Assembly: GCA_027604705.1 (NCBI GenBank)
Contig: JADHYV010000001.1
Coordinates: 976,498 to 1,040,497, forward strand
DNA length: 64,000 nt
Source of the DNA: Allomyces arbusculus
Lineage: Eukaryota > Blastocladiomycota > Blastocladiomycetes > Blastocladiales > Blastocladiaceae
Direction: 5' to 3'
Numbering within the stretch: the stretch's first letter is position 1; every line of letters begins with the position of its first letter. Both the position numbers and the translations under genes were made by a program. Below are positions 1 through 64,000 of this stretch, piece by piece. The notes under the pieces were generated by a model. That model worked only from the letters and a program-made list of their open reading frames with translations. It was not told the DNA's origin and ran no database searches.

Positions 1-1765
1 CAAGGCAGCGGCAGGCCAACTTGACATTGCGCGGCATTCTTGATAATCCGCGACGTTGGAGCCGCTGTCGGCGCCGTGTTGTGATCAGCCCTCCTCCTCC
101 CCTCATCATTGGTCTCACGCAGGCATCATGGACATGCGTGACATGGTGCTCTTTTCATCCCACACGCGGCGGCTCCTGTTTGAGGAGTGATATTTCACCA
201 TAGCGGGCCATGGAGGCCATGGCGAGGCGCCAGAATGCATGGCAATTCGTATCGCTTCATCTCGGTTCTCAACCAGACGTAAACCCCTCGGGCGGCGCGC
301 GGCGTTCTGGAAATTCAACAAGCTCACGGTCTGGTCGATGTTGATCCATGACTGATCCATGGTGGTCACTGGCCGATGCGGCTCCCTCAAGCGTGACGCG
401 GCGCCCGCGTTCGACAAAATTCTGGCCATGATGAAGTCGCGGATCGGACTGGTCAGCGACTGCTCGACGTGCAATCGGCTCGTTCAATCAAGTTGGGCGT
501 GTTGGTCGTCGTCGTGCTCGCAGCGAGAGTTCCCTTGATAAGTGTCGGAGTGGTCGCGAATGGGGTGGTACTCTGCGCGTCAGCTGGCATGGCCGGCCGT
601 GGTCGGTTGGAGGGTGGAGGTCTTGGCTGTCCGCAACGTGCAAGTGGTGCACCTCGTGCGTCCGCTCCCAGTTCATCACTGCACGGATCGACGGTTGCCA
701 CACGGGGCCTCTGCAGGACGTGCTGCGCGCCTTGTTTGCGCGGCGGGGCGGACAAAGTAGTGGATCCGGCGTGCGCATGTGCCGAAGGCTGCGGGCACGC
801 GCAAATGCAAGCTGAACAGCCCACTCACTTCGGTCGCAACGTGGTCGATTTGATACTTCCTGATGAACACCTTTTACACGCGGGAACGTGGTGCACCTGC
901 GCATGTCCTTGACTCAATTGACCAGCTCTGCACCGAGAGCGCGTAGGATTTCCGTCCCTCCACAGCCAACGGCGCGCGCGGGCCCGGCCGGAACCAGGTC
1001 TGTGCACCGAACAGCCGCGGTACGGCACGGCCCTCGTATTGGCCCGACCTGGACGCCGGAGCCGCAGGCGTAACGCGCTCTCTAGCGCGGCGATGCCGGC
1101 CGGAGAGTCCGGCCAAAGCGGACTGCATGGAGGAGAATTAGTCGTGTGGCCCGAACTATCCGCGTGATGGCTGGCGACCCGCTGGTTTATCAATCCTCCG
1201 CGATTGTTCAAGCTTGACCTTTGAGCGCCGCCGAGCGCGCGCCCGCGCGCGCCTCCAAGAAGGATTCAGACGTAGCGTTTGAACAACGCTGGCAAAACGT
1301 GCGGTAATCGCCGTTGATCAAGCCTGGCCAACTCGTCTCAACCGTTACATTGTCGGCTCCACTCGAGGGAAGGAAGTGGCGTGTCGGCACACACGGCCGG
1401 GTTGTTCACTCGAATACGTGGTTCGACCGCGGTGCTCAGCTTCGCCCCTCGTTCTTGATCACCTTCCCTGTTGCTGGACCGGCCCACGCCCGCCCCCCTC
1501 CACGCACGTTCGGGCGCCCCATGCTGCTCCATGGAAGGCGCCTCGATCCAATCTCACTCGACTCAACCAGTTGGTGTGTGCGCGTGCATGTGCCTGCTGG
1601 AGAACGATTCAACCGACTTTCGCGGCGGGGCCATCGATGCACGCCGGCGCCCGCGCCTGCGCTGCGTTCCTTGGTTAACCCGGGTACAAAAGGACGATGC
1701 CCCCTCGCTCTCCGGGTCGTCCTCCAAGCCGAGCAGGTCGATCACCAATCCGCACCACCACCACC
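1..1765. other. no supported gene
   Basis: Open frames exist on both strands (for example 115-474 on the minus strand), but none has a recognisable domain, a convincing start context or a coherent splice model. The frames are what GC-rich DNA produces by chance. The right end presumably contains the 5' region of the gene starting at 1766. An exon of a gene running off the left edge cannot be excluded. Confidence 0.4.
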
Positions 1766-2962
1766 ATGCCCATCTCCACGGCCGGCCCATCGGCATTCGT
1801 CTCCCACAACACGGCTGCGGCCTTCATGGCTGCTGGCCTTGCCGTTCCCACCCCGCACCATCGCCGCTTGGCACCGGCTCGTCAAGCCTCGAGGACGGGC
1901 AGCCGATCGGCGCCATCGGCTTCAGACGCCGAGTCGTCAGCGTCGTCGTTATCTGCGGCAGCTGCCGGCTCGCCCGCCCCGCATGCGCATCTCTTCAACA
2001 TCAAGCTGGGCAAACTGCACGGCTCCGAGTCAACTTCAGCGTTCCGGCACTTTGTCGCTGCTGCATCTCCCGCGGCCGTGGCCCTGGATCTCGCGATTGC
2101 CGAGGGCAGCTGCGACCCGGCGCACGATCAAGCTGGTCTGGTCCCGCCTGTCACGGTGCTCAAGACGTCGTTCCGGTCCGCGTCGCTCAGGCACCAAGAC
2201 GTGGACCCGTGGGTCGGTGTTCCGAACCGCGCTGCCGTCGTCGTGATCCCGGACTCGGCCGTGCGCGCTGCGACCCGGGACGCGAGCAACAGCACCGGTG
2301 GCAACAGCTTCAGTCCAAGGTCGCTTATGAGCGCATCACACCTGATCGACCCAGAATTCCCGCTCGAGTGCCTGGCGACGCCGCCGCCGCGTTACGATGC
2401 GCGGCACAGCGACATGGACGTCTCAGACCTGTCTGACTCGGACCAGACGAGTTTGTGCGAGGCGACCGTCGCGATGCACTTGACGTCGCCGCCCAAGTAC
2501 CACGCGCGCACGCCGTCGGCCCCCTTGCCCAAGACGCCGCGCAGCAGCAGCAGCAGCGACCGCCCCGTCTCGACGGACCCGTTTGCGCTCGGCATTGTGC
2601 GGCTCACGACGCTGCACATTGACGGCCACGCCGAGATTGAGCACCACGTGCAGTTCAGCGACGCCGACGAGACCGCGGCCCCACGCACGCGGCTCGCCGA
2701 GTACCCGGGCGTCTTTGAGCGTGTTGTTCGCGCCGCGGCGCTCGCCCTGCGCAAGAAATTCTCGACGGGGCCCAACGACCCCATGGGTCACCAGTTGCTC
2801 GTACACGTGCGCGCCGACGACTTGCCGCGGCGGCTCGCGCTCAAGTCGCTCGGGCTCGCGATCGCGACCGAGTACGCGGACCCGCGCGGCGCCGCAGACG
2901 TGGCGTGGTTTGTCTATGCGATCGACCTTGAAACGTTTTTCGACGAGCAGCAACGTGTTTGA
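1766..2962 (+). CDS. unknown protein, Ser/Ala-rich N-terminus
   Basis: This single open frame encodes about 398 residues. I chose the ATG at 1766 because it sits in a strong CACCATG context; the frame is open further upstream to 1697. The first 300 residues are rich in Ser, Ala and Pro and probably disordered, with an acidic serine patch (DMDVSDLSDSDQTSL) near residue 215. The last 110 residues look folded: alternating hydrophobic segments, starting near FALGIVRLTTLHIDGHAE and ending FDEQQRV. I do not recognise a family and assign no function. Codon use resembles the neighbouring genes. The gene is convergent with the minus-strand gene that ends at 3516. Confidence 0.6.
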   Translation: MPISTAGPSAFVSHNTAAAFMAAGLAVPTPHHRRLAPARQASRTGSRSAPSASDAESSASSLSAAAAGSPAPHAHLFNIKLGKLHGSESTSAFRHFVAAASPAAVALDLAIAEGSCDPAHDQAGLVPPVTVLKTSFRSASLRHQDVDPWVGVPNRAAVVVIPDSAVRAATRDASNSTGGNSFSPRSLMSASHLIDPEFPLECLATPPPRYDARHSDMDVSDLSDSDQTSLCEATVAMHLTSPPKYHARTPSAPLPKTPRSSSSSDRPVSTDPFALGIVRLTTLHIDGHAEIEHHVQFSDADETAAPRTRLAEYPGVFERVVRAAALALRKKFSTGPNDPMGHQLLVHVRADDLPRRLALKSLGLAIATEYADPRGAADVAWFVYAIDLETFFDEQQRV

Positions 2963-3515
2963 TCAGGTCGGGTCGGTGTTCTTGTTCTTGTTGTGGATGC
3001 ACGCCACCACTTGCACGGATCTCGCGCTGGTCGAGGCCTGTCGCCGTGCTTGAGTACGCCCACCATGCGTTGTACATTTTGTCCCCTTGTGCATGCCGGC
3101 CTCCCTGTGCATTGTTTATAGTCTTTTGTTGCTTCGTTTTGCTCGCCCTTGCTTGTCCCACGGGAGTCGCGAGGAAACAAACGTGCCGGATCGCTACCGC
3201 GTCTTTTTACCGTTATTTGGAGTGTGATTTCATTTACCTTAAGTTTGATAATATTGTCTTTTCGTTGTTGCATCTTGTTTCTTTGTCGTCCATTTGCACT
3301 GCACGCGCGTTCAGGATGCTCCAAGCTGTCCACGCACGTCGACACGCCAACCAACTTGGATGCGACCAGAGTGCTCCGATCCACCTACCAGCACGCGTAC
3401 CTCTCTCGATCCTGCACGACCATATCGCCTAAAAAAAAAAATGCATTCTATCTAGTCCATCACCCTTCGCCTTCGCGCGCGACCCAAGTCTCCACCTCAC
3501 AAAGTTGCCCAGCCA
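2963..3515. other. convergent intergenic region
   Basis: This lies between the 3' ends of two convergent genes. It is clearly richer in T and A than the surrounding coding DNA, especially 3180-3300, and holds an A-run at 3431-3440. It probably carries the two 3' UTRs and polyadenylation signals. I see no gene in it. Confidence 0.6.
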
Positions 3516-5076
3516 TCAGTCCTGGATCTCCTCGAGCGTGCGGCGCACCTCGGTCCACGTATCGAGTCCCGACGTGCCGCGCACTGCCGACTCGAGGTTG
3601 CTCGGCAAATTCCCGGTGCCGGCAATCAGCACGAGCGGGGCCAGGAATTGGACGAGCGCTGTACGGCACCGTTCCGGGATCTGGTCGCCGTTGGCCGCGT
3701 CGTTGTGCGCCATGACCATGCGGCTAAGAAAAAGGGGGGGGGGGGGGGGGAAGGTGAGTGAGGGTGTCGGCTGATGGGGATGATGATAGGGATGGGCCGG
3801 TAATCGTACTGGATCCCGCCGAGAATCAGGTTGTCGAACGTGAGCGGGCGCGCGAGATCCTTAACGAGAATGTAGTCTAACAACGCATCAAGAACGTGAG
3901 CGCGCTGCGCAAGCGTCGTTCAAACCGGCACCATGATCCACGCACCCCATTTGAACGCATCTACAAACGCGATATCCATATCGGCCAGCACGCTCAAATG
4001 CAGCAAGACAAACAGACACACGGCCTTGGCCTCGTCCGCGCCAAGCGCGCGGCCGTCCCGCAACCGATCCCGGACACTGCCCGCGTAGAGCTGCGTCACG
4101 AGCACCGCATCCCCCGCGCCAGTGACCACATCGAGCACGGCGGCCAGCGTCGTGTTGAGTCCGAGCTCGCACGCGGTGCGGAAGACGTCGCGCTGCCGCT
4201 CGGCCTCGGCGGTCGAGGTCACTGAAATCACCACGTCTTGCCCGGCAAAGTCGCCGTGCAGCGGGTGCGCCACGTAGAGGATGCGTCGCGTGTGGGGCGA
4301 GAGAGGGCGGAGGACGGTGAAGTGCGTCGACCACCAGGTTTGGGTGGGGAGCATAGAAGCGGGCGGGTGGGAGGTGGGCGAGGAGGGGCGGGTGTTCGAC
4401 GTGTCGTCGGTGCCGGGCAGGATCATGGCGTCGGCAACGGCGGCGAGGAGCGATGATGGCGAGGTGGGGACCAACGGAGCCGACGCGTTGCCGCACAGGT
4501 TGACGTGCACCGTGTAGCCGCCGTTCGAATCCGAGAGCAACGACTGGGACGACGGTTTCGCGGCCATCAGGATCCCCGAATCGCGCAAGGAGACAGGCGT
4601 GTCGCGCTGATCGACAGCGACTGGAGGACCATTTTCAATGTCAGTTTCTGGCAACACACAAGCATGAGGGAACGGCGTGCCATACCAAACGCTGCACGAG
4701 CCGGCATGGTTGCGAGCGCCGGCGTCGACGGATCCTGATTCTCGATCTCAACCACATTGCTCGACGTCGACGCGATCACCAAGTGGTTGCTCTTCTTCTC
4801 GCGCGCGGGCTGGACGTCGACCTCGATCTGCAGCCGGTGCTTGAGGTCACGATGCTCGCTGAACGACCCCATCATCACCTCGGCGAGCGCCAGCGGCAGC
4901 ACAAAAATGATGGTGAGCGGCACCATGAGCACGCCATTCAGCACCATCTTGACGGTGGCAATCCGGTCGGCGCCGGGCCCAGCGCGCGCCGTGGGTGGTG
5001 GAGACGGACAAAACCCAAACGTTGGCGGCGAGCGATCGTCGCTGCGATCGGTTGAGGCCGGCCAGGCGCCCGACAT
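3516..5076 (-). CDS. membrane protein with kinase-like C-terminal half
   Basis: Four exons join in phase: 5076-4686, 4620-3946, 3876-3810 and 3723-3516, giving 446 residues. The ATG at 5076 follows CCACC. A hydrophobic segment at residues 44-66 (LMVPLTIIFVLPLALA) looks like a membrane anchor. The C-terminal 230 residues resemble the order of elements in a protein kinase C-lobe: VTQLYAGSVRDRLRDG is like the hinge and helix D, a following helix ends DIAFVDAFKWD where HRDxKxxN would be, and WTEVRRTLEEI resembles the terminal helix. No glycine loop, HRD or DFG motif is visible, so if this is a kinase fold it is a pseudokinase. That reading is my inference from short motifs. The gene is divergent from URB2 with 380 bp between the starts. 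Confidence 0.6.
3734..3750. repeat. G17 homopolymer inside an intron
   Basis: A run of 17 G lies within the last intron (3724-3809) of the minus-strand gene. On the transcribed strand it is a C17 tract just upstream of the TTTTTCTTAG acceptor, so it may serve as part of the polypyrimidine tract. Run length may be unreliable. Confidence 0.85.
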
Positions 5077-5250
5077 GGTGGAGAGAGGGAATTTGCGAAG
5101 GGAAGTGCGTCGACCGAATGCCGCGTCGTCTATGGAGTTGCGAGCGCGAAAAGAGCGGGGATTCGGCGGGGCGCGGGCGCGCGCGTGGTCGGTGCTCGGC
5201 ACACTTGTTTCGATCGAGAGAAAAAACGATATTGCGTGCAGTTGCGAGCG

Positions 5251-5282
5251 GAGAGAAGCACTCGAGTGGAGAGAAGCACTCG
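5251..5282. repeat. 14-bp direct repeat in a divergent promoter
   Basis: GAGAGAAGCACTCG occurs twice, at 5251-5264 and 5269-5282, separated by 4 bp. It lies between the starts of the minus-strand membrane protein (5076) and URB2 (5459). It could be a paired regulator site or a chance local duplication. Confidence 0.6.
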
Positions 5283-5458
5283 CTTGGGGCAATGTCGCTT
5301 TCATCGTCGACGACCTCAAAATCTGCATGTCAACGCGTCATGTTCGCTCACCTGACCAAGTCGCATTGTCCCGCACCTGTCTCCACTTCCACTTTTTCGG
5401 CGTTGTGATCAACGGCCGCCGCGGCGCGACATCAAGTCAAATTACGAGCTGCAGCAAT

Positions 5459-8400
5459 ATGGCCGAGGAACTGACCAAGGCGCTCAAATCGAGTGCGGTG
5501 CCGGCCGCCGAAAAGCTGGCCCTGGCCCAGCACGCGTTCCGCGACGCGACCGTCCGGATCCCGCACAAGGCTGACGTGCTCGCCGATTGGACCATCAACG
5601 CCATCTTGAAGTCGCGTACATGGGAGCAGAAATCGTATGTTCCGAGGCGATTCAAGACATCAATTTCGACAGACGCTCAGTTCTTACACGGCCTCGACCA
5701 CTTCTCAGATTGGGCGAGACGCCGCTGCTCGCGCCCGTCTACTGGACGCTCTTAAGCGACATTCTCGCGTCACCCAGCTTAGCTGCGTCCAACTTGTCCA
5801 CCATCAAGGCACCGCTCTTTCAAGTCTTTCCCGCGTTCATCGCGTCATGCTCGACAATCAACGGCCCCGACGCCGACACGATGCGCGCGCTCACCGACGC
5901 CGTCGTGACCGCGTACCGTCGCGTTGCCGTCACCTTGGAAAAGTCGCCCAAGGTGTCGCTCGAGGCATGGGCCAGTCTCATCCGCAACGCCATCAAGGCC
6001 ACCGCCGTCGCATCCGTTCTGGTGACGCTGGCTCAGCCATTTCTCGATTCGCTTGCTCATGTCCTGGAGCTGAGCGCGCAGCCCAAAAAGAACGTTGGTG
6101 TCGTGTGCTCGTTGCTCTCCGAGCTCGCGTTTGCGTCTCGGCATGGCATGGACACGTCGGTTAAGGCCATTTTGACGGCGGGGCTCTTTTCCATGGAGCT
6201 CGTCCAAGAAGTGGCCACGTCGTGCGCGCAGTATGTGGATCACATTGCGCCCGTGGCATCGCAGCCCACCAACAAACGCGTGCGGCCGTCGACCTCGGCG
6301 AGCAAGGCCCCTGTGATCGTGTTCCCTGAACTGGCCAAGGCGATTCGTGCGCTGAACATTGACGGTGCGATATCAGCTCTTCTCCTCCCTGTGAGATCAG
6401 GGTTTGCCCTGACCCCAAGTTGTCCACCCGGCAGATTTGACGACGCTTACCCCTATTATCTTTGCGCTCACGGTCACCAAGCTGACCGAGGCCAACGCGG
6501 CCATCAGCACTCTGCACCTGTTCGCCGCCTACATTGCGTATGTCGACTTGATCCCGTCCGAGCACCCGGACCGCTACATTCTCCAGAGTCAGTTCCTCGC
6601 CGTTCTGATTGACCAGGGCAAGCTGCGGATGACCGACGATCGCGACGATTGGATGGCGACGACGTTGGCGCAGTCGCTCTTGATCAACGACGACACGGCC
6701 GTCAAGCAGCACGACCACTTGGCTGTTGCCGCAGTGGAACGGTTTGTCATGTGTGGTCGTCTCGGGATCAAGGTCGTCGACATGGTGCTTCCACCTGTTG
6801 TCCAAATCGTTGCGCATCTTGCCAACCAGCGCCATTGCCGCACGGCTGCTCTGGTTGCCGACTTGATCGACTTGTACGCGCAGTCGCGCGCCCTGAACGT
6901 GCTCGTCGAGGCCCTGGCCCAGGTCGGCAACCTCGTTGCAAACCGCGCAGTTTTGCTCGCCGACTCGACGGTGCTCGACCGGTTTGCCGAGGCCATGGTC
7001 GACTTACCGACCGCGTCCTGGTTCACAATTTTCGACGCCTTGTTCGGCGTCCAGAAGGCCACGACCGATGCGACGGCCTCACTCATCATTGCCGCTTACC
7101 TGCACGTTCTGCTCGATGCTATCCCGCTGTCGCCCGCGTTCCAAGAGCAGCGTCAGCGTTTGGCCGAGACCGTGTTGCAGCATGTCCAGAGCCAGTTTGG
7201 GCCCGCTGCGATTCATTTGCATCTGCAAGCTATCGATACGCTCGTCGAGTACCGCGAACTCCTGCTCGCAGATGAAGCAATGCTCACGGCATTGGCTCAG
7301 CGCGCCGTCGGCGAGGCGCCATGGATTGGTGCGGCCGTCGTCTTGCAAACGACTGATTTGATTGGCTCGGCTGGTGCCATGGTGCCGCTCATTGAAGCGG
7401 CTGTGGGCGCGTTCTCCGTTGAGGACCTGCCCACGGCCGAGTCGTGGTCGGGAGTCTTGTGGGAGGTGGATGCGCCGCAGTACATGGTGTACTGGTGGAT
7501 GACGCTCGTTCAGTTTTTTGACCAGCTTGGGTACGTGAATCCCGCTAATGTTACATTTGCTGTCGAAACCGTGTTCTAAATTTGCCCGTGTTTCCCCACC
7601 CAGCCATTCGACAACTGCGTCGCAGCAGCAAGCTATCGCAGAGCTCTTTGTCACCACGCTCGACCCGACTAGCGTCGGCGCCTCAGCCTTCTCCATGGCG
7701 TCCGTTTCCACCGAAGTGCTTTACTCGGCTATGTTCTATGAACTGTCGTGGCTCCGCCCGCACGTGGTCGAGTACTTCAAGGCGGGCATTACACCGCCCA
7801 AACTTGAGCTCCTGGTCCATTTCCCAGGCCAGTACTTTGCCAAGTCGGATCGCGACGCGATTGCTGCTCAGGTGGTGGGCCTGTCGACGCACGACGATGC
7901 TGTTCGCTCCAGTATCAAGCAGGTTCTCATTTCGCTCGAGGCGACGCTGGTGCGTGCTGTCCTAGCTCGTCGTTTCGTCTTGTTTTGACTCTTCCAGACT
8001 CACACTTGTCGAACTGATTTCTTTCATAGCCCGAGCCGCTGAACCTCCTGACGACCTTTGTCGGTTCTGAGCAGGAACAAGCTGCGACGGACGTGGTCTT
8101 GGCTTACCAGCTCGCTCAAAAGAGCTTGGTCGCGCACAACATTGACGCGCGTCGCCAAGCCGCCCTGCGACTGCTCCGCGACCCGATTTTCCCGTCCGAC
8201 CCGCTCTTTGCGCACCGGCTTCTCGCCGACTGGCTCTCGTCCAAAAGCGCGACGGCGCTCCGCGACGACCTCACGCCTGCCATCTTTGCCACCAACGTGA
8301 CGGACCCGCTCGTCCAGCAAGCTCGACCGCTTTTGCAGGCGGCCGTGTCGAATGCCGACATAACGACCGTAGCGCCCAAGTCGTTCCTCGGCTTTTTATC

Positions 8401-9530
8401 TGCGGTCCTCGATTCGGGCGACGAGCTCGACCCGCTTGTCGTTCGTGCGATTGAGCTGCACGCGCAGCACTTGACCGACGCCAACGACCTCAAGGCCGCG
8501 GCCCAGCACCTGCTCGAGTACCCTGTGTCGGCCGCGTCGCTGTCGCACTGGCTTACGCTCGTGCACGTTTACGTCTACAATGCCACGCGGCACCCGCACG
8601 CTGTGAAACAGGTGCTGCGCGCGCTGCTCAAAAAGATTCTCGATGTCGCCGAGCTGGTCGTGTCGGTGGCGCAGTACTGCGCCGTCATGCAGGTGCTGGA
8701 GAGGACGTTGGATCGTGTACGGTTCACCTGCTTTCCTGGCGAGGAGTTGTCTTGGCCATCGGCTCATCGCGTCATTTTTCCGCTTGTAGCTGGGCCGTCT
8801 GACCGTGCGCGTTGTCTCGCAAGTCCTGCTTGTCGTGTCGCACCTGACGGAGCGGCCCTTCGCCGAGCGCTTCTTTGCGCACATCCCGATCGCGGCCATT
8901 CCCGAGCCCGACCGCGTTGCCATGTTCAACTCTGTCGCGCGCGTCCTGTCGGCAATCTTGCAGCACCAGCGCCGCGCGATCCTCGACTCGCCCGCGATGC
9001 TGTGCATCATGATCAAGGACATGCTGCTCGCGTTCCTGGAGCCCGGCCGGTTCGCGCGCAAGGACGGCACCACCGACGGCGCGACTACCACTGGCACAAC
9101 CACCCTGCCCGTCTCCTTGGGCATGCCTGTCCTGACGGTCTTTGCGCCGCTCCCACTCGCGGCCGCGCAGACCTGGGAACGACTTGTCGCCAGCATCCCG
9201 CGTTTGTCGGCGGCAATGCTCCTGTCGCTCCGTGCAACGTCGTCGGCGCAGCTCGTAAAACCATTTGCCGTGCACGTCGCGCCGATTGTCACGCAGTTTA
9301 TCCTCTACCAGACGTTCAATTTGCCGGCGCACCATCCGCGGTTTGGATGGGCGATTGCCGATGCGCGCGTCAAGCAGGTGCTCGTCCAGGGGCTCTATGC
9401 GCTCCTGGACTTGCAACAGCAGCACGACTTGGCGTATTTGCTCCAGGCGGTGCCGAATTCGGCCAAGCAGGCAGTCAAGGAGCTGGTCGCGGATCACGAC
9501 AAGTACCACAAGTACCACGGGAAGATTTGA
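5459..9530 (+). CDS. URB2: URB2/NPA2-type nucleolar pre-ribosomal factor
   Basis: Six exons join in phase: 5459-5634, 5709-6364, 6435-7530, 7604-7949, 8030-8716 and 8790-9530, encoding 1233 residues. The protein is almost entirely helical repeats without low-complexity inserts. Its C-terminus (VKQVLVQGLYALLDL followed by LAYLLQAVPNSAKQAVKEL and DKYHKYHGKI) matches the conserved C-terminal block of the Urb2/Npa2 family. In yeast that protein acts early in 60S assembly with Urb1 and box C/D snoRNPs in the nucleolus. Family length (about 1200-1500) agrees. Five introns of 70-80 nt carry donors such as GTATGT and GTGCGT. The next gene downstream, 270 bp away on the same strand, is also a ribosome-biogenesis factor. 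The assignment rests mainly on the C-terminal block and overall architecture. Confidence 0.82.
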
Positions 9531-9797
9531 GTGGGGCGGCCGGTCATGGTGTTGGATTTGGTCTGAATGGAAATTTCATTTTTGCGCCACTTTGTAGCTG
9601 AGTCATTCGAAAGGCCAACAAGATCAAGTGTATGGCAACCGCCCTTGCTAGGAAGGTCAACTGGTCATGTGCCATCAGCTGATGCAGTCAACACTGCCTG
9701 TACAGATCTCTCACGACACCACTCCCAGCGGAAAGCCGTGCCCGTTGGAAACGGCCCAGCCAACCCGTTACCAACCCCCACCCCGCGCACGATCAAG

Positions 9798-11307
9798 ATG
9801 TTGGACGAGCAGGCCCGCACGCAGCTGCACAGCGCCCTCGCGGCGCTCCAGAAGGCGCATGCCGCGAAGTCGAATGATTTGCTCGAGGCCGACGCGGCTG
9901 TGCGCGTGTCGCTCGTCTTCAAGCAGGTGCCGCGGTCCAAGCCCTCCAACTTCAAGACGGTCAAGCTGCCGCACGCACTCCACTCGGGCGTCTCGGCCGA
10001 CGGCACCATCGACGAGACGGCCGCGCCCTCGATTTGCCTTTTTGTCAAGGACCCGCAGTCGGACGCCAAGGAGCTGCTGGCGCGGCACGGGACCAAAGTC
10101 GACAAGGTGATTGGCATCAGCAAGCTGCGCAAAAAGTTTTCTACGCACGAGGAGAAGCGCATGCTCGCCAAGACCTACGACGTGTTCCTGGCCGACGACA
10201 GTATTGTCCCAATGCTGCCTAAGATTCTCGGCAAGTCGTTTCATCATAACCGCAAGTATGTGTTTGTTGAGCGACAGCGGAATGGATCCAAATTGGTGGA
10301 AATTTGACTGTTGCATCACTTCTTCCAGGTCGCCGACGCCCATCAAGCTCAACTCGCTGACGCCGCAGCGGCTCGCCCACGTCTTGCACTCGGCCACGTT
10401 CAAGATCCCCGCCGGCAACTGCCTGAGCGTGCAGGTCGGTTCCCTCACGCAGCACCCGCTCGAGGCGATTGCCGAGAACGTGGAAACGGCTGTGTCGGCA
10501 GTCCTCGCGGCGCTGCCCAAGCGCGTGGGCGGGATCAAGAACGTGCAACAGCTTGCGGTCGTGATCGACGACGTGCCGAGCTTGCCGTTCTACATGTCGC
10601 TCCCGACGGCCACGGGCGTGAAGCGGCAAAAGCCGTTGTCGGCTGAGGCCAAGGCCGCGCGCCGCAAGGCCAAGAAGGCACTGAACGAGCTCAAGATGGA
10701 CCAGTACGCGTCCGACTCGGACGTGGAAATGGCCGAGGCTCAGGTTGCCGAGGCGACCAAGAAGGGCAAGAAGGAGGTGCCCGCCGCAGTCGAAGTCAAG
10801 CAGGAGGAGGAGAAGGCGGAGGTCGAGGCGCCCGCGGCGCCAGCACCAGCGCCGGCACGGACGCCGTCCCCGGCACTCGCAGCGATGGCTTCGAAGCCGT
10901 CTGCGCTCAAGAAGCCCGCGGCCAAGGCCTCGCTCTCCAAGGCGGCTCCTGCCGCTGCCCCCGCTGCCACCCCTACCTCCGCTGTGTCGCCTGTTGCTGC
11001 CAAGAAGGCGAGTACGCCGTCCAGCGGCAAGAAGGCTGCTGCTGCCGCACCTGCCGCCGCAGCCCCGTCTGAGGCCGAGGAGGAGCCCGCAGCCAAGAAG
11101 GCTGCGACCCCCAAGGCGACTCCGACGAAGACCTCGACGACGCCACTGGCGAGTAAGAAGCGGCCCGCCGAGGAGCCCGCAGCGCAGGCGACGCCGAAGA
11201 AGACGACGGCGACGAAGCTGTCGATGGCCAAGAAGGCTGCCGTGTCGCCCGCCAAGGCGTCGCCGGCAGGGGCCAAGAAGCGGGCCGCGAAGAAGAGCTC
11301 GTCGTAG
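9798..11307 (+). CDS. ribosomal L1-domain protein, RSL1D1/UTP30/CIC1-like
   Basis: Two exons (9798-10255, 10329-11307) encode 478 residues; the intron has a GTATGT donor and CTTCCAG acceptor. Residues 1 to about 270 form a ribosomal-protein-L1-type domain (KVIGISKLRKKFSTHEEKR, KTYDVFLADDSIVPMLPKIL, SFHHNRK), as in nucleolar RSL1D1, Utp30 and Cic1, which bind pre-rRNA particles. The rest is a long low-complexity tail: an acidic stretch near residue 310, then many Lys-, Ala- and Pro-rich units such as AAKKAATPKATPTK, resembling a linker-histone tail and ending KKRAAKKSSS. This suggests nucleolar retention and nucleic-acid binding. The start at 9798 places the L1 domain immediately at the N-terminus, as in the family. 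Which family member it corresponds to cannot be decided by eye. Confidence 0.85.
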
Positions 11308-11752
11308 GTGTAGGGGGGCGTGTTCTCATGTCGATCTCGGTTCGCATTTTTTTTGCTTTCATTGGTCGTGGTCCTTGCGTGCTGGGCACTGTTTTTTCGA
11401 TTTTGGTTCGCGTTTCTGGTTCAAAAATACACGCGTTTGGGTGTCCACCATCGTTCACCGTCGTTCACCATCGCTCACCATCGTCTTCTCGTTTCGTCGT
11501 CTTTCTTACTCTTTCGTCGTTCACCTTGGTCACACGTCGAGCCAGCTGTCGGTCCGCCGTGCATAATCTCTGGAAAGCGATGCACATTGAAACTAAGCGT
11601 CAATATTTATCGATGAATGCGCCTGCGGGCGACGAACTAGGTACGAAACGATCGACACCAAACGAAAACGAAAGACCCAGCAAACCAACATTCCCAACCC
11701 GAAAACAAACGCACGGAAACTGCACGCCCACCCCACACACCAACGATCATAT
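11308..11752. other. convergent intergenic region with UTRs
   Basis: This lies between the stop codons of the L1-domain gene and the haem-fusion gene. It is T-rich in the first half and A-rich in the second half, as expected for two facing 3' UTRs, and contains a short 10-bp tandem repeat. No gene is seen. Confidence 0.6.
11446..11485. repeat. four 10-bp tandem units in a 3' UTR
   Basis: Four imperfect copies of CACCATCGTT lie end to end (11446, 11456, 11466, 11476), with one substitution in each of copies 2, 3 and 4. The array is in the presumed 3' UTR of the upstream L1-domain gene. Confidence 0.8.
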
Positions 11753-14700
11753 CTAAAGCTCACGCCGCAGGTCCTCAATGATCCGGTCCCCACCCAGCCG
11801 CAGGAGCTCCTTGGCCGTCGCGATTCCCGAACCGGTCGTCGCCGAGACATGCCGCGTGCCATCCAGACTCCAGACATGTCCCTCGATCCGCCACCCGGCA
11901 ATATCTGCAGCCGTCCACTCCAGCTTCTTACCCGACTCAAACTCGGACGGCAGGGGCTTACCCTGCACATCGAGCGCGGTCGCGAGCACGGCGACGGGCA
12001 CTTGGCACCCGCCCTCGACAGCGGCAAGCATCGCGCGCTCGTGCGCGATCGCCGCGCGCGTCGCGGTATGATCGACACCGACACGCAACAATCGGCGCAC
12101 GCCGCGGTCGCGCGCGCGCACCTGGACGCCAATCGCGCCCTGCGACGTGGACGGGACAAAGATGGGTTCGGCCTTGGCGCCCGGGGTCGGGGACAGCGCC
12201 TGCACGTGGCACGCGGCAAGCAGCGCACCGGATTCCGGAACACGTTCGAGCCCGGCCATGGCAAGGACGAGGGCGTCGTACCGGACGTTGGCCGTGGGCG
12301 CATGCGTGCCGAGCAGCTTGGCGATCCGTGTGTTCAAGTTGCCGCGCACGTCAATGATTTTCAAGTCCGGGCGCACAGCGGCCAGCTGCGCGCGGCGGCG
12401 CAGCGACGACGTGCCGACGGTCGCGCCCTTGGGCAGGGTGGCGAGCGTGTACTTGTGCTCGGCACGCGAGACGAGAGCGTCGCGGCGGTCGGCGCGCTTG
12501 AGGACCGCAGCGAGGGCGAGCCCCGCGGGCTGCCGCGTCTCGAGGTCCTTCAGCGAGTGCTGCACGAGGTGCACGCGGCCGCGCATCAGCGACCATTCGA
12601 GCTCCTTAGTGAACAGGCCACGCGACCCGATCTTGGCAAGCGCGACATCAAGAATCTTGTCCCCCTTGGTGGCGACACCGTCGATCCGGAACCGGTGCTT
12701 CGGCGCTGGCGACCAGCCCGGGTTGCTCGACTGGGCAAGCGCCGTGGCATGCCGCTCGGCCTGCTCGACCCCGGCGCGCTCGAGCGCGGCCTGGACCATG
12801 TGCGCCTGTGCCATGGCGAGCGGCGAGTTGCGCGACCCAATCACGACCGTCTGCGCCTCGTCAACAAACGCGCCAATCGCTTCCGGGTCCATGTCGGGCT
12901 TGGTCCCGTGGCCGAGGTTCACAATGTACCGGTGCCGGCCAAACGCGGCAATCATTTCGCGCACCTTGGCGCGAATCTTGTCGTGCGGCTCGTAGAGCGC
13001 GTCCGGCTCGAGGTTGCCCTGGAGCGTGACAAACTCGCCGGCAGCAGCGCGGGCCTCGGCGGGGACACCCGCCCAGTCGACGGAAATCGCATCGTAGAGC
13101 GTCTCCTGCGCAATGCGCGCGGTCGCATAGTTGGCGCCGCGCGGGAACAAGGTCATGGGCACGTGGGGGTGGCGACCCTTGACCCCCTGCGCGATGTCGG
13201 TCAGGTACGGCAGCGCAAACTCGTAAAAATCAGCGGGACCCAAATCGGCAGCGTTGGATTCAAACACTTGGACGACGTCGGCGCCCGCGTCCACTTGTTT
13301 GGCGAGGTAATCAATGGCCACGTCGGTGCACTTGCGAAGGAGCTGGTGCGCCCAGTCCGGGTGCATGTGCAACCACTTCTTGGCGAGGTCCTTGCCAATC
13401 ATGTAGGCCATGAGCGTCCAGGGCCCACCGCAGAACCCGACCAGCGCCTTGTCATGTGCAAGCTGCGCGCGCGTCTGCCGCAGCGCCGCGTAGACGTGCT
13501 CCAGGATGGCCGGTTGGTATGCGAGCCGCTCAATGTCCTCGAGCGTGCGAATCGGGTTCGGGAAGAACGGGCCCGGCTGCATGATGAGCTCCATGCCGAG
13601 CGCCTGCGGAATCGTCATAATGTCCGAGAAAATAATGGCGCAGTCGACATTGTAGCGCCACACGGGCTGCAGCGTGATTTCCGCCGCAAGCACCGGGTCG
13701 GCCGTCATATCGAGGAAGTTCTTGGTGCCCTTGGCGGCCATGTACTCGGGCAAGTACCGACCAGCTTGCCGGTGCAGCCAGACGGGCGGACGGGCGACCG
13801 ACACACCGCGCAGTGCCTGCACAAACAGCGTCTCAATGTAACTCGGGCGCGGCGAGCGCAGGACCACGGCGAGTGACCGCGCGCGGCGCGGGATCGTGGC
13901 CGCGAGCGTCTCGTCCTCGGGCGTCGTGCCATTGTTGACGGTGTCGACAAGCAGACGCGGTGCGAAATCAGCGTGCGGCGGCAAGCACGGCAGCGGGACG
14001 CCCGACTCGTGCAGAGCGAGCGCCAAGTGACCCTTACGGAGCGCGACCCACGCGAGTTCCGCGGCCGTCAACGGGTGCGCCGGACCTGCGGGCGGCAAGT
14101 CGCGTACCGTCTCCTTGAGCGTCGTGCGCACCGACTTCAGGGCCTCAACGTCGTCCTGGTCCTCGGGATCCGGCAACCCAAGCCGGATTTCCTCTTCGGC
14201 CGCGGCCATTTCGTCGGCGTGCCGCGTGAGCAGCGTCAGGTACGTCTCCATGAGCGGCAAAACAATACGCTGCAGCAGAATATCCGGATCCTCGCTGTCC
14301 ATCGTGGGCACGGCCACACGCAGACCACCAATCCCGCGGTGCGCAAATTCCGTGTTCGACGCAGCGACAAAAGCGTCGTCGGCCTCGCGCTTGGCCGCCG
14401 CGTAGTCGGTCCGGGCCGCGGGGCACGCGTCACGCACGGCCATGTGCCAGTCGCACGCGTCGTCCTCGTCCAAAAAGTACGGCAGCAACTCGGCGTCAAC
14501 GTGAACCGTGGTCGTCATGGACGACACGCGCGGATGCCCGAGTGGGGCCTCGACCGCCTTGGGCGGCGTCTTGCGGCCACCGCGGCGCTTGCTGCCATGC
14601 CGACCCACTTTGCTCGGCGACGGCGACGGTGCGCGCCCGTTCGACGACGACGACGCGGCCACGGCACCCATGACGGGGCACTTGGCGGCCGACGCGGCGT

Positions 14701-15031
14701 CGGTCTCGCGCTGCACGCGCCAGGAGACGTGCATGGCCGGCGCGCGTGGCGACGCGGGCCAGCACGTCAGGTGCGTCGTCGACGTTGCCGCGTTGCGCGC
14801 CATGACAGCGCGCTCGAGCAGCCGCGACCCGTGCGACACAATCACCGACGTGGCCGGGTGGTTGGCCGGAGCGACTTCGCAGACACGAGCGAGGACGGGT
14901 GCCTCGGAGCACGGCGCTGCGGCCTCAGCGGCCTGGATAACAGCAACGACGCGTGCGGCGAGGCACGGGCCGTGTGCGGCCATGGTGGCCGTCGTCGGGG
15001 ACTGCATGGACAGGGTAACGTTCGCGACCAT
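11753..15031 (-). CDS. fused CPOX-like / UroD / hydroxymethylbilane synthase
   Basis: One uninterrupted frame of 1092 residues carries three haem-pathway domains in order. Residues about 20-390 align with oxygen-dependent coproporphyrinogen oxidase: SVIVSHG, PAMHVSWR, ELLPYFLDEDDACDWH, HRGIGG, LTAAELAWVALRKG. Several active-site positions are changed, so this part may be inactive. Residues about 400-727 are uroporphyrinogen decarboxylase with WLHRQAGRYLPEY (Arg421, Arg425), IIFSDI (Asp470), GPWTLMAYM (Tyr543) and LGHGTKPDMDPE (His708). Residues 728-1092 are hydroxymethylbilane synthase with IGSRNSPLA, HSLKDL (Asp829), the SSLRRRAQ substrate-binding arginines and the cofactor cysteine Cys1009 in EGGCQVP. 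The last two domains look catalytically complete. Uroporphyrinogen-III synthase, the step between them, is absent. The start at 15031 could instead be 15007. The gene is divergent from uL11m. Confidence 0.92.
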   Translation of the reverse strand: MVANVTLSMQSPTTATMAAHGPCLAARVVAVIQAAEAAAPCSEAPVLARVCEVAPANHPATSVIVSHGSRLLERAVMARNAATSTTHLTCWPASPRAPAMHVSWRVQRETDAASAAKCPVMGAVAASSSSNGRAPSPSPSKVGRHGSKRRGGRKTPPKAVEAPLGHPRVSSMTTTVHVDAELLPYFLDEDDACDWHMAVRDACPAARTDYAAAKREADDAFVAASNTEFAHRGIGGLRVAVPTMDSEDPDILLQRIVLPLMETYLTLLTRHADEMAAAEEEIRLGLPDPEDQDDVEALKSVRTTLKETVRDLPPAGPAHPLTAAELAWVALRKGHLALALHESGVPLPCLPPHADFAPRLLVDTVNNGTTPEDETLAATIPRRARSLAVVLRSPRPSYIETLFVQALRGVSVARPPVWLHRQAGRYLPEYMAAKGTKNFLDMTADPVLAAEITLQPVWRYNVDCAIIFSDIMTIPQALGMELIMQPGPFFPNPIRTLEDIERLAYQPAILEHVYAALRQTRAQLAHDKALVGFCGGPWTLMAYMIGKDLAKKWLHMHPDWAHQLLRKCTDVAIDYLAKQVDAGADVVQVFESNAADLGPADFYEFALPYLTDIAQGVKGRHPHVPMTLFPRGANYATARIAQETLYDAISVDWAGVPAEARAAAGEFVTLQGNLEPDALYEPHDKIRAKVREMIAAFGRHRYIVNLGHGTKPDMDPEAIGAFVDEAQTVVIGSRNSPLAMAQAHMVQAALERAGVEQAERHATALAQSSNPGWSPAPKHRFRIDGVATKGDKILDVALAKIGSRGLFTKELEWSLMRGRVHLVQHSLKDLETRQPAGLALAAVLKRADRRDALVSRAEHKYTLATLPKGATVGTSSLRRRAQLAAVRPDLKIIDVRGNLNTRIAKLLGTHAPTANVRYDALVLAMAGLERVPESGALLAACHVQALSPTPGAKAEPIFVPSTSQGAIGVQVRARDRGVRRLLRVGVDHTATRAAIAHERAMLAAVEGGCQVPVAVLATALDVQGKPLPSEFESGKKLEWTAADIAGWRIEGHVWSLDGTRHVSATTGSGIATAKELLRLGGDRIIEDLRREL

Positions 15032-15768
15032 GCTGGCGAAGAGTACGGCGGTCTAGTTGGGCAGCTGGCGGGATGAACAGCACGAACAACAGGGTCCAAG
15101 GGATCAGCACAGCATTACACGGCAGGGAAAGCCGCGCGACCGCCGCCACCATGACAGCGACCGTTCACCACGGCGTAAACTGAATTTGAGATCCCCACCT
15201 TGCAGCAGCTGGAAAATATACTTGAATAACTCGAACGGGCAGCGCTTGCAGCGTTTGGTTGGCACAATTTTGCAGCGGGTCGGGAGCGGGAGCGAGAGCA
15301 AGGGCGAGAGGGACAGGAGCACTTAAGATCGGCGCCGTGTTGGGCCAGCGTCGGAAAAGCCCAACCTCGGGAGCGGCGGGAACGCAACGTTGTGACTGCT
15401 GTGATCACAGCCCCGGTTCCTGTTGAGTTGTTTGGCGCCCATGACAAAGAAACAAATCAGTCAAGTAACTGGCCTGCCACACCCATCGCTTGACACAACT
15501 GGCGGTTGCAGCTCGTTGCTGTTGCGCTGATCACCACGGCCATTTGCACCAAACCTTTGCTGCCGACCTCGCTGCCCCTATTTTGGACCACCGATTTCCT
15601 GCACGACTGCCCGCATTCAGACCGCGCGCTCCAGCTCTTGAACGCGATCTGCAAGTGCGACCGCAATTACGATTGAGACGCGCACACCAACAGGATTCGC
15701 GCAGGTCTGTTCACCAAGACCCAGCAACCCATTCATTCCGCCTACCTACCACCACTGCGAGCTGCACC
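15032..15768. other. divergent intergenic region
   Basis: It separates the starts of the haem-fusion gene (minus) and the mitochondrial uL11 gene (plus), so it should hold both promoters and 5' UTRs. No TATA box is evident. Frames such as 15115-15447 on the minus strand have no recognisable domain. A short non-coding upstream exon for either gene is possible. Confidence 0.5.
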
Positions 15769-16206
15769 ATGTCGAAGCGCGCCGCCGGCACTGTCTCGCA
15801 CCTGCGCCTGCTCGTTCCCGCCGGCAAGGCGACGCCGACCCCACCCGTCGGTCCCGCGCTCGGTCAGCGCGGTGTCAAGGCCATGGATTTCTGCCGACAG
15901 TTCAACGAGCGCACGGCAAAGTACGTTCCGGGCACGCCCGTGCGCGTGCGTATGACCGTCAAGCCCGACCGCACCTTCACGTTCACGACGCTCGAGCCGA
16001 CGACGTCGTGGATGCTCAAGCAGGCCGCAGGCGTGGAAAAGGGCGCGACCAGGCCCGGCGACGAAGTGGTGGGCCAGGTCTCGCTCAAGGCCGTGTTTGA
16101 GATTGCCAAGCTCAAGCAAAAGGACTTGCCGAACCGGTCGCTCGAGGAACTGTGCCGCATGATCGCCGGGTCGGCGCGGTCGATTGGCTTGGAGATTGTG
16201 CCGTGA
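15769..16206 (+). CDS. MRPL11: mitochondrial large-subunit ribosomal protein uL11m
   Basis: A single exon encodes 145 residues. The start at 15769 is in a CACCATG context. The sequence is a complete bacterial-type L11: SHLRLLVPAGKATPTPPVGPALGQRGVKAM is the conserved N-terminal domain with the proline-rich loop, KPDRTFTFTT follows, and the C-terminal rRNA-binding domain contains VGQVSLKAVFEIAKLKQKD, then LCRMIAGSARSIGLEIV. Eukaryotic cytosolic uL11 differs strongly from this, so the protein belongs to the mitochondrial ribosome, where L11 forms the GTPase-associated stalk base. There is no long N-terminal presequence; the basic N-terminus MSKRAAGTVSHLRL may serve for import. Confidence 0.93.
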   Translation: MSKRAAGTVSHLRLLVPAGKATPTPPVGPALGQRGVKAMDFCRQFNERTAKYVPGTPVRVRMTVKPDRTFTFTTLEPTTSWMLKQAAGVEKGATRPGDEVVGQVSLKAVFEIAKLKQKDLPNRSLEELCRMIAGSARSIGLEIVP

Positions 16207-16439
16207 TCGCTGCTCGTCGCGTTCTTGTTTTATTTCGTAGCTCGTTTTGTTTTACTTCCTTCGTGAACCATCATACAGACATTTAGTGTGCTCTTGCTTG
16301 TCTTTCTCGCGGTCCGGTAAACGTCCATGCAATTGACTGCTCGAATTCGTCATGTTCACGTTCACCGTCAACTGTTCTATTGATGCAATACCGAGCGCGT
16401 CTCTTTCGCTCGACGAACGAAACAAGACAAATTTACAAA

Positions 16440-17164
16440 TCACGCATCTGCCAACGACGGTCCGGCAGCCTCGCGGGGTTCTGCAGCATCGAACATCTCG
16501 TCATCCTCAGCGTCCTCCTCGTCGCCCTCCCCCGTATACTCGACGATATTCTTGGCAGTCTCCCAAATCGTGACCTTGGCGAGCCGCGGCGCTGCGATGC
16601 CGTCGCCCATTGGGCCCAAGTACTGCGGCAAGTGCTTGCGCAGCTGCCGGAAAACGTAGACGGCGAGGTTCTCGGTGGTGGACGGCACCCCCTGCGCAAA
16701 GAACGGCACGTCGAGGTCGAGATTGCGATGGTCGACGTGGTCGAGCACGGCGCGCTGGATGCCGACTTTCAGGTCGGCAATGTTGACGACCATGCCTGTG
16801 CACTCGTCAATCGGGCCCGACACATATACTTGGACTATAGAGCCGCGAAAAGGACCCATCGTCGGTGAGTTTCCAACGCGTTCCAATTCTTGACCTTCTC
16901 TACGAGATTAGCTCCAAGCCACGTACGGGTGTAGTTGTGCCCGTGGAAATTGACATGATTGCACTTGCCAAAGATTTGCCGGTTCTCTTCGACCGACAGG
17001 TGCGGTGAGTGCAACCGGTGCGCCGCGGAAAAGGACTCGATGCGTGAAATGGTGGCAATCAACGGTCGTCGCCTCCGGCCGGCGCGGGTCGTGGCCGCGA
17101 CAGCGTCGGTGTGGGTGGGCGCAGTTGCTGGTGGGTGGTTGTGTTGGTTCATGGAGGTTGTCAT
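16440..17164 (-). CDS. 6-pyruvoyl-tetrahydropterin synthase family protein
   Basis: Two exons (17164-16927, 16834-16440) join in phase and encode about 210 residues. The intron (GTACGT..CTATAG) interrupts the motif HGHNYT/LQVYV, and splicing restores the family pattern. Visible motifs are ESFSAAHRL (first zinc-ligand His), [14 protein letters not shown] (catalytic Cys and two zinc-ligand His), [20 protein letters not shown] and [11 protein letters not shown] with the conserved Glu. All residues needed for PTPS chemistry (dihydroneopterin triphosphate to 6-pyruvoyl-tetrahydropterin) appear present, although the family also includes related pterin and queuosine enzymes. The acidic C-terminal tail ([15 protein letters not shown]) is an extension. 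The start could also be 17152; upstream in-frame ATGs make the N-terminus uncertain. The gene is convergent with uL11m. Confidence 0.9.
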
Positions 17165-18208
17165 CGTGCTGTCCGCGACAGTTGGTGGGGAGAGGTGGAG
17201 AGCGGGAACAAGGAATGGACCAGAAAGAGCCGAGGCAGGCCGGAGCTCGAGGCAGGGCAAATTTGATCGATCAGGTTTGGGGCAAATTAGACGTTTATCC
17301 TGGTTAAAGCTCAGACGCCTATACGGTGCCCGCCCCTCATCTCGTCTTCGGCTGAGTCATGGCCAAGAAACTGCCTGGCTCCCAATTTGGACACGTTTTG
17401 CTTCGGTGCTCACTCTGCCGGCCAAAGGTCAGACTGGTCCGAGTTCTCGCACGGGGAAGGAATCCTTCATTTACTTTCTGCAGCCAGTGGCTTATCTCTG
17501 GCGCAATCTCGCGGAAGTGTTGCTGCCGGGTGTCGCCAGGCCTCAGGCCGCGCGCGCTCCACCAAACGCGCGGTTGCGCGCTCAGCACGGTGCATCCATG
17601 ACCATCGATGCAATCTCGGATCTCATGAGCCTCGCCGCAGCAATCAAGCAGATACTGGCACGACGAGCGCATCTCTAGCTTATGTTCGTTGGGAAAGTGG
17701 TGCACTTTAATTTGCGCGGTCGCGCTTGATGAACGCGTGCCCAGCCGCAACGAGCAATCGTCACGCGCGTCGGTGCGCACTCGGGAGGCAAAAACCAGCT
17801 GACCGCGTAGCCTTGTGGTCAAACCCCCATGCCAAGGCAACCAGCGCTGCTCGCGTCGGTCTCGCCATTGCCATCGCCACACCACCCAGTGCGGCCAGCG
17901 ATGAGCAACGCGCGCGACGCGTTGTGGGCCATGGTTGGGGCGAGCTGGCCAACGCGACGCGTCGCAACGGCGCCGTGCGCCATATAAATACGCACCCCGC
18001 CGCCCGTCAAGCATCTCCTCACCCAAATTCGCTCGACGAAGGCGCGCAGGCCCTTCTTCCTCGACCACAGAACCTGACAGAAGCCCTGCACCGCGCTCAA
18101 CACCAACGACGACCCGCCCGCACCGCGCTCATTGCCGTTCGCCTCCCACCATCACGGAACCCGACCGATTCGACCAAATCCGACCAAACAACCCTGCACG
18201 AAGCACCA
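17165..18208. other. divergent intergenic region, no gene seen
   Basis: The region lies between the PTPS start (minus) and a small + strand gene. Several chance frames cross it, the longest at 17337-18068 on the minus strand, but none has domain-like composition. It includes a TATA box near its right end, so most of the right part is probably promoter and 5' UTR. Confidence 0.5.
17983..17990 (+). promoter_or_regulatory. TATA box, TATAAATA
   Basis: TATAAATA stands out in otherwise GC-rich DNA, about 220 bp upstream of the ATG at 18209. This implies a 5' UTR of roughly 190 nt for the small gene downstream. Confidence 0.55.
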
Positions 18209-18701
18209 ATGCTGCTCAGTCACGTTGAAAAGCCCACGACGCGCGCGCCCGCAGCCAAGGTTGGCGGCCGCCGCCGCAAGACGTCGGCGACGCGTCGCAG
18301 CGACCGGAGCGCGTACGAGTCTATTTTTACTGATGCATCATTCCGCCCCTTCCCCTTCCTGAGCTCATCACTACCGTGTACCCCCCCATGCTAGTTCCCC
18401 ACCCATGATACCGGACGCCAAGGCGACGGCGGCGCATGCGCCGCTCGCGCCGGACCCCGCTGCCGCCGACGACCGCGAGGTCGATCCGCTGGCGCTGCGC
18501 CGCGAGCTCGACCGTGCTGTGCACGAGGCGGAGCTCGAGCATACGCAGGAGGCGCGCGAGACGCAGGACGTGCACGTGGGCAAGGCCTGGACGACGGCGC
18601 CTGCACACTTGCAGCATACGGCCGCGCCGCCGCGCCAGAACAAGGGCCAGCTCGGGAAAATGTTCCCGCTGTTCCAACCGCGGCCCGGGCCCATGTTCTA
18701 A
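18209..18701 (+). CDS. small unknown protein, basic N-terminus
   Basis: Two exons (18209-18312, 18395-18701) encode 136 residues. The 82-nt intron runs GTACGAG..GCTAG. The first exon is basic (KVGGRRRKTSATRRS); the second is an acidic, Ala-rich helix (DPLALRRELDRAVHEAELEHTQEARE) followed by a Pro-rich tail ending GQLGKMFPLFQPRPGPMF. No family is recognised. A TATA box upstream, a consistent splice model and a stop shortly after the hydrophobic tail support a real gene. The second exon alone could also start at an internal ATG at 18405. Function is unknown. Confidence 0.55.
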
Positions 18702-19627
18702 GAGGCGCGCGGCGTGGAGGGTTGAGGGACGCGTATGCGTCGTGAGTACCACGAAATTGTACAGGGATGTGGACGAGCGCGCGTGGAGAGCCGAGGCCGG
18801 GAGGGCGCTCGGAGATGGACGGACCGTGGAGGGAGGAGGACGGTCCAAGTTGAGAGAAGGGCTCTTTGTCGGAGCCTGCTTGTTGATAGTCGTTCATATC
18901 AATCAATGTTGCTGTTGTTTCCTCGCCGTCTTTGGTTTCGTTTGTGAGCACAGTGCAAGAAGCAACCCTTCAAATTCTTCTTTCCTCCATACGAAGTACG
19001 CCGACCTCAAGGCAAACGAACAACTTCAAACCAATATCCAGACAGTGAAATCACCCCCTGCTCCCCCCATCGCTGCTCGTCCAGCTGGATCGGGCTTGCT
19101 CTCGACTTCTCCACCCACTATTGTCGCCCTCGTGTGCGCCGAGGTCGAGCTCGAGGTCGAGGTCGGTTTGAGAGCCTCGATCTGCCTTTGCCCTGCTTGT
19201 CAGAGATGTGCACACTTTGTCACAAAGAACGGCCTGGAACACTGCATCGAAAACCACCACCTTGAACATTTCGGGATGCTATGCACGGCGCGGATCTCGT
19301 CGGACAGCGCCTCAGTCGCTTCCGTGGACCGTTGTGTCGGGCAGCGTGCAATCAAGCTCACATTGAGAGAATCATCACCGTCAATCATCATCAGTCGACT
19401 CGCCACGAGCAGCGCCCGCACGGATAGCCGAGGAAAGGCAGAGTAGGTAACGACAATAGGATGCTTAAGGGAAATTGAACAAATGCAAATGCGCGGAAAT
19501 ATGGAAACTGCAAACACGGCAAGCTGCAATAATATCGTAACAATCACACCAGGCGGCAGCTTGAAGGCGCCCCTCACCCCTCACTCACATCGGCCTGCAA
19601 GACCTGCAAAATGTGCAAGATGCCATC
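18702..19627. other. convergent intergenic region, no gene seen
   Basis: This 0.9-kb stretch lies between convergent genes. GC content is lower than in the flanking exons, and short frames on both strands (for example 19200-19577, minus) have no recognisable content. It is probably 3' UTRs plus spacer. Confidence 0.5.
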
Positions 19628-21957
19628 TCAGTTGGCTTTGGTCTCGGGCAGACCAAGCATCTCCATGACCTTGGTGCGCGACGCCTTGCGGAAGATCTTG
19701 CCCTATAAAGCGCAAACAAAACGGCCCGTCAGATTCTCTTATCGGCAACCATGCCGATCAAGCTTCTGAGGGCGATATGCGTACCATGGCGTTGCGCGGC
19801 ACGGCTTCAATGAAGACGACGCCGCCAATCAGGTGCATGTGCGGCTTCGTGTTCTTGGCGACAATGTCTACCACCTCCTTGGTGAGCGCCTGCTGCAGGG
19901 TCTTGTCAGTCAAGACGGCCTTGTTCTTGGGCACGACCGCCGCGCACGGCATCTGGTTCTCCTCGCCCTTGCTGCCGGGAACGGGGATCGGCACGGCCAC
20001 GGCGTCGACGACACCGTGCAGCTTGTAGAGCTGCGACTCGATCTCAGTCGGGACGACCTACGGAGCAAGCAGCACGACCCAATCAGTTTTTCCGGCACAG
20101 GCTGGTGTACAAGGAAGGGAAAGACGCGTACGTGCTGCCCGTCGTGCGTGAACGTGTCGATGGAGCGGTCTGCAGTCCTCATGCATCCATCGGCCTCGCG
20201 AATCACGAGGTCGCCCATCTGGTACCACGACCGACCGCCAATTTCGATAAATGCGGCCGCCGTCTCGGCCGGGCGGTTAAAGTAGCCCGTCTTGTTGGAC
20301 ATGACACTGGCGCCAAACACGACCAGTTCGCCGGGACCCGTCACGCCGTTCTCGACAATCGGGAGCGGCTCCTTGGTCGCCGGGTCCAGCATCAGCGCCT
20401 CCATGCCCGGCTTGAGCCACCCGATCGTGCCGGGACGCAGCTCCGTGTGCTTGCCCCACCGCGGCATCGCGACGGCGAGGGCCTCCGACGACCCGTACGC
20501 CTGGAGGATCTCAACTGCAAAAGTTGGAGCAAACCGAGCCGCATCGTCAGTTAAAATGCAGCGTGGAGATACAGCGATTCGAGTGTCAAGGCAAACGCAC
20601 TCCCAAGAATGTCCATGGCGTGCTGCTGCATCACGCCCGACAGCGGTGCCGAGACCGACAGGATCTGCGTGAGCGACGAGATATCAAACTGCTTGAGGCG
20701 CTCGTCCTTGATGAGGGCAATTAAGTTGCGCGGGAACATGACCGAGTGCGTGATCTTGTGGCGCTGCACGGCCGCGAGCCAGTTGCCGGCGTCGTGCTGC
20801 TCGAAATAGAAGACAGCGCAACCACGGAGGGCGGCACTGATGCCGACCAGTGTGCCCGTCAGGTGGTAGAACCGGATCGAGCAGTCGTAACGGACGTCCT
20901 GGCCCTCGGCAAGCTTGCCCTTGAGCTTGTCGTCGGCGCGCACGGCGTCGGCGTGCTTGTCTGCGTGCATCTGCACCATGGTACTCGCCACCATGCGGTG
21001 CGTGACCTGCACGATCTTCGTCGCGCTCGTCGTGCCGCTGAAATGGCCAACGTGGTTGCAAAGCTGTGTGGTCAGCGTCCCACTCAACGGTTCAGAAGGG
21101 AAAAGCTTTCATGATCGGCGGATACATACGACGTGAACGTCATGATCGCCGTGTCGTCAAGTTGCGCCTGGAAACCCGTCATCGGCGGCTTGGCCATGCC
21201 AGGCACAATCAAGTCGGCGACGCGCGGCACATCCTTGGCGTCCAGACCGGGGATGGGCGCCGAGTCGAGAAGAATGACGTGCGGCTGCGGCTTCAAGCCC
21301 GACAGATCGAGAGCCTGTGAACATCGGAAACGTGGGCATTTAATAGGTCAGGAAAAGCAGGAGAACTCGTAAGCATATCAGAAACTTGAGAAGAGCCGGA
21401 CCTTGCGCGCAGACTGGTAGAGCGACGAGTGGACAATCACGGCGTGGGGCTGCGTGTCGGCCATCAAACGCGGCCCGTCGTTGGGCATAAACTCGGGGAC
21501 CATGGGAACGAGCGTGAGGCCTGCGCAGTGAGAAAAACCAGTTCAAAGTGTCAGTTTTTCGGCGCGACAAGCGTAATTTGGCGCCCTTTCCGCGACCCTT
21601 GCCATCCAGGTCAGACATAAACGGGAAAACAAACAACGAACCGGCGAACAGGCACGCAAACTCGATCATGAAGTAGAGCTCATGGTTGGGCGCAACGATC
21701 GCGATGCGGTTGTTGCACTTGAGGCCAATCTTGTCGACGAGACCGTGCGCAAGACCGAGCGCACCCTTGAGCAGCTCGCCGTACGTGATGCGGCGCTTGC
21801 TATCCATGGCGTGCTCCATGAAGAGCCAGTTCGGATTATGGGCGCGCAGCCGCGCAAACAGCAGCAGACCCAGCGTCGCGGCCGGCGGGGCTGTAACCGC
21901 ATCCGACGAGACGGGCGAGCGGATCAGGCAGCGTTCGAGGGCGTCGAGCTTGACCAT
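19628..21957 (-). CDS. acyl-CoA synthetase-like adenylate-forming enzyme (4CL type)
   Basis: Seven exons join in phase: 21957-21642, 21520-21402, 21314-21130, 21037-20601, 20514-20132, 20057-19785 and 19702-19628, giving 595 residues. The ATG at 21957 is in a CCACCATGG context. The adenylation core motif spans an exon junction and splices to MTFTSGTTSATKIV. YGSSEA corresponds to the A5 motif, YQMGDLVIREADG to the ATP-ribose-binding Asp motif, and GKIFRK near the C-terminus holds the catalytic lysine of the mobile domain. The ANL superfamily activates a carboxylic acid as acyl-AMP and transfers it to CoA. The arrangement is closest to 4-coumarate or medium-chain acyl-CoA ligases; the substrate cannot be read from sequence. 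The C-terminus (ETKAN) is not a standard peroxisomal PTS1. It is divergent from a P450 gene. Confidence 0.88.
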
Positions 21958-22939
21958 GGTGGGAGTGGAACTGATCTTGGTGTGATCGTCGGCAAGCAGG
22001 GTCGCGTCGCTAAGTGACGGGGAGAGAGAGAGCGCACAAAGCGAGGAGCGGCACGCTTCAAGACAGATAGCAACTTCCGAGGGGAGAAGTGGCGGCAGGG
22101 GGGGCATGGCCGGCTTCATAAAAAGCGACCATGGGCATCACCCAATGTGGACGCCAGGTTTGCACCGCGGCTATCTCCCACGGCCAGCCGGGCGCGTTGG
22201 CCAGCCCAGGGAGCGCGCCAAGGGGCAAGAAGTAAACGTGGAAGCGCGGCCATACATTTGTAGAAGATGGAAGGTGATCCAGCGAAGAACAAGCGAGGAA
22301 GCGGCGCATGGAAGGGTCCGTTGAGGGCCGGAACCACCGGCAGCCCAACCGCCAATCAGCACACACCAAGCGGCAAACCTGCACTTCCTCCCTTTCGCAC
22401 CCACCGCAGCCATGTCGCGCACCACATCCGCGACTTGACAAAGACTGTGACAGCTCGCACAGGCCAGTTTGGTTGTCTAAAATAGGTCATTTTTCACTGC
22501 AGTACGGGCAGGCGAACCACGCCAGGGACACGTGCATGCTTCAATGACTTCAGCCAGCGAGCAGGAGGTCGACTGCGACCCAGCGCCTTTCGACTTCCAC
22601 TGCGGTTCCCATGCGGAACCTGGCGCCTTCCACCGCAAATGACACCCCGGCTGTGAAGTGGCGGCACAAGCCCTGATCCGAAAGTGCCCGGCTGAATGGA
22701 CGTCTCACTCAACACTCGACTCGCGCGTGTGCCTTGTGAGCGCGCCATGCTCCCTGATCCGAGGGCCGTGCAAGTTCTTTTTTGCGTGCTGCCGACTCTT
22801 CCATGGTCGTGCGCCCCCTTGACGCTCGGCCGGCCAGCCGTCGTCGTGCTTAGGTCGTCCGTGACGCTATATAGACGCTCTCCCTCGGCGCCCGCCCGTC
22901 CTCCTCCAAACGACTCGCTCTGTTGCAGCTGCACGCACC
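21958..22939. other. divergent promoter region, CoA ligase / P450
   Basis: The 982 bp separate the starts of the CoA-ligase-like gene (minus) and the P450 (plus). A TATA box lies near the P450 end. No coding sequence is supported; the frame extending the ligase upstream to 22119 has weaker start context. The region could drive both genes. Confidence 0.5.
22868..22873 (+). promoter_or_regulatory. TATA box of the P450 gene
   Basis: TATATA lies 72 bp upstream of the P450 start codon at 22940, a spacing that gives a 5' UTR of about 40 nt. Confidence 0.6.
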
Positions 22940-24928
22940 ATGACCAGCGCCGCCTTTGATCTCCAGGGCGCGGGCGCCCTGGGCACGCTCCTGTCCGGCA
23001 ACAGCACGTCGCGCATCCTCAACGGCGTCCACGCTGCGATCGCGACCACCAAGACGCTAACCCCACTGCAAGCGGTTGGCGCCACGTTTGGCACGCTCGT
23101 CGCTGCTCTGATCGCCGTCTTGTTCTACGAGCGCAAGCGCAAGATCCGCCACGACATTCCAACAATTCCAACATGGGGCCCGCTTGGCAGTGCGCCCGAA
23201 ATGCTCGCGCACCGGTGGGACCGACTCGACTGGTCGCTGTGGAAGCAGCGGTGGCATCTCGACCGCGGCGACGGCATGACGGCCTACGTCTGGGCACCAT
23301 TCCAGCCGACGCTGATCGTGACGTGCGACCCGCGCAACGTCGAGCACGTGCTCAAGACGCGCTTCGATGTGCGTGATCCCTCTCGTTTGAGTGGCGTTGA
23401 GAAGACGCACGTAGCTGATTCGAAGCGGCTTCTCCTTGGAACAACAGAACTACATCAAGGGGCCCGTGTTCGACAAAATCCAGCGGGTGATGCTCGGTCC
23501 GTCGTCACTCTTCCACCGCCTCCGCTACGCGCTCAACTTGGTGGTCCCCGCTCACCTCGGCTCTCTTTGCTTTGCCCACATAGGCCATGGCATCTTTAAC
23601 GCGGACGGCGAGCAGTGGCGCGTGCAGCGCAAGACCGCGGCCAACATGTTCACGATCAACAACTTCCGCGACTTCATGATGCACGTCTTCCTCGACCGGT
23701 CGCAGATCCTGACGAGCCGCCTGCGCGACGCAGCGCGGTCGGGGACCATTGTTGATCTGCACGACTTGCTCTACCGGTTCACGCTCGACTCGTTCATGGA
23801 AATCGGCTACGGCGCGCGCATCGATGCGCTGAAGTCGGACGAGCCGATTCCGTTTGCCGCTGCATTCGACCGCGGTACGTGGAAATACGCTCTTGAACGT
23901 CCGCGTTATCAACGAATTCTGACCTTGCGCCACTGCGTTTTCCCATTTTACAGCCCAGACCATCATCAACCGCCGCTACAGCATGGGCAAGATCCAGTGG
24001 AAGGTCATCGAGTGGTTCACGGGCGAGGGCAAGGAGGTTGTGGAGTGCATGAAGGTTGCCGACAAGTTTGCCTACGACCTGATCGCACAGCGCCGCGCCG
24101 AGGGTGGTCTCGAGTCCAAGAACGACTTGCTCTCGCGTCTCCTTGTCATGAAGAACCCGGAAACGGGCAAGCCCTACCCGGACGTTGAGCTGCGCGACAT
24201 GGTCCTGAACTTGTACGCCCTTCCCTTAATCCCTTGATCTACAATGTGCAATTCACGGCCCGCGTGCAATAACTGACCCATCCCCACCGCTCCTCCCCGA
24301 AACTAGCCTCATTGCCGGCCGCGACACGACGGCACAGTCGCTCTCGTGGACCTTCTTTGAGCTCGCCAAGCATCCCGAGGCCGTGGCCAAGTTCCGCGCC
24401 GAAATTTCGGAGGCGTGCCCCGACGGCGAGCCCGACTACCAGACGGTGACCAAGCAGCTTAAGTACGGTGCTGCGATCCTGAGCGAAGGCTTGCGTCTGC
24501 ACCCGAGTGTCCCCGCCGAGATCAAGTTTGCCGTCGAGGATGACGTCTGGCCCGACGGCACGCGTATTCGCAAGGGTGACGGCACCGCATGGATGCCTTG
24601 GGTCATGGGCCGGTTGCCGGAACTGTGGGGCGACGACGCGCTCGAGTTCAAGCCCGAGCGGTGGATCGATTCGAAGCACCCGGGTCCCTTCAAGTGGCCC
24701 GTGTTCAACGGTGGGCCGCGCACATGCTTGGGTCAACCGATGGTCTACATCCAGGCTGTCGCGTGCTTGGCCGAGGTGACGCGCCAGTTTGACCTGGAGC
24801 TGGTGGCGCCCGAGGAAGTCGTCTACCGCCCGGCGCTGACGCTGCAGATGAAGAATGGGCTGCGCGTCCGCGTCCACGAGCGCGGTGCGGCCGACCGCAC
24901 GGACGAGGGGATTGCTTTTTGCGCGTGA
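22940..24928 (+). CDS. cytochrome P450 monooxygenase
   Basis: Five exons join in phase: 22940-23368, 23448-23496, 23584-23874, 23954-24212 and 24307-24928, giving 549 residues. The protein has an N-terminal membrane anchor at about residues 45-63 followed by basic residues, as in endoplasmic-reticulum P450s. The I-helix motif AGRDTTAQSLSW (O2 activation Thr), the K-helix EGLR, FKPERW and the haem-ligand motif FNGGPRTCLGQPM (Cys about 483) are all present, so the enzyme looks intact. Overall pattern (NYIKGPVF, GHGIFNADGEQWRVQRKTA, FTLDSFMEIGYG) resembles the CYP86/CYP704/CYP52-type fatty-acid hydroxylase clan, but the substrate is not determinable here. Electrons would come from an NADPH-P450 reductase such as the one encoded at 53.8-56.0 kb. 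Exon 2 is only 49 nt. Confidence 0.93.
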
Positions 24929-25778
24929 TTTTGGATTTCTTTTTTTGACTGGCGAAATGGACGTGTGATTTGGGTTGTGCTTTTTATATACGATGCTCTC
25001 CTAAGATTGGAGCGGATTCGTTCAAGTGGACCATCGTATACGCTGTCTCCCACGTCGCGGGCACCATGCAGATTGATGAGATGGCACGGGTCCACTTCAA
25101 TCGCGAGCTGACAACTCTGGTGCACCGCCAGGTTGGTCGCGACTCGGCACGTTGTTCCTCGCCGACGAGCAAGCGGCGAACCGCATCATCAGAAGTGGCC
25201 ACGTTCTGGCCCACTGTCCGCGACCCACTGGAGGCGCGGAGCATCGCTGCTCTCCCCCAAGTGGTCCTTTGTCCGACAGCTATTTTCTGTTTGCTCCTGT
25301 ACGACGCGTCGAACCACACGATCAAAATCATATTTATGCCGCGCGAAGACGTGGGTGGTGCTCCGAATCCATATGCGGGAGGCTTGATCGACCAACGTTA
25401 CCCCAAGTGATTGGAATATGCGTGCTTCGGCGTTTTTGGAGCTTGTGTGGATCGACTGTCGAGTGTGTGAGCGCTGCGCCCTCACAAGGGATGAGGGGAT
25501 CTTCATCGGGTGCTTTTGCCTCGTGTTCGCAAGGGACGCTCATCGGAAAGCCGGGCCAGGAACGCGCGCACGAGTGGACAGATTCATGGACACCATGCCC
25601 TGTGCTTGAGATAATAGCAACCAATGGATCGGTACGCACATCATCGCTCTTCTCCACCTTGTTGCAGCATTCGTTCGAGCAGGCGGGCCACATTTCTTGG
25701 CGGTCATGGCATTCCCAAAGCCCCGATCCCAGTCGTCGACCAACCGCTCCTTCCCGATTCACCGTCTATTCCACGGGT
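24929..25778. other. convergent intergenic region, no gene seen
   Basis: This is between the P450 stop and the end of the PTRHD1-like gene. A TTTTTATATACG stretch at about 24980 probably belongs to the P450 3' UTR. Chance frames (25152-26129 plus; 25334-25762 minus) have no domain content. Confidence 0.5.
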
Positions 25779-26449
25779 TTATCGAAACAAAGCGCACTTT
25801 TTGAACGCGTCGCCCAACTCAGACTTGCGATACGGCCGCGTGGCAAGACTCGTCAGGATATCCTCGGGCTGCTCGCGCCACAGCGCGTGGTCGATTTGTT
25901 GTTCAGTCAGCCGGTTCGCGAGCGCGAGCAGCTGCGACTCGTTCTTAATCTAGTGGTTTGCTTGAGCGTGAGTATCGTTGTGTCGCTCGCAGGAAGAGGA
26001 AGCGAGTGGAGATTACCTCGTACACGACCTTGTGCATGTGCGCGATGTCACTCATGTATTCGGCTGTCGCTGCGTGGTCGCGGTATTTCCAAAGACTTGC
26101 GGAAACGGCATGGCAACCTTGGGCAATGACACTGATGGATGAGGGCCGAAAGAACGTCAACCTCCTTGGAAACGTCGTCAAGAGTGCCTAGGTCAACGAA
26201 ATACCTTCCGACTGGCCAATTCAAGGTCTTGAAATAGTGGAGAATCGAGCCGATCATGGCCATTTATTGATGAAATAGTTTGGTATGGCGATTGGTGCTT
26301 CTCGGTCAGTTGCAGAGTTGGCCACGTCGTGGTGTTGAGTGACTGAGCATGTGGAATTGCCTAACCTTGATGAGGTCGCGTCGAACGACAATGAAGACGG
26401 TCAGCGGCTCCACAACCGCTGCTGAGACTGCAGGTACTGCTGCTGCCAT
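25779..26449 (-). CDS. PTRHD1-type peptidyl-tRNA hydrolase 2 family protein
   Basis: Four exons join in phase: 26449-26366, 26227-26205, 26131-26017 and 25949-25779, giving 130 residues. The second exon is only 23 nt and encodes TLNWPVG. The spliced protein reads PLTVFIVVRRDLIK, TLNWPVGSVIAQGCHAV, HMHKVVYEIKNE and ends with IDHALWREQPEDILTSLATRPY. These are the hallmarks of the PTRHD1 branch of the PTH2 fold: the Q-[AG]-C-H-A motif, the helix DHxLWxEQPExxxTxLATRPY and a short length of about 130-140. PTH2 enzymes free tRNA from stalled peptidyl-tRNA; whether the PTRHD1 branch has that activity is uncertain. The splice model is strongly supported because each junction restores a conserved motif. 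Confidence 0.9.
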
Positions 26450-28164
26450 GGTCGAAGCATCAATGGCGGCACGTTAGATGCAATGCGAGCGGATCGAGCA
26501 GCACCAGCCAAAAAGGCGGGTGCGAGCCGCGAGCAAGAACAAGGCGCACTGACTCAAAAAAAGGTGCGCATGATGTGGAACGTCCACGTCAATCGTCCTG
26601 ACGAACGACCACGTTCGTGGAATCCACTTCCACGTCGCTCACGGCGCCAGCGGCGATAGCTTTCTGACGGGGAGAATGGGAACTAAGTACACTCCACTCT
26701 CGCGGCCGACCAGAATGTGCGTGACGCTCAATCTGTCCCGCTGCAACGTCGCGTATCTGCCCTGACCAAGAATGCATTGGGAAACATGTTTACGGGACAG
26801 GCACCGCCTAGCGGCTTCGCCGTCGTAAACAACTTGCTCGCTGCCTCGAAACAGTTCCAAGACCAGATTTGCCCGATCCCGACCAAGCACAACCAGATTG
26901 CCACGTTCACTGACCCAGACGAGTGAGCCATTATTGCCCATGCAGCCCAGACGACGCGGATTCTCGTCTCGAGCCGCACCACCAAGGTCATTGACGCGTT
27001 TCTTGTGCGCAAGTGTCGCGAGGGCTCGCCCTCTGCGAAAGGCCTGTCCAAGGACATGGACCGCGCCATGTTCGTTCACCGCCTGATCAAGTGCCACCCG
27101 CACATTTTCATCAACAGCGACGACACCACGACCACGTGTGTATTCGTGGATCTCTACGGCAGTACAGCCATTTCGAAGTCGGCCGAAAATCGGCCCGCAC
27201 TGCTCCCGCTCAGTGGGTATCTGACCTACGACGAAGTGGCCATTCCGCGCTCCTGGGCGTATCGACGCCGACGCTCTTCATCAATGACGGTCACCGACGT
27301 AATTGTGGTCGCAAGGGCGAGCCAGGCACGTTTGGGCGGTTTGGAATTTACCTGGCCGTTGTTGGGTCGCGGTTCGAAGTGCACGAGGAAATGGAATCAC
27401 GGGCCATGAATGGCACGATGGAGCGTCCGCCACTGACAACGCCCAGCTCGAGCCGGAATGGGTCGGTCTTTATGACGCTGAAAGCAAGGGCCGCAATGTG
27501 ATCACGATGTGCGACAGAGGCACGCCGGACGAGTCCGTGTTCGACGAGACGCGGTACCGCCGCAGCATACGCACGACGTTTGACTTGATCGGCCGAGTGC
27601 GCGCCGCGCAGTCTAGATTGTCGCAAGCTCGCATACCTTCGCCAAGTTGGGCTCGGACTCAGCTGCTCGCCCGTGCACAGGGTCAAGCAGACAGCCGTGT
27701 ATGTGAGTGAGTTAATCGCTGCACTGTTGCCCGACCCCTATCGCGGGAAATGCTTGCTGGTTGAGACGTATGCTTGGGATAGCAACACATTTTCGGGCAT
27801 CGAATTCTGGAGGGGGCACGAGCAGCGAGCGGCAACCCGGCCGCCGCGTGCTGCTCGCTGATCCTGGAGCTGCAAAACCCACCCATCAACACTGGATTCT
27901 TGGACCGCATTCTCGTGCACGGTGACGATGAGTGAGCGCTCGGACCATCCCGCAGCCGCTTGAGAAGACCAGTTGTTCAAGGTGGGGGCTGCGCAGCAGC
28001 GGGAGACCAGATCCGCACGTTGATTGTAAATCCGCACGTTGATTGCAAATCGTTGTGGAAACCAACACAGCTTTGTTCAATTGTTCGACATGTTCAAACG
28101 ATTTCACTCTCCAGATCTGCGACTTGTGCTCCCGCATTTCACTGGGCAACGTCCATGCTCTCGT
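26450..28164. other. unresolved stretch, possible decayed gene
   Basis: No coherent gene model was found in 1.7 kb. Some + strand frames look protein-like: about 26790-26925 (GFAVVNNLLAASKQFQDQ), 27005-27409 (KDMDRAMFVHRLIKCHPHIF) and 27680-27860 (KCLLVETYAWDSNTFSG). They are in different frames with stops between, and I could not join them by plausible introns or match a family. A decayed gene or mobile-element remnant, or a real gene with introns I misplace, are the alternatives. Confidence 0.35.
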
Positions 28165-31100
28165 TCACTGCGCGGGAACCGCGCGACTATACAATATCCG
28201 GCACGGACCGGTGCCCGAGAACACGGTCCAAATTGAACGCGCTCGAGATGAGAGCAATCTGGAGTGAACCTGGTGGTCAGCGTCCACTAAACTCTACAGT
28301 TCCTTCTCCATCACCCATGAAAAATGAGACGTACGTGTGTGAACGCCTGCGGAAAATTGCCCACCAACTCGCCCGACGGCGACACCTGCTCCGAGAACAA
28401 CAGCAAATGGTTCCCGTAGGCCAGCGTCTGATCAAACGCGTAGAGCGCGCGCGCAAGGTACTTTGGGTAATACTGCCCCGCGCGCGTCAACGCCTCGACG
28501 AGCCAGAGCGTGCACATGGTAAACGCGCCCTCGTCGCTGTCGAACCCGTCGTCGACTTGGCCCACCTGGTACCGGCGTACGAGATTGTTGACCGTGAGCC
28601 CACCGCGCTCGGGCGCGCGCAGAATTGCGGCAATCGTGCTGAGCAGCCGCGGGTCCGTGGGGGACATGAAGAAGACGAGCGGCATGATGAGCACGCTCGA
28701 GTCGAGCACCGCGTTCTCGTACGCTTGTTGGAAGAAACGGCCTTCGTGGTTCCAGCCCTTTTCCATGATCTGCACGTGATGGGGCGAAGCGTGTCAGCAA
28801 GAAGACCACCGTGTTGATGCGCCGCGAGTCAGAACTCACCTCGAGGTATATCGCGTCGCGCGTGCGGAACCACTTGTCGCGATTCGGGCACGGGAACATG
28901 CGCTTCTCGACGAGGCGCAGGCCGCGGTCCACGGCGACCCAGCTCATGACCTTGGAGTAGAGGAAATTGACGGGCTTGCCGCGCACTTCCCAGATGCTCA
29001 TGTCGGGCTGCTGCCAGTTTTCAACGACAAAGTCGACGAGCTTGGCGCACACGACCCACATGTCGTACCCGATCGGCGACGAGAACTTGTTCATCTAGAA
29101 ACAAGAGTCGCAAGAATGAGTTTACTTCACGCTCCAAAATCTTCTCCACCCGCCAATGTTGCCCGGGGGAATCGCAAGTCACGATAATGTACCAGGTAGA
29201 TCGCGTCGAGCAGCGCGCCGCTGATGTCGAGCTGCAGGTGGTTGCTGGCCGCATTGCCGATGCGGACTGGTTTCGAGCCTAGTGCATGGCGCAAGCAATG
29301 CAAATTAGACACGAGTGATTCGAATGTGGAAGACGTAGTTCGGAAAGCGAACCGCGGTAGCCGTCCAAGTGCGTCAACTCCAGCTCGGGCATCTCAGTCG
29401 CGCCCTCGATCGTGTACATGACCCGGGGCGGGCCCTAACCATCTCGAGCGCATCATCAGCAACCGTCCGTTACGGGAGAAATTGGTGTGGGGGGGGGGGG
29501 GGGGGAAGAGCCAAAACATACGCCATCCTTAAACACCATTTCGATGAAGCGCATGTAGTTGCGCGCCTCGCTCAGCAGCCCGAGCCGAATAAACGCGTAG
29601 ATCGTAAACGCACTATCGCGCAGCCAAACGTAGCGGTAGTCCCAGTTACGGTCGCCGCCAATTTCCTCGGGCAGTGAGAAGGTCGGGGCCGCGATCACGG
29701 CGCCTACGTGGGTCGAGCATGGTCCAGTCAGAACACGGCTCCTGTCTCTGCCAAATGCAATGCGTAACGACGCACCCGTCGGCTGGTAGGTCATGAGCTT
29801 GAGCGTAAACGCGCTGCGCTGGACCGACTCGCGCCATCGTCCGGTCTACCTCCAGCAGGCCGTTCGCGTCAGCACCACCCTACCCAGTTTGCTCCGGATC
29901 AAGAAACACGCACGTAGGCCGACTGACTGATCCACGAGTGCCAGTACCGCAGCGTGTGCCGCAGCAACATCTGCAAAAACTCGACCGTGAGCGGCGGGTC
30001 AAGCAAGTCACGCAGCTTCCGATGCTGCCGGATCCGGGTCCGATCGGCATGATCACGATGGTGCGACGCCCGCGTCGTGGGCGGCGGCGCCGAGCTGGAA
30101 CTTGTCAAGGGCGTTCCGGGCCCTGACTCTGACTCAAATCCAGCCACCACCTCGACCTTGATCTTGCGCAGCTGTCCCGCCGATTCGGTCCGTGCGCGAA
30201 TGGTGCGCACGTCGTTGACGGTCGTCGTCACGGCCGGTCCATTCCCACACGACGCGCATAGCTGCGCCGTCGCCGTGCCGTCGCCGGGCTCTCCCGTCGT
30301 CGTGCGCGACCGACCCGCGCTCGAACTGCCGGACGACGACTCGGTCGCCGCCCGCCGGTTCTTGGAACCCCCGGGACTCTCCGAGTCGCTCTCGTCGGAC
30401 CGCAGCACCGAGTGCATATCGAGCGGGAACGGGCTCACGGGCCGGTTCATCGACGGATCGAGCCCGCACCCGAGCGGGCCCGTGACCCGGTTGTTGGCGC
30501 TCGCGGCGACATCGCCTGCGGATCCGTTGGTGTCGCACGGCGCCGGATGCGCCGACCACAGCTTCGTGACGACCGGGGCCGCCAGGGCCGGAGATGCGGG
30601 GCGTGTCACGTTATCATGCATCACTGACGCCGAGGCCGCAGCGCTTGGATGAGCTGACACCGTGTCGCCGTCCTCGTGCACCTTGGGCCGCTCGCGAAAC
30701 ACGAACCACACCTGCTGCCCCTCGTGCAGCGTGAACGTGGCCTTGACGCCCGGTCCCTTGAGTTCCTCGCGCTCCTCGGTCTCCCAGCGAATGCGCGGCA
30801 ATGGCGCCATGGCCGTCGCGTCGTCGCAGCACGGATTCATGACCACGTGCCGCAAATCCATGGTGAGCGTCGGCGACGTGAAGACGACCGTGGCATTGCT
30901 CGTGCGCGCGTACATAATCTCGTCGCGACTGCCAACCGTCGCGCGGTCGCGCTCGAGATCGTCGAGATCATCGTCGTCGTCGTCGCTCTCGTCGCAGCCG
31001 GGCTCAATGTGCGTCGAATGCGCGTCGAGCGCGTACCGGAACGCCGGGAAGCAGAGCGCGTCAAATGTGACGGTGCCGCGCACGGCCTCGACAATGCGAA

Positions 31101-32322
31101 TCACCCACGGGTAGAGAACGCGTCCTTGGTTGGAGTGGTGGCTTGCGCCGTACGCGGCGGTGCCGGACGTCGGTTGCGCCGAGACGCTCGCGCTGCCCGA
31201 GGCCGGGATCGGGTCCTTCTCGGGCACGTGGAAGAAATCGGTCACTTGCGATGCGCCCTCGTCGGCGAGGAAGCGCGTCACGAGCACATTCGAGTTGGGC
31301 AGGTACTGCTGTTTGCGCGATGCCTGCTGCTTGGGCGCGATCTGGAAGTACCCGCCCTTGTGGTGGTCGAGGAGCCGGCAGAAGACGGACGGGCTGTCGA
31401 ACTACGCAGTCGAGTGCAAGGTCGAGGAGGAGTGAGAGACGCGTCATTTGGTGTGCAGCATCAATTTGTCTTGAACGAGGCGGACCCGCGGGAAGCACAT
31501 GAAGTCGATCGAGGCTACCAGACGAGAGAGAAAAAGCAATGAGTCGACGATGGTTCCTCGACGCGGACACGTCGGATTCGAGCCAAACACGCATACCGTC
31601 GGTACCAATCAACGCGGCCGTACGCATGTTGCCAATGATGCCGTAGTTTTCTGTTTGACAAGCAGATGCGTATCACTCGCTTACTACACACTGTAACCGC
31701 AACCAACCACATCGAACGTACCGATCGGCAGGTACCCACACTTGCGCGGATCCGTGGCCATGGGCGCGGCGCAATACGACTTGACCGCATGCGACTTCAC
31801 CTCGGTCTTGGGTGCGTGCTCGGTCTCGGGCTTGGCCGTCGGCCGATCCGACGACCGGTGCGCGCTCGGCGACGACGCGGCCAGCGTCGACCCAGCCTTG
31901 TCCGCGCCCTGATGCTGCTGCGCGTTGTCCGGCGGCAACTCGTCGGTGTAATTATCGCGGTCCGGGAACGGGACCGACGTGAGCCGTACGTCGCCGTCGC
32001 GCTCAATCTCACTTTCGGCCAGTTCGACGAGAGACGTCGCGCCGACGTCGCGCCGGCTCTGCTGGATCGGTGGGACCGCCCCGCTCGGCGCCGCGTGCCA
32101 CTGCGGCGATGTGGGCCCGACGTCGGGGTCGTTGTCGAGGTGCGCGGGCCAAGACTCGGCGCTAGGCGCGGTCGCGCCGTTGACTTGCACTTCCGGCAGG
32201 TCCAGGACCGGTCGCGCGACAGCGCCGCGGGCAGGTTCAGCGGGCATCGCGACGCGGGATTGGGCGGGAGGGCCGTGGTCGGGATCGGTGCCGGCGTTCG
32301 CGGCCGCCGAGCCGGTCATCAT
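28165..32322 (-). CDS. GH15-family glycosidase (glucoamylase/trehalase-like)
   Basis: Eleven exons join in phase (32322-31722, 31650-31597, 31514-31486, 31401-29914, 29845-29776, 29703-29522, 29434-29353, 29278-29193, 29094-28840, 28769-28335, 28293-28165), giving 1136 residues. Exon 3 is 29 nt. Residues 1-195 are a disordered extension. The GH15 N-terminal beta domain begins [20 protein letters not shown], then [16 protein letters not shown] and [14 protein letters not shown], and is interrupted by a roughly 200-residue Ser/Asp-rich insertion. The alpha/alpha-barrel follows: [42 protein letters not shown] (probable acid Glu about 900) and [21 protein letters not shown] (probable base Glu about 1076). 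Both catalytic glutamates are present. No signal peptide is seen, suggesting an intracellular enzyme acting on glycogen, maltooligosaccharides or trehalose. The last exon (42 codons) is the least certain. Confidence 0.88.
29489..29505. repeat. G17 homopolymer inside a GH15 intron
   Basis: A run of 17 G falls in the intron 29435-29521 of the minus-strand GH15 gene, a C17 tract in the transcript a little after the GTATGT donor. It has the same length and sense as the run at 3734-3750. Confidence 0.85.
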
Positions 32323-32783
32323 GGTTTCAGTTGGGTGTGACAATCTTTGGGGTCGCAGAACGGTCGCGCCAACTCGCCGCGGGTCCAATGCGGGCAGTTG
32401 CGGGGAGTGGCGACGGGATCCGTGGCCGTCGCTCGGTGATCCTCGTGTGCGCACTGCACGCAGGCGCGGTGAGGTGGGGGGTTGGTTATGGGCAGGAGGA
32501 GAAGCGAGGGAAGTGTGGAGCGCATTGAGTGGTGCCGCTCAGCAAGGAGCGACGCGTCGCGTCGCGTTACGCAAAGCGTGATGCAGCGCCTGATCGCTGC
32601 TGCCGATCATGGTCTTGGCCAGCCCACATCGACGTACCGACATCTCAAGCACCACCACTCAACAAAACGCGGCCGCCATCCCGCCATCCTTGATTGCTGG
32701 ACAACACGGCAACAATCAAGTTCCCATTCATCCCTGCTGTGATCCAGTCCACCCACCAGTCCTTTCTCGCGCCCTGCCGCCAC
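32323..32783. other. GH15 promoter region and LRR 3' flank
   Basis: This lies between the GH15 start and the LRR gene stop, both on the minus strand. No gene is supported. It should hold the GH15 promoter and the LRR gene's 3' UTR. Confidence 0.5.
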
Positions 32784-35000
32784 CTACCGCGCCGCCCTGC
32801 CCGCGCGCTTGCCCTCGCGCTGGTCGAGCTCCCTCTCCAAGTACACCATCAGCTCGTGAAACCCGGCGAGTGCGACACTGAGCGGCGGGTTGCGGAACGG
32901 ATTGTCGAGCACGACGAGCGTCGTCAGATCCTTGAGCCGCGACAGCTCTGGCGGGATCTCGGAAATGGCATTGCGCGAGAAATCGAGCTTGCTGAGCAAC
33001 TGCGCGTTGCCGAGCGTTGGCGGCAGCGACACGAGCTGGTTCGACCGCAGCTCGAGCGTCGTGAGACGGAGGAGGTTGCTACATCATGCAGAAGACAGTG
33101 GTCAGGGCGGGTTTTGGTGGCCGGGCGAAGGAGACGACGACGACGACGACGGACCCCATCGTTTCGGGCAGCGTCTTGAGCTGGTTGTGGTTCAGCGTGA
33201 ACTTTTCGAGCATGATCAGGTTGCCAATCGCCTCGGGCACTTCCTTGATCATGTTGTTGCTCGCGTCGAGCTCCATGAGCGCCGTGAGCTCGCAGATTTC
33301 CGGCGGGAAGACCTCGATGTGGTTGTTGCTGTTGCGACAAACGCGCGGGTCAGCAACGGAAGTGGACCGGACATCGGTGCGAGATAGAGAAACGCGATGC
33401 GAACCTGATGTTGAGCCGCGAGAGCAGCTTGAGCTCCGCGAGCGACGACGGGAACGACGAACTGTAGAGCTGGTTCTGGCCCAACTCCAGGATCATGAGC
33501 GCGTTGGTGAACCCAAACGACTCGGGCAGCATGCGCAGCGAGCAGTTGGTTGCCTCGAGTTTTTCAAGTCGCGTCAGCGCGCCAAAATTGCCTGTTCGAC
33601 ACCGTCAGTGAGAGCAACGAAGCGACAAAGCATCGCCCAGGCCACAATAAACAACGTACTTGGCAATGTCTCCATTTGCGTGTTGTCGCGCATAATGAGC
33701 TCGCGCAGGTTCGTCCACTGCTCAATGAACGGCGGCAGAGTGTCCAACTTTGTGTTGGCAATGTTGACGACCTCGAGCGTCGCCAGGTTCTCGAGCGTGT
33801 CGGGCCACCCGGCCAGGTCCTTGTTCTCGTGCACGTCAAGAATCTTGAGCCGCAACAGACTCCCCACTAAAAAGAATCCAGTCAGCGGTGTGAAAAGTGT
33901 GTCGGCAACATTGCCTGTGGGAGCAAACCGCGAAACAAGCACGCACAGCCGACAGGAAGCGAACGGAGCCGATTCAAGCTAACAGAGAGCGTCTCGAGGG
34001 CCTGGAGGGCACTGATGCTTTCGGGAAGAGACGAGAGCCAGTTGTTGGACAGGTTAAGAATCTAAAGCACGTTTTCGGTGAGCGAACTTGACTGTGCGCG
34101 CATGGTGTCAAACAAGCAACCGTACCTCGAGATTCTTGAGCCGCGACACGTCGGTGCTGAGCGTCTTGATCTTGTTGCCGCTCAAGTCGAGGCCGCGGAG
34201 ATTGACCAGCAAGAAGAGAATGCCAGGGACCGACTACAGACAAGTGAATGTGTCAGTCGTCGCGATAGCCGACTTTCCCGTGAGTCTGGCAAGGTGCGCC
34301 CACCTTGAACTCGTTGTTGCTCATGCACAGCACGCGCAAGTTGATCAAGTCGCCGAGCTCCTTTGGGATTTCCCTGGTTCAAACGGCAATAACGTGAGCA
34401 GCTGCGCAGACTCCAACCGCCCGCGGGAGTCAAAGGCAACGTACTCGAGCTGGTTGGATCCGAGATCGAGCCGTTCCAGGTTGACGAGCATGCCGATTTG
34501 CGGCGTGAATGGCGTGAAGAAGAGCCGATTGCGCGCTACATGGGCAGATTAATGAGCGACGCGAAATGAGCATGAATCACTATGAACGCATCGCAGATTT
34601 GGCGCGAGCGGGCAAAAAGCAGGAAAACACGGACGGTCACGGCCTGTCCATACCAATATTCAGCGACACGAGCCAAGTCATGCGGCACAGCTCGAGCGGG
34701 AAGCTGTTGAAGACATTGTCGGACAGGTCGATGGCCGCGCAGCGCTTCAATGCGACTGAATTCGTGACAAGACAGCGTCAGTCCTTCGGAACTTATCGAA
34801 CAGAGCACGTCGATCGCATCCCAATCCAGACCAATGTGGTCCGTCAGCTCGGACAGTTCATTGTGGCTTAGGTCGAGCTCCTCGCAGCGCTTGTGCAGTT
34901 TTCGAATCGCGGCGGGCAGCTGCTTGAGGTGCAGGTTGGCGAGCACGACTTGCGTCTGGTTCTTGGCCTTGCCGATCTCCTTGTCGATAATGTTGCCCAT
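32784..35000 (-). CDS. leucine-rich-repeat protein (LRRC40/LRRC57/Shoc2-like)
   Basis: Ten short exons join in phase: 35000-34832, 34755-34654, 34535-34445, 34373-34304, 34233-34126, 34061-34013, 33866-33660, 33591-33405, 33328-33155 and 33078-32784, giving 483 residues. Nearly the whole chain is LRRs of about 23 residues with the pattern LxxLxLxxNxLxxLP, for example CEELDLSHNELSEL, LERLDLGSNQLEEIPKELG, LRGLDLSGNKIKTL and LRLTTLELRSNQLVSLPPTLG. It ends with DNPFRNPPLSVALAGFHELMVYL. Introns cut inside repeats, and each splice restores the repeat spacing, which supports the model. The N-terminus MGNIIDKEIGKAK resembles the start of LRRC57-type proteins; a glycine at position 2 makes N-myristoylation conceivable. 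LRR proteins of this type are scaffolds, and the partner is unknown. Confidence 0.88.
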
Positions 35001-35344
35001 GGCTCAAGCGGGTTGCGAATGCAGCGGGTCGCGCACTTCAAATTGTTGGCGTGCGGTTGGAATTTGATGTTCGACAATCAGCCTGTCACCGGCGTGAGAA
35101 TGATATCTAAGGTGGAGAGCTGTCATGCAACACCAAAACGTCCGGCGGCGCGTTCAGGAGTCATTCGGATTCGGACACTTGTTCTCTCTCTCTGATCACC
35201 GAGTGGCACTGTGGCAAGCAGGGGCAAGCACCACGACAAGGCCAGCAATCCATTTCATTTCGCAACAGACACCACTGCACGGCAGCCGCCGAGCACGAGA
35301 CTGGTCGCATAGTGACGCCCCGACCGACTCCAGCGTCTTCCACC
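35001..35344. other. divergent promoter region, LRR / RAD18
   Basis: 344 bp separate the starts of the LRR gene (minus) and RAD18 (plus). No TATA box or gene is seen. Confidence 0.5.
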
Positions 35345-36796
35345 ATGGCCTCGCCGTTTCTGCGGCTCACATCGAGCAGCGCCGCCATATCGACCTCGAC
35401 CATCGATGACCCGTCCGACTGGCCGCCCGAATACCGCGACCTGGCCACGTTCGACCAGGCGCTGCGCTGCCCGATGTGCGGCGACCTCTTTACGGTATTT
35501 CTCGCGTACCGACATCCACGCTGTCTGCGCCTCGGCTGACGGCTTGCGGGCAACCAGACGGCCATGATGGTCATCAAGTGCGGACACAATTTTTGCTCCC
35601 TTTGTATCCGGCACCGCATCTCGGCAAGCGACACGTCGTGTCCCGTTTGTCGGTGCGTACCAGACCGTACTTGTCCCCTCGCGGCACTCGTCGGCTCACT
35701 TGCTTGGGCTGCTTCTAGCGAAGACGTCAAGGAAGCAGACCTGCGACCCAACCGCATCGTCGACGACCTCGTCGCGGCATTCACGAGCTGCCGCAGCAAA
35801 ATGCTTGCAGTCGCGCGCCAAGACCCGTCCGCGACTCGCGCCCAACGCGCCGGTTCTGAGCCCGCCGACGCACCCTCCCCGCGCTCTCCGCGCGTGGATT
35901 TGGCGCCATCCGGAGACGCTCCCGCCCGGTCGCTCCGCAAGCGTCTTCACCGTGCTCCCGTCATCACGCTCGATGCCGACGACGACGACGATGGCGCTCT
36001 AGACAACCATGACGACGACGACACGTTCAAACCCTCCCCGCGTGGGCCCGCCGATCACGACAGCGACCCCGACTTCCACCCGTCCTCGTCGTCGCGGTCC
36101 ACGGAACCGTGCCCCGTCTGTCACCGCCGCATCCACAAGGACAAGCTCGCGCACCACGTGAACGCGTGTCTCGACGGGACCGCCTCCCCACCACCACGCA
36201 CCGCCCCCGCGCCGCCACCCGCCAAACGCGCACGCCCTTCTGCCGAACCCATGTCCCGTTTACCGCGCGTGCACTACCACACGCTCAAGGATGCCAAAGT
36301 CCGCGCGCTCTTACAAGACGCGGGTCTCGCGACGCGCGGGCCGCGCGACAAGTTGATTGCGCGGCACAAAGCGTGGGTGTTGCTGTATAACGCGAATGTT
36401 GATGCGGATCTGGCGCGGCGGCGGTCGTTGGCGGATTTGCGGAGGCAACTGAATAGCGAAGAGCGCGCACGGGACATGCACGCGCAGGAGACGGCGGGGA
36501 TGGCGGAGATGTCGCTGCAGATGCATGTGCAGAAGTACGCCGACCAGTTTGACGAGTTGGTCGAGGCGGCGCGCAAGTCGAGGGATGCGGCGAGGGCGGT
36601 GGGGAAGGTGGGGGAAGGTGGGGAGGGCAAGGTGAATGGTGGAGCTGATGCAGCGGCAGGTGGAGAGGGTGTGTCGGCAAGTCCGGGAGAGGAGGGAATG
36701 GTCGAGGAGGCCGAGGACCGGTTGGTGACGAGCGAAGCGAGCATGGACGTGGATGAGCCGGCTCCCGATAGGACGCTCGATACCAGGTTGGATTGA
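35345..36796 (+). CDS. RAD18: RAD18-type RING/UBZ4/SAP E3 ubiquitin ligase
   Basis: Three exons (35345-35494, 35558-35652, 35719-36796) encode 440 residues; the start is CACCATGG. A C3HC4 RING spans Cys42 to Cys81 (RCPMCGDLF, KCGHNFCSLCI, CPVCR), interrupted by an intron. After a long Ser/Asp-rich linker comes a UBZ4 zinc finger (CPVCHRRIHKDKLAHHVNACL), then a SAP-like helix pair (LKDAKVRALLQDAGL, GPRDKLIARHKAWVLLYNANVDA) and a helical C-terminal region. This is the order in Rad18, which with Rad6 mono-ubiquitinates PCNA at stalled replication forks to start translesion synthesis. The linker contains an acidic run (DADDDDDG). The C-terminal tail is Gly/Glu-rich and unremarkable. Nuclear location is expected from the family. 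Confidence 0.93.
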
Positions 36797-36914
36797 CACT
36801 GAACAAGGAAGAGAGATGGGGCACATGTGTATTTGCTCGAGGACAGGACGGATGAAAACGCGCGAGGAAGGCAATAAAGGGACAGACGAGGACAAAACAT
36901 GCAACGGAAATGTA

Positions 36915-37841
36915 CTACTGTTTGGCAAGATATTTCCTGGTGACTTGATCCGACAGACGCTAAACGTAACGAATCCAGCGTGTCAAAAAATCATCCAATC
37001 TCCATTCGTGAGGGCGCCAGAGGCAGCGTACCTCAAACACGGCCGTTTCCGACTCCGTCACGGTGCGGTCGAGCAGGACGGTCGGATCGCGAATGCGCAC
37101 AATATCCATTCTCGTCAGCGGCGACACCAATGGCGCATTCGCACCGGCAAACGCCGAGCGTGAGAGCGGCGGGCCGCGAGCCGCATTTGACCGGCGATTC
37201 GGCGGACTGCGCGACGAGGTCGGACATCCGTGAAATGGTGGTGGGACGTTTTCGGCCGAGTACGGGTCAGGACGAGGGTCAGGGCGAGCTGACGGCGGCA
37301 GCGGTGCCGGGGCACGGGCATGACTGGAACGGAAGGCGCCAGGGGAATCGGGCGGGTGCCACGAAGACAACGTGGTCGAGGACATGAATCGCTCGTGCGA
37401 ATCGCGGAATGACGATGGAGGTGGAGGAGGCGCGGCATGATGCGAGCGTGCCGATGCGCCCGTGGATGCCCTCGAATGCCTTGAATGGGAGAGCGAGTGC
37501 GTATACGGCTGAGAAATGGGCTGCGAAGTCGGCTCGAGTAGCGCAGGACCCCTCCCGTTTCCGCTCCCGCGCTGCCGGCCATGCCCGCGGGTGGATATCC
37601 TCATTGAACCGCCGTCATAGCGAGATGAACGGTGGGGACGAGGCGTTGGTTTGAGCACCTCGTCGAGAGCATGCACGGCAACCGTTTCGTGCGATGCCGC
37701 GCGGCCCACCGAAGCGGATGGCCAGCCGGTTGGCTCGTTGCCGTGATATTCGCTCGTGTCAAAGAGAATCGCGTCGAGCGTTTCGAGGGCGTGGTCGCAT
37801 TCCTCGGCAAAGGTCGACCATCGGTGACTTCGCGCGGACAT
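36915..37841 (-). CDS. unknown Ser/Pro/Arg-rich protein
   Basis: The start at 37841 has an AACCATG context. The N-terminal 30 residues (FAEECDHALETLDAILFDTSEYHG) look like a short amphipathic helix, followed by about 200 residues of disordered Ser/Pro/Arg/His-rich sequence, then VSPLTRMDIVRIRDPTVLLDRTVTESETAVFE. At that point a GTACGC donor and a TTTAG acceptor define a 71-nt intron, after which RLSDQVTRKYLAKQ ends at 36915 (exons 37841-37032 and 36959-36915, 284 residues). Without splicing the frame would run on to 36960. I prefer the spliced form because its end looks like a real helix and matches the intron style here. No family is recognised. Confidence 0.6.
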
Positions 37842-38829
37842 GGTTGCCAGAGCGATAACAGTCGATCAATGGGCTCTTTTTGGTCCCCAGAACTCGGACG
37901 GGAGCGGTAGAGATAGAGCGCCTCGTCGTCTTGCAGGCAGTCGTTAAGCGGTACGATGCTGAATTGTTGGACAATCGTTATCGACGACGAAAGGACGGGG
38001 CCATTAATCTGGTCGTTGACTTGTCGACCTCTCCGGAGGCATGGCCAAAATGCGTGAAACGTGACCGTGATATACATCAAGGCATTTGAGCGACCGCAAG
38101 GCGCAAAGCCGCTGAGCGCCGGGTGCAGAGAACGCTCGAAAACAGCCGGCGTCACTCATCGAGGCGAACCCGCCAAATTTGCACGATTAAACTGGCCGCA
38201 ACATGATCTAGGCCTCGACCAAGCGCCATGGCGCCAGCGTCGGCCGATGGCAGCCAAGCTGTGAACGGGTCCTCGTTGTGCCGGCTCCCAGGGATCAATC
38301 ATGTCGATTACCGGCCAAGCTGGCCGCTATAAAGCCGAGCCCAGCCAGCAGCACTCGCCTTTCCTCTTCTCTCTTACCCAGGCCTGTCCCATTCCCCCCT
38401 CATCCTCCGCGCCGCTGACTGCCGGCTCGCCTTTCCTCTCTCCACACGCTTCTTTGCACCGACTCGGCACTCCCTCGCACGCTTGTCGGCATCCTCTCTC
38501 CTTCTCTTTCCAGACTCTTTCTCGCCGCGATTCCGGCAGACTTCCCCACCCTTTCTCGCATTTCGCGCGTCCCCCGACTTGGCCGCCTACCCTCGTTCCC
38601 GATCATACCCAACGGACGCTGGCGAGCCTCCATCACCTCCCTGCCAAGTGCCGCAGCAGCGTCAACGAATCTCTCCACCCTCGACGACGACGGCCGAGTC
38701 CTCTCGCCGCCGCCGTGCCCAACCCAATTCGTTACACGTAGACGACGACGCCGACGCGTGCCCGACCGACCGACCAATCGGCGACTCGGCGCGTGCCTCC
38801 ACCAACCCTGATCACTCTCGCCCATCACC
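37842..38829. other. divergent promoter region
   Basis: Nearly 1 kb lies between the unknown protein (minus) and the phosphatase (plus). A TATA box at 38328 is followed by about 500 bp of C/T-rich sequence (38340-38660), typical of a long 5' UTR on the plus strand. No gene is supported, although chance frames cross the C/T-rich part. Confidence 0.5.
38328..38333 (+). promoter_or_regulatory. TATA box upstream of the phosphatase gene
   Basis: TATAAA at 38328 precedes a pyrimidine-rich leader and the ATG at 38830. If used, the 5' UTR would be about 470 nt, unless a non-coding intron shortens it. Confidence 0.45.
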
Positions 38830-40332
38830 ATGCCCAACATTACGGAGTCGACGGGCCCGCTCGCGCCGGCGTCCGTGGCGACGGACGTGCCGACGATTGA
38901 AGAGCTTGCTGCGGCGCGCCCGCTGGCCGCGTGGCAGAACACCGGCGCGTCGACGACCGCGTCGACGGCCGGCTCCGCGGACTGGAAGTCGGCAGCGACG
39001 GGGGCTGTGAGCGTGCTGGTTCGTGGACTTTCCACTTGGACGTTGGTCAGCCGGCACCCCTTCCATTAGCGTGGATTAGAACGCGTTTTTCTTTCGGGGT
39101 CCTCGATCGAGTTTGCTGACGATGCGGCCCAACTACGATGTAGACGCGCACCAACTTGTCACGCCTCCGCGCCCGGTTCCAGCAGGTTACGGGCAAGGGT
39201 ACGCTTTGATCCGTGCATTCACGAGTTCCCACCGGCCATCGCATTGCTCATCACTTGCCCCTGCCCTCCACCACCACTAGGCATCGTCACCGCGACGACG
39301 AGCCCCACGTCGACGACGACGGCCACGACGCAACGCAGTGCCGCGGCCGCTCTGGCTCAAGCCTCGGCCGACAATGGCGCTTGGGCGACAACGGGTTTCC
39401 GCGCGCCCGCGGCGGGCACCGGCGCTGGCGCGCGCGCGTTTCGCACGGTGGCCGACCCGCTCGTGCCGCTGTTTGACGTCATGGACGTGCTCGAGACGAC
39501 GCCGGGCCTACCGGTGGTCGAGGACCCGGCCGAGCTCGACCTGAGCACGATGGGTCTCGTTGCGCGGCACCTGATCCCGGCCGTGCCCGCGGGCAATGTC
39601 TCGGCGGCGCTCGACGAGGACGATCTCGCCATGGTCCCGATCGCCAAGAAGGCCGAGTCGGAGCCGGAGCTTAACGCCAAGCCGGGCAAGACCGTGACGG
39701 CCGTGCGGCAGCCGCCGCAGCGCGTCGTGCAGGTTCCGCTGCCGATGAAGCTGCGTGCCGGCGACAAGCCTGTCCTCGCGCTCGACATTGACGAGTCGCT
39801 GTGCCACTCGGCGGTGGTTCCGCGCAAGCCGGCCGACTTCTGGATCGAGGTAATTCAGAACAATGACGTGCGCACGCGCGAAGTCTTTTGGGTCTACAAG
39901 CGGCCGGGCGTTGACGCGTTTCTACGCGCCGTTGCGGAGCACTACACGGTGCTGGCCTTTACGGCGGGAATTCGCGAGTACGCGTCGCAGATTCTCGACC
40001 ACTTGGACCCGGACGGCACGATTTTTGCGGGGCGGCTCTACCGCGACTCGTGCACGGACATGCGCAGCGGACTGGTCTCGCCGGCGCCGGGCGCGCCAGT
40101 GACGCCGTCGACGTATGCCAAGGATATGACCAAGGTGTGCGACGATATGGCGCGGATTATTTTGGTGGATAACACGCCCGGGTGCTTTGCGCTGCAGCCG
40201 GCCAACGGGTTGCCCGTCAAGTCGTGGTACTCAGACCCCTACGACCAGTCGCTGCCGCGCCTACAAGAGTTTTTGATTGAGGTCAAGGACGTGGCCGACC
40301 TGCGGCTCGTGCTGCCCGAGTGGCGCATGTAG
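38830..40332 (+). CDS. SCP/FCP1-family (HAD) protein phosphatase
   Basis: Three exons (38830-39006, 39144-39198, 39281-40332) join in phase, giving 427 residues; the ATG follows CACC. The middle exon encodes TRTNLSRLRARFQQVTGK. The N-terminal 200 residues are Ala/Thr-rich and disordered. The C-terminal catalytic domain has the DxDx(T/S) motif as LALDIDESLCHS, then VYKRPGVDAFLRAVAEHYTVLAFTAGIREYASQILDHLDPDG, RLYRDSC and the final Asp motif IILVDNTPGCFALQPANGLPVKSWYSD. This is the layout of small CTD-type phosphatases (SCP, Psr1, Nem1). The usual Thr after the second Asp is Ser here, a conservative change. Substrates in this family include the RNA polymerase II CTD, lipin and Smads; which applies is unknown. 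Confidence 0.87.
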
Positions 40333-41081
40333 TCGTGTCGTGTCGTGAGCGCGTGGGTGGCGGCGGAGCAGCGTGGCGGGATCCAGCTGCACGTGCATCG
40401 CTCGCGTGCGGCAAGGGTGTAAGGTGGAGACTCGTTTTGATTTGGGGGACTTGGGTAGTGGTGCTCGGGGGGGTTCTGGATTCGTGGATTCGTGGGTTGC
40501 TTGGCTGGCATGTCCTTTGCGCGTGTACCTTGATTTCAAATAGAGGTTCAAACCGTTGCCGTGGTCCATGATCTTGACTGATTGTTCTCGCGCGATCAGA
40601 GTTCGATCAAAGCGGATTTGAGTGGCCTGAGCGGTTGTTAGGCTCATGGCAACGCGCCGCGTGCGACGAGTGTTTTCGACCTGCCAGAGCCATCAACAGC
40701 ATGGTGGGCGGCGCAGTCAGCTTTTTTTCGGCAACCTCTTTCCAGGAGCAACCAAGCGGCACTCAGCGGCGCAAGACACGCGCTGTTCAAGAAGATGCGG
40801 TCCCCACGCCCCGCTCTCTCCCGTCAGCTGCTCCTTCGAACACGACCAGGTCGGTACAACCAGCACCTCCCCACGCCAGCACGACGCCAGATCCAACGCG
40901 CGCGCACGCCTGCTCGCGGTCGGCACGGAGCACCCGCCATGTGGCTGCACGTGCTCGCGACGAGCGCGCCGTCGCGTGGAGCGACGGGAGCTGGCGGTGC
41001 CCCAACTCAAATTCCGCGTCCCCTCCATCAAATCCTGCTGACCACCGCACTTTCCGCACCATCTCCAGACTCATCACCAAC
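40333..41081. other. intergenic region and probable 5' UTR
   Basis: This is between two + strand genes. The frame of the downstream gene is open back to 40635, but the sequence there is low-complexity and not conserved-looking, so I treat it as leader and spacer. Confidence 0.5.
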
Positions 41082-41618
41082 ATGGACCCCAAGCTTCTCA
41101 AGAAGGTCATCAAGGAGGGCGGCAAGCGCGGTGTTGAGATTGACGGCGCTGCGACGATGGGCGGTCTGCAGTTCTTCTGCACCAAGGTTGACGAGCCGCA
41201 GGGCAACTCGGAGCTGCTCATCAAGTCGGTCGAGGCCATGAACGCCGAGGTCGACGAGTCCGAGGAGGAGCGCAAGGGCGGTTCGGGCGCCATTGGCAAG
41301 ATGGTCTTCTCGTGCGACGACAAGACGCTCGCGATCGTTGCCTACGTGCCCGCCGACAAGCAGGCGTCGATCTCGGCCAAGGTTTGGCTCGAGGCCATCC
41401 TCTCGCAGTACGAGGGCAAGCTCGTCCGTGGCGACGCTGGCCTCGCCGTTGGCGAGATCTACTCGAACCCGGAGAAGGGCAAGTTCACGCTCAAGATCCG
41501 CGACGAGGCCCTCCCCAAGGCCATCGCGTTCCTGCGCACCAAGGGCCTGTTCCCGGAGGCCGACTCGGATTCGGATTCGTCGTTTGTCATGGGCGACGAC
41601 TACTTTGACGAGCTGTAA
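41082..41618 (+). CDS. conserved-looking small protein of unknown function
   Basis: One exon encodes 178 residues from an AACATGG start. The sequence is clearly folded: MDPKLLKKVIKEGGKRGVEIDG, then GGLQFFCTKVDEPQGNSELL, IGKMVFSCDDKTLAIVAYVP, KVWLEAILSQYEGKLVRGDAGL and EALPKAIAFLRTKGLFPE, ending in an acidic tail (DSDSDSSFVMGDDYFDEL). It has regular alternation of strands and helices and no signal or membrane segment. I have a vague impression of similar proteins in flagellated or ciliated protists, but I cannot name a family and claim no function. It begins after a long open leader frame; the chosen ATG is the one where the composition becomes protein-like. Codon use is strongly biased to G/C-ending codons, suggesting good expression. 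Confidence 0.75.
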   Translation: MDPKLLKKVIKEGGKRGVEIDGAATMGGLQFFCTKVDEPQGNSELLIKSVEAMNAEVDESEEERKGGSGAIGKMVFSCDDKTLAIVAYVPADKQASISAKVWLEAILSQYEGKLVRGDAGLAVGEIYSNPEKGKFTLKIRDEALPKAIAFLRTKGLFPEADSDSDSSFVMGDDYFDEL

Positions 41619-41935
41619 GTAAGCACGTCGAGGCTCTTCGTGCACACCCAATCGCGGCCGGCGCGGTCACCGTTTCTTGAATCGGCGCCGCTTGTCGTTT
41701 GCGAATAAACATACGCTAGTTTGATTCCAACTCTTGTCGTGTTTGTATCGTCCCTTCGTGTTCCTGCAAGCCCCCCGACAGCAACAATATGCAACAGTGA
41801 CCCAAAACGTCGCCCGCCCAAGGCATCCACCGCACTCTTGACTCGTCGAGACTTCGACCAACGTTAGCAACAACGGATTAGCTTGGAACGTATTTACAAA
41901 ACTGCCCTCAATCTCCTCTTGTCAACACACCGCGC
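41619..41935. other. convergent intergenic region
   Basis: 317 bp lie between two converging stops. AATAAA occurs at about 41705 on the plus strand and could be the poly(A) signal of the upstream gene. No gene is seen. Confidence 0.55.
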
Positions 41936-43027
41936 TCACAGCGGCCCGGGCCCCGTACTCACCGTCAAATTCGTCGCGCCGCGACTAAATACGGCCGGCG
42001 TGCTCGCCCCCATCGCCGTTCCAGGGGCCAGACCTTCTGTCGCCGTAGGCGGCTTCCCTCCTCCGCCCACCGCCGCGTCCTGTCCACCCGGGACCGCCGG
42101 TGCTGAGACTTTCGCGTGAATCACGCGTGCCGTTGCCGTCACGTCGTGCATGGCGCGCCGTAACTCGTCCAACTACGCGCACTCACATCAGGGTGAGCTG
42201 TCCGCTTCCATTCATCGCCAACGCGACGTGGACGGGCATACCTTGGTCGTCAGCGCCAGCGTCTGCTCGCGCTTGATCGCAAACCGGTCGAGGTTCTTCT
42301 TGTACGTGTCCGGATTCGCCATACCGGCGGGCGCCGCGGCAGTGTCGGCTGTCGCGTCGGGTCCAGTTCGCGGTGGTGGTGGTGCCGCAGCACTTCCTGG
42401 TACTTGGCTGCAACAATCCCGTCAGTTTGCCAGAACGAGGTGGAAACAGAGCGCGGAACACGACCACGCACCTCGTTGGAGACGCGCCATCGCCAACCCC
42501 ATTCTGCGCCGCATGCGAGAGCGCGATCCCGAGCTGTAACTGCTTGAGGTGCTCGAGGTGCTGGAAGAGCAGCTGCTCCTCTTGCGTCGAACCTGTTGAG
42601 ACGCCGCGGACCCATCAATCACTGGTTGTGCGCATTCCCTCGAAGAGATTCCCAACGAACCAAACAGCGTCTCGCGCGCCTGTGGCGCCGACCCACGCCG
42701 TCCTGGCCCCTGCTGTTGCGTCGTCGCCGTCGTCTCGGTGCCCGGCGCACTTGGTTTTGCGCCGATTGGCACGCCGTTCCATGCGACTCCAGTCCCGCCA
42801 TTTGACGCGCGTCGTGGACCGGCACCGGAGGGAGCTGACGTCGCCATGACGGGTTCTTTCTTTTGCAGCGCGATCAGCGCCGGCGTCGACAGGAACGACG
42901 TGCTTGTCGGTCGGATCGTCGCGGCCTGCAACGAGCTGCGTGGGGTCTGCGTTGGCGAGACGGGCGCAGCGGCGGCGGCGGCGGCGGCGGCAGCAGCAGC
43001 GACGATGGGAGTGAGAGGATCGTCCAT
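41936..43027 (-). CDS. unknown protein with polyalanine tract and coiled-coil segment
   Basis: Four exons join in phase (43027-42661, 42592-42472, 42407-42242, 42172-41936), giving 296 residues. The N-terminus MDDPLTPIV is followed by a run of 12 alanines encoded by GCG/GCA repeats, then Ser/Thr-rich disordered sequence. A central helical part (TQEEQLLFQHLEHLKQLQLGIAL) and a later one (DTYKKNLDRFAIKREQTLAL, LDELRRAMHDVTATARVIH) look like coiled-coil helices. The tail is Pro/Gly/Ala-rich. The splice junctions keep the helices continuous, which supports the model. No family is recognised; a subunit of a helical complex such as Mediator would be a guess only. It is divergent from PIG-H with 260 bp between the starts. 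Confidence 0.65.
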
Positions 43028-43287
43028 CGGTTGGCTGACGACACGACACACGGCCGGCGGATGCTTGAGGGGGTTTGGTTGCAGCAAGTGTCGCGCGCCA
43101 CCAGAGGGCGAATCGTGATGGTGGCTTCAACGTCGACGTTACGACAAGTCGGCACTTTTCGTGCCGTTCTCGATTGTCGGTGGCACGCACATTAGGACCG
43201 ACTTCGTTCAACTTTTCAAGCGGGCAGCTGGCTCGCGCTCTCTGGACACTGTGGTGCAGCTCGCCTGCTGCCATCGCTGACACGGGC

Positions 43288-44060
43288 ATGGAGCACGACG
43301 ACGTTGCCGGACCGACACGACCGACGCTTGCACACAACGTGAACGAACCAGCACTGCTGCCCGTCAAGATGCGCGCTGTGCTCACGATTCAACCGCAAGG
43401 CGACCACAGCCGCGTTTATCACGTCGAGTGCATCGATCCACACGCTTCTCTGCTATGGCGCGTGGTCAGGTCGCTGATTGTGTGGCTGCTCCGCGCGCTC
43501 GCCATCGTCTTGGTCCTGGGCATCCCATCAACACCTTGGTGGTCGCCAACAAATTCCGCGTGGCCACCGTGGTCAGCGATCCCAGGCGGTTTACTGGCCC
43601 TCGCGCTACTCATCCACTGGCAGTGGTCGCGCGGTCGCGTCAGTTCCGGTCCGTGATCACGGCGTCAAATCATGGCCTGGCCTACCGTCGCGTGCACTCA
43701 CAACCTGTCCATGATCCAGCCACGATGACAGTCCTGCGCGGCGTCGCCATCCAGCTCGACACGTTTGCGCGTAACGGAGTCCTGATCACGACGCGACTGC
43801 TGCCGATGCGGCAAGTGCGCGGCCTGTTCATTCACGAAGTGCTCACAATGGGCCGCATCGCGACGGTGCTGGCGCTGGCCGTGGATGGGGACCGGGAGCG
43901 GCCACTGCAGCTCGTGTTTGATGCGGTGCCGCTGCGACTGGTGCAGCAGCAGGCCATCTTGCGAGGTGCGGCGAGTTGGTTCGATGGGCGGGCTGACAAA
44001 AGACTGATTGTTGCGCGGTCGCGTAGATTTCACCAACTTCGTCGAGACCAAGGACCGTGA
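43288..44060 (+). CDS. PIGH: PIG-H/Gpi15 subunit of GPI-GlcNAc transferase
   Basis: Two exons (43288-43648, 43720-44060) encode 233 residues; the donor is GTCCGT. Two hydrophobic segments at about residues 60-79 and 98-112 form the hairpin seen in PIG-H. After the junction comes the PIG-H domain: TMTVLRGVAIQLDTF, then ITTRLLPMRQVRGLFIHEVLTMGRI, LALAVDGDRERPLQLVFDAVPLRL and QQAILRGAASWF. This matches the family pattern in which a beta-rich cytosolic domain contains the IxDxxINE-like motif (here VRGLFIHEVL). The complex (PIG-A, -C, -H, -P, -Q, -Y) adds GlcNAc to phosphatidylinositol at the ER, the first step of GPI-anchor synthesis. The tail after residue 205 is basic. An upstream start is possible but not needed. 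Confidence 0.82.
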
Positions 44061-44396
44061 CGTGGTGGAGAAGCGAGAGATTCGGCGAGAGGGCGCGATG
44101 GAGGCGCATCGTCCGAGGAGACATCGTCGGCGAGGTTGATGGTGTAGTGTTGCGCAATATCACAGTTCCGCGTCGTATCGAAGAGCTATGTATATCCAAT
44201 TTGCAGATCCAATCGGGGCCTACGCGAACCATCGCGCGCCATCTCCACCCACGGGAAGCGAGATTGACGGGACGTTTAGCTGGCCTTGGCTGCGTTCTCC
44301 TCCTTGGCAATCTGTTCGCGCAATGGGCCAACCAGCAACAGCAACCCCTGCGTCAGCACGACGTTCCTGACTGACGACAAATGACAGCAACAACGC
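44061..44396. other. convergent intergenic region
   Basis: 336 bp separate the PIG-H stop and the ATP synthase subunit k stop. No gene is seen; presumably two 3' UTRs. Confidence 0.55.
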
Positions 44397-44701
44397 TCAG
44401 CGCACCTCGGCCATGATCGCCTGCAGGAACTGCGACTCCTCGTCGGAGACGGGTGTCGGCGTCGCGGGCGTGGCCGTCTGCGCGGGCGCCGCCTGCTTGG
44501 CGTCACCGCCGCGCGTCGCGTAGACGCCGAGACCGGCCAGACCGGCGAGCGTCATCAAGGAAAGCTGTGGGGGTGCGCGACACGGGGCGTTCATCAGGAG
44601 TGTCCAGGTTGCAGCGATTGAAGCATGGCACGGCGTCGGCGTACGGTCGAGCTCGACACCTTGGCGCCGCCAATCTTGTACATGATCGGACCGCCGGCCA
44701 T
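44397..44701 (-). CDS. ATP19: mitochondrial ATP synthase subunit k (Atp19-like)
   Basis: Two exons (44701-44660, 44564-44397) encode 69 residues. The spliced start MAGGPIMYKIGGAK is followed by LSLMTLAGLAGLGVYATRGG, a single membrane helix, and an Ala/Pro/Thr-rich linker, then DEESQFLQAIMAEVR. Fungal subunit k has the same layout: a YKIxGxxV-like start, one transmembrane helix, and a C-terminal SSxEEExFIQxFL helix. Length agrees. The subunit is an accessory part of the Fo membrane sector involved in dimer formation. The donor (GTGTCG) is weak, but the junction falls exactly where the family pattern continues. The start is 400 bp from the CUL4 start on the other strand, so the two probably share a promoter region. 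Confidence 0.75.
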
Positions 44702-45100
44702 CTTGGAGAATTATTGCAGCGGGTGGGTGCTGGGGGGATAACTTGCAGCACGGCGAGTCTGCGACGTCGAGCTGGTCGACGATTGCTCCTGTTGTTGCCG
44801 GTGCCGAACATGCACGCGCGAAGCGAATGGGCAGGGCACGGCGCGTCCCACGTGCAAGCACGCGCTGTCGAGGAGCCGACGCGATTTGCAGCTTCTCGTT
44901 GCGCTCGTTGCGACAGCCAGCAGCGCTCCCTCCTGCGTCGCGCTGATCGTGCCGACCGCGTTGCCGACGACGCCGACGCCCGCTCGCGCTGCACAGCGGC
45001 GCTGCGTACAGACTCGCGCTGCCGCCAACGCCCGCAAGCAACCGTTCCACCAAGGACACGGCCACTCGCCTGGCCACTCGTGCCCGCCCTCCCCGCCCCG
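44702..45100. other. bidirectional promoter region, ATP19 / CUL4
   Basis: 399 bp separate the two divergent start codons. The CUL4 frame is open through this stretch, so a longer CUL4 N-terminus cannot be excluded, but the sequence is low-complexity and probably untranslated. Confidence 0.45.
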
Positions 45101-48060
45101 ATGCCGCCGGCAGGGCGCCGACCTGCCCGACCCGTACCACCATCGTCCTCGGGTCCTGCTCCTCCCGCACCTGCGTCCTCGTCCGCGAGTCGCTCGTCGC
45201 GTGCACGCCCCGCGATTACCGTCCGCCAGCCGACGCTCGATTACTTTGGCCAGCTCGCTGCAGGCAGCAGCACCGCCAACAGTTCGTCGAACAGGCCGCC
45301 CGCGTTCTCGTCTTCCTCGTCCACCCAATCCCGCAAGCGCTCGCACGACGCGGCCGATCTCTCCACCCACGACGACCGTCCCACGATGCTTCATCAACCG
45401 TCCAGCACCCATGGGAGCCGTTCGTCTGCCTCTGCTCCCGCGCGGCAGGCCGCGCCAGCATCATCGGCGTCGTCACAGCCCGCTGCAGCCGCTACACCGC
45501 GGTCACTGACGTTTGCGCGCCAATCCAACTTCATGCTGGGCCCCAACGGGTCTTCAACTCCGTCGACCACGATGGCGGCAGCAACGCGCCCAGCGCTCGG
45601 CAGCAAGCACTTTGCCAAGAAGTTGGTGATTCGCGACCTGAATATCAAACCGACGCTGCCGCCTGACTTTGAAGCCACGACCTGGTCCAAACTGGCCGCA
45701 GCGATCACGGCCATTTTCGCGCGCCAGCCCGTAGCCGACTCGCTCGAGGAGCTCTACAAGGCGTGCGAGGCGCTATGCAAGCATCATTTCGCGGCCAATG
45801 TCTACTCGCGCGTCGCCGCCGCCATCACCGACCAGGTGCGCGCGTGCTTCACGTCCCTCGCCGCTGTGCCCGACGACGATTTCCTGGCCCCGCTCGTCCG
45901 CGCCTGGACCGACTTCACCGACGCGCTGCTGCTCGTGCGCGCCGTGTTCATGTATCTCGACCGCACCTACGCGCTCCCGCGGCACGAGCGTCCGCTCTAT
46001 GATTTGGGGCTGCACTTGTTTGCGGAGCATGTCATTCTCGCGCACCATTACCAGCTGCGCGACCGTGCTCTAGCAGCTGTTGACCGCGCGCTCGCGTCCG
46101 CACGCGACCTCGAGTCTGTGCCGTCGTCAGAAACCAAGTCGCAGCTCGCCGGCACGGCGGCCCTGTTTCGCGCACTGCATCTCGACGCGCCTGTCCTCTC
46201 GCCACACGTCGTGCGTGAAGTGCGGCAGTCGTTGGCACGTGCGGCGGCGACGGAATTGGCCGTGCAGATGAGCGACCCGGCCGCGTACCTCGACTGGATT
46301 GATGCGGTGCTCGATCGCGAAAAGGTGCTCGCAGAAACGATGGCGCTCGCGGGCGCGGCAGATGTGGACGCGGCGGTGCGGAACGTCGTGATTGCGCAGC
46401 ACGCGGACGTTCTGCTCGCGGGCGTCCCCGCGTGGTTGCTTGACGGCGATGCCGCGGCACTCGCGCGCGTCATGGACCGTCTCGCGTCAGTCAACTTGCT
46501 CGCGCCGCTCGTCGACCAAGTCGGTGCCTGGATCGCCGAACAGGGGTGTGCAATTGTCGAGCGCGAGGCCGCCAAGGCGCGCGGTGCCGCCGTTCCCGCG
46601 ATCGCCGGGCGGCAAGCCGCGTGGCACAATCCGACGGGCACGGTCCCGATGATCGAAGCGCTGCTGGTCTTCAAGCAGCACGTGGACGTCTTGGTCGTGA
46701 GCGCGTTCCGGTCGCACATGGACGTGCAGAACGCGGTCAAATCGGCGCTGCACAAGGCTATGAATGTGGTCAAAAACAAGCCGGCCGAGTGCATGGCCAA
46801 GTACGTTGACGAGCAACTGCGGTCGCGACGCACCGTGGATGAGGCGCGGTTGGAGCAGACGTTGGACCAGGTGCTGCACTTGTTCCGGCATGTGGATGCC
46901 AAGGATACGTTCGAGGCGTTCTACAAGCAGTTGCTCGCGAAGCGGTTGTTGCTTGGGCGCGTCACGTCGATGGATGCGGAAAAGTCGATGGTTGCGCGGT
47001 TGCGCGCTGGTGCGTGTTGATGGTGGACGTGATGAGATTCGCGCGTGGGACTGACGGCGTTTGTGTGTGTAGAGCGCGGCGTACAGTCGACCGAGGCACT
47101 CGACAAGATGTTTGCCGACGTGGAGCTCTCGGACCAGCTGGCCAAAGCCTTCAAGGACTCGCGCTTCGCCGCGCAAATGCCCGGAGGGTACGACTTGTCG
47201 GTGACTGTCTGCCAGAGCTCGGCCTGGCCGACGCTCACGACCACCGTCTCGGCGCTGCACGGCAAGTCGAGCGGCAACGGCCACGACGACGACAAGTCGG
47301 CGCCCAAGCCCATTGGTCGGCTGCCTGAGTTTATGGCGCGTGGGGTCGAGCTCTTCTCACAGTTTTACGCGACGCAATACTCGGGGCGGCAACTCGCGTG
47401 GCAGCACGACATGGACCAGGTCACACTCAAGACGAGTTTCGGCAAGGAACTCGATGTCGCGCTCGTGCAGGCGCTCGTCCTGCTCGAGTTTGCCGACATG
47501 GACGCGCCGCCGCTCTCGTTTACAGAATTACACGCGCGCACAGGGATCGAGCCGGCCGAACTCAAGCGCACGTTGCAGTCGCTCGCGTGTGGGAAAGTGC
47601 GCGTCTTGAAAAAATCGCCGCCGCCGGCACGCGAGTCCGGTGGCGAGATTGCCGACACGGATACGTTTACGCCCGTGGCCAAGCTCGACCAAGTGAAAAA
47701 GTACCGGTTCCGGATCCCTCAAATCATTCCGCGCGAGGTGCAGCAGCAGGACGACGAGCACACGCACGAGCAGGTGGCCGAGGACCGGTCGCTTGCATTG
47801 CAGGCGGCGATTGTGCGCGTCATGAAGGCACGGAAAGTCCTGCCCTACCAGGCGCTGCTGAGTGAAGTGATTTCGCAGTGCAAATTTCCGGTCGAGGTAC
47901 GTTGACACTCTACCGACTTGCTTTCTGCTGGACCGAGGCTAATCGATCGTGGCTCGATTGATAGGCATCCAAGTTCAAGCTGCAGATCGAGGACCTCACG
48001 GAGCGCGAGTTCTTGGAGCGCGACAAGGACCAGCACAATGTATATAGGTATGTGGCCTAA
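45101..48060 (+). CDS. CUL4: cullin 4, scaffold of CRL4 ubiquitin ligases
   Basis: Three exons (45101-47009, 47073-47896, 47965-48060) encode 942 residues. Residues 1-165 are Ser/Ala/Pro-rich and include VRQPTLDYFGQ (residues 41-51), which resembles a PCNA-binding motif. The cullin body starts KKLVIRDLNIKPTLPPDFEATTW and runs through three helical repeats. The cullin homology domain includes VDAKDTFEAFYKQLLAKRLLLG, MPGGYDLSVTVCQSSAWPT and LAWQHDMDQVTLKTSF, which read like CUL4. The C-terminus has IVRVMKARKVLPYQALLSEV, with the neddylation lysine, and ends EREFLERDKDQHNVYRYVA, the canonical cullin end. CUL4 binds DDB1 and RBX1 and targets replication and repair factors. The start is uncertain because the frame is open upstream to 44453; 45101 is a compromise. 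Confidence 0.93.
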
Positions 48061-48343
48061 ACGGGCCGCGTCGCACCGCACCGCACCGCCGCGCCAGAGC
48101 ACGGTTTTCTCGGCGGCATCGAGTTTGCATGCAGTTTGGTTTCGTGTCGAAAGTGGAGCGGTAGGCCTGCTTTGGTCAGCTTGGTTGTGTTTATGGAATC
48201 ACCGGCGTTGTTACCATGTCCTTCCCTGGACTCAGCGAGAGATTCAAGAACATCATTTCGCAACGACATCGGTCGGTAGCCGATAAATACATGTTATAGG
48301 TTTTCCCCAAAACGACATTCATCTCCTCCCACCACCACCACAA

Positions 48344-49152
48344 TCAATACGGCCGCGGAGACCGCGGCCGCTGCTCTGCGGTCCCGTCCTCGCCCGTGAC
48401 CACGGCGCGGTACCGAGCCTCGACGTCGTCCATCAGCTTCTGCAGCGTGTTGACGGCCTCGCGGCGCTTACTGCGCGCAATATCGAACCCAGGAGGGACC
48501 GTGACGCTATCGACCTTGAGCAGCGCCTGCATGAGCCGCTCGCACAGCTCAGCCTTAAGTTTGGCCAGGTCGTTTCGCGGCATCGTCGGCGTGCGCGAAT
48601 TGGTCGCGTTCGCAAACTGGTCGAGGCGCGGGTTCAATGGCTGCAACGTCGTGGCCACCAGGTTCGAGACGGTATCAACAACGGCCTGCTCGCGCGGGTC
48701 CGACGCGACGGTCGCCGAGAGGGACGCTCCCGACGCTGTCGCCGACGACGACGTGCGTGGTGGGACCGCGGCCGCGGAGGATGCTGCCGAGGACGACGCC
48801 GACTCGGTAGTGGATGCAGGCTGCTTGTTGCCAAGCACGAGGATCTTGGCGTCCGAGTGAATCCCGTACTGCGCGAGCGTCGCCGTCATGTCCTTCATGA
48901 TGCCTAGGTCGTCGACCAAAGGTGCCGCCGCCGGCATCAGCACGGCTTTGTCAGATTGGATGAGCGACAGCACCGCCGTGCGCTTGGGGAACTGAACTGC
49001 GTACCGCCGGCGTAGACGAGCCGGATCAACGCCATGGGGAGGTGTGTTGCGTCGGCCGCGGCTTTGACGAGTTCCGCGAGCGGGACCATGCTCAGCGGCC
49101 GGTCGAACACGACCGGGTACCTGTGCTTGCCGTAATGCAGCGAGATGGGCAT
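48344..49152 (-). CDS. UBL-BAG domain co-chaperone (BAG1-like)
   Basis: Two exons (49152-49005, 48945-48344) join in phase, giving 249 residues; the intron is 59 nt. Residues 1 to about 90 are ubiquitin-like: MPISLHYGKHRYPVVF, then LIRLVYAG and, after the junction, DMTATLAQYGIHSDAKILVLG. A Ser/Ala/Thr linker follows. The C-terminal three-helix BAG domain spans about residues 155-235 (VVDTVSNLVATTLQPLNPRL, LAKLKAELCERLMQALLKVDSV, RREAVNTLQKLMDDVEARYRAVV). BAG domains bind the Hsp70 ATPase domain and act as nucleotide-exchange factors; the UBL domain can link Hsp70 clients to the proteasome. The acceptor (CTGACAAAG) lacks a good pyrimidine tract but is the only one that keeps the UBL fold continuous. 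The gene is convergent with CUL4. Confidence 0.88.
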
Positions 49153-49629
49153 CGTGGCAGGCAACAGGGTGGGCTGCGGTGGACTGGGCGGCAATTGGGG
49201 AGCGCGGCCCGTGCGAGCAAGGAGACTAAAACTCTTCGTTTAGCTGGACAGCTTAGTGCGAGTGCAGCAGGTCCCGAACGGGTGTGTGTGCTTGGAATTT
49301 GAGGTCGCGAGCACCGGCGGATTGGGCGGGTCGACAGCGGTCGCAGCGACACGACGTGACTTCATTGGCCAAAATAAATGACGTGGTGCTGGATGGCGAT
49401 GTTGGATGGTTCTCGTTGCTTGTTGTTGTCACTTTTTATTCTGTTCTCCTGCACCATCTCAGCCCAAAATGAATTTTTTAACATTCAAGCGGGGATGGGC
49501 GGTGGAGAGTATGGACTGTCAATGTCGGTAACGATTGAGGTGGGCAAATTGGACGGGAACAGACGAATAAACGTCATTCATTCAATCCACTTCTACTCAA
49601 AACAGACCGCATGCGCCATTGGTCCCGTG
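49153..49629. other. promoter of the BAG gene and 3' flank of the F-box gene
   Basis: 477 bp lie between two minus-strand genes. The part 49380-49600 is A/T-richer and probably the F-box gene's 3' UTR. No gene is seen. Confidence 0.5.
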
Positions 49630-51432
49630 TCAAGCCGTCAAAATCCGTTTCTTCGTACCGCTCCCTTCCTTGCGCGTCATCTGGAAGCGCACCTGCACAC
49701 CTGTACGCACACGCCGCGCTTGATCCAGCCCTCCCGGCGTGACGCGCGTGCACCCGGACACGTCCAGCACACGGAGTCGTGGCAGGTTGGTCACGAGCGC
49801 GAGCAGAACGTCGTCGGCAATGGCGCATCCGCGCAGCTCGAGGTGCCGCAAATCGACCGACACGCCGCGCAAGAGCAGCTTGGCACCATCACTGTCGAGC
49901 AGGTCGCCAAACTGGTTCAGGCACAGCACGCGCAGGCTCGGCAACTTGGCAAAGAGTCCAGCAACATCAGGATTCCGGGTCGCGACAGCCGCGCCGAGAA
50001 GCTGGCACTGCGACAGGTCGAGCACGCGCAAACGTGCGCACGGCGTCGCGTCGCTTGAGAACAGCTGCAGCGCTGTCACGGGGACATTGGCGGCGCCTGG
50101 GATGCGCAAGATCTCGAGCCAATCGTGTGACGTCGTCAACATTGTCCCGAGGTTGTTGCCATCGAGTGCCGGACACGATCCAAATTCGAGTTCGACCAAC
50201 AGAACGCGAGAAAAAAAGCCGACGAGCATGAGTCGGGCCGGATCGGGGCAAGATTCGCCAGCGGCAGTCAAAAACACTCGGCTCAGGTGATCAAGTCGAG
50301 AGAGGGGGAGGTAGCACATTGGATTCAGATGGCGGTTCCCGCGGAGATCAAGGTGTTCGAGCCTAGGGCAGGAAAGAGACAAGGATAACGCGGCCGTTGA
50401 AGAGGACAGGTTGCAGTCGCGCATATCGAGCACGCGAAGGGCGAGAGGGTCCTTGAGCCCGACAAACGCACGACCGGTAATAGACTTGCATTCGGCAACG
50501 CTCAGCGTTTCGAGAGCAGGGATACACGAAAACAGCTTGGCGAGGTCCTCGTCCTCGATACACGTCCCCGACAAGGTCAGTCGGCGCAAATTCGCGCCAA
50601 ACACGGTGCACAGCGTCACGAGGGCCGCACTGGGGACACGCCGATTGTCGGCAAAAGCAAAGTCCACCAGGTCTGGGAAATCACGTCCGAGCCGCGGTTG
50701 CTTAATATGTCCAAACGCGGCGAGCTTTCGCGTGGTTGCGTCGGTCAGGGCTGGTGCCCTGATGTGGAGCGTGCACAGTTTGCCCTTGGCGCGGCGGACC
50801 AACATCTCGACGACGAGACCATTCAGTGCCTTTGCACCTCGCGCCGTTTTCGCGACGAGGGGCAAGTCTTTCCACAACCGCGGCCAGGCACAGGCGACTC
50901 GCCGCCACGCGCGACTCACGCACGCCCACTGCGACCGCGACTGCAGCGGGAGGTACGCGAGAATGCGGAAAAGCAATTCCGAGGGAAACACTGCGACCGG
51001 GTCAAGACATGCGGGAGCAGCTGGCGCCACGTCAGGTGCAGCAGCAGCTTGAACTGATGCAGCTGCGGAAGCAATCGGAGTCGCCAACTGCTCGGTCTTG
51101 CGCCTCGTTGCCCGTCTAAGGTCAGCTTGAGAGCCACTTGTCGATATCGGCGTCGCATTCATAATTGTTGGTGTTGTGGGTGCAGCGTTCGATGGCAATG
51201 GGCGGTCACCATTTGCGGCTCGCTTCTGACGCTCTCGTTCAAGCTGGTGTAGTGGACATTGTGCCATTGACACGAGCGTCAGTCTTGGTCCATTGTTGCA
51301 TGCATTCTTAAGAAGATTGCAAGGACTTGTGGCAGTCCAAGACGAACCCAGGCAATCATTTTTGATGCGTGGACGGTGTTGAAGGGTGACGACTTGATGA
51401 GATGGAGACCTGAGTCGAAACATTCTTGCCAC
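49630..51432 (-). CDS. F-box / leucine-rich-repeat protein
   Basis: One uninterrupted frame encodes 600 residues. An F-box lies at about residues 145-185 (VAVFPSELLFRILAYLPLQSRSQWACVSRAWRRVA, then WPRLWKDLPL), followed by LRRs of the AMN1/SCON type: LRRLTLSGTCIEDEDLAKLFSCIPALETLSVAECKSI, LRVLDMRDCNLSS, LEHLDLRGNRHL, LRVLDLSQCQLL and LRVLDVSGCTRVTPGGL. Such proteins are substrate adaptors of SCF ubiquitin ligases: the F-box binds Skp1 and the LRRs choose the target. The first 55 residues before MAQCPLHQLERERQKR (51267) have no clear function and the true start may be there. The gene is not spliced, unusual for this window. A related, apparently decayed copy lies immediately upstream. Confidence 0.85.
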   Translation of the reverse strand: MARMFRLRSPSHQVVTLQHRPRIKNDCLGSSWTATSPCNLLKNACNNGPRLTLVSMAQCPLHQLERERQKRAANGDRPLPSNAAPTTPTIMNATPISTSGSQADLRRATRRKTEQLATPIASAAASVQAAAAPDVAPAAPACLDPVAVFPSELLFRILAYLPLQSRSQWACVSRAWRRVACAWPRLWKDLPLVAKTARGAKALNGLVVEMLVRRAKGKLCTLHIRAPALTDATTRKLAAFGHIKQPRLGRDFPDLVDFAFADNRRVPSAALVTLCTVFGANLRRLTLSGTCIEDEDLAKLFSCIPALETLSVAECKSITGRAFVGLKDPLALRVLDMRDCNLSSSTAALSLSLSCPRLEHLDLRGNRHLNPMCYLPLSRLDHLSRVFLTAAGESCPDPARLMLVGFFSRVLLVELEFGSCPALDGNNLGTMLTTSHDWLEILRIPGAANVPVTALQLFSSDATPCARLRVLDLSQCQLLGAAVATRNPDVAGLFAKLPSLRVLCLNQFGDLLDSDGAKLLLRGVSVDLRHLELRGCAIADDVLLALVTNLPRLRVLDVSGCTRVTPGGLDQARRVRTGVQVRFQMTRKEGSGTKKRILTA

Positions 51433-51965
51433 TTAGCACCAAAATCTTCTCGTCCCCACCTGCCGACACTACCGATTAATCCTCTCTCCCCCTTCCCTAT
51501 CTCCCTCCGTTCACTTTTTTCCTGTTACCTATCACATTTCCCGTCTTGCTGAGCGACATCAAGCGCACCGCCAAAGATCAACGTCCAGACAAACAGTGAT
51601 GCAGAAAACTGTGGAGACCAGGGCATGAACCTAAAACCGTGCCATGCCAGTAAAAATCATTACAATTTAAGAGAACATATATTTTCATGAAAAATCATGG
51701 GGACAGGCCTGGTAATGCATCCGCTGATAGATTGGGCCAGCATGGGTCGCAATCATTATGCTTCAGGTCGAATCATGTTTGCTTCCAGACCGTGCGCCGT
51801 TTAATTGCTCGGAGTGACGTGAATTTCATCCAAATAATTGCACCGAAACCAAAGTAGTCTGGTCTGGAGGATTCTCAGCACAAACACCTACTTTCCTTGA
51901 ATTCACAGAGGAATGTCCTGCAACCCAAATGACGACCAACAAGACTTTCTCGTCTGCCTCCCCGA
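51433..51965. other. lower-GC spacer
   Basis: This stretch is markedly A/T-richer than most of the window, especially 51640-51840. It probably contains the F-box gene's promoter and the 3' end of the decayed relative upstream. No coding sequence is seen. Confidence 0.5.
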
Positions 51966-52700
51966 TCAAACCGCCGTCTTTTTGTAGCACAATTGCACCT
52001 GACCAGCCCAGTCCCCAAATCCGCGAAGGCGCTTCCGGAGCGCTTTGATGTTGATGCGCGCGCACCCAGAAACGTCAAGCATGTGCAGCCGCAGCTGCCC
52101 TCAACTATGGCAGGCGAGCCATTGTTCCACGCGCTCGCCTTGCACATTTGGAAATGCACGTGCACCAGCGTTCTATGCTTGGCCTGCTTGGCTCCGATGA
52201 CAGCGAATTCGATGACACTCGGGTGAATCGGAAGCTGTCTACAAAACCGCTTTATGTCAGCTGCGAGCTGCACCACCTCATTATTGGTCAGGTGGGGCGC
52301 GTGAACGCAAAATGAGCGCAACTTGCAGCCAGCACACCAAACCATGATTTGGGAAATGGAACACAATGATGACAGCGCAGTCAGGTCAGTTTTCCAGGAT
52401 CACAGTTTTGGCCAAGGAAAGAGCAAGAGAGCAACGTGACAATCAAATATATCCGCACTGTCTGAAACAAGCTTGTGCGCATTGAGCACAACTGCCAAAG
52501 CCCAATGATTATGGCCAAGGTTGATGGGGAAGAGCAACGTCTTGAAACGTGGCCATGAATTGGGTGGAGATTGATACTTTCGATGTGGAAATCTGTGACA
52601 CGGACCGCGTCAGGGGGCTTAACAATCGACCAAGGCGCATGCCAGAAAAGAGAACACACTCGTATCATAGTAAGTGAAAACGTGGATTGCTGTAAGCAAG
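51966..52700 (-). pseudogene. probable decayed F-box/LRR relative
   Basis: The last exon (52094-51966) encodes LRLHMLDVSGCARINIKALR and ends QVQLCYKKTAV at a stop; this parallels the end of the adjacent F-box/LRR gene (LRVLDVSGCTRV, then VQVRFQMTRK). Joined in phase before it (to 52202, donor GTCATC) is LTALSSLC, CKLRSFCVHAPHLTNNEVVQLAADIKRF, an LRR. Farther upstream the same frame continues with FKTLLFPINLGHNHWALAVVL but is broken by a TGA at 52400-52402. Another frame at about 52560-52640 gives VKPPDAVRVTDFHIESINL, like LKDPLALRVLDMRDCNL of the neighbour. No F-box could be found. It may be a pseudogene or a functional gene with introns I cannot place. GC content is low for the window. Confidence 0.45.
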
Positions 52701-53811
52701 GAACTAACCACGCCAGTTGGAAGAGAAATGGCACCATCTTTCTGCCAGTCACAACGCCACATTCATCTCCTTGCAATGTACCCTACACAAGTCACACGGA
52801 CGCCTTCTTCTTGCATGACAGACTGGCGTAACCCAACGCCAGTCACAAGACCTCCCACCATTAACGTTCTGGCAGGAAGACTTGGCCAAGTGTGTGTGCC
52901 TGGCCACACTTCCATGCACCCAAGGCCCACCATGAGCATCGACCCCACGCCCACCATGGACACACCCTCTCATCGCACGCGATGGAGCGCTGCTCCTTGG
53001 ACGCCAGGCAGGCAAGAGCCTTGGCGTGGCAACGCCCACGCGCTTGGCATCCACCTGCAAGAAAATGCGCATTGGTGCGCGAGACTATAGAACCAGCAAC
53101 TCCCCCACACCCCAGGTCACTTTCGCCATCTCCCAGCAGCGCTGTCTCTGCACGCGCTCTCTGCACGCGCTCTGCTGCTGCTGGTGGACTTGTCGCTCAA
53201 CCGCCAACCACCGACACCCTCAGCCACTGACCAATAACATGCTCAAGGCAACCAACAAACAGTCGCTCACAGCGACCAACCACCATCCAACCACCATTTC
53301 GTGCACGCTGCAGCAGCAGCCATGTCAACAACGCACGCATCAAGTCCAATTGATGCTCTGGCTTGACCACTCCAATGACCACCTGCTCGCTCGCACCAGC
53401 ATTGCAATTGTCGTGTTCAAGGGCCTGCTCTTGCATGTAGTGCACATGTGTATGGACCAGGTCTTCCAAGACACCAAGATGCAGTGCTCACGTACGGTTC
53501 TCTTGCATTCTTTTCCATGTGGATGGATGGTTGGATTGAGTGTGAAAATTGAGGCATGCATGAAATTGATCCCTCGATTCTCGTCCAACATTTACAGTGC
53601 ACTGCTGACAGCACTGGAGTCATCACATATCTTGTTCCCCAAAACCCCCATTAAGTAACCCCTTCCTTGCGTGAAGGTTCCTGATCGAGTGTACATTCAC
53701 AGGACCCCATCCTTTTAGGTTTGCTAATCCTAACATGTATTTTGATACATTCTGCGGGGACAACAATGTCTCTTGCTGCGTTCTCCACCCCCTCTGCTGG
53801 TCGCTGCGACG
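52701..53811. other. lower-GC region without a supported gene
   Basis: The longest frame is 53026-53658 on the plus strand (210 codons), rich in Gln, His, Cys and Thr and without a recognisable domain. Minus-strand frames are short. Upstream exons of the decayed LRR gene, or relic DNA, are possible. A local duplication of CTCTGCACGCG occurs near 53146-53166. Confidence 0.4.
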
Positions 53812-55972
53812 TTACGCCCATACATCCTCGAGGTACCGCCCCTTGGTGCGCATATCCTTGACGTACCGTTCGGCTTTTTCCTTGGACAATCCACCGCGCG
53901 TCATGGCCGCCTCCACAAACCACCGGTGCACGTCGCGCGCCATATTCTTGGCGTCGCCGCACACGTAGACGTGCGCTCCCTTGCGCACCAAGTCCCAGAC
54001 GCGGCCGCCGTGTTCGGCAAGCCGGTGTTGCACGTACACTTTCTGGTCGGTATCGCGCGAGAACGCCGTGAACATTTCCGTGAGCCCGCCCTGGGCCAAG
54101 TACTCGGGCCACTCTCTTGCGTACAAGAAATCGTGCTTCTCGTGCCGGCACCCAAAGAAGAGGAGCGCGTCGCCCAATGGAACTGGAGGAATCGCGGGAG
54201 TTGACGATTTGGCCTTGGCCACGAGCGCGCACCGCTCCTGGACAAACCCGCGAAACGGCGCGACGCCCGTCCCGGGCCCAATCATGATGATGGGGGTCGC
54301 GTTCTGCCGCGGAAGCTTGAACGCAGCGTGCCGAATTGCCACGGGTACGGAAATGATCGTATTTGGGTCGCGCTGCATCTGTTCGTGCAAGTCGAGCAGG
54401 TGTCGCGTGCATAGGCCGTGCACCGACTTGTTCTTGGCCGCCGAATCGTATCGCAGCACCGTGGCCGTGATGTGCACGCGGTTCGGGTTGCCGAGGTACC
54501 GCGGTGACGACGAGATCGAGTAATACCGCGGCTGAATGCGTGTAAACGATTCGAAGACGATATCGAGCGGGAGTGGTGGAACAATCGGGTGCTTGAGCAA
54601 CAGCTCTGCGACCGTCGTGTGATGGTCGGTGATTTCGGCCGCGTACGCGGCCTTGTCGCCCGCGAGCCGCGCATAGATCGCGCGCGTCGCCGGGTCGGCA
54701 ATGTGCGGCAACCACGCCTGCAAAATGTGCGGCTTGGGCGGGACGGCAATGTCGAGGTAGTGCGTGAACGCGGTGCGGTAGGTCGTCGGGCACGGGAACG
54801 GGTGCTTTTTAGTCGCAGCCGGGTCCGTTGAGGTAAGGGAAAACACATTGTCAAGCCGGTCCATGAGCCCGAGCGCCCGCGCCAGCATTTCCACGTCGTG
54901 CCGCTGGTTTTGCGGCCAAATCGCGAGATGGTCGCCCGGCTGATATATGAGCTTGGATTCGGTCAGGTCGAGCTCAACGTGCACGCAGTTGCGCACGGGC
55001 ACTTCCTTGCCCGAAAACAGCTCGCGCGTCGCGACGATCCGCGCCATGAACGGGTTCTTGGCGTCGTACGTTGTCAGCGTTTTCTCGCCGAGCTCACCGC
55101 GGTACACGGTGGGCGGCGTTTCCTTGTGGTCAACGAGCGTAAACGATCGCGACTGTCCCGCGGCCGCGGCCTTGACCGCTTCCGCCGCCAGATCAATCCC
55201 GTAAAATTGGGCAAACTCAGGCCACACTGTCTCACGCCACTGCGTGAAATCCTCTTCCATGTTGGCGTCATCGTCGCCCTCGCCGCGCGGGCCGATCCGC
55301 GTCGCGCCAAGCGCTGAGCAGCACTTGTCGATACTGCGCGCCATGGCATTGAACAGCTCGTAGGTCTTGTTGCCGAGCCCAAACACGGCATAGTGCAGAT
55401 TGCGCAGTGGCATGTTGTCGGTGTCGGCGTTGCGAAACTCTTCGTACTGCTGTGACAGGTACTCGTTGAGCGCCATGGCATTATCGGTCGGCTCGCCCTC
55501 GCCGTACGTGGCTAAGACAAAGATGACGAGTTTCGTCGCAGGGATTTCGGCCAGCTCCTCGACGTCAATATCCTCCGGGTCGAGTGCGAGCGCGTGCAGG
55601 CCGTACTTGGCCGCGTCCTTGACGAGCCGTCCGGCATAGTCTTCAGCTATTGAGATCAAGCACGGTTTGGCCGTTGGCACTCCTCTCTGCATCAACCATT
55701 GCCGCCCTATCAAATTTGAACCCCCTACCCGTGCCAGTCTGGCTCCCGTAGAGCACCACCACATCCTTGCCATCTTGCTCAAAATTGGCCACGAGCGAGC
55801 GGGCATCGGGCGTCTTGGTGACGCGCGCTGCTGCTCGCGGGTCGATCGCACGCGTTGTCGGACCGTTAACATCGCCTCGGCCGCGGAAGAGCCACAGAAA
55901 CCCGCCGAGCGCGAGCGCGCTGAGTATCAGCAGGTTCGAGGCATCCATGAAGGGCGAAGAATGGCCCGGCAT
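53812..55972 (-). CDS. CPR: NADPH-cytochrome P450 reductase
   Basis: Two exons (55972-55729, 55646-53812) encode 692 residues. A membrane anchor lies at residues 13-29 (NLLILSALALGGFLWLF). The flavodoxin domain has the FMN loop YGSQTGTAEDYAGRL, restored by splicing across the 82-nt intron, and VLATYGEGEPTDNA, HYAVFGLGNKTYELF. The FAD/NADPH domain has the FAD motif RYYSISSSP, IGPGTGVAPFRGFVQER and FFGCRHEKHDFLYAREW for NADPH, CGDAKNMARDV and the C-terminal EDVWA, in which the Trp stacks on FAD. All expected motifs are intact. It passes electrons from NADPH to ER P450s (for example the one at 22.9 kb), squalene epoxidase and haem oxygenase. The start could also be the second Met at 55948. Confidence 0.96.
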
Positions 55973-56545
55973 GGCGAATCAATGTCGGTGAACAGGAGCG
56001 GGTGCCCAAGTGCTGGCTTGCCAATGCGTATATTGCTGCGAGTAGGACCCAGGTCTGGAGAGCCGAACAAGCGGGAGCGCAGAGGGTGTGCGAGGAGATA
56101 GATGGACGCGTTGGTTTTGTATTTACAGGTGCAGTCGCGGAGGACTTGGAGGACGAGCGAAGATCATGGTGGAGTTTAAGAACAAGCAGGATGCCGCCGG
56201 CTCGACGACGAGACGACCGCTCATTGTGTTCTGGCGGCAGCGGCAAAATACCCGCCGGATCGCTCGGATGGTGTCGAATTCAGCGAGCTGCTCGTAGTCG
56301 GCAGGTACGAGGAGGCCGCCATCGTGTCGCTGATGCAGACAATGTTCGAGGGAACGCGTCTGGCGCAACGGTCGCTGTTTTTGGTCCGAGCAACGTTTGA
56401 CAGTTTTAGCGCTGAGCTCCCTTGCGATGGTCCCCGTATGGTCCATGCTGATCCTCGCTCATTCATTTCTGACAATGCCCCATGGCGCTGTGCAAAAGAA
56501 TTCATGTCCGATTCAAAACTGCATCGTCTCCGCAATCCACCTAAC
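55973..56545. other. CPR promoter region and aminotransferase 3' flank
   Basis: 573 bp lie between two minus-strand genes. Short frames on the plus strand have no recognisable content. No gene is supported. Confidence 0.5.
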
Positions 56546-58387
56546 CTACTTGATGTACGGCTTGAGTTTCTGAAGCGCCTTGACCGCCTGGTCGAGCGTC
56601 TCCTCGGTCTTGCAGAAGCAGAAGCGTGCCAGGTTCTCGGCCAAGTGCGCATTCTCGGGCGAGTAGAAAGAACTCGGCGGGATCGCAGCGACACCAATCT
56701 TGGTCGTGAGCCAGTAGCACACACGCCAGTCGCGGTTGGCCGATGGCATCGGCACCGCACACACTTCCTTCCACTCGTCGGCCGGGATTGCAATGCGCGA
56801 CGTGTCGACGAGGATAAAGTAGGAACCGTCGGGCACCGTCACGCGCAGGCCGAGGTCCTTGAAGCAGGCGAGCAGCTTTTCGCGCCGCGCGGCGTACTCG
56901 CTCACTTGCGTCGCGTAGTAGTTGCGCTTGTTGGCCTCGTGCAGCGCGTCGGCAACGGCAAACTGCAGCGGCGCGTTTGCACAGAACACGATACTAATCA
57001 TAACGCCGTTCATGGTCAGTTTCGGCCGCAGGAGCATCCGGTCGGCCAACAACAGCGAAACGCACCGCGTGTGTGCATTCAAAATGTTTTGAATGATCGA
57101 CTCGGGCCCGAGCGCCCACCCAAGTCGCCACCCCGTCACGGCAAACGTCTTGCCCGCCGATCCAATCGTGACAGTGCGCTCCCAAAGCTCCTGCGAGAGC
57201 GTCGCGATGCGCACGTGCTCCTTGTCGCCGTAGACGAGCCGCTCGTAGACCTCGTCGGCAATGATGAGAAGGTTATGGTCGATCGCGACCTGGCCAATCG
57301 CGCGCAGCTCCTCGGCCGAGAACACCTTGCCAATCTGGATCAAAATTCAGGACGCTGAGTGTTAGAAAACAGGTGAGAGAATTCGCACAAGGACTTGAAC
57401 TGTGTACATACCGGGTTGTGCGGCGTGTTGATGATGATGACCTTGGACCGGTCGGTAATGTGCGCCTTGAGCTCGTCAGTGTCTAGCGTCCAGTCGGCGG
57501 CCGAATCATTGTCGGAGGCCTTTGCGCCTTTCTTGTGGTGCAAACGCAGCGGCACGTAAACGGGCTTGCCGCCGTTGAGCGTGATGTTGGGCTCGTACTG
57601 GTCGAAGAAGGGCTCCATCATGATGCATTCGTCGCCCGGGTTCAAGTAGGCCGACAAGGTCGCGAAAATCGCCTCGTTGGCGCCTCGAAAAGCGAAAAGA
57701 GCAGAATATGAGCATAGTGGCTCTCTGCGAATCAGACGCGGCAGGAATGCGCACCAGCTGTGACGAGGATGTTCTTCTCGACGTCGAGCTCACGGCCATA
57801 GAGCGGCGAGAACGTGGCCGAGATCTCCTTGCGGAGCGGCAAATGGCCCTTGGGGTGCGCGTACTGGTTGTTTAAATCGGGACCAATCGACTTGGCTGTT
57901 ACCATGATTTCAATCGCAAAAAATACAGCGCGAGGACGAGTTCAGACGCGTCAATCAGTTCGATCATGTCACTCCGTGGTGCCACGAGCAGCTGGATCAC
58001 GCACCAGCGGCATCTTTAATGAATTGCGGCGGCGGGAAGTTGGGGAACCCTTGGCCGAGGTTGACTGGAAAACGGGGGAAAGTATGATGGGGTCATGATC
58101 GCGTCGGCGAGCTGGATCGAATGTCGCGCTCAACAGCGCATACCAGCGCCCGTCTTGACGGCGAGCGGCGAGAAGACCGACCACACGTCCTGGACGAAAT
58201 GGGAGACGCGGTCGGCGCACTGGGGCAGGATTCGGCGAGCAGCAGCCATTTCCGTGTTGTTGCTTGTAGCTGTCGTGTCGGTCGTTGCAGAGAGCGCGCC
58301 AGGCAGGCACGCGCGCTTTGGGTCGGAGCTGATGTCGGCGCGCGAGGGAGAGGGGATCCTTTTGGCTGGCGTGGTCGGCGCGGTCAT
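56546..58387 (-). CDS. kynurenine-type aminotransferase (class I/II, PLP)
   Basis: Five exons join in phase (58387-58144, 58064-58005, 57895-57755, 57683-57412, 57334-56546), giving 501 residues from the start chosen. The spliced protein reads HFVQDVWSVFSPLAVKTGAVNLGQGFPNF, NNQYAHPKGHLPLRKEIS, LYGRELDVEKNILVTAGANEAIF, MMEPFFDQYEP, IINTPHNPIGKVFS, IIADEVYERLVYG and the PLP lysine motif GSAGKTFAVTGWRLGW. This is the pattern of kynurenine-oxoglutarate transaminase/cysteine-S-conjugate beta-lyase (KYAT, yeast Bna3), which makes kynurenic acid. The start is uncertain: 58501 would add a hydrophobic Ser-rich leader that might be a mitochondrial presequence, while 58249 would give a length closest to the family. 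The starts of this gene and SMC2 are 450 bp apart. Confidence 0.9.
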
Positions 58388-58838
58388 GTTCAGGGTCGTG
58401 CGAGAGCTGGTTGCCAAAAGGAAATGGGAGATAGCCAGTTGGGGAATGAAGGAAGGGATGGTTGGTGGTGACAGCATCTGCATGGTGCGGCGCAGCACCA
58501 CGACTCTCTTCCACGTGAAACCAGTGGTGTCATTCCTCTGTCAAAACCATTGCAAAGGCATGACAGTCTACCGCAGTCCCTGCCAATACTGAATCTTTAC
58601 CCAACGTCGCCGTCAGTCGACACCTCAGTAAAAATTTGATTCACCTCGCCCAATCCCGTACCGTGACGGGGTCCAACTGGATGCATTTGATGGCCAGTAG
58701 CTCGCGCGATTGATCAGACTTGGAACAGCCCAACCCGAACCGCTCGTGCGACATCTGAGGCAACTCCTTCACGTACACGACCACGACGACCAAGGCGCTG
58801 GCCCTTGACGACGCTTGCGCACACGCGCCGCCGCCACC
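58388..58838. other. divergent promoter region, aminotransferase / SMC2
   Basis: 451 bp lie between the chosen start codons. The aminotransferase frame is open to 58501 and may begin there. No other gene is seen. Confidence 0.5.
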
Positions 58839-61800
58839 ATGTACATCAAGGAAGTTGTTCTTGAGGGTTTCAAGTCGTATGCCGCCCGTACCGTGATTTC
58901 GGGCTGGGACTCGCAGTTCAACGCCATCACGGGCCTGAACGGGTCTGGCAAGTCCAACATTCTCGATGCCATTTGCTTTGTGCTCGGCATCACCACGCTG
59001 TCGCACGTACGCATGCCGTTGTGGACGATGCTCGCCACCCGGCCACCCTGTTCGTCGCGAGGCGGCGCTCCGTAACACCGAGCGCGACCGGTTTTGCCCA
59101 TGAACGAGCTGGATATCTGATCCTGATCGCCATGATTGCTTCTCGCACAGGTCCGCGCCTCGAACCTGCAAGACCTCGTCTACAAACGCGGCCAGGCCGG
59201 CATACAAAAGGCCAGCGTCTCGATTGTGTTTGACAACTCGGACAAGGCCAACTCGCCCGTCGGCTACACACAATGCGCCGAGATTGTCGTGACGCGCCAA
59301 GTGCGTTTGTCCTTCTGACCGTGAACCCGCCCAGGATCTACTTTCCCTGACCGCCAAACTAAACGCGACGTAGGTCGTGGTCGGCGGCAAGAACAAGTAT
59401 CTCGTCAACGGCCACACGACGCAGCAACAAGTGATCCAGAACCTGTTCCAGTCGGTGCAGCTCAACGTCAACAACCCGCACTTTCTCATCATGCAGGGCA
59501 AGATCACCAAGGTGCTCAATATGAAACCCGTGGAGATCTTGGCCATGGTCGAGGAAGCCGCCGGCACGCGCATGTTCGAGGAGCGCAAGGACAAGGCGCT
59601 CAAGGCGATTGCGAAAAAGGCCAAGAAGCTCGAGGAGATCCAGACGCTGCTGCGCGAGGAAATCATTCCGAAACTTGACCGCTTACGGTCCGAGCGTGCA
59701 GCCTACCTCGAGTACCAGCAGGTGCAGCAGGAAAAAGAGCGGCTCGAACGCCGCGTCGTGCTGCTCGACCACGCGCGGCTCCGGCAACTCGTCACGCAGT
59801 CGACGGCGCTCAAGGAGGAGAAGGAGCGCGCGCTCGACGATATCCAGGAGCAGGTCGACCTGCTCAACGTCGCGGCAGCTGAACTCGAGCGTAAGGAAGC
59901 CGAAATGACACAGACGCTCGGGTCCGCCAAAGGCCGCGCGCTCGAGGACACCGAGGCCAAGCTCAAGCAGAAGCTCGCCAAGCTCGAGACGCAGCACACG
60001 GTGCTCGTTCAGTCGATTGCCGAGGAAAAGGCGCGGCTCGATCGGCTCGAAAAGCAGCGCGCCCAACTGGCCGATGCCGTTCAGCAGCACGAGGCGACCA
60101 AGCTCGCGCGTGAGCGTGCTCTCGGGCGACTGACCGACCTGCACACGGACAAGACCCGCGAGGTCGAGCGCACGCAGGCGCTGATTGTGTCCCTGACGGT
60201 CGCTGCCGAGTCGGGCGATAACGCGGTCGTGTCTGGGTTTGCCGAGCAGCTGAAGGAGGAACGCGCGCTGCTGGCCACACTCAAGGTCGACCAGGAGACG
60301 CTCGCGAGCCGCGTGCGTGGTCTCACGGCGGAAATCACAGAGCTGGAACCCGAGCTTGCCAAGGCGCAGGCGTCGCGGGCGCGGGTCGACAACGATGTGG
60401 AACAGCTGCAGCAGGCGATTGCGCGAAAGGAGATGGAGTTGCAAAGGGTCACGGAAACGGTTGACGAGGAGCGACAGGTGGCACTTCAGGGCGAGAGGAA
60501 ACGGCTCGCGACCGAGCTCGACCGACTCTCTGAGGTGCGCTTCCCTTTCCTCGCGTTCTCGCCAGGGATCAGCAGATCCCCTGACGTCTCGACCCGAAAT
60601 TCTAGGAGCGTGACCGCATTGCCGCCGAAATGGCCTACCTCGTTCGCTTCGACTACAACAACCCGACGCCCAACTTCAACCGCAGCGCCGTTCGCGGTTC
60701 GATTGCGTCGCTCATGACCGTCGATCAAGCCGACTTCCACAAAGCCGATGCGCTCGAAATGGCGGCCGGCGCGCGACTGCAAAACGTGCGCTCCCTACTT
60801 TTCTCACGCTGGTCCCCCTTTTTTCGGTTCCTTATCACGTCGTTCTTGGATATGTAGGTTGTGGTTGATAACGAGGTCGTCGGGTCGCAGCTGCTCAAGC
60901 ACGGCGGGTTGCGAAAACGCGTCACGCTGCTCCCGCTCAACAAGATCCAGGGGCACAAGGTCAGCAACGACAAAATTAACCGCGCAAGGAGTATCTCTAA
61001 CGGCAAGGCCGAGCTCGCACTGTCGCTGGTCAAGTTTGACCCGGCATTACGGCCCGCCATGGAGCACGTGTTCGGTACAACGTTCATTTGCGAAGGTATG
61101 TTCGTGATGCGCTTTCTGTTCCTAGCCTTACTTCATGCAGCCCAGACCGAAACTGACGCTGCTCTTTTACCAGACTCGCAAACCGCGAATCGCGTCACCT
61201 TCGACCCGCAAATCAAGACCAAATCCGTGACGTGGGCTGGCGACGTCTACGACCCATCGGGTGTTCTGTCGGGCGGTGCCAAGGCCGCATCGGCCGGGAC
61301 GCTCGTCAAGCTGATGCGATTCAAGGACCTCGACGACCAGGTGCAGCGCGCGCAAGAGTCACTTGCCCGCGTCGACGCCGAGCTCATCGAGCTGTCGCGT
61401 GGCGCCGATCAAGTCTCGCGCATCACCGACGAGCTCGACATGCTGCGGCACCGGCTCAATCTGGTTCAGAACGGCGCTGGCACTGCCGGCACACACGAGC
61501 AGCTGGCCGAGCGGCTGCAAGTCGCGAACCGGCAGCGCACCGACGTCCAAGAGCGACTGGCCGACGTACAGGCGCGTGCGCAGCGCACGGCGGCCAAGAT
61601 TGCCGACCTCGAGAAGCAGGAAAAGGAGGTGTCCAAGGACAGGACAAAGAAGCTCGACGAGCTGAAGCGGTCGCTCTTGACGCTGAAAAAGGAGCTCGCC
61701 AAGGTCACCAGGGAACTCGCAGCGACCAAGGTCCAGGTCGAGACGGGCGCGCTCGAGACCGAACAAATGGCGCAGGACCGCGAGGCGCGTGCGACCGAGC

Positions 61801-62813
61801 AGGCCGAGCTCAAGGAGCAGATTGTCGCACTCGAGGAGCAGGCCGCGGTGCACGCGCAGCAGGTCACGGCGACGCGGCAGGAGCATGCGCGGGTCGCGCG
61901 TGATTTGGCCGAGGAGCGCGCCGAGCGTGCGTCGGTCGACCGCGAGTTGCACGCAGTGCGCAAGCGCAAGGCCGAGATCGCGCGCGACGTGCAGCAGTGG
62001 CAGCTGCGGCACAAGAAGACCGAGGCGCAGCTCGGCAAGCTCGTGGCCGATGCCGACCGTGCGCACGACGATTTGCGCAAGCTCTTGCACCAGCACGCGT
62101 GGCTCGAGGCCGAGTCGCAGGCCACCTCGGCGACGCAGCAGCAGCAGGTGCTCGAGGATGGGGCTGGGCACCGCGAGGTGCAGGCGCGGCTCAAGGAACT
62201 GACCAAGCGGTTCGAGACGCTCAAGCGGCATGTCAATGTGCACGTCATGGAAATGATTGGGGTTGCCGAGAAGCGCGAGGCCGAGCTCAACCAGAAACTC
62301 GGCACGGTCTTGCGCGACAAGGTCAAGATTGAGGAGACGATTGACAAGCTCAACGACATCAAGGAAGAGGAGCTGCTCAAGACGTGGGAAAAGGTCAATG
62401 TCGATTTCGGTAAGATCTTTGCTGACCTCCTCCCAGGCAACAACTCGGCCAAGCTCGAGCCCGTCGACGGCGCCATCTTGCAAGGTCTCGAAGTGCGCGT
62501 GCGGCTCGGCGCGGTCTGGAAGGAGTCGCTCACGGAACTGTCGGGTGGGCAGCGGTCGCTCGTTGCGCTGTCGCTGATTCTCGCGCTGCTCCAGTTCAAG
62601 CCGGCGCCCATGTATATCCTCGACGAAGTCGATGCGGCGCTCGACCTGTCGCACACACAAAACATTGGGCAGCTCATCAAGAACCGGTTCACCAAGTCGC
62701 AGTTCATCATCGTCTCGCTCAAGGAGGGCATGTTTTCCAATGCTCATGTCATCTTCAAGACCAAATTCCGGGAGGGCACGTCGACCGTCGATCGGGTCAA
62801 GGGTCATTCGTGA
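58839..62813 (+). CDS. SMC2: condensin subunit SMC2
   Basis: Six exons join in phase (58839-59006, 59151-59300, 59374-60534, 60606-60785, 60858-61095, 61174-62813), giving 1178 residues, the usual SMC2 length. The start is CCACCATG. The N-terminal head begins [22 protein letters not shown] with Walker [10 protein letters not shown] (32-40). Other SMC2-typical blocks are [52 protein letters not shown] and [13 protein letters not shown]. Two long coiled coils flank the hinge, and [22 protein letters not shown] lies after it. The C-terminal head has the signature [13 protein letters not shown] and Walker [21 protein letters not shown]. With SMC4 and non-SMC subunits it forms condensin, which compacts mitotic chromosomes using ATP. 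All ATPase motifs are intact. Confidence 0.97.
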
Positions 62814-64000
62814 TCGAGGAGGAGTGGGCGTCTCTTCATCGTTAATGTCGTCGCGTGCTTATTCCTTCTTCCGCGCGTCAATGTGTGCTGCCAAACTATT
62901 TATTTTTCGGCTGCTTTTGCCGCTAACCGAGTCATCCTCTTTCAGTCAACAATTGCTCCTTCACCTGCAGACTGGAATTCCAGACTCCTCTCTTGCGAGC
63001 GGTTTTGTAGTCGCATTGGATCTAGCGCGCACCCAGATTGCAGTTCGCGAGTCAATGATGTTTGAATGCAGCATGCACTGGTAGAATGTTGCCGAGAGCA
63101 CATCGACCTCAGTTCGGGGAAACGTAGCCTGCTCGCCAGAGTAGAGAACGCTCTTGACCAGCAAGCATGTAATCGGGCGTGCAGAAGTATCAGCGTGAGG
63201 ATGCTGACGATGAAAAGTATCAGCGAACAGGATTGAACCACCGAGGGGTTGGCGCGCTTGTGTGCGTCCAAGTCGAACGAAAGCGTCATGGTCACTGGCA
63301 CGGTGGTTGGTGCCCCACAACATTCATCTCGTGCGCGCCACTTCTTTTGTCCCCTCCCGCAAAAAAAAATTAAGTCAACAGTACGACTCTGCTCTATGTG
63401 CTCTGACCATGCGCGTGCGCGCGGACCCCTTGGCAAGCTCCTAGTCGGCGAAGCTGAAGGGACGAAAGGCCCTTGGTCGGCGAAGTTGTGCCACACCAAC
63501 TTTGGTTCCATGAACACCGATGGCCGCTGATCATGAGCTTCGCCATTATGTCGCAATGCACTGGCGTCAACTCGGCGAAGTATTAGTAAAAAGCACTCAA
63601 ACTGCGGGTTGATTCTAGTACCCTCGGCAAAGTCGGTTGCGTCTTGCCCATTCAGGCAATCTGGCGCGAAGTCGTGCACGGCCAATCTGGCCATGCGCAC
63701 TCCGATCAACACTATGACCGCGCTCGGAGCTGCGCCTGCTGCCCACACGCTGGACTGCGCGATATGCGCCGCAGTACCGCAGCTCTCAGCCGCGGCAACT
63801 GTGGATGGTCGACGGTCGAGCTTGATTAAACCGCGCGTAAAACTGATCCTTACCGTCGGGCACTGGCGCCGACGAGGACACGCAGTCCGTCCCGCCGCCA
63901 CCTTTCTTGCCCGGAATTCCAGGGACGACGGCCAGACGCGACAAGGTTCCGGCTCGGCCATTGCGCATCGTCGTCGCGACTGAGCCGCGCACCATGAGCG
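62814..64000. other. right-end region, one doubtful open frame
   Basis: After SMC2 the sequence is of lower GC content. A 339-codon frame runs 63961-62942 on the minus strand; it has no recognisable domain, mixed composition and no start context I trust. Part of it, or the alternative frame starting at 63995 (MVRGSVATTMRNGRAG), may be an exon of a gene continuing beyond the window. An A-run lies at 63361-63369. I do not annotate a gene. Confidence 0.35.

Follow-up and report, generated by a model that had tools for sequence, protein, structure and literature searches.

The locus lies on the reverse strand of a 64,000-nucleotide (64 kb) stretch of DNA, which is referred to here as the window. 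It consists of one ATG-to-TAG open reading frame encoding 1092 amino acids with no internal stop, and it is called intronless only in the sense of an open frame judged from DNA alone. Along the chain, the Pfam matches follow the order CPOX, URO-D, Porphobil_deam and Porphobil_deamC, corresponding to a coproporphyrinogen oxidase (CPOX)-like region, a uroporphyrinogen decarboxylase (UROD) and a hydroxymethylbilane synthase (HMBS). The features of the locus and its surroundings are collected in Table 1.

Table 1. Features of the fusion locus and of neighbouring genes in the window (positions count from the first letter of the window)
Feature	Residues	Positions	Strand	Basis or remark
Whole open reading frame	1-1092	11753..15031	-	1092 codons + TAG; ATG at 15031, TAG at 11753; coding-type codon bias
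N-terminal flank of CPOX-like core	1-177	14501..15031	-	without Pfam match of its own; coding bias
Possible decayed CPOX strand pair	61-110	14702-14851	-	profile alignment; may be such a pair
Possible basic Ser/Pro-rich insert	111-177	14501-14701	-	may be an insert
CPOX-like core	178-282	14186..14500	-	PF01218 match, 2aex match, 8/11 near-invariant columns
Acidic stretch, possibly with a decayed CPOX C-terminal part	283-395	13847..14185	-	without DRGT, FGLxTGG
Uroporphyrinogen decarboxylase	396-727	12851..13846	-	Pfam, NCBIfam, structure alignment, active-site residues
T728, sole residue between UROD and HMBS matches	728	12848..12850	-	Pfam
Hydroxymethylbilane synthase	729-1092	11756..12847	-	Pfam, NCBIfam, structure alignment, active-site residues
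Ribosomal protein L11		15766-16203	+	next upstream
6-pyruvoyl tetrahydropterin synthase (PTPS) piece		16464-16823	-	next upstream
Cytochrome P450 piece		24308-24913	+	same window
Flavodoxin/FAD/NAD reductase, P450-reductase type		53827-55626	-	same window

Synonymous codon bias was scored with codons 401-1092 of the same frame as the training set, so that the values for UROD and HMBS, unlike those for the N-terminal part, come from their own training data. The fusion frame exceeded the other five frames in 8/8 partly overlapping segments, with values of 0.577 for residues 61-107, 0.456 for residues 108-177 and 0.397 for UROD; the lowest value, 0.181, was found for residues 1-60. Controls placed upstream and downstream of the frame were negative in 6/6 frames. 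Because the coding-type bias continues along the frame, residues 111-177, basic and rich in Ser and Pro, seem to be translated and not part of an intron. An antisense open frame of 675 aa (11849-13876, forward strand) lies opposite the fusion and is probably a by-product of high G+C content and biased codons.

The UROD part is matched by URO-D (PF01208) at residues 401-727 over profile positions 4-344 of 346, with 363.8 bits and above the cut-off and length thresholds. Similarly, the NCBIfam hemE model (TIGR01464) is passed with 346.5 bits against a cut-off of 302.95. Both the motif scan and the structure alignment place R421, R425, D470, Y543, S592 and H708, which we take to be the UROD active-site residues. 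The top solved structure, 3gw0, scores 309.3 bits over most of the length; it opens a group of similar structures extending to 1jpk, presumably all human UROD, beyond which the best structure scores 222.7 bits. In a small bacterial set (7 rows), 50 of the 65 invariant columns are kept, and the GGG loop that follows YMI in bacterial UROD is missing from the fusion. The UROD part is apparently intact and is a predicted decarboxylase.

The HMBS part follows after one residue. Porphobil_deam (PF01379) covers residues 729-978 (profile 1-205 of 207, 210.7 bits, again above both thresholds), Porphobil_deamC (PF03900) covers residues 995-1075 (profile 4-63 of 74, 31 bits against a cut-off of 26), and the NCBIfam hemC model (TIGR00212) is passed with 223.7 bits against 164. 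The expected residues are present: C1009, presumably the cofactor cysteine; R734, K828, D829, R878, R879, R896, R902 and R930, which we take to be active-site residues; and S736, to which we assign a catalytic role on the same assumption. The structures 1ah5 (157.5 bits) and 7ccx (150.7 bits), which we assume to be bacterial and human HMBS, respectively, align over most of the length. Of the invariant columns in a small bacterial set (5 rows), 64/81 are kept, and two insertions occur at approximately residues 755-776 and 1024-1046. The HMBS part is apparently intact and is a predicted synthase. Given the missing GGG loop in UROD and the two insertions in HMBS, activity of the enzymes is not certain. 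Collectively, an earlier note on this DNA, which had described a single 1092-codon frame with a CPOX-like part, a complete UROD and a complete HMBS in this order, the last two joined almost without linker near residue 728, agrees with these matches. The joint open frame of UROD and HMBS is real and unusual.

The CPOX-like part is matched over a shorter region. CPOX (PF01218) aligns with residues 180-278 over profile positions 125-223 of 295 (99 positions, 37.4 bits, E = 1.5e-9), and it is only this core of about 100 residues that exceeds the Pfam gathering cut-off of 31.8 bits. The NCBIfam model of oxygen-dependent CPOX (PRK05330) gives 28 bits against an equivalog cut-off of 297. The best solved structure for this part, human CPOX (2aex), aligns over residues 181-282 (E = 4.8e-5), about 100 residues only. 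A profile built from 63 non-redundant bacterial CPOX sequences, drawn from 131 loci, scores 29.7 bits against the same core. Of the 11 core columns conserved in at least 95% of these 63 diverse rows, 8 are kept, and the three losses are the Asp of DLTP, replaced by Glu, a Tyr replaced by Ala and a Gly replaced by Val; of the 36 core columns invariant in 24 closely related HemF rows, 17 are kept. The eight retained columns could reflect some retained function of the CPOX-like part.

A motif scan of residues 1-400 found no DRGT, FGLxTGG or WWFGGG, and the patterns D[RK]G, RGT, GGG, WWF, W.F, GG.D, FGL, TGG, ES[IV]L and S[LM]PP were likewise absent from these residues. LPP occurs at 312 and 350, and either may be the end of a lost SLPP stretch. 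All four residues of DRGT are invariant in the 63 non-redundant CPOX sequences. A study cited in PMC7242693 bears a title about what Asp400, Arg262 and Arg401 do in human CPOX. By spacing, with a human CPOX numbering offset that is our assumption, Asp400 and Arg401 of the human enzyme would correspond to the first two residues of DRGT, and Arg262 to the arginine of HANVR. The counterpart of Arg262 may be R105, and no counterpart of Asp400 and Arg401 was seen in the CPOX-like part. The missing DRGT, FGLxTGG and WWFGGG make CPOX catalysis very unlikely, and the N-terminal part is probably a non-catalytic CPOX-derived domain, seemingly a degenerate form of the enzyme that acts directly after UROD. 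The idea of a three-enzyme chain, also raised in the earlier note, is therefore not supported: the UROD and HMBS matches are strong, but the CPOX part is weak, partial and devoid of these motifs. The further claim that uroporphyrinogen-III synthase (UROS, step 4) is missing from the chain stands, as the Pfam search gave no HEM4 (UROS) family match in it at E values up to 10. Additionally, no UROS family match was found in the 40 neighbouring coding-like stretches scanned in the window, from a selection of 55 that included the fusion itself.

The flanks of the core were compared with CPOX in several ways. A local profile alignment placed residues 61-114 on CPOX profile positions 70-133. With stricter gap settings, the flank score was reached by 0/150 shuffles for the N-terminal flank and 10/150 for the C-terminal flank; with looser gaps, the corresponding counts were 75/200 and 106/200, and 104/200 for both together, so that under looser gaps the flanks add nothing above shuffles. 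HMMER scored the N-terminal piece at -0.6 bits (E = 0.026 for one target), and MAFFT gave conflicting registers for the flanks between alignments. The register that uses residues 61-110 is preferred here, as a choice rather than a proof. As the flank register is unreliable, a full-length MAFFT count of 18/39 columns kept was set aside.

An AF2 model of the CPOX-like part from an alignment covering the core only had a mean pLDDT of 50.5, with low-confidence strands at residues 84-90 and 100-109, and no CPOX appeared among the best 50 PDB matches listed for this less biased model. When CPOX rows covered more of the region, the mean pLDDT was 49.0 and the top 19 PDB matches were CPOX structures (E between 0.003 and 0.07, none reaching 0.001); these matches are partly circular because the wider alignment was trimmed after the registers had been seen. 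Separately, a weak CPOX-profile match at 17822-18151 (9.8 bits, E = 0.017 in a search of 967 frames) lies upstream on the same strand, beyond the PTPS-like gene, and corresponds to the N-terminal GGGG region of the profile. This match was judged to be due to chance.

The surrounding genes encode a cullin, SMC, Urb2, a P450, a P450-reductase-like protein, GH15 pieces and PIG-H. The cullin is present in two coding pieces (45605-47014 and 47084-47896), and the gene neighbourhood indicates a eukaryotic host whose genes contain introns. Its G+C and gene content may suggest a blastocladiomycete fungus, though only at the level of a guess. Among the expressed sequence tags of the fungus Blastocladiella emersonii, a putative oxygen-independent coproporphyrinogen III oxidase is listed (PMC1550239). 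This enzyme would be a lead for a replacement of CPOX only if the host is a relative of that organism.

HMBS, UROD and CPOX are usually separate proteins in eukaryotes. The UROD and HMBS parts can be aligned with the stand-alone structures 3gw0 and 1ah5 along most of their length, but here they form one chain. Fusions of tetrapyrrole enzymes are a known kind of protein, to which this one belongs. PMC4921024 lists porphobilinogen deaminase/UROS, UROS/methyltransferase and a siroheme triple fusion, and archaeal HemA-HemB fusions and HemC with CobA-HemD fusions are described in PMC11237513. Like HemC-HemD and CobA-HemD of bacteria and archaea, the present chain joins neighbouring tetrapyrrole enzymes, and HMBS is one partner in HemC-HemD as well (PMC4921024, PMC11237513). 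In contrast to HemC-HemD, HMBS is joined here to UROD rather than UROS and lies C-terminal of it, a CPOX-like part is added, and the HEM4 domain that marks the HemC-HemD type is absent from the chain. A second parallel is mtnBD of Tetrahymena, which likewise joins, in a eukaryote, two steps of a pathway that do not follow each other; the middle gene mtnC is missing, and the fusion rescued yeast knockouts of all three genes (PMC2759508). However, mtnBD belongs to another pathway, and its missing middle gene and its bypass, assayed in yeast, are on record, whereas for the present fusion both are conjectural.

No HMBS-UROD fusion was found among the matches listed from open-access full text, and such a fusion may already be known, clade-wide, or annotated in UniProt, InterPro or eukaryotic genomes. 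Relatives of the fusion gave no pattern match in IMG/VR, and no place covering 80% of the query was found in phages (21 records matched) or plasmids (114 records). PF01379 matched in 275 of 299 bacterial genomes; among the matches listed over these genomes, nine places had open frames of at least 596 aa, a motif rule recovered the HMBS frame in 8/9, and URO-D was present in 0/8 of these long HMBS frames. By the motif rule, both enzymes shared one frame in 0/131 IMG/VR viral loci. Viral contigs in IMG/VR do carry the separate genes, with UROD (hemE) in 153 stretches, of which 80 were kept, and HMBS (hemC) in 51. Both genes occur in 24 of the 131 loci, some of which are two views of one contig. 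Among the 12 two-gene loci listed of these 24, the genes lie on the same strand; as open frames they overlap or almost do so in 8, and in 4 they are separated by approximately 700 bp. Phages seem to carry them as a pair of auxiliary haem genes.

The most economical reading of the locus is a two-enzyme tether with a pseudo-CPOX scaffold. In the route described in PMC7140478, the product of HMBS passes through UROS before UROD acts. Expressed, as we infer, as one protein with both activities, the chain would be a bifunctional HMBS-UROD built around a separate UROS, with the CPOX-derived non-catalytic part as scaffold, a reading to which we give about an even chance. HMBS of the fusion (step 3) would make hydroxymethylbilane, UROS (step 4), presumably encoded by its own gene outside the chain, would turn it into uroporphyrinogen III, and the tethered UROD (step 5) would decarboxylate this to coproporphyrinogen III. 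With the enzymes before and after UROS tethered to each other, the unstable bilane would tend to be consumed quickly, and some channelling may occur. The CPOX-like part would provide a scaffold on which the chain could dimerise or a genuine CPOX, presumably also encoded separately, could dock.

Alternatively, the CPOX-like part might be a decaying, role-less remnant of a former fusion partner and the HMBS-UROD tether neutral. The loss of the CPOX motifs, the unclear homology of the flanks in the shuffle tests and the low confidence of the AF2 fold are consistent with this, but the N-terminal stretch stays open with a coding-type codon bias and the core keeps 8/11 near-invariant columns, and we consider such a remnant unlikely. 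Those columns, together with a core match above the Pfam cut-off, could also be taken for a trifunctional enzyme whose N-terminal part is still a CPOX or acts on a related substrate; HemF2, which is related to HemF, decarboxylates a different substrate (PMC10548856). However, the three motifs are absent from residues 1-400, the Asp of DLTP is Glu, and the NCBIfam score falls far below its cut-off, which leaves a third activity very doubtful.

The frame itself could be an assembly or annotation artefact in which separate genes or mRNAs are read as one. It is known from DNA alone, and as neighbouring genes have introns, splicing of the fusion could differ from the frame; against this, the frame runs for 3279 bases with no internal stop and with coding bias along its length, and the UROD and HMBS matches share it with a single residue between them. 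An artefact is improbable. Finally, by analogy with mtnBD and its rescue of the yeast knockouts of all three genes (PMC2759508), the joined HMBS and UROD might also yield the type III isomer, so that a separate UROS would be unneeded, as mtnC is. Steps 3 and 5 are indeed joined with step 4 skipped, and the neighbouring stretches scanned hold no UROS family match, but nothing UROS-like is present in the chain, and a search of part of a 64 kb window is a poor guide to the whole genome. Such a bypass is highly improbable, and so is its extended form, in which UROS would be dispensable through a fusion yielding type III porphyrinogen and the CPOX-derived pseudoenzyme would serve as a built-in scaffold.

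Under the two-enzyme tether with a pseudo-CPOX scaffold, the natural link between HMBS and UROD would make it possible to examine whether proximity around UROS reduces the amount of hydroxymethylbilane that ends up as the type I isomer. The CPOX-derived pseudoenzyme in the same chain would, if true, be unusual as an enzyme that has become a scaffold for its pathway. Moreover, the fusion would serve as a phylogenetic marker if it is common to a clade.
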